64,000 nt of DNA from Mediterraneibacter massiliensis (GTDB lineage Bacteria > Bacillota > Clostridia > Lachnospirales > Lachnospiraceae), in assembly GCF_001487105.1 (NCBI RefSeq), contig NZ_LN913001.1, forward strand, positions 1 to 64,000. The letters are read 5' to 3'. This document shows, piece after piece, positions 1 to 64,000 of this stretch; within the stretch, counting starts at the first letter, position 1; each line of letters opens with the position of its first letter. A program made the position numbers and the translations under genes. The notes under the pieces were generated by a model, which ran no database searches, had not been told where the DNA came from, and was given only the letters and a program-made list of their open reading frames with translations.

Positions 1-331
<331 letters not shown>

Positions 332-502
332 GTGTTTGTCTTGGTCAAAAATCACTACTAGCAATTCTTTCCCTCTTTACTGTTCTTGGTTCGTTTTTCA
401 AACCGTTCTTTGAATTTTCTCTTAAGAATTTTCAAGGATCGTTGTCTATTGTTCAGTTATCAAGGTGCTTTGTTTCGCTTTCTCTCACGAGTCAGCCTAA
501 AC

Positions 503-532
503 ATAATATCATTTGCTGCCAGTTTTTGTCAA
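503..532 (-). promoter_or_regulatory. Probable rRNA operon promoter
   Basis: On the minus strand TTGACA (527-532) is followed after 18 bp by TATTAT (503-508), about 170 nt upstream of the 16S 5' end. Between promoter and gene lies an AT-rich leader with no credible ORF. The rest of 332-635 holds nothing else I can name. Confidence 0.6.
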
Positions 533-635
533 GCCTTTTTTTAACTTTTTTTAAACTTTTTTCTGACACCTATTTTACATACTACATTTAGTGTTTTTAT
601 GAAATCACCCATACAATCCAATAGTTGAAATGTAA

Positions 636-660
636 AAACTACTGGTTATGCCAGTAGTTT
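636..660 (-). terminator. Terminator hairpin after tRNA-Ser
   Basis: A perfect 10-bp inverted repeat (636-645 and 651-660) with a 5-nt loop lies immediately downstream of tRNA-Ser in its direction of transcription. It probably separates the tRNA from the rRNA promoter. Confidence 0.6.
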
Positions 661-675
661 CTGGATAATATCAAA

Positions 676-763
676 CGGAGAAAGAGGGATTTGAACCCTC
701 GCGCCGGTTTCCCGACCTACACCCTTAGCAGGGGCGCCTCTTCAGCCTCTTGAGTATTTCTCC
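676..763 (-). tRNA. tRNA-Ser (anticodon GCU)
   Basis: The minus strand folds into a class II tRNA of about 88 nt: acceptor GGAGAAA pairs with TTTCTCC plus discriminator G, the anticodon loop is CTGCTAA (anticodon GCU, reading AGC/AGU), there is a long variable arm, and the T-loop is TTCAAAT. CCA is not encoded. The long variable arm is diagnostic for a serine tRNA. Confidence 0.95.
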
Positions 764-968
764 TGATTCTGAAATCTGCTATAGAACTCATCTATAGTAA
801 ATATTCTATTCTATACGATAACGCAAGACTTATTATACTAAAGTGAATTTATAATGTCAACGGTAAAATAAAAGTTTTTCTGATATTTATCTTCTTTCTA
901 TACGCAGATCACAGCACGTAAAACCAACATGTTCTTTCATTAAAGAAATTCCTGCGACTCCTCTCCTT

Positions 969-1694
969 CTATAAAGAAGAAATATTTTGCGCTGCGTCAA
1001 TCGTTTTTTGTATTTCATCGTGAACCAACACCGCTATTTCTGTTGTTTTCATTTCTTTATAAACCTCGTATTCGAGAGGTTTTAAGAAATGTACTTGTAC
1101 AATTACAGGGGTGATCGTATTCGTATCGAATGGTTTAAAAGAATCTAGCAAGGCAACCGGGACAATTGGACATTTTGCTTTTGTTGCTGCTTTAAAACTT
1201 CCTCCTTTAAACTCTCCGATACGATTGCCTTGTTTCGATCTTGTTCCTTCCGCAAATATTAAATAATTTCTTCCTTTTTTTACTTCTTCTGACACATCCA
1301 GTATAACTTTCATTGCCTGACGTACATCTCCTCTGTCAAGCATATATGCCTTCATGCAGGCAAATACCTGTTTTAAAAACGGAATATTCGCTATTTCCTT
1401 CTTTGCAACCACCGAAAACGGTGTTGGACACGCTTCTAAAACAGCAAGGACATCATATAACCCCTGGTGATTTGGATAAAGCATAAAGCCTCCGGTCTTT
1501 GGAATATTTTCCGTCCCGTGTACATCAATATGTACATTTCCTCCTTTATTGGCATGAATAACTATCCATTTCAAAAAAGCATATTGATCACTTTCTGTAT
1601 ACTTTTCTGTATGAGCAGCCCTATAACATAAACGTACCCACATATAGGGCACAAGTAAAATATTGCGAAATACCATCAGTAAAATGCGTTTCAT
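969..1694 (-). CDS. plsC: 1-acyl-sn-glycerol-3-phosphate acyltransferase
   Basis: 241 aa membrane-associated acyltransferase that converts lysophosphatidic acid to phosphatidic acid in phospholipid synthesis. The PlsC signature is visible: catalytic NHQGLYD (N75-D81, the NHx4D motif) and the substrate-binding EGTR motif at 149-152. A hydrophobic N-terminal segment (about 4-22) would anchor it to the inner face of the membrane. It starts 24 nt downstream of the fumarase beta subunit on the same strand and is likely co-transcribed. Length is typical for the family. The exact acyl donor (acyl-ACP or acyl-CoA) cannot be read from sequence. Confidence 0.9.
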   Translation of the reverse strand: MKRILLMVFRNILLVPYMWVRLCYRAAHTEKYTESDQYAFLKWIVIHANKGGNVHIDVHGTENIPKTGGFMLYPNHQGLYDVLAVLEACPTPFSVVAKKEIANIPFLKQVFACMKAYMLDRGDVRQAMKVILDVSEEVKKGRNYLIFAEGTRSKQGNRIGEFKGGSFKAATKAKCPIVPVALLDSFKPFDTNTITPVIVQVHFLKPLEYEVYKEMKTTEIAVLVHDEIQKTIDAAQNISSL

Positions 1695-1718
1695 TAATTT
1701 TTTGTCCTTCCTCTATTG

Positions 1719-2294
1719 TTATACCGATCTTCGATCACACGTATTTTCCAGACAATATTCCTCAATAGCTGTTTCATAAAGATTATTTCCTTTCGAATCT
1801 ATTACCACGATAACCGGAAATTCCTCTACTTCAAGTCTACGTATAGCCTCTGTCCCCAAATCTTCATATGCGATAATGTCTGATTTTTTAATACATTTAG
1901 AAAGCAAAGCTCCTGCGCCTCCTACTGCCGCAAAATACACTGCTTTGTTTCTTATGATAGCATCTATTACTGCCGGACTGCGCTTTCCTTTCCCGATCAT
2001 CGCACCCAACCCCAAATCCAAAAGCTGTGGAGCATATTTATCCATACGGCTTGCCGTAGTCGGTCCTGCCGAACCAATAGGCCGGCCCTCACGGGCAGGT
2101 GATGGCCCCATATAATAAATCACCTGCTCATTTATATCCAATGGCAAAGTACCGCCTTCCTGTAATATCTCATACATTCTTTTGTGAGCTGCATCTCGTG
2201 CTGTATAGATCGTTCCTGTGATATATACATAATCTCCCGCCTGTAAAGTCTGGGCTGTTTCTTTTGTAATAGGTACATTTATATGTCTGTTCAC
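1719..2294 (-). CDS. fumB: Class I fumarate hydratase, beta subunit
   Basis: 191 aa subunit corresponding to the C-terminal domain of iron-sulfur class I fumarases and L-tartrate dehydratases. The motif GPTTASRMD near residue 78 and the following glycine-rich GAMIGKG segment are typical. It works as a heterodimer with the alpha subunit encoded 18 nt upstream, interconverting fumarate and malate. Length fits split two-subunit enzymes of anaerobes. A tartrate dehydratase role cannot be excluded from sequence, but fumarase is the usual assignment in this group. Confidence 0.9.
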   Translation of the reverse strand: MNRHINVPITKETAQTLQAGDYVYITGTIYTARDAAHKRMYEILQEGGTLPLDINEQVIYYMGPSPAREGRPIGSAGPTTASRMDKYAPQLLDLGLGAMIGKGKRSPAVIDAIIRNKAVYFAAVGGAGALLSKCIKKSDIIAYEDLGTEAIRRLEVEEFPVIVVIDSKGNNLYETAIEEYCLENTCDRRSV

Positions 2295-2312
2295 CGTAAT
2301 AACCTCCTCGCT

Positions 2313-3161
2313 CTATACTGTCCGTGTTATATGACGGTTTACATGACAACAGATATTTACTCCGACAGGTAAACCTGCTATATGAGTTGGATACGTATTC
2401 ACATGGACCGCCAAAGCTGTAACAGTGCCTCCTAGTCCGCCAGGGCCAATCCCCAGTTCATTTATTCTTTTCAATAATTCTTCTTCCAAATCTTTTACCC
2501 AAGAAATTTCAGAATGTAGACCTGTTTGCCGTGTCAGCGCTTCTTTTGCCATTAAAGCACATTTTTCAAATGTACCTCCGATTCCAACCCCTATTACCAT
2601 AGGTGGACATGCATTTGGCCCCGCGTCTTTTACCGCCGTCAGCACCGCCTCTTTTACTCCTTCGATCCCTTCCGCAGGCTTCAGCATAAAAACACGGCTC
2701 ATATTTTCACTTCCAAAACCTTTCGGCGCAACTTTTATTTTCACCTTATCTCCGGCCACGATTCTTGTATGAAGAACAGCCGGTGTATTATCTTTTGTAT
2801 TTTCTCTTACAATAGGATCTCTCACAACCGATTTTCTCAAAAATCCCTCTAGATATCCCAAGCGTACCCCTTCATTTACTGCTTCTTCGAGGTTTCCGCC
2901 TTCGAAATGTACATCTTGTCCGACATCAAGAAAAACAACTGCCATTCCCGTATCCTGACAGATGGGAATCATATCTTCCGACGCAATCGTTAAATTTTCC
3001 TGAAGCTGCTCCAGGATCTGACATCCAAGAGGCGATTTTTCCTTTTTTTCTGCCTGTTTCATCGCTTTAACCATATCAGAAGAAAGATGATGGTTCACCT
3101 CTATACACATCTCTTTTATATTTTCAGTTATTTCCTTTACATTTACTGTCCGAATCGCCAC
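2313..3161 (-). CDS. fumA: Class I fumarate hydratase, alpha subunit
   Basis: 282 aa N-terminal subunit of an oxygen-sensitive [4Fe-4S] class I fumarase. The conserved ICQDTGMAVVF segment and the cysteines of CPPMVIGVGIGG and NICCHVN are where the cluster and substrate site are expected. The start is a GTG preceded by GAGGTG at 8 nt spacing. Stop and beta-subunit start are separated by 18 nt, so the two form one operon, probably continuing into plsC. Confidence 0.92.
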   Translation of the reverse strand: MAIRTVNVKEITENIKEMCIEVNHHLSSDMVKAMKQAEKKEKSPLGCQILEQLQENLTIASEDMIPICQDTGMAVVFLDVGQDVHFEGGNLEEAVNEGVRLGYLEGFLRKSVVRDPIVRENTKDNTPAVLHTRIVAGDKVKIKVAPKGFGSENMSRVFMLKPAEGIEGVKEAVLTAVKDAGPNACPPMVIGVGIGGTFEKCALMAKEALTRQTGLHSEISWVKDLEEELLKRINELGIGPGGLGGTVTALAVHVNTYPTHIAGLPVGVNICCHVNRHITRTV

Positions 3162-3201
3162 AATATCAGCACCTCTTTTTTCTATTTATACTATAATTAT
3201 G

Positions 3202-3690
3202 TTACAGAAAAATCTTTACTTCTCTGTTTGTATGATGATACTGGCGGTAATGTACTCCGGAAGCATCCATCATTCTCTTGGATGCGATCACACTGGGAGT
3301 ATCTGCGTACTTATCACAGTCGTATATTACTTCTTTGATTCCCGACTGGATGATCGCCTTTGCGCATTCATTGCAGGGAAATAAGGAGACATATAACTTT
3401 GCCCCTGCCAGACTTCCGCCATTATAGTTTAAAATCGCATTCAATTCACTGTGCGTGGAATATACATATTTTGTCTCGAGAGGGTCTTCCCCCTCTCTCG
3501 CCCAAGGAAATTCATCGTCTGAACACCCAATCGGAAAACCATTATAACCCATGGACAAAATTTTATTATCCTTACTCACAATACAACAGCCCACCTGCGT
3601 GTTGGGATCTTTTGATCGCATACCGGCAAGCATGGCTACCCCCATAAAATATTCATCCCATGACAAATAGTCTTTCCTTTTTCCAGACAT
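3202..3690 (-). CDS. dCMP/CMP deaminase family protein (ComEB-like)
   Basis: 162 aa zinc deaminase. The zinc site is the HSELNA motif (H with catalytic E) plus PCNEC, and the N-terminal SWDEYFM and DPNTQVGC segments match dCMP deaminases of Firmicutes. It deaminates dCMP to dUMP for thymidylate synthesis. It follows upp after a 12-nt gap and has a strong GGAGGAG ribosome binding site, so it belongs to the same pyrimidine-related operon. The length suits the short dCMP deaminase group rather than cytidine deaminase. Confidence 0.9.
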   Translation of the reverse strand: MSGKRKDYLSWDEYFMGVAMLAGMRSKDPNTQVGCCIVSKDNKILSMGYNGFPIGCSDDEFPWAREGEDPLETKYVYSTHSELNAILNYNGGSLAGAKLYVSLFPCNECAKAIIQSGIKEVIYDCDKYADTPSVIASKRMMDASGVHYRQYHHTNREVKIFL

Positions 3691-3702
3691 CTGTATCTCC
3701 TC

Positions 3703-4335
3703 CTATTTCGTCCCGAAAATCCGATCCCCGGCATCCCCCAAACCTGGGACGATATATGCATGATCATTCAATTTTTCATCCAGTGCACCAATGTATAGAT
3801 CTACATCTGGATGCTCTTCTTGCATCTTCTTAACACCCTCCGGTGCTGCAATAATACACATAAAACGAATGTGCTTTACCCCTTTTTCTTTCAACATCTG
3901 AATTGCCGCTGTGCTGGAACCACCTGTTGCAAGCATTGGATCTACTACAAACACTTCTCGTTCTTCACAATCCGCCGGCAGTTTACAGTAATATTCAACC
4001 GGCTGAAATGTCTCTGGATCTCTATACAGTCCGATATGCCCTACCTTTGCGGTTGGGATCAAAGAAAGCATCCCGTCAACCATTCCCAGGCCCGCCCTTA
4101 AAATAGGCACTACTGCTAATTTCTTGCCTGTTAGTTCTTTCCCCCAGGTTTCCGTAATAGGAGTTTTGATTTTCACATCCGCTAATTTCAGGTCGCGCGT
4201 GGCTTCATAACACATCAATCCGGCAATTTCACCTATTACTTCCCTAAATTCTTTAGTACCTACGTCTTCCCGCCTGATGTAGCTGATTTTATGCTGAATC
4301 AACGGGTGCTCCATCACGTGAATTTTTGACATCAT
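3703..4335 (-). CDS. upp: Uracil phosphoribosyltransferase
   Basis: 210 aa. Salvages uracil with PRPP to UMP. The PRPP-binding loop [12 protein letters not shown] and the C-terminal uracil-binding [12 protein letters not shown] are both intact. The start codon overlaps the stop of the Sua5 fusion gene by 4 nt, indicating translational coupling. Length is normal for the family (about 209 aa). Confidence 0.96.
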
Positions 4336-5873
4336 TTTCCTCCTTTAGTATATGAATTTAATTTATTTGTTAACTTTTCAATTAACTTTAACATTTTTTC
4401 ATAACACTCACCATAAGATGTAAGCGGTTGTCCATACGGATTAGGAATGTCATCTTCTATTTCGTTTCCGACAAATTCACTGAACGTATATACATTTTCT
4501 GTATTTTGAAACTCTGCCAAAATCTTTTTCTTCTGCTTTACATCCATTGTCAATACTAGAGTGTCTTCCTGTAAATCTTCTTCTTTTAATTGACAAGAAA
4601 AATGTTTCTCAAGACTCAATCGAGCACTTTTCATGATTGCTTCTATTTTCTGATTTACGGGCTCTGGAAACAATACGATCAAACCTTTAGAATCAATCAC
4701 ATATTCCTGTTCCAGATCTTGTGCACGCAGCAGTTCAGCCGCCATCGGGCCTCTACTTGTATCGGTGCTGCTGACAAACAATATCCTTCGATATTTTTGT
4801 TCCTGCACGATTGTTGAAGCAGACAGGCGCAAATGCCCGGCCGCCTTCTCCAGGCGATTCATGATCGCCCTTCCCAAGCCCCGCATCGCAAAAGATTCGC
4901 TGTATATCACCTCTACATTTTCTTCATCAAATTCTCTTAAAATACGATACAGGTTCCTTGCAATTGTTTTTTCATTTTCTCTTGTTCCAATATTTTTAAT
5001 CACACCATATTTATAAAATTGATTTGTCTCGTTTGTAGCAATGATCCCAACCATTTTTCCTTGTCTATATCCTTCATATGCCAGCTGTCGGATCGCCAAA
5101 ATTTCTTCTCTTAAATCTCCTTCTACGATCATTAATTTTGCCTTAGGCGCATAATGCCTGTATTTCATTCCCGGAGCTTTAGGCGGTTTGTCACTTTCAC
5201 TTCCTAATAATGTCTCATCTACACCAACTGTGCCTATTACTTTTTCAAACATATCTGCTGTGATCGCTCCCGGCCGCAGGATCATAGGCGGTATTACAGT
5301 CATGTCCAATATTGTAGATTCTAAGCCTATTTCCACGCTGCCGCCATCTAATATCATATCTATCTTGCCATCCAGATCCTCCGCGACATGGTCTGCAGCA
5401 GTAGGACTTGGACGACCTGAAGTATTCGCACTCGGTGCAGACACAAATCCTCCTGCTGCTTTAATAAGCTGCGCAGCAATCGGATCGCTTGGCATACGAA
5501 CAGCCACTGTATCTAAGCCTCCCGTTGTTCCATAGGGGACCACTGCACTCTTCTTGAATATCATCGTAAGAGGTCCGGGCCAGAAATGATTCATCAATGC
5601 TTCTGTTTCCGGTGGGATATGAGCTGCGATTTTTTTCAGATCCTCCTTATCTGCAATATGAACGATCAAAGGATTGTCTGATGGCCGGCCCTTTGCCGCA
5701 TATGTCTTTTTTGCCGCTTCTTCATCCAGAGCATTCGCCCCCAATCCGTACACTGTCTCTGTAGGAAAAGCAACAAGACCTCCCTGCCTTAATATCTCTC
5801 CGGCTTCCTGTATAATAGATTCTTCAATTTTATTTTTATCCACTTTTTTTATTTTTGTTCTCATACGCTTCAT
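4332..5873 (-). CDS. Threonylcarbamoyl-AMP synthase (Sua5/YwlC) fused to a degenerate LMW-phosphatase-like domain
   Basis: 513 aa. Residues about 15-215 are the YrdC domain that makes threonylcarbamoyl-AMP for the t6A37 tRNA modification ([13 protein letters not shown] and [10 protein letters not shown] are hallmarks). About 230-350 is the Sua5 linker/domain beginning at GMKYRHYAP. About 363-510 resembles a low-molecular-weight phosphatase of the YwlE type: the P-loop position reads VSSTDTSRG, and the acidic loop DIPNPYG is retained. The expected catalytic Cys is Ser368, while the P-loop Arg374 is kept, so normal Cys-phosphatase chemistry is unlikely. In many Firmicutes ywlC and ywlE are neighbours; here they are one chain. 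Confidence 0.88.
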
Positions 5874-5905
5874 TATACCATTATTTACTTTAAAAAAAAA
5901 CTACT

Positions 5906-6607
5906 TTATCTGCTTTCCAGGTATTCTGCGATTCCATTTGAAATCGACTTTGCCACATCTTTTTGGTATTTTTCTGTAACCAATTTCTCCGCTTCCTCAT
6001 GATTACTCAAAAAACCACATTCCATAATAATAATCGGTGTTTTCGTCTTTTCCAAAAGATAATATGTATCGTTTGCTTTTGCCTGTCTGCTCCCTCTTTT
6101 ATCTGCTGTTTTTATCGATTCCTGCATAATTTCCGCTGCCTTTTTAGATTCCTGTGAATGTGTATAATAGAATACCTGCGCGCCATGAACAGAAGACTCA
6201 TGGTAACTGTTCTGGTGAATACTGACTGTAAGATCAGGACTATGTTCATTGATCATTCTTACCCTTGCTTTTAAATCTCCTACTTGTGAGTCTGCCAATC
6301 TTTCCTCATCTTCTCTTGTCATAATTACCTGTATCTCTTCTTTTTCCAGATATTTCTTCAAATATACAGCAATACTTAAATTTATATCCTTTTCTTTTGC
6401 GTTATTTACTCCTATCTTGCCGGGATCACCGCCACCATGTCCCGCATCTACGACAACTACAGGTTTTTCTCTGTCCGATATCGTTTTTCCTGCCGTCTCT
6501 ATTTCCGTATTTATGTGATCATATAAATATTCTCCGCCTATTCGGCAGGCAATCACTATTCCAAGCAGCAGCAATATCACTCCCGCGATTTTTACTTTTC
6601 TTTGCAA
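5906..6607 (-). CDS. N-acetylmuramoyl-L-alanine amidase, Amidase_3 (CwlD-like)
   Basis: About 233 aa using a TTG start at 6607, which sits 7 nt after GGAGG; the ATG at 6628 lies upstream of that site. One N-terminal membrane anchor is followed by a zinc amidase domain: His57 (DAGHGG), Glu72, His131 (SIHQN) and catalytic Glu196 (MECGFLSN). It cleaves the lactyl-peptide bond of peptidoglycan. CwlD-type enzymes act in spore cortex muramic-lactam formation, consistent with sporulation genes at 15-17 kb, but a vegetative role is possible. The ribosome binding site is inside a hairpin (6611-6655). Confidence 0.85.
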   Translation of the reverse strand: MQRKVKIAGVILLLLGIVIACRIGGEYLYDHINTEIETAGKTISDREKPVVVVDAGHGGGDPGKIGVNNAKEKDINLSIAVYLKKYLEKEEIQVIMTREDEERLADSQVGDLKARVRMINEHSPDLTVSIHQNSYHESSVHGAQVFYYTHSQESKKAAEIMQESIKTADKRGSRQAKANDTYYLLEKTKTPIIIMECGFLSNHEEAEKLVTEKYQKDVAKSISNGIAEYLESR

Positions 6608-6610
6608 AAA

Positions 6611-6655
6611 ACATCCTCCTTTCCACATAGTATACTATATGCGAAAGAAGGATGT
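6611..6655 (-). terminator. Strong hairpin with T-run whose 3' arm contains the amidase Shine-Dalgarno
   Basis: On the minus strand an imperfect 13-bp stem (arms 6643-6655 and 6611-6624) encloses a self-complementary loop and is followed by six T's. It looks like the intrinsic terminator of the GH18 gene. The 3' arm includes GGAAAGGAGG, the ribosome binding site of the amidase, so read-through RNA would have this site paired. Confidence 0.7.
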
Positions 6656-6676
6656 CCCTTTCATGAAATTTTATAT

Positions 6677-8617
6677 CTAGTTTACATACTGAAGAATCAA
6701 ATCCCAAACACTTGCATTTTCCCAACCAAGTTTCCACTCAGCAACACCTGCTAATTTATTCTGCTTGATCAATTTTAATTTTTCCTCAATGGAAGCACTG
6801 TCCTCCAGCCATATTTTATATGTGCCTTCATCCGTCTCCCATGAAGCATAGTTCTGCTTTGCCTTATCATCCCATTCCGCCTGGGCGCCTACAGATTGGA
6901 GCGTATCGACGGCCTCATCCATTCCTAGTGCCGAACTGGTCACTTTATTTGGATAATCAGCCGCCTCTGTACCTTCCTCTTCCGCAAGCTCCTGCTCTGT
7001 CTTTGGCGTTTCCAACCATAACCGTGTATAAAATGGAATACCGGCAATTAATTTTGTATTTGGCACCATTTTCAGCGCATCCTCAATACCCGTCTTCACA
7101 TAATCATAAGAGGATACCGAACCCGCCTCATACGAACCTTCTGTATGTTCATCATATGCCATGAGGATTACATAATCTGCCATAATCCCCTGTTCTTCTA
7201 GGTCATAATGTGCATTATAGGGCTGCGGAACATAATTGTCCACAGAAAAAACCAGTCCGTTCTGCCGACATTTTACTGATAATTCTCTTACAAACTGGAT
7301 ATAATGTTCTCCACATTCGCTTGAAATAAGCTCAAAATCCAAATTAATTCCATCTACCCCTGACTGTAATGCAGCAGCAATAACCTGATTGATCACATTT
7401 GTTCTCTTTGAAGTATAACTTAATACCTGGTATGTCTCGTCATAGGAATTAATCCCACCATGAAAATCTCTTAATACTGCCCAAACTTCTAATTTAGATT
7501 GATGTGCATAATTTACATAGTTAGAATTTGCAATTGATGAAATATTTCCTTCCGTATCCGCAAGATTAAACCATGTCGGCGCGATCGTTGTAAGTCCTTT
7601 TGTCCCTGCTATTGTCTCAAGAACATAATTATTTGCATCTTCATTTTCCACATTGTGCCATGCCATATTAATCGTATGGTCTTCTGAGATATTTGTATAT
7701 ACAGGTTCCTCAAAATCATTGGAAAGAGTTTCCGTTTTCTCATCTTTTAAAGAACTCGTCTTTACATAGCCCACAAAACCGTCCGCAGTGGCAACCTTCT
7801 TCCAATTGTCCTCATCCTCAAGAACAGTTACTTTATCCGCCTTTTCTACTTCTGTTAAAATCGGACTTTTTACACCGCCTTGATAACGGACTTCTGTATC
7901 TCTTTTTAATTTGGCCGTCTGCACCTTTCCCCATTCGCTGGTGATCACTGCTCTGCCAGGCTTTTTATAAACAGAATATACCATATTCGTATACTTTTCG
8001 ATAAATGGCAGTGCTATATATGCCGTCTTACCTTCTGTTTTTAAAATCACATATTCTTCGGTTTTCGTCTCATTAATCTCTGTATATTCTTTCTTTCCCA
8101 CTTCTACAGCCACATTTCCATTAGGAAGTGTATAAAGAAGCACATTTTCATTCGAATCCCAATAAATCCTTTTATTGATATTGTCCCTGACTACGGAATA
8201 TTCTACATAAGGGATCCCGTCAAACATCTTTCCCGGAGATACTGCTTCCGCATCATCCGTGCTGCGTATCACCTGGTTATTTACTATAACTGCCATATCA
8301 TCCTCATTGACTAACCCGTAGTATTGATTCAAATCGGCCTTCTCATTCGATGAACCGTATTTCTTCCAAAATATAACTCCTACAATCAATGCAATAAGCA
8401 CGATAATAAAGAGAAACGTCCGGATGATCAAATTCCTTCTTCTACGTCTCGCACGGCTGCTTCTGCGCCTTGTTCTCTGCATATTTGGATTTCCAGCCGC
8501 TCTGTCTGCCTCCGGTCTTCCCCCGGTCCTTCGGGCACTGCTGCTTGGGCGTCTTCTTTGTATTTCCTGCTGTCTCGCCCTGCGGGTCTGCACACCTCTT
8601 CTTTCTCTTTCGTCCAT
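6677..8617 (-). CDS. Membrane-anchored glycoside hydrolase family 18 protein with SH3 domain
   Basis: 646 aa. A very Arg-rich cytoplasmic tail (1-60) precedes one membrane segment (about 62-82), a domain like the N-terminal domain of copper amine oxidase (about 105-220), a bacterial SH3 domain (about 230-300) and a GH18 TIM barrel (about 310-646). The catalytic signature ends in LDFE with acid/base Glu429, and the NYVPQPYN and LMAYDEH strands fit GH18. YaaH-type relatives act on the spore cortex or wall; substrate is not certain. The gene is monocistronic, ending at the hairpin at 6611-6655. Confidence 0.88.
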   Translation of the reverse strand: MDERERRGVQTRRARQQEIQRRRPSSSARRTGGRPEADRAAGNPNMQRTRRRSSRARRRRRNLIIRTFLFIIVLIALIVGVIFWKKYGSSNEKADLNQYYGLVNEDDMAVIVNNQVIRSTDDAEAVSPGKMFDGIPYVEYSVVRDNINKRIYWDSNENVLLYTLPNGNVAVEVGKKEYTEINETKTEEYVILKTEGKTAYIALPFIEKYTNMVYSVYKKPGRAVITSEWGKVQTAKLKRDTEVRYQGGVKSPILTEVEKADKVTVLEDEDNWKKVATADGFVGYVKTSSLKDEKTETLSNDFEEPVYTNISEDHTINMAWHNVENEDANNYVLETIAGTKGLTTIAPTWFNLADTEGNISSIANSNYVNYAHQSKLEVWAVLRDFHGGINSYDETYQVLSYTSKRTNVINQVIAAALQSGVDGINLDFELISSECGEHYIQFVRELSVKCRQNGLVFSVDNYVPQPYNAHYDLEEQGIMADYVILMAYDEHTEGSYEAGSVSSYDYVKTGIEDALKMVPNTKLIAGIPFYTRLWLETPKTEQELAEEEGTEAADYPNKVTSSALGMDEAVDTLQSVGAQAEWDDKAKQNYASWETDEGTYKIWLEDSASIEEKLKLIKQNKLAGVAEWKLGWENASVWDLILQYVN

Positions 8618-8880
8618 GCCGCACCTCCTAAATCAGGCCTTAATATTCTATGTTTCTTTATATTTAAACACAGATCTGCGTATATCATACCATTTCGACT
8701 ATTGTCTCATTACGGCTGCTCCTCAAATGCATATTTGTATAAGCATATCATACGCTTTCTTCGCTATTATACCATATTTTTTATATCCGTCATTAGTATT
8801 TTGGCATTTTTATGACATTTTAAGCGGTTTTGCAGAATATACTTTTTATTTTGTCCAACATGTAAAGGGGTATTCCATGT

Positions 8881-9102
8881 CTATTTGTTTCCGCTGATAT
8901 TGATAAAAGCCAAAGATTCTATGTTTCCTTCCGGATTTAGTACATAATCCCGCATATAGCTGCCTTCTTCTTTAAGCATGCATGCTGTCACAATCTGCAT
9001 AGGACTTGCCTTGCAGTCTTCCATCAAAATACTCACTCCGTTTTTTTCATAATTTTCTAACTCTGCAAATAATTCTTTATAAACTGACTCATCCCTACTC
9101 AT
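8881..9102 (-). CDS. Small conserved-looking protein, function unknown
   Basis: 73 aa acidic protein beginning MSRDESVYKEL with a good GGAGGAG site 4 nt before ATG, ending in NISGNK. No membrane segment or metal motif. A predicted N-terminal helix is followed by a short beta-rich part. The ribosome binding site, codon use and lack of overlap with another gene make it credible. I do not recognise a family. Confidence 0.6.
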   Translation of the reverse strand: MSRDESVYKELFAELENYEKNGVSILMEDCKASPMQIVTACMLKEEGSYMRDYVLNPEGNIESLAFINISGNK

Positions 9103-9605
9103 GGTCTCCTCCTCTCCCTGGCGATTCTGGTAAATATGTTAAATCTGTCAATAAAACCATACAGAGGTGTTTGTGACATACTGCCGGTTTTCTGACATTT
9201 GATGGAAGATAGTATGAATCACATCGGATAACATCGTTGTTTGCTGAATTTGTCCTGACATAGGACTATAGATTTTATACCCAGACGAGCATCTTGCCCA
9301 ATAAGGTATATATTCGCCCCCTCTTTATCGAAGAAACAAATATACTGTACCGAGAAATTTAAGAAAAGTAACTGGTATTCCTCCTTCCGTATAAACTCAT
9401 ATCTACCAAGGAATACTATCTTCTGTAACTGCCATTATAGATACTTGTGTTTTTGATTGCAATGTGTTTTTTGTTCATAAGTCCATCTATTTTGTTGATA
9501 ACCTAAATCTTATATTTATTTCACTTTACATATTTTTATTTTTTGTTTATACTAATAGTGAGAAGATATACTATTTGATATATCAATTCATAAGGATGTG
9601 ATCAT
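9103..9605 (+). promoter_or_regulatory. Intergenic region with the mecA promoter
   Basis: No credible ORF in about 500 bp. A sigma-A promoter for mecA is clear: TTTACA (9525-9530), 17 bp, TATACT (9548-9553). An 8-bp inverted repeat (9375-9382 and 9409-9416) and several AT-rich blocks lie upstream; I see no known riboswitch fold. Confidence 0.6.
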
Positions 9606-10334
9606 ATGAAAATAGAAAAACTGAATGAGAATCAAATTCGTTGTACTTTGACACATGCTGATTTGGCCGCACGCCATCTAAAATTGAGCGAACTTGCATA
9701 TGGTACAGAGAAAGCAAAATCTTTATTTCGTGATATGATGCAGCAGGCTTCCTTTGACTTTGGTTTCGAAGCAGAGGATATTCCTTTAATGATCGAAGCG
9801 ATTCCCGCTTCTGCCGACTCTATTGTATTGATCATAACAAAGGTGGAGGATCCCGAAGAATTAGATACCAGATTTTCGAAATTTACCTCCTCCGGTGACA
9901 CAGACTCTATGAACTCTGACACACTGGAAAAACTAGAGGGCGCAGAAGAATTTCTTAACCTGTTAAATAAGGTAAAAGAAGCGGCAGCAAACACCACTAC
10001 AAAAACAGACTCTAAAAAAACCGGCGAGGTTTCGCCACCTTTTACAGTGCGTTTGTTTTCTTTTGAAACAATTGACGCCGTAATCCAGGCGGCACGTCTG
10101 ATTGCGCCGATATATCAAGGTTCTAATACTTTATATCATGATACGGAAAGCCGCATGTATATATTGGCTCTTGCACAAGCAGAACACGAAGGGAATGAAT
10201 TTAATAAGATTTGCAATATGCTTTCTGAGTATGGATCTCCTGAAAAGGGCTCTGCTGCGATACTCGCATTTTTAGAAGAACACTGTGAAATCTTTATATC
10301 AGCTAATGCAGTACAAAAGCTATCCGCATTATAA
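9606..10334 (+). CDS. mecA: Adaptor protein MecA
   Basis: 242 aa. The N-terminal MKIEKLNENQIRCTLTHADL and the C-terminal ferredoxin-like fold with GSNTLYHDTESRMYILAL are typical of MecA, which delivers substrates to the ClpC/ClpP protease and controls competence or sporulation regulators in Firmicutes. The linker (about 90-145) is acidic and low in complexity, as usual. It is transcribed alone, opposite to its neighbours, from its own promoter and ends at a strong bidirectional terminator. Confidence 0.88.
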   Translation: MKIEKLNENQIRCTLTHADLAARHLKLSELAYGTEKAKSLFRDMMQQASFDFGFEAEDIPLMIEAIPASADSIVLIITKVEDPEELDTRFSKFTSSGDTDSMNSDTLEKLEGAEEFLNLLNKVKEAAANTTTKTDSKKTGEVSPPFTVRLFSFETIDAVIQAARLIAPIYQGSNTLYHDTESRMYILALAQAEHEGNEFNKICNMLSEYGSPEKGSAAILAFLEEHCEIFISANAVQKLSAL

Positions 10335-10353
10335 TGCAGATACTATATGATTC

Positions 10354-10396
10354 AAAAAAATACCGTTCGGTATAAAACCCGAACGGTATTTTTATT
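10354..10396. terminator. Bidirectional terminator between mecA and the DUF1858 gene
   Basis: A 16-bp stem containing TACCGTTCGG and its complement is flanked by A-run and T-run on both sides, serving the convergent mecA (+) and DUF1858 (-) genes. Confidence 0.9.
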
Positions 10397-10405
10397 TGCG
10401 ATATT

Positions 10406-10612
10406 TTATTTTCCTGCCGCCATCGCTGCATTGATCTTCTCAACCAGCAGATCCCCGTCAATTCCATGAACCATCGCTGCCTCTTCTAAAGATTCCATCT
10501 GTGCGGATGGGCACCCTAGACAATGCATGCCTATCTCCATAAGAATAGGCGCTGCCTCCGGATAAATATTCAATAATTCTCCAATTGTTGTATTTTTAGA
10601 AATCTGTGCCAT
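10406..10612 (-). CDS. DUF1858 domain protein (redox disulfide/hybrid-cluster-associated type)
   Basis: 68 aa. The whole protein is one DUF1858 domain: a helical start ([17 protein letters not shown]), then the conserved [16 protein letters not shown] segment with a CxxC pair, and a helical C-terminus. Such proteins are common single-domain genes in anaerobic Firmicutes and are thought to form a redox-active disulfide; a precise partner is unknown. A good ribosome binding site (AGGAGG) precedes the ATG. Confidence 0.88.
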
Positions 10613-10832
10613 TTCTATTTCCTCCTTTTTATTTTCAGTGATTTTAATTATAATCCCTAATTTTCAAATTATCAACCGTCAGAAAAATAAATTAATTTTT
10701 TCACTTTTTTAGACTACTTAAAAGTCAAGATTTTTTCCGATTTTTTTCGACAAATTCCCAATTTCATTATAACTCACCAAAACACTCGTTCTTTTTTCCT
10801 CATGAGTAATTCACCAAAAACACATGTTTTTA

Positions 10833-10991
10833 TGTGGATAATGTGGATAACTTTTTTAAAATCTAATGTTTTCCACGTTTTTTTCTGTTTTAAATGTGGA
10901 TAAGTTGAAAACTTCTTTTTTACCATCCTCGACGCTTTTTTACAATTTTAAACAAATTTGTGCATTTTGTATATTGGTATTGTTTTCCACA
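10833..10991. promoter_or_regulatory. Cluster of DnaA-box-like sites in AT-rich DNA
   Basis: Three perfect TGTGGATAA boxes (complement of TTATCCACA) lie at 10833-10841, 10842-10850 and 10895-10903, the first two abutting. TTTTCCACG (about 10868-10876) and TTTTCCACA (10983-10991) are near matches in the opposite orientation. The 10613-11041 gap between genes is otherwise AT-rich and has no ORF. Confidence 0.65.
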
Positions 10992-11041
10992 TATCGTTTT
11001 TACTTTTCATTTTTCTTCTATCTTTTCTTTTTAATGACATG

Positions 11042-11083
11042 AAAAACTGCACTCCTTTTTTAATTTTCAGAGTACAGTTTTTG
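11042..11083 (-). terminator. Terminator after the NlpC/P60 gene
   Basis: Stem arms 11042-11054 and 11070-11082 (AAAAACTGcACTC with GAGTaCAGTTTTT) form a hairpin with A/T runs at both ends, just downstream of the hydrolase stop codon. Confidence 0.75.
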
Positions 11084-11097
11084 TCCAGATCTGTGAT

Positions 11098-12201
11098 TTA
11101 TAAAATTCTTCTTATTGTAATAATATTTGTATATGTGGCGCTGCAAATACCGATTCCATCTGCTTCATTCATTGCATTAACGATAGTTCCATCTCCCATA
11201 TATAAACCAACATGTCCGTCGTATAATACCAGATCACCCGGAAGGGCCTCATCATAGCTGACTGGATATCCTACACTTTCCATATCCCATGTTGTTCTTG
11301 GTAAATAAATTCCAAAGTGCGCATATACAGACTGTACAAAGCCTGAACAATCCGCCCCCTCTGTTAAACTCGTTCCTCCCCATACATACGGATTTCCGAT
11401 AAACTGGCAGGCATACTCAATAACAGCCTGTCCCGTCGTTTCTTGCGTCTGCGCGGCAACGGTTTCCTGCGTCTGAGACTCATCTGCCTCCTGCTGCTGT
11501 ACTTTATTTTCTTCATCTGCTGCTCTTGCCTCTTCTTCCTCTCTTGTCTCACCGTAGGAATAGGCTGTCTCAACTGTAATATAATCTCCGCAGACCCATC
11601 CGGAAATATTTCCTATTTCTACAGGATACCAGCCATCTACAGGCTCCCCTGTTACCGTATACTCTTCATTTAATTCCACTTGTGTGAGTATATCGGCTTG
11701 TACTCCTTGTCCGGCACGTACATTCAGTACATATGCCTCTACTTTCATCTTTTCTTTTTGAAATTCGTCTTCATGCTGTTCTGCATCTTCTCCTATATAA
11801 AGAGAGGATGCCGGTACATATCCTTCCGCATCGCCTGATTTTATCTTTGCCCAGTCACCTTGGTATTCTAATACTTCTGCCGCAGAATCATTATATAATT
11901 TTCCAACCCAGTCACTGGTTTCATCCGGTGCACTTCTAATGTAGGTAAAATCACCCACATTAGAAAATGCCATATTTGAATACTCACCCTCTGCTGTTGG
12001 CACTAAATACAGATTCAAATTTTCTTTTACTTCTGTTTCATAACATTCTGTCAGTACCGATTCGATTCCTGCGACGGGCAAAACAGAACTTTCTTCTGTT
12101 TTATGTTCTGCGGCTCTTGCCGTGATCGCACTCCCCGGAATCATAACTACTCCTGCTAGGGCAGAAATAATTATCTTTTGCCTTATGTGTGTCATTTTCA
12201 T
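11098..12201 (-). CDS. Secreted NlpC/P60 peptidoglycan endopeptidase with SH3 domains
   Basis: 367 aa. A signal peptide (about 1-30, cleavage near ARAAEH) is followed by two bacterial SH3 domains (about 75-135 and 150-210), a low-complexity Glu/Gln-rich linker (about 215-250) and an NlpC/P60 domain (about 250-367). Catalytic Cys285 lies in GADCSGF and the His is in DGHVGLYM. It would hydrolyse cell-wall stem peptides outside the cell. The gene has its own terminator and a 340-bp upstream gap. Domain order and size are ordinary for secreted clostridial endopeptidases. Confidence 0.9.
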   Translation of the reverse strand: MKMTHIRQKIIISALAGVVMIPGSAITARAAEHKTEESSVLPVAGIESVLTECYETEVKENLNLYLVPTAEGEYSNMAFSNVGDFTYIRSAPDETSDWVGKLYNDSAAEVLEYQGDWAKIKSGDAEGYVPASSLYIGEDAEQHEDEFQKEKMKVEAYVLNVRAGQGVQADILTQVELNEEYTVTGEPVDGWYPVEIGNISGWVCGDYITVETAYSYGETREEEEARAADEENKVQQQEADESQTQETVAAQTQETTGQAVIEYACQFIGNPYVWGGTSLTEGADCSGFVQSVYAHFGIYLPRTTWDMESVGYPVSYDEALPGDLVLYDGHVGLYMGDGTIVNAMNEADGIGICSATYTNIITIRRIL

Positions 12202-12465
12202 ATAAAACCTCCTTGATCTTCAGTCTTTATCTTTTGTAGGAAGTTCTAAATGTTACACATTTGTTAAATTTATTACGTTGCCATTATAGCAACACATACT
12301 TGGACTGTCAACCAATTTTATAGTTATTTAATATACATATATCGACACTTTCGACATATAACATATAGAAAAAAACAATTCTTGCAACTTTTTATTAACT
12401 ATTTTGTAACATTTTGTCCGAATTATTCCTATTTAATTTTAATTTATATTTTTTTGATTTTACTA

Positions 12466-12517
12466 TTGACATTTTCATTTTTATGTACTATATTTTAATT
12501 ACAGTAATTGTTACTGT
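12466..12517 (+). promoter_or_regulatory. perR promoter with overlapping PerR/Fur-type operator
   Basis: TTGACA (12466-12471), a 17-bp spacer and TATATT (12489-12494) form a near-consensus promoter. Directly downstream at the start site is a perfect inverted repeat, ACAGTAA-TTG-TTACTGT (12501-12517), placed so that bound repressor would block initiation. The rest of 12202-12465 is AT-rich with no ORF. Confidence 0.75.
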
Positions 12518-12546
12518 TATCGTTTTAGCATGAAAGGGGGATTCCA

Positions 12547-12942
12547 TTGGCAACTTTAAAATATAGTCGGCAACGAGAATCCATCAAACATTATCTTTCA
12601 ACGACAAAGGAACATCCAACCGCCGATACGGTTTATCTTCATATGAAAAAAGAATTTCCCAATATCAGTCTTGGAACTGTTTACAGGAATTTAAATCTGC
12701 TCACAGAAATTGGAGAAGCGATCAAGATACCAACTCCCGACGGCGGCGACAGATTTGATGGAAGGCTTGAGCCACACAATCATTTTCTTTGTACCGAGTG
12801 TGGACAGCTACTGGATCTAGAGATCGATGTAAAAAATATCGAAGAATTCAATAGAACAGCCGGAGAAAATTTTGACGGCATGATCCAATCCAGTTCCATA
12901 CTTTTTTATGGTAAATGCGGTGACTGCATTAAAAAGTCATAG
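12547..12942 (+). CDS. perR: Fur-family repressor, PerR type
   Basis: 131 aa using a TTG start 7 nt after AAGGGGG. A winged helix (about 5-80, LGTVYRNLNLL is the recognition helix) precedes a metal-binding dimerisation domain with HNHFLCTEC and CGDCIKK cysteine pairs for structural zinc. Short length, the HxHF..C..C pattern and location just before two rubrerythrins favour peroxide-sensing PerR over iron-sensing Fur. The operator in its own promoter suggests autoregulation. It is separated by only 34 nt from the first rubrerythrin and is probably co-transcribed with it. Confidence 0.85.
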   Translation: MATLKYSRQRESIKHYLSTTKEHPTADTVYLHMKKEFPNISLGTVYRNLNLLTEIGEAIKIPTPDGGDRFDGRLEPHNHFLCTECGQLLDLEIDVKNIEEFNRTAGENFDGMIQSSSILFYGKCGDCIKKS

Positions 12943-12976
12943 AAAATATATTTATTAAGAAAAGGAGACGAAAACT

Positions 12977-13519
12977 ATGAAAAAATTTGTATGTACAGTA
13001 TGTGGTTATGTTCATGAAGGAGAGGCTGCACCGGCTGAATGTCCAGTTTGCCATGCACCGGCTGAGAAATTCAAAGAGCAGACAGGCGACAGAGAATGGG
13101 CTGCAGAGCACGTTGTAGGTGTTGCTAAAGGTGTAAGCGAAGATATCCTTGCTGATTTAAGAGCAAACTTTGAAGGAGAATGTTCTGAAGTTGGAATGTA
13201 CCTTGCTATGGCAAGAGTTGCTCACAGAGAGGGCTATCCTGAGATTGGATTGTACTGGGAAAAAGCTGCTTACGAAGAAGCAGAACACGCTGCTAAATTC
13301 GCAGAATTGTTAGGTGAAGTCGTAACAGACAGCACAAAGAAAAATCTTGAAATGAGAGTAGATGCTGAGAACGGAGCAACTGCCGGAAAATTCGATCTTG
13401 CAAAACGTGCAAAAGCTGCAAACCTGGATGCGATCCATGATACTGTACACGAAATGGCAAGAGATGAAGCTCGCCATGGTAAGGCTTTCGAGGGTCTGTT
13501 AAAGAGATATTTTGGCTAA
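12977..13519 (+). CDS. Reverse rubrerythrin (N-terminal rubredoxin domain)
   Basis: 180 aa. A rubredoxin-like iron site comes first (Cys6, Cys9, Cys22, Cys25), followed by a four-helix ferritin-like diiron domain with ExxH motifs ([16 protein letters not shown]). This inverted order defines reverse rubrerythrins, NADH-dependent peroxide and oxygen scavengers of clostridia that are classic PerR targets. Its ribosome binding site AAAGGAG is strong. The ORF ends just before a terminator at 13549-13583. Confidence 0.93.
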
Positions 13520-13548
13520 TTCTATCTTTGATCAGTAAGTATATATTT

Positions 13549-13583
13549 AAAGAGCATTGCAAAATATTGCAGTGCTCTTTTTT
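13549..13583 (+). terminator. Terminator after perR-reverse rubrerythrin
   Basis: AAAGAGCATTGCA pairs with TGCAGTGCTCTTT and is followed by a T-run. The remaining gap to 13949 has no ORF I believe; it carries a likely promoter for the second rubrerythrin, TTGTTT (13863-13868), 17 bp, TATAAT (13886-13891). Confidence 0.85.
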
Positions 13584-13949
13584 CTCTTTCTTATTTTGTA
13601 TTTTCTGCTTTCAGCTGTTGATTTGTACTTTCTACTGCCTCTTCTGCAGCTTCTTTTAATTCCAATAGAATCTGTTTCATATTCTGCGGGAATAAAAAAA
13701 TACCAATCAGAACCTAAACAAAGAAGGATAATTCCCGTATCTACCATAGTATATATGGGCATAAACAGCCTCGTGATCATAGAGGGGATACTATGCTTAA
13801 GTAAATCCCATATACACCTTTTTGTAAAAATCAGCCGATCAATAGTATCTTAGAAAAAAGATTTGTTTTCCTGCAAAAAAACTTTTATAATAAAATTGTA
13901 ACGCCAACAGCAGTATGCCAGTATTCATAAATAAAAAGGAGGAAATGAT

Positions 13950-14486
13950 ATGTCCAAATACGCAGGAACAAAAACCGAACAAAATCTTATAGATGCATTT
14001 TCAGGGGAATCTCAGGCCCGCAATAAATATACGTATTATGCATCTGCTGCAAGAAAAGCCGGTTATGTACAGATGGCCAATATCTTTGAAGAAACTGCCG
14101 CACAGGAAAAAGAACACGCAAAAATGTGGTTCAAAGAATTCCACGGAATCGGAAATGTAGAGGAAAATCTTGCAGACGCAGCAGCCGGTGAAAACTACGA
14201 ATGGACCGATATGTACAAACGTATGGCTGAAGAAGCTGACGCTGAAGGATTTCCGGAACTGGCAGCAAAATTCCGTGGCGTAGCAAAAGTAGAAGCTTCT
14301 CACGAAGCACGCTATAACAGACTTTTAGCACATTTCCGTGCCGGCGAGACTTTCAAAGGCGAAGCTCCTCTTGGATGGAAATGCGGCAACTGTGGTTTTA
14401 TCTATGAAGGTGAAGAGGCACCCGAAATCTGCCCTGTCTGTGCACATCCAAAAGCTTATTTTGAAAGAAAGGTTGAAAATTACTAG
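13950..14486 (+). CDS. rbr: Rubrerythrin (classical domain order)
   Basis: 178 aa. The ferritin-like diiron domain is first (about 1-140; [24 protein letters not shown] and EASHEARY supply carboxylate and His ligands), and a C-terminal rubredoxin follows ([10 protein letters not shown] ... CPVC). It reduces hydrogen peroxide in the cytoplasm. It has its own promoter and AAGGAGG site and its own terminator. Having both domain orders side by side behind PerR suggests a local oxidative-stress cluster. Confidence 0.95.
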
Positions 14487-14539
14487 AGCCAGCCGATTTT
14501 TATATGGCGTCTGAACTGCCGCAAAAACAGCTGAAAACT

Positions 14540-14602
14540 AAAAAGTACCCTGATAGTAAGGCATACAGCAAGTTATGTCAAACGATCAAGGTACTTTTTA
14601 TA
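14540..14602 (+). terminator. Terminator after rubrerythrin
   Basis: AAAAAGTACC (14540-14549) pairs with GGTACTTTTT (14590-14599); a partly paired loop of about 40 nt separates the arms and the 3' side ends in a T-run. Confidence 0.7.
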
Positions 14603-14631
14603 TATGAAAGCAACTGCTCTGTCCGAATACT

Positions 14632-14889
14632 CTATTCGAATACACATTCTTTCTTTTCCACAAGTTTTTCTTTTCCTTTTCTGCTCAATTTTTTGATCGC
14701 ACACTCTCTTTTCATAGCTTCTTCTTTTGTCTGAAACACCTCGTAATAGGCGAGAACGACCGGACGGCGTGATTTTGTATATTTTGCGCCTTTTCCGTCA
14801 TTATGGTCCTTTATCCGTTTCTCTAGATTATTTGTCCATCCTGTATATAAGCTTCCGTCTTTGCATCTTACAATATATGTATAGTTCAT
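14632..14889 (-). CDS. GIY-YIG nuclease-domain protein (UPF0213 type)
   Basis: 85 aa with start at ATG 14889, 6 nt after GAGGAG; the upstream in-frame extension lacks a ribosome binding site. The single GIY-YIG domain reads YIVRCKDGSLYTGWTNN with downstream Arg (LEKRIKDHN), and KYTKSRRPVVLAYYE, as in the YhbQ/YazA family. These small proteins are widespread, with nucleic-acid binding or nuclease activity in some members and unclear cellular role. It is monocistronic. Confidence 0.88.
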   Translation of the reverse strand: MNYTYIVRCKDGSLYTGWTNNLEKRIKDHNDGKGAKYTKSRRPVVLAYYEVFQTKEEAMKRECAIKKLSRKGKEKLVEKKECVFE

Positions 14890-15033
14890 ATGTTTCTCCT
14901 CTTTGCCGCTTTCATCTATCTTGTAAATTCTATTTTTATTATAGCATATAGAATACCGGATCCTCAGCAAAAATTAAGAAGGAATTTCCTATAAAATAAA
15001 AGATACGGCAGGAACAGGATCCCGCCGCAGTTT

Positions 15034-15804
15034 TTACATAAAGTCAAGAGGATTGACTGGGGTTCCGTCTTTTGTCACTGCAAAATACAAATTCGGTCCC
15101 TCTACTGTATAATATTTTGTTGGTTCATTTAAAGTTCCAAGTGTCTCTCCTGTACCCACATAGTCTCCCACTGCCAGCGAGACATCCGCTAATTGTCCAT
15201 AAACAGCAGCATATCCATTTCCCATATCCAGTGTCACAGTAGTACCTGTCTGCGCGCTTTCTTCAATATTCATCACAATGCCCGCCGCAGAAGCAGCGAT
15301 CGTTTCTCCGACTTCTCCGCCAATGATCAGAGCGGGATTATATTTATATTGTTCTAGTGTTGAGAAAAATACAGTTTGATCCATACTATAATTGATCAGT
15401 ACTGCTCCGCTTGCCGGCCATGCAAGGACACTTTCTTCTGAAAACCAAACATTTGATGTATCGCCGGCCGTCTCTGCGTCTGTATTTCCCCCCTGTTCTC
15501 CTTCTGTCTGCTGCAGTTGTGTATCTTCTGTCTGTTCTTCTGTCTGCATAGATGTATCTCTGTCTGCTTCCGGAAGGACAATATCATTTGCTGTTGTCTC
15601 TTTACTTTTGTCTTTTGCTAATTCTTCTGCCTGTTTTTCAGCTTTCGCCACCTGTTCATCCATCTGTTTTTCATACTTGTTGAATGTAAATGTTCCAACC
15701 ATCGCAATCACTGCAACAAAACAGATCACAACGCCAGCCGCGGCGCCTTTACTTCTGAAAATAGAAGGCTTTTCGTTTTTATTCATTATCATCACCTCTA
15801 GCAT
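15034..15804 (-). CDS. spoIIQ: SpoIIQ-like LytM/M23-domain protein with lost zinc ligands
   Basis: 256 aa. One N-terminal membrane segment (about 18-40), a coiled-coil and Gln/Thr-rich stalk (about 45-115) and a C-terminal LytM domain (about 125-256) match forespore SpoIIQ, which pairs with mother-cell SpoIIIAH in the engulfment channel. The usual zinc ligands appear absent: the place of HxGxD is NPALIIGG, YGHL is YGQL, and the HxH position is LYFAV. That implies a structural, non-catalytic domain. It is 24 nt downstream of spoIID. The call rests on architecture and this neighbour. Confidence 0.8.
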   Translation of the reverse strand: MLEVMIMNKNEKPSIFRSKGAAAGVVICFVAVIAMVGTFTFNKYEKQMDEQVAKAEKQAEELAKDKSKETTANDIVLPEADRDTSMQTEEQTEDTQLQQTEGEQGGNTDAETAGDTSNVWFSEESVLAWPASGAVLINYSMDQTVFFSTLEQYKYNPALIIGGEVGETIAASAAGIVMNIEESAQTGTTVTLDMGNGYAAVYGQLADVSLAVGDYVGTGETLGTLNEPTKYYTVEGPNLYFAVTKDGTPVNPLDFM

Positions 15805-15828
15805 TATTTTTGCCAGAAAAGCAATGGG

Positions 15829-16812
15829 TTATTCTGCTTTTGCAAATATTTCTCCTACATCTGTCAGATTCGTACCTTCAAAAAAATATTGCAGGATTTC
15901 TTCATACGTCTTCCCCTCTTTTGCCAATTCATTTGCCGTCCATTGGCTCATCCCTAGTCCGTGTCCTTTTCCTGTCGTCGTGATCTTCAGCTTTCCTTCA
16001 CTGTCTTTTAGAGAAAACGCACTGGACGGAAGCGATAACGCATCTCGAAACTGATCACCTGTACATACTGTTTCTCCTATTTTGAAATCCAAAACGTATC
16101 CCGCCGAATCATAGGATAGTATTTCTAGATCAGAAAACGAATATCCTTTCTTTGCCGTTTCTTCTTTTTCTGCTACCAGAAAATCTTTGCACTTTTCCTG
16201 TATTTCTTTATAAGAAAAAGTATGTACCTGCATTTCATCTTCCGCCTCTTTATCCTGTGTGCATTCTTTTGCCGTCAAATAGGGATACTCTTCTGTCCCC
16301 AGTACTTCCTGAGCGCTTCGCGTAGTCCCGGTACTGGATTGATGAAAAGGCGTCCATGCATAAGTATCATTATAGAATAGAACCTGATTCTTTGTCTCTG
16401 TAAAAGCCTTCGAATATTTTTCATAATACTTTTTATATTCTTTTGCCCCCCATTTCTTTTCCAGTTCTTCCGCAGTAAGATAGGGTTCTGTCAAGATCTG
16501 ATCTTCTGCTTCCTCGATTTCTTTATAAAGCATTGTCCTTACAAGTACTGCCTGTGCTTTTACCGCCTCATCTTCATAATCCTCCGGCATCTCTTTTGCC
16601 AGTACGCCAAGGAAATACTCGTTCCAGGGAACTTCGAGTACTTTCTGCTGATCCGCACTGTGTATCTTTACCCGCACATATACTCTCTCTGCCCTGTCTT
16701 CTTTTTCATCTGCTCCGTTTACAAATACAGAAATAACATAAGGCAGTAAAATAAGAATAAATATAAAAGCGCCAAGCGCCTTTAATTTTTGTCTTATATA
16801 CCGTTGTCCCAT
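15829..16812 (-). CDS. spoIID: Stage II sporulation protein D, peptidoglycan lytic transglycosylase
   Basis: 327 aa. An N-terminal membrane segment (about 12-32) is followed by the SpoIID domain with WNEYFLGVLAKEMPEDYEDEAVKAQAVLVRT, whose Glu in AKEMP is the catalytic candidate, and the C-terminal GKGHGLGMSQWTANELA. SpoIID degrades septal peptidoglycan during engulfment together with SpoIIM and SpoIIP. It forms an operon with the SpoIIQ-like gene. Its ribosome binding site GGAGGG lies in the 3' arm of the preceding terminator hairpin. Confidence 0.92.
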   Translation of the reverse strand: MGQRYIRQKLKALGAFIFILILLPYVISVFVNGADEKEDRAERVYVRVKIHSADQQKVLEVPWNEYFLGVLAKEMPEDYEDEAVKAQAVLVRTMLYKEIEEAEDQILTEPYLTAEELEKKWGAKEYKKYYEKYSKAFTETKNQVLFYNDTYAWTPFHQSSTGTTRSAQEVLGTEEYPYLTAKECTQDKEAEDEMQVHTFSYKEIQEKCKDFLVAEKEETAKKGYSFSDLEILSYDSAGYVLDFKIGETVCTGDQFRDALSLPSSAFSLKDSEGKLKITTTGKGHGLGMSQWTANELAKEGKTYEEILQYFFEGTNLTDVGEIFAKAE

Positions 16813-16854
16813 AAAAACAGCCCTCCATATTCTAATATATGAAGAGCTGTTTTT
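16813..16854 (-). terminator. Terminator hairpin that also contains the spoIID Shine-Dalgarno
   Basis: AAAAACAGC and GCTGTTTTT arms with an inner CATAT/ATATG pairing form a strong hairpin between the upstream membrane-protein gene and spoIID. The T-run abuts the spoIID ATG at 16812, and GGAGGG is in the stem. Confidence 0.75.
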
Positions 16855-16856
16855 CT

Positions 16857-17696
16857 TTATTCCTGTTCTGTTTTTTCCTTAGCATCCAACTTTGCCGAGT
16901 CTTCCGGAAGTCCCGGTGATACAGACTGTTTTTCTTCTGTAGGTGGTGTCGATGGCGCCGTAGGCTTTGCTTCCGGCGGTACTGGGGGTACAGGCGGTAT
17001 CGGAGGAAGCGGTGTCACCGGGGGTGTCGGTATATCCGGCTCCATTCCCGGATTATACCCCTTATCTCTCATCACAAAGAAACAAATTGACTCATATAGT
17101 GGGACCACTGCACTAAGCACTGCATGTGCGATCGACATATTCTTGGAAGTAAACCTCATAAATATCTGATGGTTTATAAGTATAGCCAGTACTTTATAAA
17201 CTGCTTCGTACAGTATACTTACCAGTACAAATAGGAGCAGCCAGATGATCATCCCTATAATGGAATTTACTCCAAAAGATACCGCGCTCCCCACATTTCC
17301 ATCCGCGTAGCCTGCAAAACTCATAAAGGCATTGATTCCCATGATCCCAATAAAGATAATATAGAACACAATTCCTATAACCCCATAAATAAATGGAAAT
17401 GCCAACAGCCAAATACCTGGATTTTTAATCGTCTTATTTTTTAACCCGATACGCCCCGCCAGTTCTCCATGCAAGTATGTTCTGGCAAATGGGATAAAAG
17501 CAAGCCACGGGTAATCCATTCTCTGTCTTTTTGCCATCGTATAAACCCCGATCGCCTTAAAAATATAACTGAGCAAATAAAATACCATGCAGACAAGCAG
17601 AATGATCAGATAAATCGATAAAACACCTGCTATAGCTGATTCCTGTGTTCCCAGTGGCATATCATAACTATATTCATAACTATACTCCAAAACCAC
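16857..17696 (-). CDS. Polytopic membrane protein with proline-rich tail, function unknown
   Basis: 279 aa. Several hydrophobic segments (roughly 25-52, 88-120, 135-165 and 175-200) form a membrane domain, followed by a cytoplasmic or exposed tail of Pro-Pro-Val/Pro-Thr repeats (about 225-255) and a charged end. Similar proteins are frequent in gut Lachnospiraceae, but I know no function. Its start has a GGAG site, and the gene lies 26 nt after glgP; it ends at the terminator at 16813-16854. Confidence 0.7.
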   Translation of the reverse strand: MVLEYSYEYSYDMPLGTQESAIAGVLSIYLIILLVCMVFYLLSYIFKAIGVYTMAKRQRMDYPWLAFIPFARTYLHGELAGRIGLKNKTIKNPGIWLLAFPFIYGVIGIVFYIIFIGIMGINAFMSFAGYADGNVGSAVSFGVNSIIGMIIWLLLFVLVSILYEAVYKVLAILINHQIFMRFTSKNMSIAHAVLSAVVPLYESICFFVMRDKGYNPGMEPDIPTPPVTPLPPIPPVPPVPPEAKPTAPSTPPTEEKQSVSPGLPEDSAKLDAKEKTEQE

Positions 17697-17722
17697 ATCT
17701 CCTTTTGCTATCCACCATCAGG

Positions 17723-20197
17723 CTAAAAAAACTGTCCTGACGGAACCTGTATTTTTTCTAATTTCCATATATCTTCCACATATTCTTCTATTGTCCTGTC
17801 TGAACTAAACTTACCGCTGCACGCAGTATTGAGAAGAGCCATTTTAGACCATCTTTGTTCATCCCGATATGCCTGCTCGACCTTTTTCTGCGCCTCTGCA
17901 TAAGAGCGGAAATCCTTTAATATAAAATATACATCCGGACGCGCAGTACACTGTGTATTCAATAAGGAATTATACAGATTCTTATACATATCATGATCGC
18001 CATTCGCATATGTTCCATCCATCAACTGATCAATGACTCGTTTTAGTTCCCAATCGTTAAAGTAAATATCTAAAGGATTATAGCCGCCATGATTTTCATA
18101 ATCAATGACTTCCTGGGAGCTTAAACCAAAAATAAACGCGTTGTCTTCTCCGACTTCCTGTACAATCTCTACATTAGCCCCATCCATTGTTCCAAGCGTG
18201 GGAGCGCCGTTCAGCATAAATTTCATGTTCCCGGTTCCAGATGCTTCTTTTGAAGCGGTAGAGATCTGTTCGCTTACATCTGCAGCGGCAAAAAGCAATT
18301 CTGCGTTGGATACACGGTAATCTTCTATAAATACGATCTTAAGTTTTCCATTGATACTCCTATCATTATTAACGACATCTGCAACCGAATTGATCAACTT
18401 GATCGTCTCCTTCGCACGCTGGTATCCTGCAGCCGCTTTTGCTCCAAAAATAAAAGTTCTTGGATAAAACGACATTTCCGGATGCTCCTTTATCTGGTTA
18501 TACAGATACATAATGTGCAGAATATTTAAAAACTGCCGCTTATATTCATGGAGACGTTTTACCTGTACATCAAAGATGGAACGGGGATCTACTTCGATTC
18601 CATTATGCTTCTTAATATATTCTGCCAGGCGTACTTTATTTTTATACTTGATCTGCATAAATTCCCGTCTTGCCTGCTCATCATTGACAAGAGGCTTCAA
18701 ATTTGCTATTTTCGACAGATCTGTGATCCAACCGTCCCCAATCCTATCTGTGATCCAGCCGGCAAGCAGCGGATTTCCATGTGCCAGAAAACGTCTCTGT
18801 GTGATACCGTTTGTCTTATTGTTAAATTTCTCTGGAAACATCTCATAGAAATCTTTCAATTCTTGGTGTTTCAAGATTTCCGTATGCAGCTTTGCCACAC
18901 CGTTTACGGAAAAACCAGAAATGATCGCCATATTTGCCATTCTCACCTGGCCATCCATAAGAATTGCCATCTTCTTGACTTTTTCTTCATTGCCCGGATA
19001 TTTCGCTCTCACCTGAATAAGAAACCGGCGGTCTATCTCCTGTACGATCTGGTAAATACGCGGCAAAAGACGGGAAAATAAATCAATGGGCCATTTTTCC
19101 AACGCTTCTGCCATAATCGTATGGTTTGTGTAAGCACAGGTTTTGGATGTAACTTCCCATGCTTCTTCCCAGTTTAGTCCTTCCTCATCGATCAGCAGGC
19201 GCATTAACTCCGGAACTGCTACCGTCGGATGTGTATCATTCATCTGAATGACCACCTTCTCGTATAATTTCCGGATATCACTGTGCCTCTTCTTGTATTT
19301 TGCTATCATTGCCTGCAGACTTGCGGAAATAAAGAAATACTGCTGTTTTAAACGTAATTCTTTGCCGGAATAGTGATTATCATTCGGATAAAGGACATCT
19401 ACGATCAATTTCGCCAGATTTTCCTGCTCTACCGCCTTGTGATAATTTCCTCTGTCAAATTCATCCAGCTGAAAATCGGTGATCGCCTTTGCATCCCATA
19501 CACGCAAAGTATTCACTACATGATTTCCATATCCGACAATAGGCATATCATAGGGAATCGCCAAAACAGATTCATAATTCTCCTGGATAAATATATCCTT
19601 CCCTGTCTCCGGATCTTTCTCGAACCGGATATTACCGCCAAACCGTACTTCTTTTGCGTATTCTTCTCTCCTCAACTCAAATGGATTTCCCTCTTTGAGC
19701 CAATTGTCCGGTTCTTCTACCTGGTATCCATTTTCGATCTTCTGCTTAAACATACCGTAACGATAACGGATCCCGCAGCCATACGCCGGATAATTCAATG
19801 TAGAAAGGGAATCTAAAAAGCAGGCGGCAAGACGGCCTAAGCCGCCGTTGCCAAGAGCCGGATCCGGCTCTTCATCCTCGATCACATTTAAGTCTATGTT
19901 CATCTCCGCAAGCGCTTCTTTTACTTCTCCGTATGCAGTCATATTAATCAGGTTATTTCCAAGAGCGCGCCCCATCAGAAATTCCATAGACATATAGTAA
20001 ACTGTCTTCGCATCCGCCTCGTCATATGCCTTCTGCGTCGCCAGCCAGTCATCAATGATCACTTCTTTTACCGCATAGGAAACAGCCTGAAATATCTGCT
20101 GCGGCGTAGCCTCGTCTATCGTTTTGCGATAAAGGGTCTTCACGTTATCTTTTACTGCTGTTTTAAATGTTTCTTTTTCAAATCTTTTACCATACAT
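17723..20197 (-). CDS. glgP: Glycogen/starch/alpha-glucan phosphorylase
   Basis: 824 aa GT35 phosphorylase releasing glucose 1-phosphate from alpha-1,4-glucans. The PLP-lysine region EASGTGNMKFMLNG and the N-terminal GNGGLGRLAACFLDS are canonical, and RYRYGMFKQ and NDTHPTVAVPEL are also conserved. Length is standard. The start is just 5 nt from the ileS stop, so both may share a transcript driven from the T-box promoter, an unusual pairing of functions but common as simple adjacency. Confidence 0.97.
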   Translation of the reverse strand: MYGKRFEKETFKTAVKDNVKTLYRKTIDEATPQQIFQAVSYAVKEVIIDDWLATQKAYDEADAKTVYYMSMEFLMGRALGNNLINMTAYGEVKEALAEMNIDLNVIEDEEPDPALGNGGLGRLAACFLDSLSTLNYPAYGCGIRYRYGMFKQKIENGYQVEEPDNWLKEGNPFELRREEYAKEVRFGGNIRFEKDPETGKDIFIQENYESVLAIPYDMPIVGYGNHVVNTLRVWDAKAITDFQLDEFDRGNYHKAVEQENLAKLIVDVLYPNDNHYSGKELRLKQQYFFISASLQAMIAKYKKRHSDIRKLYEKVVIQMNDTHPTVAVPELMRLLIDEEGLNWEEAWEVTSKTCAYTNHTIMAEALEKWPIDLFSRLLPRIYQIVQEIDRRFLIQVRAKYPGNEEKVKKMAILMDGQVRMANMAIISGFSVNGVAKLHTEILKHQELKDFYEMFPEKFNNKTNGITQRRFLAHGNPLLAGWITDRIGDGWITDLSKIANLKPLVNDEQARREFMQIKYKNKVRLAEYIKKHNGIEVDPRSIFDVQVKRLHEYKRQFLNILHIMYLYNQIKEHPEMSFYPRTFIFGAKAAAGYQRAKETIKLINSVADVVNNDRSINGKLKIVFIEDYRVSNAELLFAAADVSEQISTASKEASGTGNMKFMLNGAPTLGTMDGANVEIVQEVGEDNAFIFGLSSQEVIDYENHGGYNPLDIYFNDWELKRVIDQLMDGTYANGDHDMYKNLYNSLLNTQCTARPDVYFILKDFRSYAEAQKKVEQAYRDEQRWSKMALLNTACSGKFSSDRTIEEYVEDIWKLEKIQVPSGQFF

Positions 20198-20202
20198 ATA
20201 TG

Positions 20203-23200
20203 TTACATATCCTCTCTCTCAACGCCCATTGTAACGGCTTCTCCATTGATCTTCCACTCTTTTACATAACCGGAAGGCTGTGTATTTACAACACTTTTTG
20301 CCAATACTTCCCCGCCGATAGACGTATTATATTTTGCAAAGATCTCCTCGGCTTTCTGACTTCCTTTGTAAGTCAGGCAGATCCTATCCATAACTTCAAA
20401 ATCTGCTTCCTTACGCATTGTCTGGACTTTGCTGATGATTTCTCTCACAAATCCTTCTTCTAAAAGTTCTTCTGTCAGATTTGTGTCCAGTACGACCGTG
20501 ATGCCGTTATCATTTTCTGAAACATATCCATCGATCTGTGCTGTATCGATCAGTAAGTCTTCCTTAAATAGCGTGATCTCCTGTTCATTCACATACAGCT
20601 TCAGCGCGCCGGTCTCATTTATCTCATCCATAGCCGCGTTTCCATCTACTGCGTCAAGCGCCGCTTTGATCCCGCCTAACATTTTACCATATTTAGGACC
20701 TACGGTCTTTAACTGCGGTTTAAAACTATATGAAGTAAATTCTCTGACATCCTCTGTAAATTTTACATTCTTTACATTTAGCTCATCTGTCACAATATCC
20801 TGGTAGAATTCCGGAAGTGTAAATCCCGCTTTTACAAACATCTGTCCGATCGGCTGACGGTTTTTGATATTAGATGCATTTCTGCATGCACGCCCCATAA
20901 CGACTAATTTCAGAACATTTTCCATATTCGCTTCCAGATCTGCGTCAATATATTTTTCTTCCGCAACAGGGAAATCGCACAAATGTATACTTTCCGGAGC
21001 CGTCTTATCAATACTTCTTACAAGATTTTGATAGATTTCTTCGGTCATAAACGGAATCATCGGAGCAGCTACTTTGGAAACTGTGACAAGCGCTGTGTAC
21101 AATGTCATATATGCATTAATTTTATCCTGTTCCATTCCTTTTGCCCAGAAACGTTCGCGGCTTCTTCTTACATACCAGTTACTCATATCATCTACAAATT
21201 CTTGCAGCGCTCTTGCCGATTCCGGAATCCGGTAATTGGCAAGATTTTCATCTACTGTGCGGATCAACGTATTTAGTTTAGACAAAAGCCATTTATCCAT
21301 AACAGATAATTTTTCATATTCTAATGTATATTTTGTAGCGTCAAACTCATCTATATTCGCATAAAGTACGAAAAATGCATACGTGTTCCACAATGTTCCC
21401 ATAAATTTGCGCTGTCCTTCCGTCACCGCCTTACCATGGAAACGGTTTGGAAGCCAAGGAGCGCTGTTGACATAGAAATACCAACGGATCGCATCTGCTC
21501 CGTATGTCTCCAACGCATCAAACGGATCTACGGCATTTCCCTTAGACTTACTCATCTTCTGTCCATTTTCATCCTGCACATGCCCCAACACGATAACATT
21601 TTTGTATGGCGCTTTATTAAATAAGAGCGTAGAAATAGCCAGAAGAGAATAGAACCAACCACGCGTCTGATCTACTGCTTCGGAAATAAAATCTGCCGGG
21701 AACTGCTGTTTAAATATCTCTTCATTTTCAAATGGATAGTGGTGCTGTGCAAATGGCATAGAGCCGCTGTCAAACCAGCAGTCGATCACTTCCGGCACTC
21801 GGCGCATCTGTTTTCCACATTCCGGACAAGTAATCGTCACATCATCAATATACGGACGATGCAGTTCTATATCTTCCGGACAATTTGGAGACATCTCTTT
21901 TAACTCTGCGATACTTCCCACAGAATGCATATGTCCACATTCACATTCCCATATATTCAGCGGAGTTCCCCAGTAGCGGTTTCTGCTGATCCCCCAGTCC
22001 TGAACATTTTCCAGCCAATCTCCGAAACGTCCCTTTCCAATGCTTTCCGGGATCCAGTTGATCGTGTTGTTATTGGCAATCAGATCTTCTTTTACTGCTG
22101 TCATCTTGATAAACCAAGACTCACGTGCATAATAAATAAGCGGTGTGTCGCATCTCCAGCAATGCGGATAACTATGCTCGAATTTTGGAGCATCCAAAAG
22201 CAGTCCTCTTTCATCCAGATCTTTTAAAACCATAGGATCTGCTTTTTTCACAAATACGCCTGCAAATGGAGTCGTCTCTCCCATATTTCCTTTTTCATCT
22301 ACAAGCTGCACAAATGGCAGATCATATTTTCTTCCTACACTGGCATCATCTTCACCGAATGCCGGCGCAATATGCACAATACCTGTACCGTCTGTCATCG
22401 TTACGTAGGTATCGCATACGACAAAGAAGGCTTTCTTCTTTTGTTTCTCTGCGCTATCTGCAGCACACTGATAAAGAGGCTCATATTCTTTATATTCCAG
22501 ATCTGTTCCCACATATGTCTCTAATACTTCATAGGCAGGTTTTCCTTCTTCTGATAGTTTTCCGAGTACTTTATCGGCAAGCGCTTCTGCAATATAGTAT
22601 ACCCGCCCGTCTGCTGCCTTTACCTTCAGATAGACTTCCGAAGGATGTACACACAAAGCCAAGTTGGACGGCAAAGTCCAAGGCGTCGTCGTCCATGCAA
22701 GGATATATGCATCCTCGTTTTTTACTTTAAATCTTACGATCGCAGAACGTTCTTTTACATCCTTGTAGCCCTGTGCCACTTCCTGTGCCGAAAGCGGTGT
22801 CCCGCAGCGCGGACAGTAAGGTACGATCTTGAAGCCTTTATAGAGCAGCTTTTTATCCCAGATCTGTTTTAATGCCCACCATTCAGACTCGATGAAATTA
22901 TTGTCATATGTGACATATGGATGTTCCATATCCGCCCAGAAACCAACCGTACTAGAGAAGTCTTCCCACATACCTTTGTATTTCCATACACTCTCTTTAC
23001 ATTTGTCGATAAACGGTTCCAGACCATATTCTTCGATCTGGTCTTTTCCGTCTAATCCCAGCAGCTTCTCTACTTCCAGCTCTACCGGCAGACCATGTGT
23101 ATCCCATCCCGCTTTTCTTGGAACCATACTCCCTTTCATTGTACGGTATCTTGGGATCATATCTTTGATCACACGGGTCAGCACATGTCCAATATGGGGT

Positions 23201-23358
23201 TTTCCATTTGCTGTCGGAGGTCCATCATAGAATGTATACTCCGGACAGCCTTCTCTTTCTTCCATGCTCTTCTGGAATATCTGGTTATCCGCCCAAAACT
23301 TTTCAATTTCTTTTTCTCTTTCTACAAAATTCATGTCTGTGGAAACTTTCTTATACAT
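20203..23358 (-). CDS. ileS: Isoleucine-tRNA ligase, long (type 2-like) form
   Basis: 1051 aa. The class I signatures are GKPHIGHV (HIGH) and KMSKSKGN, and the editing domain lies between about 190 and 400. The sequence ends with a beta-rich domain and WKINGEAVTMGVERE, without the C-terminal Cys-rich zinc motif of type 1 enzymes, and the N-terminal GPPTANGKPHIGH/RYRTMKG wording matches type 2 enzymes. Type 2 IleRS is associated with low mupirocin sensitivity. Expression is controlled by an upstream T-box leader. Confidence 0.95.
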   Translation of the reverse strand: MYKKVSTDMNFVEREKEIEKFWADNQIFQKSMEEREGCPEYTFYDGPPTANGKPHIGHVLTRVIKDMIPRYRTMKGSMVPRKAGWDTHGLPVELEVEKLLGLDGKDQIEEYGLEPFIDKCKESVWKYKGMWEDFSSTVGFWADMEHPYVTYDNNFIESEWWALKQIWDKKLLYKGFKIVPYCPRCGTPLSAQEVAQGYKDVKERSAIVRFKVKNEDAYILAWTTTPWTLPSNLALCVHPSEVYLKVKAADGRVYYIAEALADKVLGKLSEEGKPAYEVLETYVGTDLEYKEYEPLYQCAADSAEKQKKKAFFVVCDTYVTMTDGTGIVHIAPAFGEDDASVGRKYDLPFVQLVDEKGNMGETTPFAGVFVKKADPMVLKDLDERGLLLDAPKFEHSYPHCWRCDTPLIYYARESWFIKMTAVKEDLIANNNTINWIPESIGKGRFGDWLENVQDWGISRNRYWGTPLNIWECECGHMHSVGSIAELKEMSPNCPEDIELHRPYIDDVTITCPECGKQMRRVPEVIDCWFDSGSMPFAQHHYPFENEEIFKQQFPADFISEAVDQTRGWFYSLLAISTLLFNKAPYKNVIVLGHVQDENGQKMSKSKGNAVDPFDALETYGADAIRWYFYVNSAPWLPNRFHGKAVTEGQRKFMGTLWNTYAFFVLYANIDEFDATKYTLEYEKLSVMDKWLLSKLNTLIRTVDENLANYRIPESARALQEFVDDMSNWYVRRSRERFWAKGMEQDKINAYMTLYTALVTVSKVAAPMIPFMTEEIYQNLVRSIDKTAPESIHLCDFPVAEEKYIDADLEANMENVLKLVVMGRACRNASNIKNRQPIGQMFVKAGFTLPEFYQDIVTDELNVKNVKFTEDVREFTSYSFKPQLKTVGPKYGKMLGGIKAALDAVDGNAAMDEINETGALKLYVNEQEITLFKEDLLIDTAQIDGYVSENDNGITVVLDTNLTEELLEEGFVREIISKVQTMRKEADFEVMDRICLTYKGSQKAEEIFAKYNTSIGGEVLAKSVVNTQPSGYVKEWKINGEAVTMGVEREDM

Positions 23359-23476
23359 TTTCTTCTTCCTTTCTTTGCGCCAAGCGGATCGCTTGCGGCA
23401 TGTTACATCTTCACACGAGTGCGCCTCCTTGCGGAGCCTTTTTATTTCATAGGAAGCAAATCCCTATGGAATAAAA

Positions 23477-23802
23477 AAGACCTTCGCCCTGTAATAGGAC
23501 GAAAGCCTTCTGCTTACGTTTCACCACCTGTTACGACATACTTAAACCTGACGGTTTGTATATGTGTCCCTCATAACGCCGGAACCTGCGTCAGTCTCTA
23601 CTCCTTCTTCGTTTTCTGCAAAAGAAAATCTTTCGTTTCGAGAACTGCGGCTCAAAAGTGATATTCGAAAATATCCTACTGGTACCAGGCTTTCACCCTC
23701 CCCGGCTCGCTTTAACGTTCAAATATAGTCTACTGTCTTTGTCACAGCCTTTTCTTTCTGTTTATACATGGTTATTATAAGTAGAATATTAAAAATAGTC
23801 AA
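23477..23802 (-). promoter_or_regulatory. Promoter and T-box leader of ileS (Ile specifier)
   Basis: Minus-strand promoter: TTGACT (23797-23802), 17 bp, TATAAT (23774-23779). The leader then shows Stem I (AGCCGGGGAGGGTGAAAGCC, CCAGTA, then GAATATCAC with AUC as likely specifier codon), the T-box-like AGGTGGTGAAACG near 23519-23531, and a terminator stem (23479-23512) with T-run. Uncharged tRNA-Ile would stabilise the antiterminator and switch on ileS. Confidence 0.9.
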
Positions 23803-23828
23803 GAGTATAAACACGTTATTTCCATACA

Positions 23829-25217
23829 TTATGCATGTGGAATATTCGTAAACTCACTGATCTCCCTGTTTATTGTACATAAATCTTCCACGGACAAATC
23901 ATGGATATCCTCATGTCCTGTAATTCTGGAGAACATTTTTAATTCTTCCAGAGAAACGTTTAAGAAATTTGCCACTCTGGCTGCCGCCGCATCTTCATGC
24001 AGACGAGATCTCAATTCCTTATCCTGTGTCGCAACACCCATAGGGCACATTCCCGTCCCACAGATCTTATACTGTTGGCATGCCATTGCGATCAGAGCCG
24101 CAGAAGCAACTGCCACAGCATCTGCCCCCATGGCGATCGCCTTGGCAAAATCAGAAGATACACGCAGGCCTCCTGTAATGATCAGACTAATATCTGAATG
24201 GATACTGTCAAGGTATTTCCTGGCTCTGTATAATGCGTAAATCGTCGGAACGCTTGCACTATCTCTTAATAATTTGGGGGAAGAACCTGTTGCGCCTCCT
24301 CTTCCATCTATCGTGATAAAATCCGGTTCTGCATACACACAAAAAGCTAAATCTCTCTCTATCCTTCCTGCTGCGATCTTCACTCCTATGGGTCTTCCCT
24401 CAGAAGCATATCTTAACTGACTGATCAAGTTCTTTAAATCTTCCTTTGTCTCAACGCCCGGAAATCTCGCAGGTGCAATAATATCTTTTCCTATCGGTTT
24501 ATTTCTTATTTCACTGATTTCTTTCGTTACTTTTTCACCCGGCAGGTGTCCTCCCATTCCCGGCTTTGTACCCTGTCCGATCTTGATCTCAATTGCATCC
24601 GCCTTCTGCAGATTTTCTGGAGTAACGCTATACAGGTTTCCTACATATTCAAAAATGTACTTGTCCGCCGCCTCCATCTCTTCCGGAAGAATACCTCCCT
24701 CTCCTGAGCACATAGCAGTGTGGGCCATAGCAGAGCCTTTTGCAAGGGATATCTTTGCCTCTCTTGAAAGGGCTCCAAAGGACATGTGGGAAATGTAAAC
24801 CGGATTTTTCAGGATAAGAGGTTTACGTGCGTGCTTTCCGATCACCGTCTCTGTCCTCACCGCCGCACTCTCTTCTAAGGGCATAGGATCCAACTGTGCG
24901 CCTAATAAGAGAATATCATCCCAGTTTGGCATAGGCAGTTCTGTTCCCATAGAAGCCGAGATACTTTTCCCGGTCACTGCAATTTCATGGATTTCTTGCA
25001 TATATCTGCTGTCTTCATCCTGTCGGACGAATTCCTTTGGATATTCCAATTTTACTTCTTTCTTTTCTTGTACTTTTCCTGTTTTTTCCTCTTTATAAAC
25101 AGTAAACTTTTCTGTTGTCTGATGGCAGACCGGACATTCCTTTAACTCTGAAAAAGGGTTTCCTTCCAACTCTTCATCATAAATATACCCGCAAACACTG
25201 CATCTGTATCTTTTCAA
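23829..25217 (-). CDS. FMN-binding glutamate synthase-like protein with N-terminal rubredoxin
   Basis: 462 aa from a TTG start at 25217, which lies 9 nt after AGGAGG; the upstream extension lacks such a site. Residues 1-45 are a rubredoxin (CSVCGYIYDEE ... CPVC). The rest is the FMN-binding GltB-like barrel, with SFGALSREAKISLAKG, GQGTKPGMGGHLPG, DGRGGATGSSP and the cysteines of CGTGMCPMGVATQ for an iron-sulfur cluster. No glutaminase domain is present, so it is not a complete glutamate synthase; rubredoxin suggests electron input or output. The substrate is unknown. Confidence 0.88.
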   Translation of the reverse strand: MKRYRCSVCGYIYDEELEGNPFSELKECPVCHQTTEKFTVYKEEKTGKVQEKKEVKLEYPKEFVRQDEDSRYMQEIHEIAVTGKSISASMGTELPMPNWDDILLLGAQLDPMPLEESAAVRTETVIGKHARKPLILKNPVYISHMSFGALSREAKISLAKGSAMAHTAMCSGEGGILPEEMEAADKYIFEYVGNLYSVTPENLQKADAIEIKIGQGTKPGMGGHLPGEKVTKEISEIRNKPIGKDIIAPARFPGVETKEDLKNLISQLRYASEGRPIGVKIAAGRIERDLAFCVYAEPDFITIDGRGGATGSSPKLLRDSASVPTIYALYRARKYLDSIHSDISLIITGGLRVSSDFAKAIAMGADAVAVASAALIAMACQQYKICGTGMCPMGVATQDKELRSRLHEDAAAARVANFLNVSLEELKMFSRITGHEDIHDLSVEDLCTINREISEFTNIPHA

Positions 25218-25728
25218 TGACCTTATCCTCCTTTCGGCTCCATCTATATAGAAACTGCACAACTACTTATTTCCATTTTATCATAAGTATCCTGTGCTGA
25301 CCACTTATGAAACATCATTCCAAAAGTTTGACAACAGCTTTTGATTCCGGGTCGCTCAAATTTATATTTTTTGTTGTAGTTTATCTTTTGTTGTGTTAGA
25401 GTGAAAGTATCTTTTTAGATGCGCATCTAGAAAAAAATTTTGTGTTTTTCTAAAACACAGTCTGATGATCTGCTTTATACAGATCATTCTATATTTATCC
25501 AGTTACTGGAACGTCGGTATATCCGGATCTTTATCCGGGATATTCGCAAACATTTACCCAAAGAAACAAGATCACATACCTGTGCCGGACAAATTTTTTC
25601 AGTGTCATGCCACACGTAGATGCAGGAAAATATATGTCGCTGAAATGAAAATCCACGTCGCAGGCAATTTAGGGAAAAGTGTTGTAAACCAGTGGGCTTT
25701 TCCCTATAATGGAAGGAGAAAAGTACAT
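25218..25728. other. Intergenic region before the Rpn-type gene
   Basis: About 500 bp without a credible gene. The reading frame of the following nuclease is open upstream to 25465, but this part has no ribosome binding site and low coding character. A palindrome AGATGCGCATCT lies near 25418. I see no riboswitch. Confidence 0.4.
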
Positions 25729-26601
25729 ATGGAACAAAGACAAAAACCATTGAAGGATTTGAACCTATTGGATCGTTTTTTATTCGCACAGGCGGCGGAC
25801 GACCCGGATACTATGCGGGATATACTGGAGATCATCTTAGGCAAAGAAGTCGTATTAAAACTGCTTCCCCAGACGGAAAAGGAACAGCGCACCCATCCTC
25901 TGAATCGCTATGTGCGGCTGGATGTATGGGCAATGGATGAGCAGGACACGGTCTATAACACAGAAGTCCAACAGAAGAATACAGGAAACCTTCCAAAACG
26001 AAGTCGCTTCTACCAAGCATTGATCGACTCGAATCTATTAACTCCGGGAAATGTAGGCTTCCACAAATTAAATCCCGTGTATATCATCCTGATCTGTCCC
26101 TTTGACCTGTTCGGCTACGGGCTGTACCGCTATACCTTCCGCATGCAGTGTGAAGAGGTGCCGGAACTTTCTCTGGGAGACAACGCTGTCCGTATCTTCC
26201 TAAACACACATGGAAAGAATGCAGAAGGTGTGTCAGAAGAACTGGTAGATCTCCTCAAGTATATGGAGCACACCACGGAAGAAGTAAGCAGAACTTGCGC
26301 CAGCGAACGGATCCATAAGATCCAGAAACGCATCCGGGCGATCAAATCCAGTGAAAAGATCGGGGTGAAGTATATGCAGGCTTGGGAAGAAAAAATTATA
26401 GAACGAAATGAAGCGCGCGAAGAAGGTATTCGCGAAGGTCATGCTTCCGGATTAAAAGAGGGGCTGGCACAGGGCGGACTGCAAAAACTAGAGGAATTGG
26501 TAAAAAAGAAAGTCCAAAAGGGATATTCTGCAGAAGAAATCGCAGAAATGTTGGAAACAGATATAGAAACCGTCCAGAAATTCATAAAAAATAAAATATA
26601 A
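25729..26601 (+). CDS. Rpn/PD-(D/E)XK family nuclease-transposase-like protein
   Basis: 290 aa from ATG 25729, 6 nt after GGAAGGAG. It resembles the Rpn/PDDEXK_2 family: LDRFLFAQAADDPDTMRDIL, then RYVRLDVWAMDEQDTVYNTEVQQK, where the D and ExQ form the catalytic core. The C-terminus is a helical, coiled-coil-like tail with REEGIREG repeats and a YSAEEIAEMLE helix. Members promote RecA-independent recombination and are often multicopy. It is lone on the plus strand and is followed by an array of long hairpins. Confidence 0.88.
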   Translation: MEQRQKPLKDLNLLDRFLFAQAADDPDTMRDILEIILGKEVVLKLLPQTEKEQRTHPLNRYVRLDVWAMDEQDTVYNTEVQQKNTGNLPKRSRFYQALIDSNLLTPGNVGFHKLNPVYIILICPFDLFGYGLYRYTFRMQCEEVPELSLGDNAVRIFLNTHGKNAEGVSEELVDLLKYMEHTTEEVSRTCASERIHKIQKRIRAIKSSEKIGVKYMQAWEEKIIERNEAREEGIREGHASGLKEGLAQGGLQKLEELVKKKVQKGYSAEEIAEMLETDIETVQKFIKNKI

Positions 26602-26659
26602 ATTTAACTGACGAACTGCCTTATAGAGAAAGAGTAAAATTTATTATAGAAGGTACGCA

Positions 26660-26837
26660 AAGAACCACTATGTCAGAACACAGGACAGGACCCGCTTTAC
26701 CTCATCCGTTCGAGTGATTCTAAGCACAGAACATCGACGTGTCCATTGGAACACGCAGATGTACTGCGCTAAGAACCAGGCGAACTGTATTCGGAACGCT
26801 CCTGTCAATGCCCTGCTTATCTGACATAGTGGTTCTT
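26660..26837. repeat. Long imperfect hairpin 1
   Basis: A perfect 18-bp terminal inverted repeat (AGAACCACTATGTCAG at 26661-26676 with its complement at 26821-26836) encloses further nested pairing, so the 178-bp unit is largely one imperfect palindrome. It contains no credible coding frame. Confidence 0.75.
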
Positions 26838-26912
26838 CGCTGTCTCTTCCAATCAGAAGTTTCACTCCACTATCAGAAGGTAGATTCCTCAATTAAATTT
26901 CAGAAAAAAAGA

Positions 26913-26990
26913 CGACTTCACGTTGTTGTACATCTCCAATCGGAAGGGAATAGATACTTCTGCTTGGAAGTTTGTAGCAGCGTGAAGTCG
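26913..26990. repeat. Long imperfect hairpin 2
   Basis: CGACTTCACG (26913-26922) pairs with CGTGAAGTCG (26981-26990), with continuing imperfect pairing inside. An A-run before and a T-run after make it also look like a bidirectional terminator. Confidence 0.7.
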
Positions 26991-27033
26991 ATTTTTTAAA
27001 ACAGGAACATGAACTTAAGCGGCGAAAGTGTAT

Positions 27034-27172
27034 GCATGAAATGTGCACTCATTCGAGCATATCGCAACACATGCCTTTCAGGCAGGCGTGCTATGCACGA
27101 TAAGGTATGTTTTGCGTGAGCGAGGAATTTCGGTGCAACCCTGACGAGCGATGTAAAATACACATTTCATGC
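27034..27172. repeat. Long imperfect hairpin 3
   Basis: GCATGAAATGTG (27034-27045) is exactly complementary to CACATTTCATGC (27161-27172); the 115-bp interior has weaker self-complementarity. Confidence 0.6.
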
Positions 27173-27256
27173 GCCCTTTTGTCGTTTGACTTCCTATTTC
27201 TTTTGAACGCTTCCGCAGTGTCAGCTCAATTTCGCTTCCGCTTCATTTCGCTATCG

Positions 27257-27341
27257 GCAGTCGCCGAATGAAAAGGAACAGTTCACACCCTATTTACATG
27301 CAAGCATGACACAGGGCATGAACTGTTCCTTTTCGCACTGC
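27257..27341. repeat. Long imperfect hairpin 4
   Basis: AAAAGGAACAGTTCA (27271-27285) is exactly complementary to 27319-27333, with outer GCAGT/ACTGC pairing. It lies just downstream of the D,D-carboxypeptidase stop and could also act as its terminator. Confidence 0.7.
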
Positions 27342-27358
27342 TTGTTGCTACGTTAAAT

Positions 27359-28744
27359 TTATATTTTTCTATATTTCATTCCTATCATCAATATAAGCGC
27401 CAGTAATATAGATGCAATACCTATACTGACTATTGCCTTTATGTTCCTGTCGGAATCGCCTGCTTCAGGAGATTTCTTTTCTTCACTTTCTTTTTGTTCA
27501 ATCTTTATATCCTGTTCGCTTCCTTGACTTGTCATATATTCTTTTGTCAATTGCACATGGGCGTTTCCTACATTTTCGCCTTTATATGTGTACGTAACAA
27601 ATCCTGTCCTGTCTTTCTCATCCATAATTGTAATCTCTGACTCCAGATCCGAAAGAGTTACTCCCAATGGTACCGTCACATATGCATTATCTTTAAAAGA
27701 TCCTATATTCTTTTTCAACTCTGTATTTTCTTCAACTGTTAAAGGGAGCCTGGTAAAATTTTCAAAAGCATAATCCAGCATTGCCCGTGTATCATCATAA
27801 ACAGATACGCCATAGTCGTGCAAAACTACTGCTGCCAGCCGCATAGAGCCATTATCTGCCATTGTTACAAGAGTGGTCTTAGCCTGATCTGTATATCCGG
27901 TTTTTCCGCCGGTACAGTATGCATAATAATAATAATTTTCTGGCCAGAGCATTTTATGATTTTGCCAGAGCACCCTTTCTTCTTCCATCAAATTAGTCGG
28001 AGGGATCGTATAAGAAAGAGACTGCATGATCGTCTGAAATACTTCTTTTTTATAAACTGCGGAAGCAATTAGCGCCATATCGTGTGCTGTCGTATAATGT
28101 TCTTCGTCATGGAGCCCATTTGCATTGACCCAATGCGATCTTGTGCAGCCCAGCTCTATTGAACGGTCATTCATTTTCTGGATAAAAGCAGCATATCCTC
28201 CACCCATTTTCTGTCCGATGTTTTCTGCCACCGCATAGGAAACTTCATTTGCGGACGCTAAAAGTACCCCATATAAAGCTTCCTCCAATGTCAGAATTTC
28301 TCCAGGTGTCATTCCTATACTGGCATCCCCATATTCCAAAAAAGAAATACTGTCTTCCGAAAAAATAATCTCATCCGCAAGTTCTCCATTTTCCAGTGCC
28401 ACTAAAGTAGTAAGAAGTTTTGTAATACTTGCAGGATACTGTTTTTCATCTGCTCTTTTTTCATAAAGTACGGCGCCGCTGTCCATATCTATAACAATCG
28501 CAGACGCTCCGTATATGTTTGGTCCCTGAGGCCAATCTTTTATTACATTTGTATCCGGCACTGTCTCATAGGATTCTTGTTTTTCTTTTTCTTCTGCTGC
28601 CTGCTTTTCTTCTTCTGTCATTTCTGCTTCTTCAGACACATTCTGATCTGTCTGCACTTCCTCTGCCAGTACTTTCCATGATGGCTGTAGTATAAGCACA
28701 GCAGCCAATATCATAAGTAAAATCTGTTTTCCTGATTTTCTCAT
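27359..28744 (-). CDS. D-alanyl-D-alanine carboxypeptidase (DacF-like PBP5 family)
   Basis: 461 aa. A signal peptide (1-27), a Glu/Lys-rich spacer (about 30-65), and a serine peptidase S11 domain with SITK (Ser106-Lys109), SAN (in LASANEVS) and KTG (GGKTGYT) motifs are all present. A PBP5-like C-terminal domain (about 345-400) and a C-terminal membrane anchor (about 437-457) follow. It trims the terminal D-Ala of peptidoglycan at the outer membrane face. In spore-formers similar proteins act in sporulation or vegetative wall maturation; which one applies is not decidable here. Confidence 0.93.
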   Translation of the reverse strand: MRKSGKQILLMILAAVLILQPSWKVLAEEVQTDQNVSEEAEMTEEEKQAAEEKEKQESYETVPDTNVIKDWPQGPNIYGASAIVIDMDSGAVLYEKRADEKQYPASITKLLTTLVALENGELADEIIFSEDSISFLEYGDASIGMTPGEILTLEEALYGVLLASANEVSYAVAENIGQKMGGGYAAFIQKMNDRSIELGCTRSHWVNANGLHDEEHYTTAHDMALIASAVYKKEVFQTIMQSLSYTIPPTNLMEEERVLWQNHKMLWPENYYYYAYCTGGKTGYTDQAKTTLVTMADNGSMRLAAVVLHDYGVSVYDDTRAMLDYAFENFTRLPLTVEENTELKKNIGSFKDNAYVTVPLGVTLSDLESEITIMDEKDRTGFVTYTYKGENVGNAHVQLTKEYMTSQGSEQDIKIEQKESEEKKSPEAGDSDRNIKAIVSIGIASILLALILMIGMKYRKI

Positions 28745-28825
28745 TCTTTAACCTCCATAGCAGCAGGCTCTATTTCCTGTAATTATTAATCAAAATATCA
28801 AGTATGAAACGGAGACCGCATTCCC

Positions 28826-29056
28826 CTGAAACCCATAAATGAACATAAACTTGCAGAAAAACTCAGAAAGCAATACATCGAATCTCATCTGGAAAGCATG
28901 ACCTACTATCATATTAAATACATGAACGACAGTGACTTTCTGGATATGGACTGTTTTTCTCTTTTTCTAAAAGAGAGAACTTTCCTAATACTTAAAAAAA
29001 TGCCATTTATAAAATATGGCATTCTGTTGATTTTTCGTATTCTTATTTCCATATAA
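28826..29056 (+). pseudogene. Probable coding remnant, unrecognised
   Basis: An open frame of about 76 codons reads LKPINEHKLAEKLRKQYI then MTYYHIKYMNDSDFLDMD, with protein-like composition but no ATG, GTG or TTG start with a ribosome binding site (only CTG at 28826). The flanks are dacF and rpiR, both on minus. It may be a degraded fragment. I cannot name a family. Confidence 0.35.
28994..29023 (-). terminator. Terminator of the RpiR regulator gene
   Basis: On the minus strand AATGCCAT and ATGGCATT (arms 29016-29023 and 28999-29006) are followed by a T7 run, about 60 nt after the regulator's stop codon. Confidence 0.8.
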
Positions 29057-29082
29057 TAACTATATTACTATTTTTTATCTTT

Positions 29083-29931
29083 TTACTCTGTATAGATATC
29101 CATTGCTTTCAACAGCTCTTCTTTTTGTTTAAAGTTTTCGTTCATCCTTTCGTTCTTATGTAAACTTAAGACTTCGACAGAAAGTGCTTTTATAATTGTA
29201 ACCGCCATAACATATCCATAAGAGGGTGTTTTGTTTCCTGGAATGAGGCTGATATCTGCCTGTATGGCAAGTGGTGATGTATACAAATCTGTAAGTGCGA
29301 TCGTACTTGCTTTCTGAGAATGAAAATATCGAATCACATCTACTGTATTTTTCGTATATGCCTTAAATCCAATGGCAACCAGGACGTCTCCTTCTTTGAC
29401 ATTGGCAATCCTGTCATATATATCATCCACACCTATAGTAAGTAATATGACATTATCCATGTAATCGCTTAAAAGATGATAAAGATAAAATGCCACTGAA
29501 TAGGCTTCTCGTAAGCCTAAGATATATACCCGGCGCGCATTTTTTATTTTGCCTGCAGCTTTCAAGAAATTTTCATTCAAATCCTCTGTATACATTTCTT
29601 TTAATATCTCTGTATTAGATTCAATTTGTTTTTTTAGAATGCCTCCTTCTTCTTTCCCCCAGCCACGATACGTCTCTGTCTCTTTTATAACCAGCTCTTT
29701 CTGCATCAAGACTTGTATTACTTTTTGTAATTCAGAATAACCACTGTACCCAAGGCTTGTACAAAACCGGTGAATACTTGTCGCACTGACTCCACATTCA
29801 CTGCTGATTTCCTGAATAGAAAGGAAGGGAATACGCAGATACTCTTTCTTTACATACGCCGCAATTTTTGTTAATACTTTAGTAAAATTTGATGACTGTT
29901 GTTCTATCCGTTCTAATAAGTCAAACTTCAA
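29083..29931 (-). CDS. MurR/RpiR-family transcriptional regulator (HTH + SIS)
   Basis: About 282 aa using TTG 29931, 8 nt after AAGGAG; an ATG at 29940 is an alternative but touches that site. An N-terminal HTH_6 domain (about 1-75; SIQEISSECGVSATSIHRFCTSLGYSGYSEL) is joined to a SIS domain (about 115-260; VYILGLREAYSVAFYL). SIS domains bind phosphosugars or related phosphorylated ligands. It is downstream of, and in the same orientation as, the amidohydrolase, so it probably controls this gene and the divergent symporter. Confidence 0.9.
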   Translation of the reverse strand: MKFDLLERIEQQSSNFTKVLTKIAAYVKKEYLRIPFLSIQEISSECGVSATSIHRFCTSLGYSGYSELQKVIQVLMQKELVIKETETYRGWGKEEGGILKKQIESNTEILKEMYTEDLNENFLKAAGKIKNARRVYILGLREAYSVAFYLYHLLSDYMDNVILLTIGVDDIYDRIANVKEGDVLVAIGFKAYTKNTVDVIRYFHSQKASTIALTDLYTSPLAIQADISLIPGNKTPSYGYVMAVTIIKALSVEVLSLHKNERMNENFKQKEELLKAMDIYTE

Positions 29932-30095
29932 ATCCGTCATCTCCTTCCAATACCCCGAATGACACGTCATCCGGGGTAGTTTTGCAATCTATTTTACCAT
30001 ATATTTTTTACACTGTCCATATGAGCACAAAGCTATTGCTCCTCGCTTATGCTCCTTTTGTTAATAAAATTATATTTATCTGCTTATCCTGCGAA

Positions 30096-31238
30096 CTATA
30101 TTTTATATACACGGCGCAGATTATCACATAGGATGTTACGTGCCGCCTTCATTGCATACTCTTCGGTAATATATCCTCTATCCATAAGCGTCTCCAACGC
30201 TCTTGCCAGAGATTTTCTTACAAATCTAGCCGCCAGCCACATATGTTCAGGAACTCCTGCACCATCACTTCCATAGAATATCTTATTGAGCGGAGCCATT
30301 TCAAAAAGCTTTAATAGCTTGTCATCTGCGGCAAAACTTGCATACGGTATCATGGAACTGACATCTGCATAGATATTTGTGTAGTGGTTCAGAAGTATCC
30401 CCAATTCCTCCAAATATGGATAGGACGCATGAATAAGCACTATTTTTGTTCCCTGACAGTAGGAAGAATTTATTGCGTCAAAAAGAAGAAGAGGATTGCA
30501 CTGTAACATATTGCAGTCGGGACTATCCCCCAAACCCGTGTGTATCTGCAGCGGCACATCCTGTTCTCTGCAAATCTCACACCCTTTTAGGAAAGTATAA
30601 TCACGTACTTTCTTTTCGGCAACTATATCCTGCGGATCTGCCAGATATGCATAGTATCCGCTGCGGAATTCTTCTTCTGATAATACTTCTACCTTTAATC
30701 CGGTCAAATATGCGATCACAGATTTTACTGCTACAAGATTTTCATTTTTAATCATTGCTACTGTATCCTCTTTCAGCCGCCGCGTAAATTCATCAAAAGA
30801 AGGTTCTTCTGCGAGAATTTTTTCTGCCACCCATTCAATACGATTGATACCATATACCTTTGTATCTCCCACTTCCTTATAGAAATCGCTGATTTCCTGG
30901 CTAGTCAGAGTCTTGCGCGTGATCGGGTATCCAAAGTCTACTAAAAGGGCCTCCAATCCGGCATCTTTGATCAAATCTTGCACGTAAGTATTCATACTGC
31001 GCGCTTTATTACGCTGTTTGACTACTTCTTCCTGCGAAGCTCCTGCATCCATTTTGAAAAATCTTTTTAACTCATTGGTCATCATATGATATAGTATCGT
31101 ATGTCTCATATCTTCAGATTCTACCGGATAAAGCCCGATGCAAAGAGCACGTTCAAAATCTTTTGCTTCACGTCCATATGGAAATGGATGGCAATGGTTA
31201 TCGATAGCAGGAATGCCGCTTAAATCTAATTTTTTCAT
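30096..31238 (-). CDS. Amidohydrolase-family protein (metal-dependent hydrolase)
   Basis: 380 aa from ATG 31238, preceded by GGAGG. The TIM-barrel metal site is recognisable: IDNHCHP (first two His), QIHTGLG, LIHASYPYLEELG and YGSDGAGVPEHMW (Asp). The sequence resembles the amidohydrolase_2 domain that is fused to glutamine synthetase in FluG-like proteins. It is probably a cytoplasmic hydrolase or decarboxylase for an imported compound. It sits between an RpiR regulator and a divergent Na+/solute symporter, so a catabolic role for one shared substrate is likely; the substrate is not known. Confidence 0.82.
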   Translation of the reverse strand: MKKLDLSGIPAIDNHCHPFPYGREAKDFERALCIGLYPVESEDMRHTILYHMMTNELKRFFKMDAGASQEEVVKQRNKARSMNTYVQDLIKDAGLEALLVDFGYPITRKTLTSQEISDFYKEVGDTKVYGINRIEWVAEKILAEEPSFDEFTRRLKEDTVAMIKNENLVAVKSVIAYLTGLKVEVLSEEEFRSGYYAYLADPQDIVAEKKVRDYTFLKGCEICREQDVPLQIHTGLGDSPDCNMLQCNPLLLFDAINSSYCQGTKIVLIHASYPYLEELGILLNHYTNIYADVSSMIPYASFAADDKLLKLFEMAPLNKIFYGSDGAGVPEHMWLAARFVRKSLARALETLMDRGYITEEYAMKAARNILCDNLRRVYKI

Positions 31239-31345
31239 TCTTAATTTCCTCCATTGTTTTTCATTTTTCTCTCTGATTAAATTTTGTTTCTGCTCTAAAT
31301 GCATACACTTTTTTCTGTCTTTTATTCTATCAAATATTTTTTATC

Positions 31346-31422
31346 TGTCAATAGAAAAAGATTATCTTTTTTTAAAATAAATTATCTTTTTTATTGACAA
31401 AACTATTTTGGCATTATATATT
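31346..31422. promoter_or_regulatory. Divergent promoters with shared palindrome
   Basis: TGTCAATAgAAAAAGAT (31346-31362) and ATCTTTTTTATTGACA (31384-31399) are near-perfect inverted repeats, and each outer end is the -35 (TTGACA) of a promoter: rightward TATATT at 31417-31422, leftward TAGAAT near 31324-31329. A repressor bound here, plausibly the RpiR protein, would hit both promoters. Confidence 0.7.
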
Positions 31423-31580
31423 AAGTACAGATAATTTATTTCACATTTCACTGATTAAATACATAAATTCTGAAAACTTTTTTTCAAATGCATGCACTTT
31501 GAAAATTTAATAAACTAAAATGGATCCATTTATTTCTGCTGTTCCAAATAAAATTTAATACTTTAATGAGGAGAAAAATT

Positions 31581-31856
31581 ATGAAAGAAAACCATATGAA
31601 AGGAAATATCTGTTTAGAAAACAGCAAAAGACCAAGGTCTATGAATAATAAAGTCATTATTCCTATTTTCATTGTACTGTTTCTTTTAGGCTTCATCCCA
31701 TTTCCTTTTACAAAACAATCCCCTGTTCTCCTGTTTGGATGGTTACCTGTCACTCTTGCTTATTGGTGGATATTGATGTTTATAGACCTGATCTTTATAT
31801 ATTGTGTCTGCAGACATTTTGTCAAAGTATCACAGGAAAAGGAGGGGAACGAATGA
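31581..31856 (+). CDS. Small membrane protein, DUF3311-like, partner of the symporter
   Basis: 91 aa from ATG 31581 (GAGGAG 8 nt upstream). Two hydrophobic helices (about 23-45 and 52-78) and the FIPFPFTKQSPVLLFGWLPVTLAYWW pattern are typical of the small proteins encoded in front of sodium/solute symporters. Its stop overlaps the start of the symporter (ATGA), which implies coupled translation and a probable complex. The first 20 residues are polar and cytoplasmic. Confidence 0.8.
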   Translation: MKENHMKGNICLENSKRPRSMNNKVIIPIFIVLFLLGFIPFPFTKQSPVLLFGWLPVTLAYWWILMFIDLIFIYCVCRHFVKVSQEKEGNE

Positions 31857-33331
31857 ATAAACAGATACTTAGTTTTTTGATAATTATTACTTATCTTTTC
31901 TTTATGCTTATAGTTACGATTATAAACGGGAGAAGAAAAAAACATAAAAAAAACGCGGAGGGATTCTTCTTAGCCGGCCGCGGTGTCAGTTCCGTACTTC
32001 TTCCTCTGACTATGATCGCTTCCGTGATGAGTACCTTTGCATTTCTGGGAGCCCCGGGAATGTACTATAACCATGGTATCTCCTATTTCGCCATTGTTTT
32101 AAGCCAAATGTGGGTCTGTCTGATGATTCTGTATTTTGGAAATAAAATCCGCAGACAGGCGAAAAAATACGGCTATCTCTCCATTGGCGATTATTTTCAG
32201 GATAGATATAAAAGCTCTTACCTGAAAGTGCTTGCCTCCTGTATTGCAGTCCTTATGACCATGGTTTTCCTCGCCATGCAATATGTCGGCAATGCACGTG
32301 CTCTATCTATGGTTACCGGAGAAATAGTTCCCTATGAAGCAGCGATCTTTGTTTCTGTTGTCTTTTCCCTCTTATATGTTTTGATCGGAGGCGCCAGCGG
32401 TGTAGTACTCTTAGACGCTATTCAGGCTATTATCCTTATAGTAGGCATCGTTGTTGCCGCTTATATTGCCCTTGGACCTTCAGGAGGGATTGACGCTTTG
32501 TTCAATACAACCGCTTCCTCCCTACCTGAACTTTTAAGTCGCCCAGGTCCTAAAGGGCTTTACACCGATCAATACTGGATCATGCAATTTATTGTACTTC
32601 CTTTTGGTTTATGGCTCTGTCCACATGTGTGGAATAAGTCCTTAATGGCAAAGGATGAAAAAGCCTTGTCCCGTTCGGCATTCAGTATTCCGCTGTCTAT
32701 GATAATTATTTACGGAGTAGCAGCTTTATTTATTGGTCTGGCAGGTCATATTCTTATTCCAGCTTCAGAAGTCACCGCCGCAGATAATATTCTTCCTATG
32801 ATGATGACTCGCTACAGTCATTGGCTCGTTGCCGCCCTTATCATGGGAGCAGCAATGTCCGCCGGGCTTTCAACCATGAATGCTATGCTTTTGGTTACAT
32901 CACAAATTGTTTCACAAGATTTAATACTCTTCAAACGAAAAGATCAAGTTACTGATAAACAAAATATGTTTCTTTCTCGTATAATCATTATAGCTATAGC
33001 TGTAATATGCAGCCTTATTGCTCTGCGGCCACCTCAGACCCTAGTACAGCTAGTGCAGGATGTGGCTTATACAGGTCTTGCGCAGCTTGCTCCGCCTTTT
33101 ATCGCCGGACTTTATTGGAAAGGTGTTAGAAAAGAGGGTGCTATCGCCGGACTTACTGCCGGTACAATTATTCTTTTTGCCACACGTATTATGAATGTAT
33201 CTCCACTTGGTTGGCCTGGTTTTATGTGGGCATTTGGAATTAACATCCTTCTTTTAATATTCATTTCTCTATTATTAAAGAAAAAGGATATTTCGGACAT
33301 AGAGGCAAGATTCTTTGTACCCTTTAAATAG
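31853..33331 (+). CDS. Sodium:solute symporter (SSS family)
   Basis: 492 aa from ATG 31853, 7 nt after GGAGGGG. About 13 hydrophobic segments, with the conserved FFLAGRGVSSVLLPLTMIAS, STFAFLGAPGMYYNHG and the GAAMSAGLSTMNAMLL sodium-site helix of the pantothenate/proline/glucose transporter family. It would import a small organic solute with Na+. It forms an operon with the DUF3311 protein and is divergent from the amidohydrolase. Substrate cannot be inferred, but the RpiR regulator hints at a phosphorylated intermediate. Confidence 0.92.
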   Translation: MNKQILSFLIIITYLFFMLIVTIINGRRKKHKKNAEGFFLAGRGVSSVLLPLTMIASVMSTFAFLGAPGMYYNHGISYFAIVLSQMWVCLMILYFGNKIRRQAKKYGYLSIGDYFQDRYKSSYLKVLASCIAVLMTMVFLAMQYVGNARALSMVTGEIVPYEAAIFVSVVFSLLYVLIGGASGVVLLDAIQAIILIVGIVVAAYIALGPSGGIDALFNTTASSLPELLSRPGPKGLYTDQYWIMQFIVLPFGLWLCPHVWNKSLMAKDEKALSRSAFSIPLSMIIIYGVAALFIGLAGHILIPASEVTAADNILPMMMTRYSHWLVAALIMGAAMSAGLSTMNAMLLVTSQIVSQDLILFKRKDQVTDKQNMFLSRIIIIAIAVICSLIALRPPQTLVQLVQDVAYTGLAQLAPPFIAGLYWKGVRKEGAIAGLTAGTIILFATRIMNVSPLGWPGFMWAFGINILLLIFISLLLKKKDISDIEARFFVPFK

Positions 33332-33417
33332 AATTTGAAATTTTTCTATATTAAGACTGATCGTCATATTAATAAATTAAAATCAAATCTAAAAAGGCTC
33401 TTCCTTATTTATTCAAC

Positions 33418-33619
33418 TTAAACCGCCCCCCAAAAGTTAGACCAAAAATCTAACGATTGGGAGGTCGATTTTTTCATTGCAAAATATTATTCATTTGAAT
33501 TCAAGAAACAAATAGTTCTTGAATGTTTATCTTGTGGAAAGAGGTCTGACTTTTTAGCGAAGAAGTATAGAGTTTCTCAAGGGAAAATGGTTCGAAACTG
33601 GATAAATAATTATAAATAA
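33418..33619 (+). mobile_element. IS3-family insertion sequence remnant (left end and orfA fragment)
   Basis: The left end ACCGCCCCCCAAAAGTTAG and the GTTAGA/TCTAAC inverted repeat (33436-33454) match IS3 termini. The frame 33476-33619 reads YSFEFKKQIVLECL then DFLAKKYRVSQGKMVRNWI, the helix-turn-helix of an OrfA transposase subunit, and stops early. OrfB is absent, so this is a dead fragment. Confidence 0.75.
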
Positions 33620-33653
33620 TTAGGAGAGAATTCAAATTGAAAGATCTGCTTGC

Positions 33654-33975
33654 TATGCAGGGAAATACATTTCTCTGGAAGCCAAAATTGCAAAAGCGAA
33701 GGACCTTTACTATGATGCACTTGCAAGATCCCAGGATGGGTGATATGAAGGCTGTGAAGATGCAGTTCCTTTCATCAAATATATTCTGAGCACCGTTCTT
33801 GCTGCTTATAAGGATTGAAGACAGATTCTCTATTGTAGAAATAGAGCTACTAGCAGTGGAAATGGTAAGAAAGACAACACAAAATAAGATTGGAAAGTTC
33901 ACAAAGCAAGATATTCGAGAACTACTCCCATCTTTGAGCATCAGTTCCATTGAAGCTCTCTCCGAAAATTTGTAA
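33654..33975 (+). pseudogene. Fic-family protein, C-terminal fragment, broken
   Basis: Reading frames joined across one nonsense codon (TGA in place of the usual Trp of DGWYEG, near 33741) and one frameshift (near 33819) give YAGKYISLEAKIAKAKDLYYD, FIKYILSTVLAAYKD and a winged-helix-like tail (FTKQDIRELLPSLSISSIE) as at the end of Fic AMP-transferases. The catalytic core is missing. It is a second Fic relative within 1 kb of an intact one. Confidence 0.7.
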
Positions 33976-34404
33976 AAGAAGGCGATTCTCTTCTATCTCA
34001 ATCAAATTATATCCTTTATTCTTTTCTCTAGCAATATTCCGCTGATTTCTTTTTCCACTAAGATATCTGCCACTAAATCCATCTTATAATAATCCCTATC
34101 GCCAAATTACTTATTCAATAAATCATTTGTAATCCGTTCATTTTTTGTAAGCTTATTCAATTCATTTAAAACAGCTAATCGACTATCTCTCGGACATGCT
34201 GCAATAACCTCCGAACCGGTTAAATCACCTATTTTTTTCAGTTACATAGGTTTTAACAACATCATACACCGACTTTCCTTAGGTTCATCATCCAGCCTTT
34301 TTTCGTCTATATTTATACCCTATTCAGAATGAAACTTTCAATAATTGGATAAAACTGCCGTTTCAAATATATAAAAACACAATATTAAACCATTCTAACT
34401 TTTC
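33976..34404. other. AT-rich decayed stretch without gene
   Basis: Short frames only, many stops in all six frames, no promoter or hairpin that stands out. It lies between the broken fic fragment and the left 79-bp repeat and is probably degraded mobile-element DNA. Confidence 0.5.
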
Positions 34405-34483
34405 ATTGCTTTCGCCAATGAAGTCAGCAATGCTTTCATTTCCGGATTTGCCAATACCTTTGTAAGTAACTCTGCATTTCTCT
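34405..34483. repeat. 79-bp direct repeat, left copy
   Basis: Matches 35684-35762 with two differences. It encodes (minus strand) the last residues of a tyrosine recombinase (NAELLTKVLANPEMKALL) detached from the rest of that gene. Confidence 0.9.
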
Positions 34484-34488
34484 ATGGG

Positions 34489-35589
34489 CTACGATAATTT
34501 TTTCAAAATCTTCTTCTCATTTATTCTTGAGAAGTCACTTAACCGATAGGATCTAACTCTTGTCTTAACAATGATCGGAATCAATAAACCACTATTTACA
34601 AGTTTCACACATCTATTAATAATCGTTTTATTTGTTACTCCAATTATTTTGCTTACCTCAATTGGTGTAAACTCGTATAATCGATTTTTTAATAGAAATA
34701 CTAAGAATTCCTTTTCTTTTGCATTTAAATAAGACAGACTTCCATCTAGCTCATCATTCTCAGATTCTTTGGATAACTCGTATACCTTTTTAGAATACAA
34801 TTCCATCATTCTCAAAAAATAATTGACCCAAATTTCCGGATGAGGAGGATTTTCTCTTCCTGAATAATACAAAGCAGGCAATCCCATTTGCAGCGATGCA
34901 TAATATTCATCTGAATCATAAGCAAAATATTCCTCCAGAGAACCTATCCCATTAAAACCATAGCCATGATAATCGAGGATATATCCTGACATTAGCCTAG
35001 CTGTTCTCCCATTTCCATCTTCAAAAGGATGAATAGTAACCAATTGATAATGAACTATAGCAGCAATAATCAGCGGGTGGTCATCTGTAGTATTTACATA
35101 TTCCACAAGTTCATCCAACAAGTTTGGTATATCTATATACTCTGGTGGAATATATTCCGCTGCTCCTGTTTTTGAATCATATACTGCAAATAACATCCCT
35201 GGTGGCATAGGACCTCTTAATCCTATCTTTTCTTTTGAAGCACCTTTTTCGACCATTGCTTGCACTTCCAGAATCATCTCTTTTGAAAAGTGTTCTTTCT
35301 TTTTCAACTTTTCTTCTAAAAGATTTAAAGCCAGAAAATAATTACGAACCTCTTGTTCTGGTTTAAAAAAATGTTTGTGAGGATCACTTTCAATAGCTTC
35401 ATTTGCCTGTTTTTCAGTCAATGGATTCCCTTCAATCTTATTAGAAGCATAAGAACTCTTTTTCTTAGAATTTTTTCTAAGTCTATTTTTTGTAACAGGT
35501 GGTATTTCTATCGTGCTGAGAGAAAAACGTTTTTCATCTATTTCCGATATCCTTTTTAAAATTTCATTTGTTAGTGTAACTTTAATCAT
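34489..35589 (-). CDS. Fic/DOC-family protein, probable AMP-transferase
   Basis: 366 aa from ATG 35589, 7 nt after GGAGGT. The Fic core motif HPFEDGNGRTAR starts at His187 and is intact. An N-terminal SNKIEGN inhibitory-helix motif marks a self-inhibited class II Fic protein, and a C-terminal winged helix (about 300-366) follows. Fic enzymes AMPylate target proteins such as gyrase or small GTPases; many stand-alone class II forms are regulators. The gene is bracketed by direct repeats made of an integrase gene end, suggesting it arrived as a cassette. Confidence 0.9.
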   Translation of the reverse strand: MIKVTLTNEILKRISEIDEKRFSLSTIEIPPVTKNRLRKNSKKKSSYASNKIEGNPLTEKQANEAIESDPHKHFFKPEQEVRNYFLALNLLEEKLKKKEHFSKEMILEVQAMVEKGASKEKIGLRGPMPPGMLFAVYDSKTGAAEYIPPEYIDIPNLLDELVEYVNTTDDHPLIIAAIVHYQLVTIHPFEDGNGRTARLMSGYILDYHGYGFNGIGSLEEYFAYDSDEYYASLQMGLPALYYSGRENPPHPEIWVNYFLRMMELYSKKVYELSKESENDELDGSLSYLNAKEKEFLVFLLKNRLYEFTPIEVSKIIGVTNKTIINRCVKLVNSGLLIPIIVKTRVRSYRLSDFSRINEKKILKKLS

Positions 35590-35676
35590 ATTTTCCACCT
35601 CCATTTTTTCCATATATTATATCGTTTCATAAACTATTTTTCCACTAAAATTACACTATTTTTTCACTATTTTTCA

Positions 35677-35985
35677 TTACTTGATTGCTTTCGCCAATGA
35701 AGTCAGCAATGCTTTCATTTCCGGATTTGCCAATACCTTTGCAAGTAATTCTGCATTTCTCTGTCGATCCTCAGCCATGATATGTGAATATACCTCTGTT
35801 ACTATATCAACCTGTGAATGACCGGAATCTCCCTGAACCGCTTTGATGTCTCCACCATTTAGTTTTAATTTATAGTTTACACTGCTATGTCTGAAACTAT
35901 GAAATACAACTGGTGAAAGATTTTAATCTTCAATCAACTTTTTCAACTGACCTCGAATTGCTCCTGCTCTGCCTTCCACTCAAGT
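35677..35985 (-). pseudogene. Tyrosine recombinase (integrase), C-terminal remnant
   Basis: The minus strand encodes VVFHSFRHSSVNYKLKLNGG, then GHSQVDIVTEVYSHIMAEDRQRNAELLAKVLANPEMK, the HxxR...GHS...Y catalytic end of a phage/ICE integrase. The N-terminal and most of the catalytic domain are missing and an in-frame TAA lies just before (near 35921-35924). The last 79 bp are the right direct repeat. Confidence 0.85.
35684..35762. repeat. 79-bp direct repeat, right copy
   Basis: Lies inside the integrase remnant and is the probable original copy, since here it continues in frame into the rest of the recombinase domain. The left copy at 34405-34483 differs at two positions. Confidence 0.9.
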
Positions 35986-36922
35986 GACACAGGCGGAATA
36001 TATGGCTCAAAAATCCAGACAGAAAAAATTAGAAGAGATAAATAAAAAAATCATTGCTGATGGATTAAAACCAACTTCCACCACATTCTAAACGCAGAAA
36101 CAAGTACTCAGAAATGCTATCGAAGAATGCAGCTTGTATTCCAAAAACTTTCAGGAATTCCAATCACTGCTTTTTGAAAAATATCAGATTTCTGTCATTG
36201 AAGAAAGAGGAAGATATCGCTATCTCCATCCGGATCGAAACAAACGGATAACAGAAAAAGCACTCGGAACCCAATATGGGAAAGAACATTTGGAACAGCT
36301 CTTCTTACGAAAAGATCCGATGACCATTCTTTATGTCAGATCGCATTTACGGCTGGTAGTAGATCTGCAGAAAAATGTAAAAGCAATGCAAAGTCCTGGA
36401 TATGCGCATCAGGTAAAAATATCCAACCTTCAAGAAATGGCAAATACCATTATATATGTACAGGAACACGGATACAATACCCAAACCGAGTTAAAAGATA
36501 CCTTTTCCAAAAATCGAAAACAGTTAGAGCAGGCAACTAATCAGCTTATGGAAATGAACGAGGATTTGAAAAACATCAACCGTCAGATTCATTACACTGG
36601 ACAATATTTTGCACACAAGACAATTTATACTGAATTTTTAAAAGCAAAAAACAAAGGCAGATTCCGAAAGGAACACTCCGCTGATATTCAAGCATATGAA
36701 GAAGCCCTTGACTGGCTGAAATCTTTTTATCTAGATGGAAAAATGCTCTCTATCAAATCATTAAAAGAACAAAAAGCCAGCTTACAGGAACAGATCAACC
36801 AGCAAAAATCATCCCTTCAATCTTTAAAGAATCTGGCAAAAGATTTGAAAACTGTAAACCAAAATGTGGAAGCAATTCTCCACAATCCGATTCAGAAAAA
36901 GCACTCAGAACCCGAATTATAA
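35984..36922 (+). pseudogene. Mobilization relaxase, C-terminal part, truncated and interrupted
   Basis: One frame, broken by TAA at 36089-36091, reads VTQAEYMAQKSRQKKLEEI, then TQKQVLRNAIEECSLYSKNF, then RGRYRYLHPDRNKRITEKALG and a long coiled-coil tail (about 36400-36900). These are the segments that follow the nicking domain in relaxases of Tn1549-like elements. The N-terminal catalytic domain is absent, so this copy cannot nick DNA. The uninterrupted part from 36134 (TTG) could still be translated but has no good ribosome binding site. Confidence 0.8.
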
Positions 36923-37033
36923 GTTATGTTACGAAGGAGGAATTATATAATGACATCCTAATAAAAAAACATAAAAAAGTGCCGGACATAAAGACATACA
37001 ATCTTCATACTCAGCTTCAAATACAACAAAAGA

Positions 37034-37053
37034 GTGGGATTTTTTAATCCCAC
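37034..37053. terminator. Small hairpin after the relaxase remnant
   Basis: GTGGGATT and AATCCCAC with a T-rich loop form an 8-bp stem. Just upstream a good ribosome binding site (AAGGAGG) precedes ATG ACA TCC TAA at 36951-36962, the scar of a deleted downstream gene. Confidence 0.55.
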
Positions 37054-37091
37054 CCCAACTGTTGATTTAGAGCCAAAAATTCATTTTAATT

Positions 37092-37274
37092 TTACAAAAG
37101 CGATTGAAGGACCTCTATAAATTCCCATGAATTTACCATTGTATAAGAATGATTATCTATAATTATTTCCTGCATAGAAGTAATACAAATTGTTTTTATT
37201 TGAGAATCTTCTTGTACATACAACATCACTACTTTAGCCGGGATATCATTCTTACTGCCAGTATATTTGAACAA
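37092..37274 (-). CDS. Small hypothetical protein
   Basis: 60 aa starting from TTG (FKYTGSKNDIPAKVVMLYV), with a weak upstream Shine-Dalgarno. No motif recognised. It lies 27 nt downstream of the membrane protein gene in the same direction and could be its operon partner or a fragment. Composition is protein-like. Confidence 0.35.
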   Translation of the reverse strand: MFKYTGSKNDIPAKVVMLYVQEDSQIKTICITSMQEIIIDNHSYTMVNSWEFIEVLQSLL

Positions 37275-37301
37275 GGATGAAAAGTTTCTGTTATAACTAT
37301 A

Positions 37302-37838
37302 CTATTTTGCTGCTGTAGTAACATCCTCTTTTTCCTGAACAGATAATTTGACACAATCAAATCCATTGGCATAAGCTGTACTACTGTTATCAATTCCCGG
37401 TTCTTGTATAGATACTTGAATAGTTTCAGCAGATTCTAATAAATCAGACAAAGGAATCGGTCGGAAATATACAACAAAAATCGTTGTAAATAATAGCAGA
37501 AAACACGCTCTCCCAATTGTTCTGAACCGAATACCATCTATATTTTTTTGATTTTTTATGATCAAAAATAATTCCATACAATACAATATTTCTAAAATAA
37601 GGATTCCTGCATACAAAATATAAATATTATTCGATATACTATAAAAAATCACGATTCCGAAAATAATACAGCCAATCAACAGACATAGCAATCCATGTTT
37701 TTTTATAAAATTGGGGGACAGATTATATTTTTGTAGTATTTTCTTTGAGATAACAGTTTGCTTCCCTGTTAAAAGTTGATGTAATCCAAATGCAGAAAAT
37801 AAAAATGCCAGAACAAACAAATATAACTTAATAGCCAT
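37302..37838 (-). CDS. Hypothetical membrane protein
   Basis: 178 aa with GGAGG 8 nt before ATG. Four hydrophobic segments (about 3-20, 48-66, 72-95 and 108-125) and a soluble C-terminal part (about 130-178), which probably faces outside. No family recognised. It lies in the accessory region between element remnants and the conjugation genes, on the minus strand, and may be cargo. Confidence 0.6.
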   Translation of the reverse strand: MAIKLYLFVLAFLFSAFGLHQLLTGKQTVISKKILQKYNLSPNFIKKHGLLCLLIGCIIFGIVIFYSISNNIYILYAGILILEILYCMELFLIIKNQKNIDGIRFRTIGRACFLLLFTTIFVVYFRPIPLSDLLESAETIQVSIQEPGIDNSSTAYANGFDCVKLSVQEKEDVTTAAK

Positions 37839-38530
37839 GAGATATCCTCCACATGTTTGATATTATACTTTTTCCCGTAATATCTTGCTATCAAAGTTTT
37901 GTAAACAGTATGTAAAATGATCCTCCAATTTCTCATTTATTTGCATTGATGAATCACTTTGCTGTCCTCAAACAAAACAGAACCTTGGATCCGATTCTTT
38001 TTCAAATCAGTTCCAAACGAGCATTTCGTTTGTCATTAGCTGTCGCTAATCATTTTTGAATTGTATTAGCTGAACTTCATTCTCGAATGTTATTTTTTTA
38101 AGCGATATTTTTCAAAAAAAGCGCCCCACTATTTGCTTTTCAGCTAACAGTCGAACGCTTGTATCAGCGTCTCGTATAGGAATCGAACCTATAATTTAGT
38201 CTTAGGAGAACTTGCAACCAAATTAACTAACGTATCACCTAAGCTCCTCTCATACCCTGCGAAGTCCCTAATTTCCTGGGTTTTTTGAGGATTTTAACGG
38301 GATGGAATAGCCTCAAATTCCATCCCATTCCCTGACGTATTCTGCTGTGTACTTAGCATTTAATTAGCGACAATTTGATTTGAACTACGTTCAGCCACCA
38401 AGCAATTAGCAGGCTCTCTTCCCACAAAGAACGTAAAAAGACTATATGCATACACACTATGCACGGAACTCTTTTAGAGTATTTTACCACACATAAACCT
38501 TATTACGCAATTAGAAAGGAATTATTGTCT
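37839..38530. other. Noncoding boundary region upstream of the ICE genes
   Basis: About 690 bp without a gene. It contains a tRNA-like remnant (38167-38245) and a perfect 10-bp inverted repeat GGGATGGAAT/ATTCCATCCC (38299-38308 and 38317-38326). Such a segment could hold an att site, an origin of transfer or an element promoter; I cannot tell which. Confidence 0.45.
38167..38245 (-). pseudogene. tRNA-like remnant, Arg(CCU)-like
   Basis: The minus strand shows an intact T-arm (ATAGG-TTCGATT-CCTAT), a 7-nt anticodon loop CTCCTAA (anticodon CCU) on a 4-bp stem, and an acceptor-like ACGAGACG, but the 5' acceptor and D-arm do not pair. It looks like the 3' half of a tRNA gene, a typical integration target, or a decayed element-borne tRNA. 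Confidence 0.45.
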
Positions 38531-39745
38531 ATGGATTACCAATTAGAATTAAAACAAATTGTGGATTTTCCACGCTGCCGGATTTACCGGGAATTTATAC
38601 AAACGCTCATCAAGGACAGAAACATTCGTACAAACGGAAGTTCCTGTCTTTTTTATTTCCTGATTCTCTGCTCCTATGCAAACTACTCTTCATCCTACCG
38701 TAACATAGAACATCTGACCTATACTGTTGCTCCGGGAGAATGGATCTGCACACTGAAAGAACTGCAGCATCAGTTCCGTTTCCGGTTTCAGCACCAGGTC
38801 CTTTCTGTTCTGGATACCTTGGCAGAACAAAATTTCCTGACTTACACCTTGCATGAGAAAAATCGCATCATCAGATACAAGATCGTGGACTGGCCCAAAG
38901 ACAATACAGCGCTTTCCTACAATTTTCCCTGCAAAAAAGACATTGGATTTTTCTTCTTTCCAATCACAAATGTTCATAAGCTGATTCACATGGGAAAATG
39001 TTCCGAGATGGATGCCCTTCTGGATCTTTGGATCCATGCAGTCTATAATGATCCGTCTGTACGTTGTTCTGATTCCGGTCCGGTTGTTTACTTCAGAAAT
39101 CAGACCGGCAATCCACTCTTCAGTTATCAATACTTGGCAGAACGCTGGCAGCAATCCAAATCTTCCGTCTCACGTCTGCTAAAAAAACTAGAAAACAATG
39201 ACATGATAACTTTAATCTCTTATTCTGGAAAACATGGCAGCATGATCTATCTCAATAATTATCTGTCTGTCATGTTTAATATAAGTGACGTAATGATTGA
39301 CAAGGAGGAAATCGCTATGAAAATGGAACTGCCAATTCACATTCCTGACGAAGTACCTACTGAAGAAACTACCGTTTCCTGCGTTCCGGAATCTGTTGTT
39401 GATGAACAAATCATCGTTTCACAAGAAGGCTTTTGCGTTCCAGAACCGCACACAAAAACCATCGTCCGAAAAGTGGCTGAAATGCTGGAAACACAAGGCA
39501 TTGTGTGCTGTCGATGCCCAAAAGCCAAGTATATATTATCTCCATTATCAGCCTGCAAGGATATAGTATATAGATATTCACTACGTATTATCTGCCCTCT
39601 GGGAAGTGCATCTTACCATTTTGAACTAAAGATCAAACCGCAAAAACCGAAAGCTAAAACCACTCCGTCTGTGCGAACACAAACACAATCTTCTAGTCCA
39701 TCCTTTTCCGAAATACCGGAAATACTACTGAAGGGAGGTGAATAG
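38531..39745 (+). CDS. ICE protein with winged-helix domains, replication-initiator-like
   Basis: 404 aa with start at ATG 38531, 10 nt after AAAGGA; a longer frame to 38459 has no ribosome binding site. The N-terminal half has two winged-helix-like segments (YRNIEHLTYTVAPGEWICTLKELQHQF and YQYLAERWQQSKSSVSRLLKKLENN) reminiscent of RepA-type initiators or MarR-like regulators. The C-terminal third is unique. It opens the element's plus-strand gene series, where replication or regulatory proteins are expected. Function is inferred only. Confidence 0.6.
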   Translation: MDYQLELKQIVDFPRCRIYREFIQTLIKDRNIRTNGSSCLFYFLILCSYANYSSSYRNIEHLTYTVAPGEWICTLKELQHQFRFRFQHQVLSVLDTLAEQNFLTYTLHEKNRIIRYKIVDWPKDNTALSYNFPCKKDIGFFFFPITNVHKLIHMGKCSEMDALLDLWIHAVYNDPSVRCSDSGPVVYFRNQTGNPLFSYQYLAERWQQSKSSVSRLLKKLENNDMITLISYSGKHGSMIYLNNYLSVMFNISDVMIDKEEIAMKMELPIHIPDEVPTEETTVSCVPESVVDEQIIVSQEGFCVPEPHTKTIVRKVAEMLETQGIVCCRCPKAKYILSPLSACKDIVYRYSLRIICPLGSASYHFELKIKPQKPKAKTTPSVRTQTQSSSPSFSEIPEILLKGGE

Positions 39746-39747
39746 AT

Positions 39748-40278
39748 ATGGCAGGAAAACATTATCCACCTGTTGTATCACCCGAAGATAACCCGCTGTA
39801 TCACGATACATACAAACTGCTTCGGTGCTATCGGGATTCTACTTACAGTCTGAAGGTGGCTGTCCGGCAAGTAGAAATACAGTTTCAACTGGAATATAAG
39901 ACCAGCATAGACGAATTTCTGGACTCTATCTATACCGCTGGTGCCGACTTAACCGGAAGCCAAATAGAGGAATGGGCAAAAAGTATCTCCAGAAGCAATA
40001 AGATGATCAAGTTGCTGCTCTCTTCCGTTGATCTTCTCCGCAAAAATCACAAACATGGAGAACAGTATTACTGGATTTTATACTATGCCTTCCTCTCACC
40101 ACAGGAGTTGAAGAATACCGATGAAATTCTGGAGGCATTGGAAGAACATATTGCAAACATCTCCTACCGCACTTATTACCGAAAACGCCAGGCAGCAATC
40201 AATGCATTAAGCAGTATCCTTTGGGGATTTTCTGCAAAAGAAACCTTAGATACGCTAAATAAATTCTTCCCAGAATAG
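39748..40278 (+). CDS. ICE accessory protein, unknown
   Basis: 176 aa. GGGAGGTG lies inside the end of the previous gene, 9 nt before ATG, so they are coupled. Mostly helical, with no membrane segment. The RKRQAAINALSSILWGF segment near the C-terminus resembles the end of phage-type transcriptional activators of the ArpU/RinA sort, but the match is weak. It ends just before a promoter/attenuator region. Confidence 0.55.
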   Translation: MAGKHYPPVVSPEDNPLYHDTYKLLRCYRDSTYSLKVAVRQVEIQFQLEYKTSIDEFLDSIYTAGADLTGSQIEEWAKSISRSNKMIKLLLSSVDLLRKNHKHGEQYYWILYYAFLSPQELKNTDEILEALEEHIANISYRTYYRKRQAAINALSSILWGFSAKETLDTLNKFFPE

Positions 40279-40302
40279 AGATGGCATAATATTGTCACTA
40301 CA

Positions 40303-40402
40303 TTGACCTGTTTCTGCGATTGAAGGGGAATTTTACCCATGTTACAATAGGTATTGCTTATAGTATTCCTATTTTTCCCGCACCTGATATGGTGCTTTTT
40401 TT
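40303..40402 (+). promoter_or_regulatory. ICE promoter module A with leader terminator
   Basis: TTCTGCGATT (40312-40321), -35 TTGAAG (40320-40325), a 17-bp spacer holding the inverted repeat GGGGAATTTTACCC, and -10 TACAAT (40343-40348), extended by TG. About 30 nt into the transcript comes GCACC-TGATAT-GGTGC plus T7 (40380-40402), resembling a leader terminator. The same arrangement recurs at 50552-50668. Confidence 0.65.
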
Positions 40403-40534
40403 GTACCCGAAAACCAATCGCTGACAGCAAGATTCCTTCTGCTATACGTACAGCATACTTCTATCAAATAAGAAACGTAGATTGTACGTACAGCGTAAGT
40501 ACATTTTCTATATATGAACAGAAGGGAGATACCC

Positions 40535-41065
40535 ATGAAAACACGAAACGAACTCTACAATGGGGAAGGAGCCGAACTATTGCGATTTATCACTACATAT
40601 CACACACTTTTGTATGAACAAGCTTTACGGCTATTCCCCAAAAACAGAGATTCTATCAAATCTCTGATTACCAGTCTTGTCAAACAAGGTAGGATTATCC
40701 ACGACAAAGAGAATGACCTACTCTGTGACACTGCCGAATCAGCATCCAATCCGGATTATGGCATGATCGCCGCATTCTGGGTTCTATTGGACTTCAAAAA
40801 AGCAGTTGTCTACCATACAAGCGGAGATTTTCCAATAAAACTCAACTTTTTTTCAAAAGATGAATGGTATGAGATTTTATATATTCCACTGGAACAGGAA
40901 TATCTTATCAATCATGTAATGGAATCACAATCTGCAGACCAAGTAAAACGGCTGGTTGTCTTAGAAAATGAGGGGCAGGCTAGAAAGGTCACCATAGACA
41001 ATGTGGTAGCCTTTTGCTTAGTGGATACTACCAGCGGAGTTGTCAGTTACTATACAAAGAAATGA
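40535..41065 (+). CDS. ICE accessory protein, DUF5697-like
   Basis: 176 aa from ATG 40535, 7 nt after GGGAG. The beginning MKTRNELYNGEGAELLRFITT and the wHTH-like part (YEQALRLFPKNRDSIKSLITSLVKQGRI) suggest a DNA-binding N-terminus; the second half (SGDFPIKLNFFSKDEWYEILYI) resembles a small alpha/beta domain. It is recurrent in Tn1549-related elements; the DUF label is from memory and not checked. Transcribed from promoter module A. Confidence 0.6.
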   Translation: MKTRNELYNGEGAELLRFITTYHTLLYEQALRLFPKNRDSIKSLITSLVKQGRIIHDKENDLLCDTAESASNPDYGMIAAFWVLLDFKKAVVYHTSGDFPIKLNFFSKDEWYEILYIPLEQEYLINHVMESQSADQVKRLVVLENEGQARKVTIDNVVAFCLVDTTSGVVSYYTKK

Positions 41066-41071
41066 GGTCCT

Positions 41072-41737
41072 ATGAATAATAAAACCATTTACGAGCGTCT
41101 TCAACAGATTGAAGATGAAATACAAAGGCTAAACAACACGCTTTTTGCACTGAAGACCACAGACATAAAAGTATATGGCAAGCGTTATGAGGAACTAAGC
41201 ACCAGTGCTGCCCTGCGATCAGAACGTATTACATGCCAACTCAGGAATTTGGTATTCACTATTTCTTCCAGTGGAAAATCAGATTATCTGAAACAGGCTG
41301 CAGATGTACAGGGAATCCAAATTTCCAGTTCCGAACAAATACTAACCATTACACTACCTGGTCTTTTACCCAAACGGAAGGTAAGAACCAATACTGCTTT
41401 CCTACATGAACCATTAAATCTTGCCTTGCAGACCTACATTCTGGAACATCCCATTCAACTATACCAAAACTGTGTAGTTTGTTTTAGCCAGATATATGAC
41501 CAGAACCTTTCACTGCATCGCGTCCGCGATTATGACAATCTGGAGTTTAAACAAATTCTGGACACCATTGCTGCCTATGTATTGGTAGATGATACCGGAT
41601 TATTATGCGACTCTTATCATACAACGGAACTGGGAACCCATGACCATACTATCGTGTCTATCATGGATTGCGAAGCCTTTGCCGGTTGGATAAAAAGCCG
41701 ACAAAAGTGTATAAGAACCATATCGGAAATTTCGTGA
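41072..41737 (+). CDS. ICE accessory protein, unknown (coiled-coil N-terminus)
   Basis: 221 aa, 6 nt after the preceding gene. Residues 3-28 predict a coiled coil (IYERLQQIEDEIQRLNNTLF). A globular part with ITLPGLLPKRKV follows. No membrane segment or catalytic motif. It ends shortly before a terminator at 41775-41803. It probably belongs to the regulatory or replication module of the element. Confidence 0.55.
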   Translation: MNNKTIYERLQQIEDEIQRLNNTLFALKTTDIKVYGKRYEELSTSAALRSERITCQLRNLVFTISSSGKSDYLKQAADVQGIQISSSEQILTITLPGLLPKRKVRTNTAFLHEPLNLALQTYILEHPIQLYQNCVVCFSQIYDQNLSLHRVRDYDNLEFKQILDTIAAYVLVDDTGLLCDSYHTTELGTHDHTIVSIMDCEAFAGWIKSRQKCIRTISEIS

Positions 41738-41774
41738 TATTTCCACACAAATATCCGACATGGGTAATCTTTCT

Positions 41775-41803
41775 GCAGAGACCTTATAATCTCTGCTGTT
41801 TTT
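41775..41803 (+). terminator. Terminator after the accessory operon
   Basis: GCAGAGA (41775-41781) pairs with TCTCTGC (41790-41796) and is followed by TGTTTTT. Confidence 0.8.
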
Positions 41804-41875
41804 ATGCCAGAAAATACTTCCCGGCTACCCAAGTATAGGCTGGCATAGGTAATAACTGAATTGAGGTGACTTGTT

Positions 41876-42985
41876 TTGATAAAACCAGACTCTATGAAAT
41901 ATCAGGTTCTGGAAATGGTCGGAATTAGTGGAGAATTTCCGGTCAATCAGCTACACCGGCTGATAGAAAGCAGCTCTTATGCCGAAAAAATCATAACTGA
42001 GCTGAAAAACGAAAAGCTGATCCGAACGCATTACCGGGACCGGCTAAGAGGTTATCGCTTAACCAAACATGCCAAAGAACTCCTGCTCGCACAAAATATG
42101 CCCCGTTTCCATGACTATCTTACTGGAAATACAGAAACAAATCTGATCCGCAGCGAACTTCCCAGAAGAATCCGTCTGCATCAAAAAGCTGAAATCTATC
42201 TGACTTTACTACATGCCAACATTCCTATCTTCTATGATGTAAAGCCTAATATTTTCAGCAGGACTTGCGAAGCGGACAGCTCCTTTATACAAGATCTTCC
42301 ACTTTTTTACAGTTCCAGAGAAATAAAAACTCTCGGTTATGATACAACGAAAATCCGAAATTCTCGAAGCGTCGGGATTCTGTTATCCCCACAGTATGTT
42401 TACGCACTCTATAATACTGGGAACAGTGTCCTGAAATGGGAATATAAGACCGAAGTGAGACTTACTGCTTTTCTGCAGCATTACCTGCAGGGACGCCCCT
42501 ACCATGGAAGACCTGCTGTACGAGCAATTATGACCGGAAAAGATATGGATACTGCCTATCATTTACTGACAAGCACTGGCGGATACCGAAAATCGCTCTT
42601 TCTTTTAGATACTACCTATGAGCATTTCCACTATCTGCCCAATAATATTTATGGCGAATATCTGTTGCGTCTGCTTGTGCGACCACAAATGCTGCAGCAA
42701 CTTGATCGGTTATTGTTATCAGACTATTTCTCTCACCAAGAAGAACTACCGATTGAGCATGATGGCATAGATAGCCAGAACCATCCCGTCCTGCTTGCTT
42801 ATGATTTTGACATGCAACGAATCAACCGTTTCAATACTGGTTTGAATGTATATGATCTTTCAGGAATCCTGGTATGCTTTGACTTTCAGATTCCTTGTCT
42901 GCGGAAATATCTAACCGCAGATATACAGTTTTCCAGTATTGACTTTCAAAAATTCAAAAGGGGGTTTTTCCATGAAAAGCCGTAA
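41876..42985 (+). CDS. ICE winged-helix protein, replication-relaxation-like
   Basis: 369 aa from TTG 41876, 8 nt after GAGGTG. The N-terminal 60 residues form a winged helix (MKYQVLEMVGISGEFPVNQL, KIITELKNEKLIRTHYRDR). The rest resembles the nuclease-like fold of replication-relaxation proteins with SRSVGILLSPQYVYALY, but I see no clear active site. The C-terminus overlaps the VirD4 start by 14 nt. It is likely a regulator or accessory factor of DNA processing. Confidence 0.55.
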   Translation: MIKPDSMKYQVLEMVGISGEFPVNQLHRLIESSSYAEKIITELKNEKLIRTHYRDRLRGYRLTKHAKELLLAQNMPRFHDYLTGNTETNLIRSELPRRIRLHQKAEIYLTLLHANIPIFYDVKPNIFSRTCEADSSFIQDLPLFYSSREIKTLGYDTTKIRNSRSVGILLSPQYVYALYNTGNSVLKWEYKTEVRLTAFLQHYLQGRPYHGRPAVRAIMTGKDMDTAYHLLTSTGGYRKSLFLLDTTYEHFHYLPNNIYGEYLLRLLVRPQMLQQLDRLLLSDYFSHQEELPIEHDGIDSQNHPVLLAYDFDMQRINRFNTGLNVYDLSGILVCFDFQIPCLRKYLTADIQFSSIDFQKFKRGFFHEKP

Positions 42986-44966
42986 CTGGTGGAAGCTTCT
43001 TTATCTGCTCCCCATCTGTGCCTGTACCGTCTATGCTGGAGGGTATGTAGCACAATTCATAAAAAATTATCAGGAATGGACGGCGGCTGGAAACTTTGCC
43101 GGGAACGGTACTTATCCAAAACCAGCCTCCCTTCATCCGCTTGACTGTATCCATACAATCCTACACCATTTCCCGTACAATCTGTATGGGATTTTTCTGT
43201 GTCTGACTGTATTTGGACTGATTACCTTCCTGCTGATGCGAATGGGAAATGACCGAAATGGAGAAATCAGTGATCGTGACCGAAATTTTAATTACTCCAC
43301 GCAGGGAACCTACGGCACTTCCGGATTTATGACATCGGATGAAATGTTTAAAGTTTTGGAATTAGCTGGAGATGTAAAGAAAAATCAGGGAACCATTCTG
43401 GGAAAACTGAATGGGAAAGCTGTATGTCTTCCAAATAAAACGCGGCTAAATAGAAACATTGCTGTCTACGGCGCATCCGGAAGTATGAAAAGCCGCGCCT
43501 TTGCCCGCAATATGATCTTCCAGTGTGTTGCCAGAGGAGAAAGTTTAATCATTACTGATCCCAAAAGCGAACTCTATGAAAGTATGTCTGTTTATTTGGA
43601 AAATGAAGGTTATACAGTAAAAGCATTTAATCTGGTCAATCCGGAAAACTCCGACAGTTGGAATTGTCTGGGTGAAATCAACGGGCAGGAAACGATGGCT
43701 CAAGTATTTGCAGATGTCATTATCCAGAATACGGGTTCCGGAAAAGGAGATCATTTCTGGGATAATGCGGAGATGAATCTGCTAAAAGCCTTAGTCCTCT
43801 ATGTGGATCAAGGATTTCCTGCAGAAGCAAAAAATATCGGACAGGTTTACAAATTATTGACTATGAGTTCAGAAAAAGAACTAAACAGCCTGTTCGATCT
43901 GCTTCCGGTATCCCATCCAGCGAAAGTTCCCTACTGTATCTACAAGCAGGCTAGTGATACTGTGCGAAGCGGTGTTATTATCGGCTTAGGTGCCAGACTT
44001 CAGGTATTTCAGAATAAACTCATTCGGCAAATTACCTCTTATAATGAAATAGATCTGGCACTTCCAGGGAAACAGAAATGTGCTTACTTTTGCATTACCT
44101 CTGATCAGGACAGTACCTTTGATTTTTTGTCCTCTCTGTTTATGACTTTCATCTTTATCAAACTGGTTCGTTATGCAGACAAGTATGGAGAAGATGGAAA
44201 GCTACCTGTTGCTGTACATATACTGGCTGATGAACTTGCCAACACTGGGGCTATTCTGGAATTGAATAAGAAAATCAGTGTAATCCGAAGCCGTAATCTT
44301 AGCATTTCCTGTATCTTTCAAAATTTGCCTCAGATGCAGAACCGCTATCCATTCAACCAATGGCAGGAAATCATCGGCAACTGTGATACTCAGTTATTTT
44401 TGGGATGTACTGATGAGGTTACAGCTACATTTATCAGTAATCGGAGTGGCGATGTAACTGTCGGTGTCAGCAGCGAAGCCAAACAACTCAATAGCTGGAG
44501 AGTCTCCGATTACACGCCGGAATACCGCCGTACAAAATCTATCGGAAAACGCAAGCTCCTAACTCCGGATGAAATCTTACGCCTCCCACTCGATGAAGCG
44601 TTGATTATTCTGCGCGGACAGAAGGTACTTCGTGTGGAAAAATACGATTATACACTGCATCCGGACGCAAAGAAACTAATTCCACGAAAAGCATCAGATC
44701 ATATTCCGGCGTGGCGTGAAAACGGAATTCATGAAGAATCGGATTATATGCCAAAATCTCCGGCTACTGCCACGCGAAAAAAACGCGGCTCTGCGTCTGG
44801 AAATACAGCCAGAAAAAAAGTGCAGGAGCCACTATATATATCTGAACCTGTTTATCAGGAACCATGCTATGACGAATTCAATCCAGAATTTCTCTCAGAG
44901 GACTCGGAAGATAATTTCCCAGACTCTGAAATGGTTCCGTTAGATAAAAAATCAATTATGTCATAA
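42972..44966 (+). CDS. virD4: VirD4/TraG-type coupling protein
   Basis: 664 aa from ATG 42972, 7 nt after AGGGGG. Two N-terminal membrane helices (about 5-25 and 65-85) anchor a cytoplasmic ATPase: Walker A-like GASGSMKS (167-174), Walker B region HILADELANTG, and the downstream SCIFQNLPQMQNRYP sensor. It couples the relaxase-DNA complex to the type IV channel. The Met in place of the usual Gly before Lys in Walker A is noted; similar GxxGSxKS forms exist in Gram-positive coupling proteins. The C-terminal 80 residues are basic, then acidic. Confidence 0.92.
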   Translation: MKSRNWWKLLYLLPICACTVYAGGYVAQFIKNYQEWTAAGNFAGNGTYPKPASLHPLDCIHTILHHFPYNLYGIFLCLTVFGLITFLLMRMGNDRNGEISDRDRNFNYSTQGTYGTSGFMTSDEMFKVLELAGDVKKNQGTILGKLNGKAVCLPNKTRLNRNIAVYGASGSMKSRAFARNMIFQCVARGESLIITDPKSELYESMSVYLENEGYTVKAFNLVNPENSDSWNCLGEINGQETMAQVFADVIIQNTGSGKGDHFWDNAEMNLLKALVLYVDQGFPAEAKNIGQVYKLLTMSSEKELNSLFDLLPVSHPAKVPYCIYKQASDTVRSGVIIGLGARLQVFQNKLIRQITSYNEIDLALPGKQKCAYFCITSDQDSTFDFLSSLFMTFIFIKLVRYADKYGEDGKLPVAVHILADELANTGAILELNKKISVIRSRNLSISCIFQNLPQMQNRYPFNQWQEIIGNCDTQLFLGCTDEVTATFISNRSGDVTVGVSSEAKQLNSWRVSDYTPEYRRTKSIGKRKLLTPDEILRLPLDEALIILRGQKVLRVEKYDYTLHPDAKKLIPRKASDHIPAWRENGIHEESDYMPKSPATATRKKRGSASGNTARKKVQEPLYISEPVYQEPCYDEFNPEFLSEDSEDNFPDSEMVPLDKKSIMS

Positions 44967-44985
44967 GTATGAAAGGAGACACATT

Positions 44986-45915
44986 ATGCCAAACGATGTA
45001 ACAAACACAAACGCAGCCATCTTAACCCTTGATTCTGATGCAGTCTTAGAAACTGCCCAATCAAAAGCAGATCTTATCTGGCACGACATCCAGAATGCCT
45101 ACCGCACCAGAAAAATCCTAACCGGCACACTTGGTGGTATCGAAAAAACTGAAGCGGGCAATCTGATTGCTGTTATCTATTACAAAGAATTTCGGGCAGT
45201 CATTCCAATCACAGAAATGATGATCAACCTCCTTCAAGATGAGGCACACGATTATGGATCGCTGTCTTTGCGTCAAAATAAAGTCCTCAACAATATGCTC
45301 GGCTGTGAAATAGATTTTATCATTAAAGGATTGGATTCCAAAACACGCAGCATTGTTGCAAGTCGCAAAGAAGCCATGCTGAAGAAACGCCAAATCTTCT
45401 ATCTGGATCAGGATGTTTCCGGGCAAACCAAAGTATACGTGGATCGTATCGTGCAAGCCAGAGTCATTGCGGTTGCTGAAAAGGTTGTCCGCGCTGAAAT
45501 TTTTGGTATAGAAACTTCCATTCCTGCCAGAGATTTATCCTTCGACTGGCTTGGTGATGCCAGGGAACGTTTCCATGTAGGGGAACACATTTTGGTACGT
45601 ATTCTGAACGTAGAAGGTGATACACCTTCTACACTCTCAGTTCAGGCAGATGTAAAGAGTGTAGAAGGAAATACCAGCAAAGAAAACTTAAAGAAATGTC
45701 ATGTTCAGGGCAAATATGCCGGTACTGTGGAAGACATCCACAAAGGGACCGTATTTGTACGGTTAGAACTGGGTGTCAACGCTATTGCTCATAGTTGCTA
45801 TGATAACCGCACTGTTGGGAAAAAAGACATTGTTTCCTTTGTTGTCACCCATATTGATGAAGACCGTAATGTAGCTGTTGGCATCATTACACGAATTATC
45901 AAACAAAATATCTAA
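44986..45915 (+). CDS. S1-domain-like RNA/ssDNA-binding protein of the ICE
   Basis: 309 aa. Three beta-rich repeats resembling S1/OB folds: about 50-130 (GTLGGIEKTEAGNLIAVIYY), 150-215 (QARVIAVAEKVVRAEIFGIE) and 240-305 (GKYAGTVEDIHKGTVFVRLE). It probably binds nucleic acid. It follows virD4 after a 19-nt gap with GAAAGGAG and ends before a stem-loop, so it closes this transcription unit. The role in transfer is unknown. Confidence 0.65.
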   Translation: MPNDVTNTNAAILTLDSDAVLETAQSKADLIWHDIQNAYRTRKILTGTLGGIEKTEAGNLIAVIYYKEFRAVIPITEMMINLLQDEAHDYGSLSLRQNKVLNNMLGCEIDFIIKGLDSKTRSIVASRKEAMLKKRQIFYLDQDVSGQTKVYVDRIVQARVIAVAEKVVRAEIFGIETSIPARDLSFDWLGDARERFHVGEHILVRILNVEGDTPSTLSVQADVKSVEGNTSKENLKKCHVQGKYAGTVEDIHKGTVFVRLELGVNAIAHSCYDNRTVGKKDIVSFVVTHIDEDRNVAVGIITRIIKQNI

Positions 45916-45926
45916 TTATAAGCGTA

Positions 45927-45963
45927 GCAAGAAAAGAATACCGATCTTTCCATCTTTTCTTGC
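45927..45963 (+). terminator. Stem-loop after the S1-domain gene
   Basis: GCAAGAAAAGA (45927-45937) and TCTTTTCTTGC (45953-45963) form an 11-bp stem, without a clean T-run. Its right arm overlaps the -35 element of the following toxin promoter. Confidence 0.55.
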
Positions 45964-46001
45964 GATATGAAATTCTTCATGTTATACTGAGCGAGTATAA
46001 C
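45960..46001 (+). promoter_or_regulatory. Promoter of the small toxin gene with a palindrome
   Basis: TTGCGA (45960-45965), 17 bp, TATACT (45983-45988). The -10 is part of a perfect inverted repeat GTTATACT-GAGCG-AGTATAAC (45981-46001), a candidate operator. Confidence 0.6.
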
Positions 46002-46068
46002 TAATCGGGAAAGAGAAGCGGATGCAATTTCGACCAGCCCTCTAGTCTTTAAAGGAGGGTGATGCCCC

Positions 46069-46152
46069 ATGAACACAATGGAAGTACTTACATTGCTTTT
46101 AGTAGTTTTTGCGGCTCTGACTTACATAGATAATCGACATAATAAGAAATAG
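46069..46152 (+). CDS. Short hydrophobic peptide, putative holin-like type I toxin
   Basis: 27 aa beginning MNTMEVLTLLLVVFAALTYI and ending DNRHNKK. One membrane helix (about 5-20) and a charged tail match the short putative holin-like toxins of Firmicutes type I systems. A strong AGGAGGGTG site lies 9-10 nt upstream. It is too short for standard gene callers. Its 3' end overlaps a hairpin and is faced by an antisense promoter (46264-46292). It sits between conjugation genes, where such systems can stabilise elements. Confidence 0.7.
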   Translation: MNTMEVLTLLLVVFAALTYIDNRHNKK

Positions 46153-46257
46153 CATCCACGATAAACCCTGAGAAAGTTTGATGGATGCTATGTCTTAACA
46201 TAGAAATAAATTAAATTTTACTGAGGGCATCAGATCTTGCATCTGATTACCTTTCTT
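46145..46257 (-). ncRNA. Probable antisense antitoxin RNA
   Basis: Minus-strand promoter TTGATT (46287-46292), 17 bp, TATAAT (46264-46269) predicts a start near 46257. Transcription would run through an inverted-repeat region and the hairpin TAGCATCCA/TGGATGCTA (46150-46190), with a T-rich stretch just beyond, overlapping the toxin mRNA 3' end. Ends are estimates. Confidence 0.55.
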
Positions 46258-46423
46258 GATTAGATTATACACTGGGGGGCATGAGAAATCAAGTCCCCCT
46301 TTTTTAATTGCCATTGTTTACTCAACACAACTGAAGGCTGAAAGCTTCAAGTACTTTACAAATGAGTAAAACTAATAATTAGTCATTTCAATCGCTTCTA
46401 TACTCTATTCCCTAATAGTTCAA

Positions 46424-48025
46424 TCAGACATCGTATTTTTCTTCACACTTAATACAATATGTACCTGATCCCCCTCTCATTTCTTCAGGGCACTTTTCTC
46501 CACATCCTGGACACACAAATCCATTTTCATTCGTAGTCATGCAGTCATCGCATATAGGATCCCCTTTATAGTCTCTATAAAATGATTCCCATTCATACCC
46601 TATTTTTTTTCCACATTCCGCACAATATATATCAAAATCAGAATCGCCATCCTCATACGACTCCTCTGTAATAGATGCAGTCTCAATCTCTGCATCTTGA
46701 TATTCAAAATTCTCATTCCAGTTAATTACTGTATCCAATGCTCTTGTGACTAACACTTCAACTTTACCAGAACACTCATGTCTTCTTCCTGGAGAAGTAA
46801 TTATTTCTTTTGTATCGTCATCTCTTCCCCAGTATTCATATGATACACCTGATATTCTTATAAAATAAGAAATAATATATGTTGCCGTACCAGAATCTAC
46901 ATCTATTCTTTCAAAATCATCAAATTCAACATCATCTAACTCCCACTCATCTACTCCCTCCGAACCAATATGAGAATTATTCTCATCAATAAAACTTGTT
47001 CCAGAGTAAGCAATTTCGCTCCAAACAGATTCAAATACTTGCCTCTGTACTTCATCTACAAAAAATTCATCTGTAGCATTCAAAATCAATGATATTGCAT
47101 CTGGAGCCTCAATCATAAACTCCCTCGCAATTGCTTGATATAGATCATATCCAACCAACGGAATCAATTTTAAATTTTTGCCTGTGTCTTTTCTAATCTT
47201 GGTCTTACGCAAAAATTCTTTAACTAATTCTTTTCTAAATAGAATTCTCCCATCATCTAATTTTTCCCACCAATCTTCTTTCACATCATCTGTAACAAAG
47301 ATAATGTTTTTATTATTCAATACCGCGTATTCATACGTCTCAGCCCAAACAATTAAATCTCCATACTTACTAACGCCATCTTTTTTTGCATCTTTATACC
47401 CCGGAGGTGTTTGTGACTTATATCTATACTCACCTTCCTTGCATAGTTTATATATAAAGGATGCAGAAGGTTCGGGCATTTTGCGAAATGAATTCATTAA
47501 ATTAAGAACTTTATCTTCGTCCCAGTTATTCAAGAAATCCAAATTTTGGTGTTCCTCAAAATATGAATCAAATTCATCTTGAAGTTCGCCAACCTTGTCT
47601 ATCAAATTATAAACAAGTCTATCTATATCTGGATAACCATTTCTTGATAGTTCATGACATTGGCTCTTTATTTTATTTTCTATAATTGAAACAAGTTGAC
47701 TACACGCTTCAACCGATTTCTTTATGGATTTTTGTTTTTTACTATATTCTTCTTTTCTATGTTTCTCATATTCCCAATAAACATTAAATGGAATACAAAC
47801 ATAATCCTTTATACTATCTAGACATTCCAAAACAAATTCCGCATAATCTGGCGATGAACGATATATTTTTAAAAGAATATTTGCATCTAATACAACAACA
47901 TAGTTCTTATGCTGAAGAAGATCCTTTAGTGCAATCATTGAATTACTTTGTCTTTCTTCATCATTTATTTCATTAGAACTTTTAACTTTTTCATCTTCCA
48001 ATCCTACTTTAATTTTATTATCCAT
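46424..48025 (-). CDS. Large PIN-like-domain protein with C-terminal zinc ribbons
   Basis: 533 aa. An N-terminal PIN-like nuclease domain (about 38-260): VVVLDANILLKIY supplies the first Asp, NVYWEYEKH a Glu, DLIVWAETYEYA and IIFVTDDVKEDWW the remaining acids, similar to the PIN_8/DUF4935 group. A middle domain (about 300-455) is unassigned. The C-terminus has Cys pairs CAECGKK, CDDC, CPGCGEKC and CIKC for zinc. It is the last gene of a minus-strand cargo operon inside the ICE, 18 nt after the nucleoside phosphorylase. An RNase or defence role is plausible but unproven. Confidence 0.75.
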   Translation of the reverse strand: MDNKIKVGLEDEKVKSSNEINDEERQSNSMIALKDLLQHKNYVVVLDANILLKIYRSSPDYAEFVLECLDSIKDYVCIPFNVYWEYEKHRKEEYSKKQKSIKKSVEACSQLVSIIENKIKSQCHELSRNGYPDIDRLVYNLIDKVGELQDEFDSYFEEHQNLDFLNNWDEDKVLNLMNSFRKMPEPSASFIYKLCKEGEYRYKSQTPPGYKDAKKDGVSKYGDLIVWAETYEYAVLNNKNIIFVTDDVKEDWWEKLDDGRILFRKELVKEFLRKTKIRKDTGKNLKLIPLVGYDLYQAIAREFMIEAPDAISLILNATDEFFVDEVQRQVFESVWSEIAYSGTSFIDENNSHIGSEGVDEWELDDVEFDDFERIDVDSGTATYIISYFIRISGVSYEYWGRDDDTKEIITSPGRRHECSGKVEVLVTRALDTVINWNENFEYQDAEIETASITEESYEDGDSDFDIYCAECGKKIGYEWESFYRDYKGDPICDDCMTTNENGFVCPGCGEKCPEEMRGGSGTYCIKCEEKYDV

Positions 48026-48043
48026 AACTTCTCCTGTAATCGC

Positions 48044-48808
48044 TTACAATACTAACCCAATTTCAAATGCCAGCAACATATATTTCTCTGCCTCAGTAAA
48101 CCCATATAATTCCAAATCCCGCATTTCCCATTTTTCTGAACTTAGATTATCTGCTCCATACAAAAATTGCACAAACGGAATCTCCCTGTACTTGGAGACA
48201 GCCAGCATAGATGCACATTCCATTTCAACCACCAGACAGCCTTCTTCTCTACGTTCCTGAATAACAGGTACAGTTTCTCTATAAATTCCATCTGAAGTCC
48301 ATGTTTTTCCTTTTACATAAGAATATCCACAGGCATTCAGTACATCTTCTAATACGTAAATCGCATGATCCTCCATGTCTATTTCCTCTGATGGCGCTAT
48401 GTAATGGTAGCTTGTTCCTTCGTCACGAATTGCAGAAACTGGAATCACTATATGATCTTTTACCTTCTCGTCATCCAACACCCCGCAGGAACCAAATAAG
48501 ACAAACTTCTTTGCTCCCATCGCTACAACTTCCTCAAATCCAGACACACATGCCGGCGCACCGACTCTGGACAAATAAAACGCAATCTCTTGATTTTTAT
48601 ATCTCATCTTATAAACGGGCATCGCTCCGTTTGCTGTGTAAAGCTCTGCAATTTTTTCTACATCTTTTAAAGAAGAAAATTTTTGAATGATTTTTTCCGA
48701 GAATGTGGAAACACAGATTTCTGGAAAGTTCTCTATTTTTTTCGTAGTATCAACTGGTGTGAACAACGCCGGCTCTGTTATTTTGTCCCTTTGAAAAATA
48801 GTTTTCAT
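48044..48808 (-). CDS. Nucleoside phosphorylase family protein
   Basis: 254 aa. The PNP/UDP phosphorylase fold is indicated by YLSRVGAPACVSGFEEVVAMGAKKFVLFGSCG and the nucleoside-binding VVEMECASMLAVS. It would split or bind a nucleoside with phosphate; the base preference is not readable. A good GGAGG site precedes the start, and it lies between the CPBP gene and the PIN gene with short gaps in one operon. Family members range from housekeeping salvage enzymes to nucleotide-binding parts of defence systems. Confidence 0.82.
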   Translation of the reverse strand: MKTIFQRDKITEPALFTPVDTTKKIENFPEICVSTFSEKIIQKFSSLKDVEKIAELYTANGAMPVYKMRYKNQEIAFYLSRVGAPACVSGFEEVVAMGAKKFVLFGSCGVLDDEKVKDHIVIPVSAIRDEGTSYHYIAPSEEIDMEDHAIYVLEDVLNACGYSYVKGKTWTSDGIYRETVPVIQERREEGCLVVEMECASMLAVSKYREIPFVQFLYGADNLSSEKWEMRDLELYGFTEAEKYMLLAFEIGLVL

Positions 48809-48845
48809 ACTGTTCCTCCTTTTTCTAAAACCTATAATTTATCAA

Positions 48846-49624
48846 TTATTTCTTCTTCATAAATATATAAATTACGCATACAAAGACTGAAGCGAATACT
48901 ATTACTAATCCATATCGTAATGTCGCTGTCAATTCAGGTAGGATCGGAATTATAAAATCAGGTAGATTTGCAAATATATGTGCTGCTATTGCAGGTAACA
49001 AAGATTTTGTTCTTATACAAATTACTCCCAATATCACACCTACTATTAATGAAGCCAATACTAAAACCACACCGCCTGCCATTATATGAAGAAATGCAAA
49101 AAGTAATGCACTTAACACAATCGAAACCATTACCCCATGTTCCTTGCGTAGTTGTGTTAAAATAATTCCTCTGCAAATAAATTCTTCCGTTATTGGTGCT
49201 ACGAGTAAAAGAGCTATGATTTGCAATATCATTCCCAAGTGTGGCATTAACCCAGAATAATACTCCACTCCATTCTGTACTATCTTAGTATTTTCAAAGC
49301 TCATATTATAGGTAAGTAATGAAAACGCCATAGAATATGTAAATGTAATTACACAAGGTAGAATATGGTTTCTAATATCTACTCTTTTTGCCTGAAGTTC
49401 TTCTAACAAGCTTTTTTACGAAGTTTAATGAAAAGAATTAGTATAATAACAGTTAAAATATTACTAATTACAGTCAAAAGCATCATATTGTTATTCACAA
49501 ACATTTCCATCTGCTCTTTGCTTCCACTTGCAGTACCTACTACCATTGAAACCATAGACATTATGATCATTTGGAATACCATATAAAAGAGTATATATCC
49601 TATGGATTTTAGAATACTTTTCAT
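48846..49624 (-). pseudogene. CPBP-family intramembrane protease gene with a one-base frameshift
   Basis: Two overlapping frames belong together: 49624-49403 (73 aa, two membrane helices, ending IKLRKKAC) and 49409-48846 (continuing LLEELQAKRV). The second half has the CPBP/Abi motifs EEFICRG, FAFLHIM and HIFANLPDF, so the catalytic part is complete. The join falls on an A6 run (minus strand CGTAAAAAAGC); one more A would restore a single protein of about 260 aa. It may be a mutation, a sequencing error, or slippage-controlled expression. CPBP proteins often confer bacteriocin self-immunity or protein processing. Confidence 0.75.
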
Positions 49625-49656
49625 AACCTTCCCCTCACTTTCTATTTCTGTCCGTC

Positions 49657-50415
49657 CTAATAATACTTTTCAAATCGACACTGTTCTTTCACTTCTTTTC
49701 CTAATAAGGTAATTGCTTTTTGCGGACAACTACTAATACAGCGATAGCACATCGTACAATTTTTACCACTCATTGCTTTTCCATTAGAAATTGAAATATT
49801 ATGCATTGGACATAACGTTGCACACAATCCACAACCAATACAGCTTTCGTGAATCATCAGCTTATCTGTATAGTTCTGCGTTTTTCCATAAAACCAAAGT
49901 CTTTGTCCAAATAGTCCTACCAAATGAGAAATCCAGGTTATTCCTTCCTTCGGATAGTTTCCACGCTTAATTTCCTGTGAAACAGTTTCTATTTTTTCAT
50001 CCGCTTCTCTTACAATTTTCCTATTCTCTTCAATAGACTTTTTTAATAATTTACTGTCACAAACAGAATCCGGCATCTTTATATGAAGTCCTCCAAGAAT
50101 AATTGCTCCATATTTTTTTAACAATCTTGCAGTACAGCCAGCACCATCGCCACTAAATGCCCCCATCGTCGCAACACACAATATTTTCTTATCTTTCCAT
50201 AAAGTAGGATTTTTCTTAATAAAGTCCCTCACCATATATGGCGCATTAGAATACTGTGTCGGATACCCCAGTAAAATCATATCATTTCTTTTTATTTCTT
50301 CACCAGTGTTACGGCTCTCTATTGGTATTGCCTTTGCAGATGGATCTAATAAAGCTGTTAATTTTTCCACGCAATGCTTTGTATTGCCCGTACCACTTAA
50401 ATATACACCGAGCAT
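49657..50415 (-). CDS. EFR1-type flavodoxin-ferredoxin fusion protein
   Basis: 252 aa from ATG 50415, 8 nt after GAGGAG; the longer upstream frame lacks a site. Residues 1-150 are a flavodoxin-like FMN domain (YLSGTGNTKHC phosphate loop, YPTQYSNAPYMV). Residues about 180-240 hold two [4Fe-4S] ferredoxin motifs (CIGCGLCATLCP and CTMCYRCISSCP). It would transfer single electrons in anaerobic redox metabolism. It is the first gene of the cargo operon; the upstream region (50416-50551) shows AT-rich promoter-like DNA only. Confidence 0.88.
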   Translation of the reverse strand: MLGVYLSGTGNTKHCVEKLTALLDPSAKAIPIESRNTGEEIKRNDMILLGYPTQYSNAPYMVRDFIKKNPTLWKDKKILCVATMGAFSGDGAGCTARLLKKYGAIILGGLHIKMPDSVCDSKLLKKSIEENRKIVREADEKIETVSQEIKRGNYPKEGITWISHLVGLFGQRLWFYGKTQNYTDKLMIHESCIGCGLCATLCPMHNISISNGKAMSGKNCTMCYRCISSCPQKAITLLGKEVKEQCRFEKYY

Positions 50416-50551
50416 TCTTCTCATCTCCTCACTATAAGCGAATCTTTTAGTTTTTATTATACACTCACACTTTTTCATCCGCAATCTCCCTCAAATGCTA
50501 TTTTCTCTCTTTGTCTCTAATCCGGCACATCAATGTCATTATCTGGCACAG

Positions 50552-50668
50552 TTCTGCGATTTACAGGGAAATCTACCCATGCTAGAATGATACTGTCAAA
50601 AAAATATGCAAAGCAGGACACGTCTTTTCCGGAAATCAGCCTCACTTCCGGGTATAGGCGTGTTTTTG
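50552..50668 (+). promoter_or_regulatory. ICE promoter module B with leader terminator
   Basis: TTCTGCGATT (50552-50561), -35 TTTACA (50560-50565), a 17-bp spacer with GGGAAATCTACCC, and -10 TAGAAT (50583-50588). The leader then has ACACGTC/GGCGTGT (50618-50624 and 50657-50663) with inner CGGAA/TTCCG pairing and a T5 run. A further hairpin, AGGGCAAGGTGA paired with TCACTTTGCCCT, lies at 50761-50790, just before the ribosome binding site of the pilin gene. Confidence 0.65.
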
Positions 50669-50813
50669 TTTGCAGGAAAGGAGTCCGTTACAACTGAATA
50701 TAAAATGCTTCCCAATGTATTGACCAGCCGGAAGCTATTGAGGCAGGAAACTATAAGCACAGGGCAAGGTGATGTATTTCACTTTGCCCTCTTTATATGA
50801 AGGAGGTTTTTGC

Positions 50814-51194
50814 ATGAAATATCATGTATTCAAAGATTCACCGCCAGGCAAAAAACGCCATCGGGATTATGGAAAATATCTGTACGCAGGCTTTCTGATG
50901 TTCACCCTGATTGCCTGTAATGTGCAGCCAGTTATGGCTGCTACTATCTGGGACAAAGCTTCAGAAATCATGAAAGACGTATACAACCAGATCATTCTAA
51001 TTTCCACGATTGCTGCTGTCGTAACCGCATCTGTTGCACTATTACTAATGAATTTTTCAAAAAGCGGAAAAACCGTAGATGAATCCCGCGCATGGCTCAA
51101 ACGAATCATCATTACCTGGGCTATCTTGAATGGGCTCGGATTTATCATGGCTTACATCACACCATTCTTCGCAGGTGGAAAATGGAATGGATAA
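50814..51194 (+). CDS. VirB2-like small channel/pilin protein (Maff2-type)
   Basis: 126 aa from ATG 50814, 7 nt after AAGGAGG. A signal-like helix (about 22-42, ending PVMAATIW) and two further hydrophobic helices (about 60-80 and 95-115) match the small membrane proteins that precede VirB6 in Gram-positive conjugation operons. Probably located in the membrane as a channel component. First gene of the second transfer operon. Confidence 0.75.
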   Translation: MKYHVFKDSPPGKKRHRDYGKYLYAGFLMFTLIACNVQPVMAATIWDKASEIMKDVYNQIILISTIAAVVTASVALLLMNFSKSGKTVDESRAWLKRIIITWAILNGLGFIMAYITPFFAGGKWNG

Positions 51195-51218
51195 CGTACA
51201 GAGAAAGGAGTCGTCATT

Positions 51219-51929
51219 ATGGGAATACTTGACGGAATTGTAGAATGGATTGCCGAACAGGTCATGAATATTCTGGATCTGATTACCACCTCTGTATTAG
51301 GTGCATTGGGATGCTCTATGGATACCTTTCTCCGTTACTTTCCGGCAGCCGAAACTATGTATCAGATTTTTCTGGCACTGGCGATTGGACTTATTCTCCT
51401 GAACTGGGTATGGCAGCTTTTTAAGAACTATTTTATGGGTACGGGAATTGATGCGGAAGATCCCATCAAACTCTCGCTTCGGACCTTTATGTTCCTTTTC
51501 CTTACCTTCTATGCAAAAGACATTGTAGATCTTCTGCTAGATATAGCAGGAACTCCCTATGGTTGGATCCTTACAGAAGACTTGCCACCTTTAGAATTTG
51601 GTTCCTTCAACTCTGTCATCACCGTCATTTTAGGTGTGTGTGCCAACGGCGCTGTTGCTATCGTTGCTCTGATTTTAGTGCTAATCCTTGCTTGGAATTA
51701 CATCAAGCTTCTTTTCGAGGCTGCAGAACGTTACATCTTGCTGGGAGTTCTAATTTATACTGCACCAGTCGCCTTTGCAACAGGTGCGTCTCAGGCAACC
51801 GGAAACATATTTAAAAGCTGGTCTCGGATGCTTGGTGGACAGTTTTTTCTTCTTTTGATGAATGCCTGGTGCTTACGTCTGTTCACTTCCATGGTCGGCA
51901 CTTTCATTGCAAATCCACTGTCAATATAG
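51219..51929 (+). CDS. VirB6/TrbL-like polytopic channel protein
   Basis: 236 aa. A short amphipathic start (MGILDGIVEWIAEQVMNIL) is followed by about five membrane helices (about 45-65, 80-105, 130-150, 160-180 and 200-225). The organisation and position between the VirB2-like and a signal-peptide protein are typical for TrbL/VirB6 in Tn1549-like elements. It probably forms the inner-membrane pore for DNA transfer. RBS GAAAGGAG is strong. Confidence 0.82.
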   Translation: MGILDGIVEWIAEQVMNILDLITTSVLGALGCSMDTFLRYFPAAETMYQIFLALAIGLILLNWVWQLFKNYFMGTGIDAEDPIKLSLRTFMFLFLTFYAKDIVDLLLDIAGTPYGWILTEDLPPLEFGSFNSVITVILGVCANGAVAIVALILVLILAWNYIKLLFEAAERYILLGVLIYTAPVAFATGASQATGNIFKSWSRMLGGQFFLLLMNAWCLRLFTSMVGTFIANPLSI

Positions 51930-51942
51930 AAGGGAGGAACAC

Positions 51943-52860
51943 ATGAAACACAGAAAAAAGCTAATGATTTTATTGACACTTACTGCCTGTACGGTACTCT
52001 TTTGCTCCTTTCCGGTATTTGCCGCTGAACTGACAGAAGCACAGGTTGAACAGGCAGTCGCCGAACAGGGAAAGGAAACCGTTACCGGAAATGTCTTTGT
52101 TTGGTTCCTTTGTGCCATTGCCTTTTTAAAGGTTTCGCAGAAAATTGACAGTTTCATGGCAAGTCTTGGAATCAACGTAGGAAACACTGGTGGCAATATG
52201 ATGGCAGAACTTCTAATTGCCGGGCGCAGTCTTGGAAATTCGTTTCGTGGTCATGGTGGTGGCAGCCATGGCAGATCTTCTTCTCCTGGAAGTGCTGCCG
52301 TCGGAGGAACTTTCCTTTCCGGTGGACTTGCCGGAGCAGTAGGACGTCAAGCAGAACGCTCCGCTGTCAATGCAGCTACTGGATATACGGAGGGACCGAG
52401 TATAGGAAACGCTCTGTATCAATCTTCCTTAGAAAAGGGCGGAGACTTTGCCAACAATGTAATCAGTAATATTGCCCAAGGGAACTACGGGCAAGTCGGC
52501 TCCATTACCGGAGAAGGGGCGGAAGCTGCTTTCCAGTCTTACATGGGAATCAGTGCCGATAATAAAGCGGACCATTCCTACACTAATGTAGAAATCGGCG
52601 GTGGAAGGATTACCGGAGTCGAGACTACCCCCGATGGAACCAGTCGGGAATTTGCCATGTATCATGCTGATCAATACACTGCCCCTACTCAGGGCAATTT
52701 TGACACCGTACATTCTGTGGACGGATCCGCCTGGTATCGACAATATGCAGAAGATACAGTTTCTAAAACACCATACGATGCTGGTGATGGAAAAGTAGCC
52801 TACAACGAATCCATCGTACAGAAACTTCCGCCGACACCTTCAAGAAAGGATCGCATTTAA
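51943..52860 (+). CDS. Secreted/membrane conjugation protein, Gly/Ser-rich
   Basis: 305 aa from ATG 51943, 7 nt after AGGGAGG. A signal peptide (1-29, cleavage near VFAAEL), one membrane segment (about 46-62), then a Gly-, Ser- and Ala-rich region (about 75-140) including RGHGGGSHGRSSSPG, and a polar C-terminus. Similar proteins lie between virB6 and the cell-wall hydrolase in Firmicutes ICEs; the role is unknown. The stop is 2 nt from the next start. Confidence 0.65.
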   Translation: MKHRKKLMILLTLTACTVLFCSFPVFAAELTEAQVEQAVAEQGKETVTGNVFVWFLCAIAFLKVSQKIDSFMASLGINVGNTGGNMMAELLIAGRSLGNSFRGHGGGSHGRSSSPGSAAVGGTFLSGGLAGAVGRQAERSAVNAATGYTEGPSIGNALYQSSLEKGGDFANNVISNIAQGNYGQVGSITGEGAEAAFQSYMGISADNKADHSYTNVEIGGGRITGVETTPDGTSREFAMYHADQYTAPTQGNFDTVHSVDGSAWYRQYAEDTVSKTPYDAGDGKVAYNESIVQKLPPTPSRKDRI

Positions 52861-52862
52861 AA

Positions 52863-54692
52863 ATGGCAACCGAATCATCCGGATTTGATGAGGCAATGGA
52901 TGTAGGCACAAGTACCATTTCCCATCTCAAAGCCTTAAAAACAGCTTCCACCATAACGAAAGCTGGTTTTGGTGCTGCAGGCGGTCCGTTTACTGCTGCA
53001 ATCGGAATTGCGATTGCCAACCGGCATGGAATTGCAAAAATCATCATTGTTATCATTGCCATATTGCTGCTTCCAGTCCTTTTTATTCTCATGCTTCCGG
53101 GACTCATCTTCGGAAGTCTCATGGAAGATACCGGCGCTTTAAACAGCAATACCATTATCAATGATAATATCCGAGCATCCCGCGAAGCGATTGTAGAAGT
53201 CCTGGAAGAAAGTCATGCAGACATTCTTTCTGAAATCAATGCTGCCATTACAAAACTTCCGGAAGGGGATACTGCTAGTATCAATGATTCCTACGCATAC
53301 AATATTTCCGTTAATGCCAATCTATTGATTTCCCAGTTCTGTGCCAGTCAGGATAATTACGAAAACATCAATCTAAGGAAACTAAAAAGCCTAATCCGAA
53401 AAAATAAGGATGGGCTTTTTTCTTATGATGTTGCAACAGAAACAGTCACGATGGAAGTAGTCGTAGAAGGTGGTGCAGAAGGTGAAAATAGTCCGGAAGG
53501 AAATGAAAACGCAGAACCACAGACAAAAACAGTTACCTTTACCAGACACACCTATACTGTGCAATATGCAGGTGATGCATATTTTGCTGATCATGTTTTT
53601 CATCTGACAGATGAGCAGAAAGAGCTTGCTCAGGATTATGCAGAAAATCTAACCACCTTTTTCGGGAATGCAGCTTCCGGAGTTGCCATGGCAATCAACT
53701 TATCTGATGAGGTTCTCTCTTACCGTCCTGCTGTCGAACGGATTGCCGCCAAGTATGGCATGAGTGAATATGTAGAATTGATTCTTGCCGTTATGATGCA
53801 GGAATCCGGCGGCAGAGGACTGGATGTGATGCAGGCGGCGGAAGGCTCATTTAACACCAAATACCCGCATAAACCAAATGGAATTACGGATCCGGAATAC
53901 TCCATTGAATGCGGAATCCAAGAACTAAAGTATGCACTGGAGAAGGCAGGATGTACCGGTCCTACCGATTTAGACCGAATCAAACTCGCACTCCAAGGCT
54001 ACAATTACGGATCCGGTTACATTGACTGGGCTATGGAACAGGACGGTGGATATACCAAAGAAAACGCTATCGCCTTTTCTGACATGATGTGTGCCAGACC
54101 AAGCTGGCCTTATGACCGTTATGGAGACAAAGAGTATGTAGAGCATGTCCTTCGCTATTATCAGATTACCAACAACGGTGGCAGCTATCCTGCAAACGGA
54201 ATGCAAATCCCGCATTATCTTCAGACAGACTATGGAAACATTCCATACGGCGGGGGTTCCATCGCCAGCAGCGGATGCGGTCCGACAAGCTTTGCTATGA
54301 TTGCCAGTTATCTTACAGGTACTACCATAACTCCGGCAGATGCTGTTGCCTGGTGTGGAAATTCCTATTATATGCCGGGAGTCGGTACTTACTGGTCCTA
54401 TTTTCAGGCAGCCGCCAACCATTTCGGTTGTGGCTCCGTCACACAAACCAGTGATGCCAATCAGGTTCTGCAAGCACTATCGGAAGGTCATCCAGTAATC
54501 AGCTCCCAAAGAGCCGGGCTGTTTACCAGCGGCGGACATTTCATTGTACTGCGGGGCGTAACTGCAGACAGTAAGGTTTTGGTCAACGATCCCAATGACA
54601 ACAGCTCCAAAAACTACATCAATCGCGAGTTCGATATGATGTCTGAAGTCCATGCGACATCCAATGCGTATTGGATCTTCGATAAAAAATAA
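52863..54692 (+). CDS. Conjugative cell-wall hydrolase: lysozyme-like domain plus C39-family peptidase
   Basis: 609 aa. A cytoplasmic start, one membrane helix (about 58-82), a stalk (about 95-230) and a lysozyme/transglycosylase-like domain (about 290-430; catalytic candidate Glu314 in MMQESGG). A C39-like cysteine peptidase follows (about 450-609; Cys472 in SGCGPTS and His559 in GGHFIVL). It makes local holes in peptidoglycan for the transfer channel, the VirB1-like job. Classic CwlT-type proteins carry NlpC/P60 in place of C39. It is embedded in the transfer operon upstream of virB4. Confidence 0.88.
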   Translation: MATESSGFDEAMDVGTSTISHLKALKTASTITKAGFGAAGGPFTAAIGIAIANRHGIAKIIIVIIAILLLPVLFILMLPGLIFGSLMEDTGALNSNTIINDNIRASREAIVEVLEESHADILSEINAAITKLPEGDTASINDSYAYNISVNANLLISQFCASQDNYENINLRKLKSLIRKNKDGLFSYDVATETVTMEVVVEGGAEGENSPEGNENAEPQTKTVTFTRHTYTVQYAGDAYFADHVFHLTDEQKELAQDYAENLTTFFGNAASGVAMAINLSDEVLSYRPAVERIAAKYGMSEYVELILAVMMQESGGRGLDVMQAAEGSFNTKYPHKPNGITDPEYSIECGIQELKYALEKAGCTGPTDLDRIKLALQGYNYGSGYIDWAMEQDGGYTKENAIAFSDMMCARPSWPYDRYGDKEYVEHVLRYYQITNNGGSYPANGMQIPHYLQTDYGNIPYGGGSIASSGCGPTSFAMIASYLTGTTITPADAVAWCGNSYYMPGVGTYWSYFQAAANHFGCGSVTQTSDANQVLQALSEGHPVISSQRAGLFTSGGHFIVLRGVTADSKVLVNDPNDNSSKNYINREFDMMSEVHATSNAYWIFDKK

Positions 54693-54704
54693 AGGAGATA
54701 CCCT

Positions 54705-55307
54705 ATGAATAGAAAAAAAGTTATTTTATCCATCCTGATGATGGTTTTTTTAATTGCAGTCGGATTTGTTCTCCCTCATCTTTTTAAAGAGAAACGGGGA
54801 GAAAAGCCTGCTTCTTCTGCTCCAACTGAGGAAGAAACTACGGATACGGAACAATCCTCAAATAAGACAGCACTCACCTTTTTGGATTTTAGTGCCTTGC
54901 AAAACTTTTTCTCAAAAGGGCAGATAGAAACTTTACGTCAGGAGTTGCAAACGTATCTTACCGATACCGGGAACTCTTCGATAACTTCCGTTCAGTTCTT
55001 AGCAGACAAAACTACTTACCCAAATGCTTCTGACATCGGCTTTTCTTTCCGGTTATCGGATGATTCCGTTCTTCCTGTTTATTACAGTTCTTCCATCGGA
55101 CGCTTTTTCTATGGAGAAGAACGAACTCCCGGTACAGAAGAAATAAAAACCTATGAACAGCAAACGGATGAAAATCTCCCGGTCCTGACAACAGAAGAAA
55201 TTGAACTGTTACCCGAAGGCGGCTACGACGATACGAAAGAAACTGAACCGGAAAAACAACCATCTGATCACAAAACCACAACGGAAGCTGAGGAGGTGCA
55301 GCCATGA
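54705..55307 (+). CDS. Single-pass ICE protein, unknown
   Basis: 200 aa. An N-terminal membrane anchor (about 6-26), a Glu/Thr-rich spacer (about 35-55), a small globular domain (about 60-150) resembling VirB8-like NTF2 folds only in size, and an acidic tail. GGAG lies 9 nt before ATG. The stop overlaps the virB4 start (ATGA), so the two are coupled. Likely an extracellular channel component. Confidence 0.6.
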   Translation: MNRKKVILSILMMVFLIAVGFVLPHLFKEKRGEKPASSAPTEEETTDTEQSSNKTALTFLDFSALQNFFSKGQIETLRQELQTYLTDTGNSSITSVQFLADKTTYPNASDIGFSFRLSDDSVLPVYYSSSIGRFFYGEERTPGTEEIKTYEQQTDENLPVLTTEEIELLPEGGYDDTKETEPEKQPSDHKTTTEAEEVQP

Positions 55308-58300
55308 ATGATTCTGAAAAGCAAACCATCGTCTTCATTCCTCGAAACTTCATCGAAAAAGGAACCTTCATGGGCGGTATGTTTAAAATCCGCAATGCCA
55401 TTGAAGGAGGCATCTTAGCTGTTTTGATTGCAGTTCCAGTGATTCAGCTCCCACTGTCTTTGACGGTACGCATTATCATTCTTTGTATGACAGCCCTTCC
55501 GGCAGCTATGATTTCTTTAATTGGAATCGGTGGAGAAAGTATCAGTGCTTTTTTAATGAACGCCCTGCGTTTTCTCAAAAACCGGCGCGTCATCTACCGC
55601 ATAGATGTAAATCCAGATCCGAAAAATAAGCATCGTATCAAAAAACCGCGGAATAAAGAACCAAAAGCAAAGAAACACAAACATCCCAAGAAAAAATCAG
55701 CAGCTTCCATGACAGCATCCGGACAGTCTGACAAATATGAGGGTTGTGTTTCTGATGAGATTTCTTCTCACGATGTAGCAATTTCTAAAAAAAGAGAGCG
55801 TCGCCAGTTTGATACTTCCACAAAACGCGGAATCCGCAAGCAGGCTCGTGAAGATATTCGGATCTTGAAATATGAGAATCGTCAACTAAAGAAAGCACAG
55901 AAACAGGCAAAACGTGCAGTACGCACAGAATTAAAGCGCCAGAAACAGGAAGAAAAACGCAGAGTCCAGGAAGAAAATCGTCAAAAAAAAGCGGAAATCA
56001 AAGCTACAAAACAGGCTGATAAAGAACGTGAGCATCCGGCTTCTGATATAAATACTGCTCCTGCTTCGTCTAAACCAAAGAAGAAAAAACGCAGGGATAT
56101 GACTCTGGAGGATTATCTGCCGATTGAGAAGATTGCCAATGGTGTCATCTACACAACAGATCACCGGTATGTCAAGATTCTGGAAATTGAGCCAATCAAC
56201 TTTTTACTTAGAAGTACCAGAGAGCAGCAAAGCATTATCTTCAGTTTTATTTCCTATCTGAAGATCAGCCCGGTTAAACTTCAGATCAAGATGATTTCCA
56301 AAAAAGCAGACATCAACAAGCATCTGAACCAGGCTCAGTTGGAACTGGAACGTGAAACAGATCCTAACTGCAGACAACTTCAGAAAGACTATATTCAGTT
56401 TGTACGCCGGTTAAGCTCCAGAGAAGCTGTATCCCGTCGGTTCTTCCTGATTTTTGAATATGAACCATTCAATGTAAATCGAAAAGTAGAAGAAACTGAA
56501 ATTCTGGCAGCTCTTGAAACCGCAGCCCAGACCGCCAAAACCTTCCTGTACCAATGCGGAAATGAAGTGGTATCCCACGATAATGAAGACGAGTTTACTA
56601 CGGATGTCCTTTACACCCTGTTAAACCGTACCAAATCCACAGAGGTTCCACTTCCAAAGCGTATCAATCAGGTACTGACTCGTTATGAAGAAACCGGCAG
56701 GGAAGCTGAAATGGATGCCATACATATCAATGAATTTATTGCTCCGGAATCCGTAGATTTCAAGCACAGTAACTATGTATTGATTAACGGTGTCTATCAT
56801 GCCTATCTTTTGGTTCCTAGTGACGGATATAAGCCAAAAGTCGCACCTGGTTGGCTGTCACTGCTTATCAATGCCGGCGAAGGAATTGATGTGGATTTTT
56901 ATCTCCACAAACAGCCAAAGGATAAGATACAGCAGCGTTTGGGACAACAAATTCGTATCAATCGTTCCAAGATCAAAGACGCTTCCGATACGAATGCAGA
57001 CTTCGATGATCTGGATTCTGCCATCCGTTCCGGTTATTTTTTAAAGCAGGGACTCTCCAACAATGAAGACTTCTACTATATGAACCTGCTGATTACAATC
57101 ACAGCTAACAATCTGGAAGAACTCCAGTGGAGGATTCAGGAAATGAAAAAGCTGCTGATTTCTCAAGACATGGATCTTCGCTCCTGTTACTTTCTGCAAG
57201 AGCAAGGATTCCTGTCTTCTCTTCCGCTGGTCAGCCTGGACAAAAAACTTTACGAACTTTCCAAACGCAATACGCTGACTACCGGTGCAGCAAGCTGTTA
57301 TCCATTTGTCAGTTATAGCATTTGTGATGACAACGGCATTCTTTTTGGTGTCAACAAACATAATAACTCCTTGGTCATCGCCGATATTTTTGACTCCAAA
57401 CAGTATAAGAATTCCAACATTTCCATTCTTGGAACATCCGGAGCCGGAAAAACCTTCACCATGCAGACTATGGCTCTCCGGATGCGCAGGAAAGGCATTC
57501 AGGTATTTATCATTGCTCCATTGAAAGGACATGAATTTTATCGTGCTGCAAGAAATGTAGGCGGAACTTTTATTCAGATTTCCCCTGCCAGTAAAAACTG
57601 CATCAATGTCATGGAAATCCGAAAAGTAGATAACTCTGTAAATGAACTCTTAGATGGACCAACGCTGGATGCTTCTGCTTTAGCCGGAAAAATACAACGA
57701 CTGCATGTTTTCTTCTCCCTGCTCATCCCTGATATGAGCCACGAAGAAAAACAACTTTTGGATGAAGCTCTCATCAAGACCTATGCAAGAAAAGGCATCA
57801 CTCATAAAAATGAGTCCTTGATTGATCCGAAACATCCGGATCAGTACAAGGAAATGCCAATCCTGGGTGATGTATACAATGTCTTGATGGAAAGTGAAGA
57901 CACCAAGCGTCTCGCTCACATTCTAAACCGACTGGTACATGGTTCTGCATCTTCCTTTAACCAGCAAACCAATGTGGATCTATCCAACAAATATACCGTT
58001 CTGGATATTTCTGAGCTGACCGGATCCAGCGACCTGCTGACTGTCGGAATGTTTGTTGCCCTTGACTTCGTATGGGACAAAGCCAAAGAAAACCGTACGG
58101 AAGAAAAAGCCATTTTTGTAGATGAGGTATGGCAACTAATCGGTGCTTCCAGTAACCGCCTTGCTGCAGAATTCGTGCTGGAAATCGCCAAAATCATCCG
58201 AGCCTACTCTGGTGCAGGCATCTTTGCCACTCAGGACTTAAACGACTTTTTTGCACTGGATGATGGAAAATACGGAAAAGGTATCATCAACAACTGTAAA

Positions 58301-58540
58301 ACCAAGATTATCCTCAATATGGAAGACGAGGAGGCGCAGCGAGTGAAAAATATCCTGCACCTTTCTGAAACAGAGGTTATGAACATCACTCATTTCCAAC
58401 GAGGAAACGGACTGATTTCTACAAATAACAATAATATTACGGTGGAGTTTAAAGCTTCCAATCTGGAAAAAGAACTCATCACCACAGACCGGCAGGAACT
58501 TCTGGAAATTCTCAAACGCCAGAATGAAAAAGCCGGGTAA
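55304..58540 (+). CDS. virB4: PrgI-VirB4 fusion: conjugation ATPase with N-terminal membrane domain
   Basis: 1078 aa. Residues 1-105 are a PrgI-like two-helix membrane domain (VFIPRNFIEKGTFMGGMFKI, helices about 33-75). A very basic Lys/Arg/Gln linker (about 105-260) has coiled-coil character. Residues about 260-1078 are the VirB4 ATPase with Walker A GTSGAGKT (710-717) and Walker B KAIFVDEVWQL. In most Tn1549-like elements prgI and virB4 are separate genes. It energises assembly of the channel at the membrane. Length exceeds the usual 780-870 aa because of the fusion and linker. Confidence 0.9.
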   Translation: MNDSEKQTIVFIPRNFIEKGTFMGGMFKIRNAIEGGILAVLIAVPVIQLPLSLTVRIIILCMTALPAAMISLIGIGGESISAFLMNALRFLKNRRVIYRIDVNPDPKNKHRIKKPRNKEPKAKKHKHPKKKSAASMTASGQSDKYEGCVSDEISSHDVAISKKRERRQFDTSTKRGIRKQAREDIRILKYENRQLKKAQKQAKRAVRTELKRQKQEEKRRVQEENRQKKAEIKATKQADKEREHPASDINTAPASSKPKKKKRRDMTLEDYLPIEKIANGVIYTTDHRYVKILEIEPINFLLRSTREQQSIIFSFISYLKISPVKLQIKMISKKADINKHLNQAQLELERETDPNCRQLQKDYIQFVRRLSSREAVSRRFFLIFEYEPFNVNRKVEETEILAALETAAQTAKTFLYQCGNEVVSHDNEDEFTTDVLYTLLNRTKSTEVPLPKRINQVLTRYEETGREAEMDAIHINEFIAPESVDFKHSNYVLINGVYHAYLLVPSDGYKPKVAPGWLSLLINAGEGIDVDFYLHKQPKDKIQQRLGQQIRINRSKIKDASDTNADFDDLDSAIRSGYFLKQGLSNNEDFYYMNLLITITANNLEELQWRIQEMKKLLISQDMDLRSCYFLQEQGFLSSLPLVSLDKKLYELSKRNTLTTGAASCYPFVSYSICDDNGILFGVNKHNNSLVIADIFDSKQYKNSNISILGTSGAGKTFTMQTMALRMRRKGIQVFIIAPLKGHEFYRAARNVGGTFIQISPASKNCINVMEIRKVDNSVNELLDGPTLDASALAGKIQRLHVFFSLLIPDMSHEEKQLLDEALIKTYARKGITHKNESLIDPKHPDQYKEMPILGDVYNVLMESEDTKRLAHILNRLVHGSASSFNQQTNVDLSNKYTVLDISELTGSSDLLTVGMFVALDFVWDKAKENRTEEKAIFVDEVWQLIGASSNRLAAEFVLEIAKIIRAYSGAGIFATQDLNDFFALDDGKYGKGIINNCKTKIILNMEDEEAQRVKNILHLSETEVMNITHFQRGNGLISTNNNNITVEFKASNLEKELITTDRQELLEILKRQNEKAG

Positions 58541-58542
58541 CA

Positions 58543-58572
58543 AACAGGCAGCTCCTATTGGCTGTCTGTTTT
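58543..58572 (+). terminator. Hairpin after virB4
   Basis: AACAGGCAGC (58543-58552) pairs with GGCTGTCTGTT (58560-58570), followed by a T-rich stretch. A weak to moderate terminator between virB4 and the surface protein. Confidence 0.7.
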
Positions 58573-58593
58573 CATTTGAAAAGGAGGAGACTT

Positions 58594-61500
58594 ATGTTAC
58601 AAAAAACAAAATTACCATATACCCGCCTGTTTGCATTCCTACTTGCAGTTTTCATTGCAATCGGCGCTCTGTTCTCGTCAGTCACACCTGTCCATGCAGC
58701 TGATGGGACTATCGATTTCCATGCCGGACCATCCATCGCCTATGGTGATTATTTTACGTCACGAATGACCTTTGATGGCAGCAATACTGCATACTGCGTA
58801 GAACCCCTAAAACACACCCCGCCAAGTGGAACATATTCTTATAATCTACTGGAAAAAACTTCCCCTCTTCGTAAAGCTCTTTACTATTTAAATGGCGGCT
58901 ACGGATATGATACCGTAACAAAAGAGAAATATTTCCAGGGCTGGAGCGATGACAATGCTTATGTTATCGGACATCTGGCTGTTGCATATATCTATGCTGG
59001 AAATACGGGAGATACTGGTGCTTTCCATGGTGCCCCGCAAAGCTTTATTGATAAAACTCTGGAAGTAGTACAGGGAATCAGTGAACTGCCTGCTCCACCG
59101 GAAAATTTTCGTGCTTTTCTTGTTCCTGGAAGCGGAAACCAAACCTTTGCCGGAAGCTGGTATCAGGTTCCGAACGGCTGGATAGAACTTCAGAAATCTT
59201 CTGCTAATCCATCCATTTCTGATGGAAATGGAAATTATACTTTAGAAGGTGCAAAATATGGCATCTACAAAGGGGACAAGCTGATTCAGACTTTAACAAC
59301 AGATAAAAATGGCTATGCGAAATCAAAAGAACTTGAAGAAGGCAGTTACACAGTGAAAGAGATTTCCGCACCAGCCGGCTTTATCGTGGATGCTACCGCC
59401 CATGATGTGAACGTCAAACCAGAAGAAACCAGCACTGTAAAATCAAGTGACATTCCACAGAACAATCCAATTTCTCTGATTCTGCAAAAACTGGATCTGG
59501 AGACGGGTGAAGGAAAACCACAGGGAAATTCTTCTCTTGCAAATGCTGAGTTCACCATTAAGTTTTATACAGAGCTTTCTGATACCGATCCTGCCGCAAG
59601 CGGAAAGAAACCGGTACGTACCTGGGTAATGAAAACGAATGCTTCTGGTGAGATGCACTTTACCAAGGATTATTTTGTATCCGGAGATGAATTTTATTAT
59701 GCATCTGATAAAAAGACTGTTTGTCTTCCAATCGGAACTGTAACCATTCAGGAAACCAAAGCTCCAAAGAACTATTTTCTAAATGAAACAGTCTTTGTAC
59801 AGAAGATTACCGGATCCGGAAGTCAGGAAAGTGTATCCATATACAATGCTTCCAATGTAGAAGAACAGGTTTATCGTGGCGGCGTGAAGGTACAGAAACG
59901 GGATCTGGAAACACAAGATACTGTGTCTCAGGGAAATGCGACTCTTGCCGGCGCTACATTTTCCATTACCACATTAAACGAGCAGCCAGTATGGGTAAAT
60001 GGCAAACTGTATCAGAAAGATGAAATGTGCCTTACCATTATTACCGATGAAAATGGTCTTGCTTCTACGGAAGAAAAAGCGCTTCCTGTCGGTCATTACC
60101 GTATTGAGGAAACCCAAGCACCTACTGGTTACTTGAAAGATGGTGCAAAAACATTGGAATTTGAGATTACCAAAGATGGCGAAATGGTAAATCTGACCAG
60201 CAAAGATACTTCCATTGCAAACCAGGTGATCCGAGGTGGGGTAAAAGTTCAAAAACGGGATATTGAAACCGGTGAAACAAAACCGCAGGGTAACGCCACT
60301 TTAGAAGGTGCTACTTTTACTATTACCAATTTAAGCACTCATCCGGTTCTCGTAAATGAAAAACTCTATGAAAGCGGACAGGTCGTACTGACTCTGAAAA
60401 CAGACAAGAGTGGCGCCGCTGCTACTGCTAAAGATGCTCTCCCTTACGGTCATTACCGCATAGACGAAACAGAAGCTCCGGATGGTTATTTAAACGAAGG
60501 TAAACTCTCGCAAGAATTTGACATTCAGGAAAATGGTAAAATCATAGACCTGACTTCCAAAGAACATGCAATCCTCAATCAGATCATCCGCGGGGATTTA
60601 GAATTTGTCAAAGTCTCTGATGGTGATTTGAATCGTTTAGCTAACGTGCCATTTTCCATCACCTCCAAAACAACTGGAGAAAGCCATACGATTGTAACCG
60701 ATAAAAATGGATATGCCAGTACATCTGCAGAATGGAATAAGCATACGGCAAACACCAATCGTGGAGAAACTTCGGAAGATGGCATCTGGTTTGGCACTTC
60801 TAAACCGGATGATTCCAAAGGCGCTTTAATCTACGATACTTATATTTTGGAAGAGCAGCGTTGTGAAACCAACGAGGGAATGAATCTCTTGAAGATTGAG
60901 GTGGAAGTATATCGTAACCATGTGGTGATCGACATGGGTACTTTAACAGACGACCGAATCACCATCGGCACAACTGCGCTCGATAAAGATACGGAATCTC
61001 ATCTGAGCAAGCCTGAAGAGAAAATCACGATCATTGATACCGTAGAGTATGAAGGTCTCAAGAAAGGACAATCCTATAAGCTTCTTGGCACCTTGATGGA
61101 TAAAGAAACAGGAAAACCGATTGAAGTGGACGGAAAGCCAGTAACTGCCGAAACTACTTTCAAGCCAAAGAAAACATCTGGATCGACTGAAGTGAAATTT
61201 ACTTTTGATGCTACTTCACTTCGAGGAAAAACAATCGTTGTCTTCGAGGAACTGTATCAGGATGATCTGAAACTGGCAGTCCATACAGATATTGAAGATG
61301 AAGATCAGACCATTTACTTCCCGGAAATCAAGACGACGGCGAAGGATACCAATACAGACAGCAATCTTTCTCTTGCCGACAAGGAAGTAACACTTGTGGA
61401 TACCGTAACCTATAAAAATCTCCTTCCGGGAAAAGAATATGTAATGACCGGAACCCTGATGGATAAGGAAACCGGAGAAGCTGTTGTGATCGACGATAAA

Positions 61501-62571
61501 AAGGTAACTGCGGAAACCACCTTCACTCCGGAAACCGCTGAAGGTACAGTAGACGTACAATTTACGTTTGATGGCAGCACATTGGCTGGAAAAACTGTCG
61601 TTGTCTTTGAATCTGTTTCCTATGAAGGAAAAGAATTTGCTGTCCACGCCGACTTGAAGGATGAGGGACAGACTATTTACTTCCCAGAAATCAAAACGAC
61701 AGCGAAAGATAACGTTTCCGGCAATCACTATGCAAAACCGGAAAAAGAAATCACTTTGATTGATACTGTATCCTATCAAAATCTAATTCCAGGAAAAGAA
61801 TATACACTTACCGGAACTTTGATGGATAAGGAAACGAAAAAACCTCTGGAGGTAGATGGAAAACCAATTACCGCCCGGACAACCTTCACTCCTGAAAAAG
61901 CAGATGGGAATGTGGAACTTTCCTTTACGTTTGATGCCAGCGCGCTGAGAGGCAAAATCATCGTTGTTTTTGAATCCGTTTCTTACAAAGAAAAAGAAAT
62001 TGCCGTTCACGCTGACATTGACGACCATGAACAGAGCATTTACTTCCCGGAAATCAAAACAACAGCCAAAGATGGAGCAGATGATGATAAAGAAGTTCTG
62101 TCATCCAAAGAAGCTACCATCATAGATACCGTAACCTATAAAAACTTGATTCCAAAAGCAAAATATAAACTTGTTGGAATCCTCATGGATAAAGAAACGG
62201 GGAAAGCAATTCTCGTAAACGAAAAAACAGTAACTGCCGAAACTGAGTTTTCTCCGAAAGAATCTGACGGTTCTGTGGATGTAACATTTACCTTTGATGC
62301 CAGTGAATTAAACGGACACGATGTGGTTGTCTTTGAGAAACTCTTCCTCTTAGATGGTGATGTCGAAACTGAAATTACTTCCCACGAGGACATCAAAGAC
62401 GAAGGACAGACCGTCAAACTGACAGAAACACCTAAAGAACCGCCAAAAACGACTCCACCGGTAAAAACAGGGGATGACACTACGCTTCTGCCATTTATCA
62501 TTCTTGCAGGCACAGCACTTCTGACTGCTATCGGATTTGGAGTTTTGTATTTTAAGAAACGAAAAAAATAA
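58594..62571 (+). CDS. Cell-wall-anchored adhesin: thioester domain, SpaA/Cna-B and VaFE repeats
   Basis: 1325 aa from ATG 58594, 6 nt after GGAGGAG. A signal peptide (about 1-36), a thioester-like domain (about 45-175; Cys68 in NTAYCVEP, later VIGHLAVAYIYA), SpaA/Cna-B-like domains (about 200-700) that normally form isopeptide bonds, four VaFE repeats of about 120 aa (790-1270), and a sorting signal with PPVKTGDD, a membrane helix and KKRKK. The sortase motif is LPxTG-like, without Leu. It probably mediates contact between mating cells or with the host. Confidence 0.9.
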   Translation: MLQKTKLPYTRLFAFLLAVFIAIGALFSSVTPVHAADGTIDFHAGPSIAYGDYFTSRMTFDGSNTAYCVEPLKHTPPSGTYSYNLLEKTSPLRKALYYLNGGYGYDTVTKEKYFQGWSDDNAYVIGHLAVAYIYAGNTGDTGAFHGAPQSFIDKTLEVVQGISELPAPPENFRAFLVPGSGNQTFAGSWYQVPNGWIELQKSSANPSISDGNGNYTLEGAKYGIYKGDKLIQTLTTDKNGYAKSKELEEGSYTVKEISAPAGFIVDATAHDVNVKPEETSTVKSSDIPQNNPISLILQKLDLETGEGKPQGNSSLANAEFTIKFYTELSDTDPAASGKKPVRTWVMKTNASGEMHFTKDYFVSGDEFYYASDKKTVCLPIGTVTIQETKAPKNYFLNETVFVQKITGSGSQESVSIYNASNVEEQVYRGGVKVQKRDLETQDTVSQGNATLAGATFSITTLNEQPVWVNGKLYQKDEMCLTIITDENGLASTEEKALPVGHYRIEETQAPTGYLKDGAKTLEFEITKDGEMVNLTSKDTSIANQVIRGGVKVQKRDIETGETKPQGNATLEGATFTITNLSTHPVLVNEKLYESGQVVLTLKTDKSGAAATAKDALPYGHYRIDETEAPDGYLNEGKLSQEFDIQENGKIIDLTSKEHAILNQIIRGDLEFVKVSDGDLNRLANVPFSITSKTTGESHTIVTDKNGYASTSAEWNKHTANTNRGETSEDGIWFGTSKPDDSKGALIYDTYILEEQRCETNEGMNLLKIEVEVYRNHVVIDMGTLTDDRITIGTTALDKDTESHLSKPEEKITIIDTVEYEGLKKGQSYKLLGTLMDKETGKPIEVDGKPVTAETTFKPKKTSGSTEVKFTFDATSLRGKTIVVFEELYQDDLKLAVHTDIEDEDQTIYFPEIKTTAKDTNTDSNLSLADKEVTLVDTVTYKNLLPGKEYVMTGTLMDKETGEAVVIDDKKVTAETTFTPETAEGTVDVQFTFDGSTLAGKTVVVFESVSYEGKEFAVHADLKDEGQTIYFPEIKTTAKDNVSGNHYAKPEKEITLIDTVSYQNLIPGKEYTLTGTLMDKETKKPLEVDGKPITARTTFTPEKADGNVELSFTFDASALRGKIIVVFESVSYKEKEIAVHADIDDHEQSIYFPEIKTTAKDGADDDKEVLSSKEATIIDTVTYKNLIPKAKYKLVGILMDKETGKAILVNEKTVTAETEFSPKESDGSVDVTFTFDASELNGHDVVVFEKLFLLDGDVETEITSHEDIKDEGQTVKLTETPKEPPKTTPPVKTGDDTTLLPFIILAGTALLTAIGFGVLYFKKRKK
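60958..62400 (+). repeat. Four tandem coding repeats (VaFE type, about 360 bp each)
   Basis: Units begin near 60958, 61327, 61687 and 62050. Shared peptide landmarks are IKTTAKD, GTLMDKETG, VTAETTF and IVVFE/VVVFE. The repeats are diverged at the DNA level but clearly homologous, so copy number may vary between strains. Confidence 0.88.
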
Positions 62572-62597
62572 TTTCAAACTGATAACCATGATTTTTT

Positions 62598-62629
62598 ACA
62601 GGCAGTCTTTCACAGGCTGCCTGTTTTTA
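62598..62629 (+). terminator. Terminator after the surface protein
   Basis: ACAGGCAG (62598-62605) pairs with CTGCCTGT (62617-62624) and is followed by T5. Confidence 0.85.
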
Positions 62630-62640
62630 AGGTGATGAAT

Positions 62641-63003
62641 ATGAAACAATCCCATATCAATGCCGATGCCAAACATCTGCGGCACTTTTTAGATCTGTGT
62701 AACGGCAACTGGCATAACTGCGTCTATGTACGTTGTGTCTCCTGTGATACCCGTAGTTTTTGCAATGGCTCTCATTTTTTGTATCATCTGGATTCCTCCG
62801 ATATTCCTTGTGTCCTGACCATGGCAGACGCAGAAATAATCTTCTCCCGGATACCTGAACCAAGCGAATGTGCCGATGCCATTACACTAGATGAGTTTCT
62901 TGCTCTTTACAGCTCCTACCTAAAATCCATCCATCTAGCAGGAAAACCCTGCCCTTGTATCGCTCTTCTCAGGTATCAGGAAAATGCACATTATAACTGG
63001 TGA
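62641..63003 (+). CDS. Small Cys-rich ICE protein, unknown
   Basis: 120 aa from ATG 62641, 6 nt after AAGGTG. Eight cysteines, including YVRCVSCDTRSFC and PCPC, suggest metal binding or disulfides; no membrane segment. N-terminus has a helix (NADAKHLRHFLDLCNGNW). No family recognised. It lies after the surface protein and before two more small element genes. Confidence 0.6.
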   Translation: MKQSHINADAKHLRHFLDLCNGNWHNCVYVRCVSCDTRSFCNGSHFLYHLDSSDIPCVLTMADAEIIFSRIPEPSECADAITLDEFLALYSSYLKSIHLAGKPCPCIALLRYQENAHYNW

Positions 63004-63063
63004 CAGTAAAGTTGCGATTTTCGCAAATCTTGCGTACAGAATAAAAAAGGAGGTGTACGTAGA

Positions 63064-63336
63064 ATGAACTTGATTCTGATATTACAGGGGATGGATATGA
63101 TATTTACCCGCTTGATTTTTCTGCCCGCACTTATCATCCTGTATTTCAAATTTCGTCCACGCAGACCTTGGACCATCCGCACCCGCCGCCTTTATTATTT
63201 ATGTTTAATTCTGGTCGGCTTATATCTATTGCGGTTATTTTGTGCAGGATTTATTTTTACTCCGGTAAACTATCCCCGTTTTACGGACAGTGGATTATTC
63301 CCACTGATCAAAGCATTGTTCTATCCGGAATACTAG
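63064..63336 (+). CDS. Small membrane protein of the ICE, unknown
   Basis: 90 aa with AAGGAGG 10 nt before ATG. Two hydrophobic helices (about 2-26 and 42-64) are separated by a basic loop (KFRPRRPWTIRTRR). No motif recognised. The following gap (63337-63495) carries ACGTTTT/AAAACGT complementary repeats and no gene. Confidence 0.6.
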   Translation: MNLILILQGMDMIFTRLIFLPALIILYFKFRPRRPWTIRTRRLYYLCLILVGLYLLRLFCAGFIFTPVNYPRFTDSGLFPLIKALFYPEY

Positions 63337-63495
63337 CAACGGCTTCTGGCATTTGGTTCGTATCTGGGATCTGTTTCACTGCCCAATACATGGGAATTCG
63401 TCACCCGCTTTCTTACAATATACGTATAAAAAACGTAAGAAACTATTATTTCAGATGTTTTCTACGTTTTAAAAACGTAAGCGAGGTGAATCTTT

Positions 63496-63906
63496 ATGAA
63501 ACAGAAACCAATTCGCTGCCCATATTGTGGCAGTACAGCAATTTTAAAAGATGCTTCCTATGTGTATGGAAGCAAATCCAAAGGCGGAAAAGTTTATGTA
63601 TGCAGTCGCTATCCGGAATGTAATTCTTATGTAGGGGTTCATCCGGGAACAAATATCGCTAAAGGAACACTTGCCGACAAGCAGCTTCGTTTCAAGCGTA
63701 TCCAGGCACATCAGACTTTTGACCAGATTTGGAAGAATCACATTCTCTCCAAATCAGATGCATACCGTTGGATTGCCGACAAGTTTTGTTTAACTGCTAA
63801 AGAAGCCCATATCGGAGAGTTTGATCTGTATATGTGTGAACAACTCATCTGTGAATCCATGAAAATCCTCCGCAATAACCACATCCCACTTCGGGCTGCC
63901 AGTTGA
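63496..63906 (+). CDS. Zinc-finger protein, DUF3268-like
   Basis: 136 aa from ATG 63496, GAGGTGA 8 nt upstream. The N-terminus has two Cys pairs of a topoisomerase-type zinc ribbon (CPYCGSTA ... CSRYPECNSYVGVHP), and the rest is helical (FDQIWKNHILSKSDAYRWIAD). Small proteins of this type are common in phages and ICEs; they probably bind DNA, and a specific role is unknown. Confidence 0.82.
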   Translation: MKQKPIRCPYCGSTAILKDASYVYGSKSKGGKVYVCSRYPECNSYVGVHPGTNIAKGTLADKQLRFKRIQAHQTFDQIWKNHILSKSDAYRWIADKFCLTAKEAHIGEFDLYMCEQLICESMKILRNNHIPLRAAS

Positions 63907-63920
63907 AAGGCGGTGGGATT

Positions 63921-64000
63921 ATGATTATACCAATGACAGACATAGAACGAAAACTTACGGAAGATCATCTTTCAATAGTTGCTAAAGTCATTCAAACTTT
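63921..64000 (+). CDS. Partial gene at right edge, possibly sigma-factor-like
   Basis: ATG 63921 is preceded by GAAAGGCGGTGG. The 26 visible residues (MIIPMTDIERKLTEDHLSIV and following) resemble the N-terminus of small sigma-70-like regulators in conjugative elements (ExxLxxxHxxLV), but the fragment is too short to be sure. Confidence 0.35.
   Translation, partial: MIIPMTDIERKLTEDHLSIVAKVIQT

Follow-up and report, generated by a model that had tools for sequence, protein, structure and literature searches.

At pR' of phage lambda, the Q protein is loaded at promoter DNA and rides with the polymerase through the terminator. The gene of an Ltr activator lies immediately before its target promoter, at which the protein binds four imperfect direct repeats, and the Alt sites of TP901-1 lie at -76 to -32 (PMC13123087). 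In the TP901-1 record, the Alt site reads TTGGGATAAAA-ACGACACGAAA-AAGGCACGAAA-TTGGAGTGTTG, with a period of 11. A review of the control of conjugation in Gram-positive bacteria contains none of the words direct repeat, antitermination and terminator (PMC6540685).

The window, i.e., the whole stretch of 64,000 nucleotides analyzed here, carries two sigma-A-type promoters located 10.2 kb apart, hereafter modules A (40312-40348) and B (50552-50588), which have in common the box TTCTGCGATT, a 17-bp spacer, an extended -10 and a leader terminator. Judging from sequence, they represent one promoter cassette, present in duplicate in an integrative conjugative element (ICE) of Lachnospiraceae, which extends past the window. 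The promoters and the first genes of the two operons are as follows.

40320-40348, plus strand: module A promoter, TTGAAG, 17 bp, TACAAT, with TG extension; conserved in relatives
40535-41065, plus strand: DUF5697 gene (domain assignment), first gene of operon A
50560-50588, plus strand: module B promoter, TTTACA, 17-bp spacer with GGGAAATCTACCC, TAGAAT, with TG extension; conserved in relatives
50814-51194, plus strand: first gene of operon B, coding for a 126-aa membrane protein

Operon A encodes, in this order, DUF5697, DUF6100, a winged-helix protein, a VirD4-type coupling protein and an S1-domain protein (to 45915). In operon B, the gene of the membrane protein is followed by those of TrbL (TrbL_4), a lysozyme/C39 protein, DUF5038, a VirB4-like ATPase and a CnaB protein. 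The interval from the S1 gene to module B bears, on the minus strand (46424-50484), PIN_8, phosphorylase, CAAX protease and flavodoxin/ferredoxin genes, which were not found in the relatives compared, bar one weak flavodoxin match, and are likely cargo. Between the terminator of leader A and the DUF5697 gene lies a second 11-bp phased array (40439-40505), which is TACGTACAGC-like in the window and of a different sequence (ACGTG) in the related locus L216; this array is a possible second regulator site or oriT. The element also encodes a sigma-70-family protein (L012:904-1503, corresponding to contig C5 63903-64502).

The first-pass annotation had reported the same box at two operons about 10 kb apart, and TTCTGCGATT is indeed identical at 50552-50561 (module B) and 40312-40321 (module A). 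It had also reported the same repeat within a 17-bp spacer: both spacers are 17 bp long, but their sequences are similar rather than identical, GGGAAATCTACCC in B (50566-50578) versus GGGAATTTTACCC in A, with 2 of 13 bases different. The hairpin with a T-run described in the leader was found in both leader A and leader B. The module observation is thus real and ordered, and holds in outline. Besides their TG, the promoters of modules B and A match the consensus at 10 and 9 of 12 positions, respectively. The proposed motif search of the genome gave a split answer. The full combination TTCTGCGATT-N4-GGG-N7-CCC occurs in two places in the 3.07-Mb genome, modules A and B only (reversed control, 0), whereas the single boxes occur by chance: TTCTGCGATT by itself is also found at 5924 and 26538, and matches to GGGAAATCTACCC that allow up to 3 mismatches are as frequent as expected by chance (15 versus 14.2). 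Since the whole module is present only twice in the genome, a host regulon was rejected. A sigma-54 promoter, of which TGGCAC...TGC is a look-alike, was also rejected, as nearly all copies have a GG-to-GC distance of 9 instead of 10 and the extended -10 never varies (by eye).

The conserved signal is bigger than the box initially described. TGGCAC-like repeats recur every 10-11 bp up to the -35, a step that had been overlooked (11-bp steps in module A), and TTCTGCGATT is the last repeat unit (TGCGAT) of the array fused to the -35. The repeats of the window's own modules are imperfect:

40282-40320, plus strand: module A phased repeats, TGGCAT 40282, TGTCAC 40293, TGACCT 40304, TGCGAT 40315
50512-50560, plus strand: module B phased repeats, TGTCTC 50512, CGGCAC 50523, TGTCAT 50534, TGGCAC 50544, TGCGAT 50555

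Scanning of species genomes with TrbL yielded 80 loci, mostly from Lachnospiraceae and other Clostridia. In 75 of these loci, the module precedes TrbL (operon) by 500-900 bp, and three of the five lacking it have less than 260 bp of upstream sequence. Both modules are present in relatives of the same genus and of the same family. In a conservation profile of 44 representatives (less than 85% alike; numbering approximate), the strongly conserved upstream part comprises TGGCAC at -51 to -46, TGC at -40 to -38 and TTG at the -35, and the downstream part comprises G-T-A-A-A at about -28 to -24, with G at -28 in 42 of 44, and TG plus TAnAAT at the -10. The TAT(G)CT-N-AAAA stretch around the start is also strongly conserved. 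Relative to TTYTGC, repeats start at -8, -19, -29/-30 and -40, and further copies of TGGCAC precede the proximal one by 11, 21-22 and 32-33 bp, with the array on one helix face. Distal TGGCAC matches amount to 56 versus 5.6 in shuffles (shuffle maximum, 13).

A common regulator, not yet named, had been proposed for the two operons. The conservation of the module and an HTH that tracks the repeats, that of the protein p39, support this proposal, and p39 is probably the switch in question for the transfer operons.

38459-39745, plus strand: HTH_36/replication-initiator-like protein, directly before p39; missing from some p39-bearing elements
39748-40278, plus strand: p39, 176-aa candidate regulator with the C-terminal HTH 'ISYRTYYRKRQAAI' and an all-helical AF2 model

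The p39 gene is directly upstream of module A (stop at 40278, repeats from 40282), as in many relatives, and all relative elements with sufficient flanking DNA carry p39, even where the repeats are not TGGCAC. Comparison of p39 with Pfam gave no significant match; DUF1492 matches the family with an E of 0.075 and in 3 of 30 only, and the profile match to phrog_36 'transcriptional regulator' is weak (E 0.0027). In a viral library, fold matches have a probability of about 1.0 but E values of at least 9e-3 (best 9e-3), and these weak neighbours are phage regulators/activators, DUF1492 and sigma-region-4-like proteins. A fold search of the PDB library returned no match to Q or to any other solved regulator. 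The HTH_36 protein was rejected as the binder because it is missing from elements that retain p39. Distal sigma-70-like, XRE and AbrB/SpoVT-like genes were set aside as they were not found in several module-bearing elements, an exclusion that is weak given that some of the compared stretches end early.

A search of 783 genomes of the class and order with the p39 profile revealed 11-bp arrays right behind divergent p39 homologs across Clostridia, the array sequence differing between lineages. The best lag was 11 in 34 of 57 loci with a p39 homolog and in no control stretch, controls being taken inside the gene. Repeat cores behind the divergent homologs (GAGAC, CCGAC, GAAC, GGCAC or GGAAT) go with the type of helix: the HTHs RTYYRK and RHYYRLR pair with GGCAC repeats, SRSTYFRE with GAGAC, ERSTYYDKK with CCGAC and ERT-FY with GAAC. 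Likewise, repeats are TGCGAT with the helix HRATYFRWR (G316/L178) and TTGGGA with the helix SSSTYYRKR (L150), and in L170 both helix and repeats are different. With the rest of the protein removed, array distance follows helix distance across 55 non-redundant loci (partial Mantel r = 0.31, p = 0.0005, a significance inflated by shared ancestry among loci). Although shared descent weakens this p-value, one contrast runs counter to overall relatedness: G374, with 27% identity to the p39 of the window, has a YYR-type helix and keeps TGGCAC, whereas G316, with 38% identity, has a changed helix and has not kept it. The longest arrays seen, about ten 11-bp repeat copies before the promoter, lie downstream of the p39 homolog in L191 and L233; their repeats are TTGGAATTAAG-like, and TGAGACTAAT/TGACACAAGAT-like.

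Beyond the promoters, both transcripts run into a structured leader.

40350-40408, plus strand: module A initial transcribed region (GGTATTGCTTATAGT) and leader terminator, stem 40380-40395, T-run 40396-40402
50589-50613, plus strand: module B initial transcribed region (GATACTGTCAAAAAAATATGCAAAG), conserved
50617-50669, plus strand: module B leader terminator, a stem with T-run 50663-50667 and GCCUC in the terminal loop (50639-50643)
50740-50744, plus strand: GAGGC, complement of the loop motif GCCUC; also present at a downstream place in almost every B leader of close relatives
50761-50806, plus strand: second hairpin (50761-50790) and Shine-Dalgarno pairing, CCTC/GAGG over AAGGAGG (50800-50806)

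An intrinsic terminator, defined as lying within 130 nt of the -10 and passing an energy threshold, follows 70 of 73 distinct modules versus 6 of 73 shuffled ones and 14% of random windows; that of module A in the window falls just under the threshold and was seen separately as GCACC-TGATAT-GGTGC-T7 (40380-40402). In close relatives, the B-leader stem covaries, with 5 of 8 pairs changed on both sides. The leader hairpin had been put forward together with an antitermination step, and of this pair the gated leader stands on the near-universal terminators and the covarying B stems, while antitermination itself is a prediction. No Rfam family reached its gathering score in the leaders, and the DUF2800 RNA, considered as a leader family, was far below threshold. 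No NusG/LoaP paralog was found in the genome or the element; the single NusG-domain gene, on contig C4, is outside the element, which led us to reject antitermination of the leaders by LoaP. The Shine-Dalgarno sequence of the first B gene, AAGGAGG, has a potential pairing partner in CCTCTTT (50788-50806 region).

These features fit a mechanism that we hold to be fairly probable, in which p39 binds the arrays and switches on both transfer operons, and regulated read-through serves as a second step. p39 would bind the row of TGGCAC-like repeats, one helical turn apart on one DNA face from about -83 to -35, and would turn on operon A (DNA processing/coupling) and operon B (mating pore), an action modelled on that of the phage late activators Alt and Ltr, which turn on packaging genes. 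Each transcript would then reach an intrinsic terminator roughly 30-80 nt past its start. Since there is a terminator in each leader, a second step would be required for read-through, letting the polymerase pass before the transfer genes are made, and the candidates for opening this gate are p39 itself, the S1-domain protein and leader RNA. Repeats, phasing, promoter, terminators, conservation and the co-variation of the p39 HTH with the repeats constitute the sequence-level basis of this mechanism, from which we infer that p39 is the binder and the activator and that read-through of the terminators is regulated.

Control of the read-through by RNA, through the S1-domain protein, pairing of GCCUC with GAGGC, or pairing of leaders A and B, is compatible with the p39 mechanism; it is doubtful yet quite conceivable. 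All aligned B leaders of close relatives have the same GCCUC (GCCTC) in the loop despite the covarying stems, and this motif may pair with the downstream GAGGC at 50740-50744; it is however missing from more distant B leaders. The S1-domain protein is conserved in the relatives compared. In leader B, GGAAACTATAAGCA (50744-50758) is nearly the reverse complement of the first nucleotides of transcript A, a type of match that extends to 17 bp without mismatch in L110 and is at chance level in most elements; trans pairing of the two leaders was rejected, its complementarity being clearly above chance in 2 of 8 elements only.

The promoters seem good enough to fire without an activator, and p39 could therefore repress or antiterminate instead. 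Because of this strong promoter consensus, with its conserved extended -10 and -35, a Q-like role is a serious rival, even if we place it on the unlikely side: the promoters would be constitutive, and p39, loaded on promoter DNA, would ride past the leader terminator. The conserved initial transcribed region, the similar placement of the terminator in nearly all modules and the extension of the conserved signal into the -35/spacer region (G at -28) are all consistent with such a role. Against it, the sites are mainly upstream of the -35, as for phage activators, and the fold of p39 matches neither Q nor another solved regulator of the PDB library. Moreover, the pause element of lambda is farther from the -10 than the conserved TATGCT is here.

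Binding of p39 or another protein to the array as a repressor, with a terminator that merely cuts leakage, is improbable. The overlap of the array with the -35 and the apparent intrinsic strength of the promoters would suit repression, but the position and phasing of the array equal those of known phage activators, and the proteins whose folds weakly resemble that of p39 carry annotations as phage activators and sigma-region-4-like proteins. Finally, it is very improbable that a dimeric repressor uses the spacer palindrome GGGTAAATTTACCC as its operator, or that the spacer repeat is a conserved regulator site as had been suggested, because the palindrome, perfect or near-perfect in a few module-A copies and in G070, is unconserved beyond them, is not significant in the window's own modules, reaches p <= 0.05 in 3 of 44 spacers (mean of 4.09 pairs versus 4.00 in shuffles) and shows no genome-wide enrichment (97 matches versus 98 in the control).

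With p39, a candidate master regulator, its putative sites and its two target operons become nameable for this group of elements, which occur in many gut Lachnospiraceae and relatives. As HTH and repeat co-vary across many lineages, the recognition code lends itself to direct testing. The boldest generalization, a large Clostridia-wide family of element-encoded regulators that would read 11-bp phased repeats by an evolving one-helix code and act as both activator and antiterminator at attenuated promoters, in a phage-late-type switch opening conjugation operons, is unlikely.

Compared with described systems, the ICE modules share with lambda pR' a regulator site at the promoter, a conserved initial transcribed region and a terminator shortly downstream, but they differ by a putative regulator without a Q fold match, an array mostly upstream of the -35 and an antitermination that we only infer. 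They share with the operons of LoaP, the NusG paralog of Firmicutes, a long operon, a leader terminator and structured RNA, but the sole NusG-domain gene is outside the element. The closest likeness is to the late activators of phages (TP901-1 Alt, phi13 Ltr of the LtrC family, RinA and ArpU/DUF1492), in which a small regulator is encoded just upstream of its promoter and about four imperfect direct repeats precede the -35 of a sigma-A promoter. Unlike these, the ICE regulator would control conjugation operons from two promoters, with a terminator after each. The likeness to TP901-1 Plate lies in the 11-bp period and the GACAC/GGCAC cores, not in the whole spacing, as this promoter is not picked out by a gapless matrix built from the ICE modules. 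The helix in which the protein ends carries YYRFRKDI in Alt and YYRKRQAAI in p39, but profile comparison detects no homology between the two (hhalign probability 1.5%). By analogy, p39 would thus work like Alt and Ltr, with no claim of membership in their family, and this likeness hints at a late-gene type of switch common to phages and conjugative elements.
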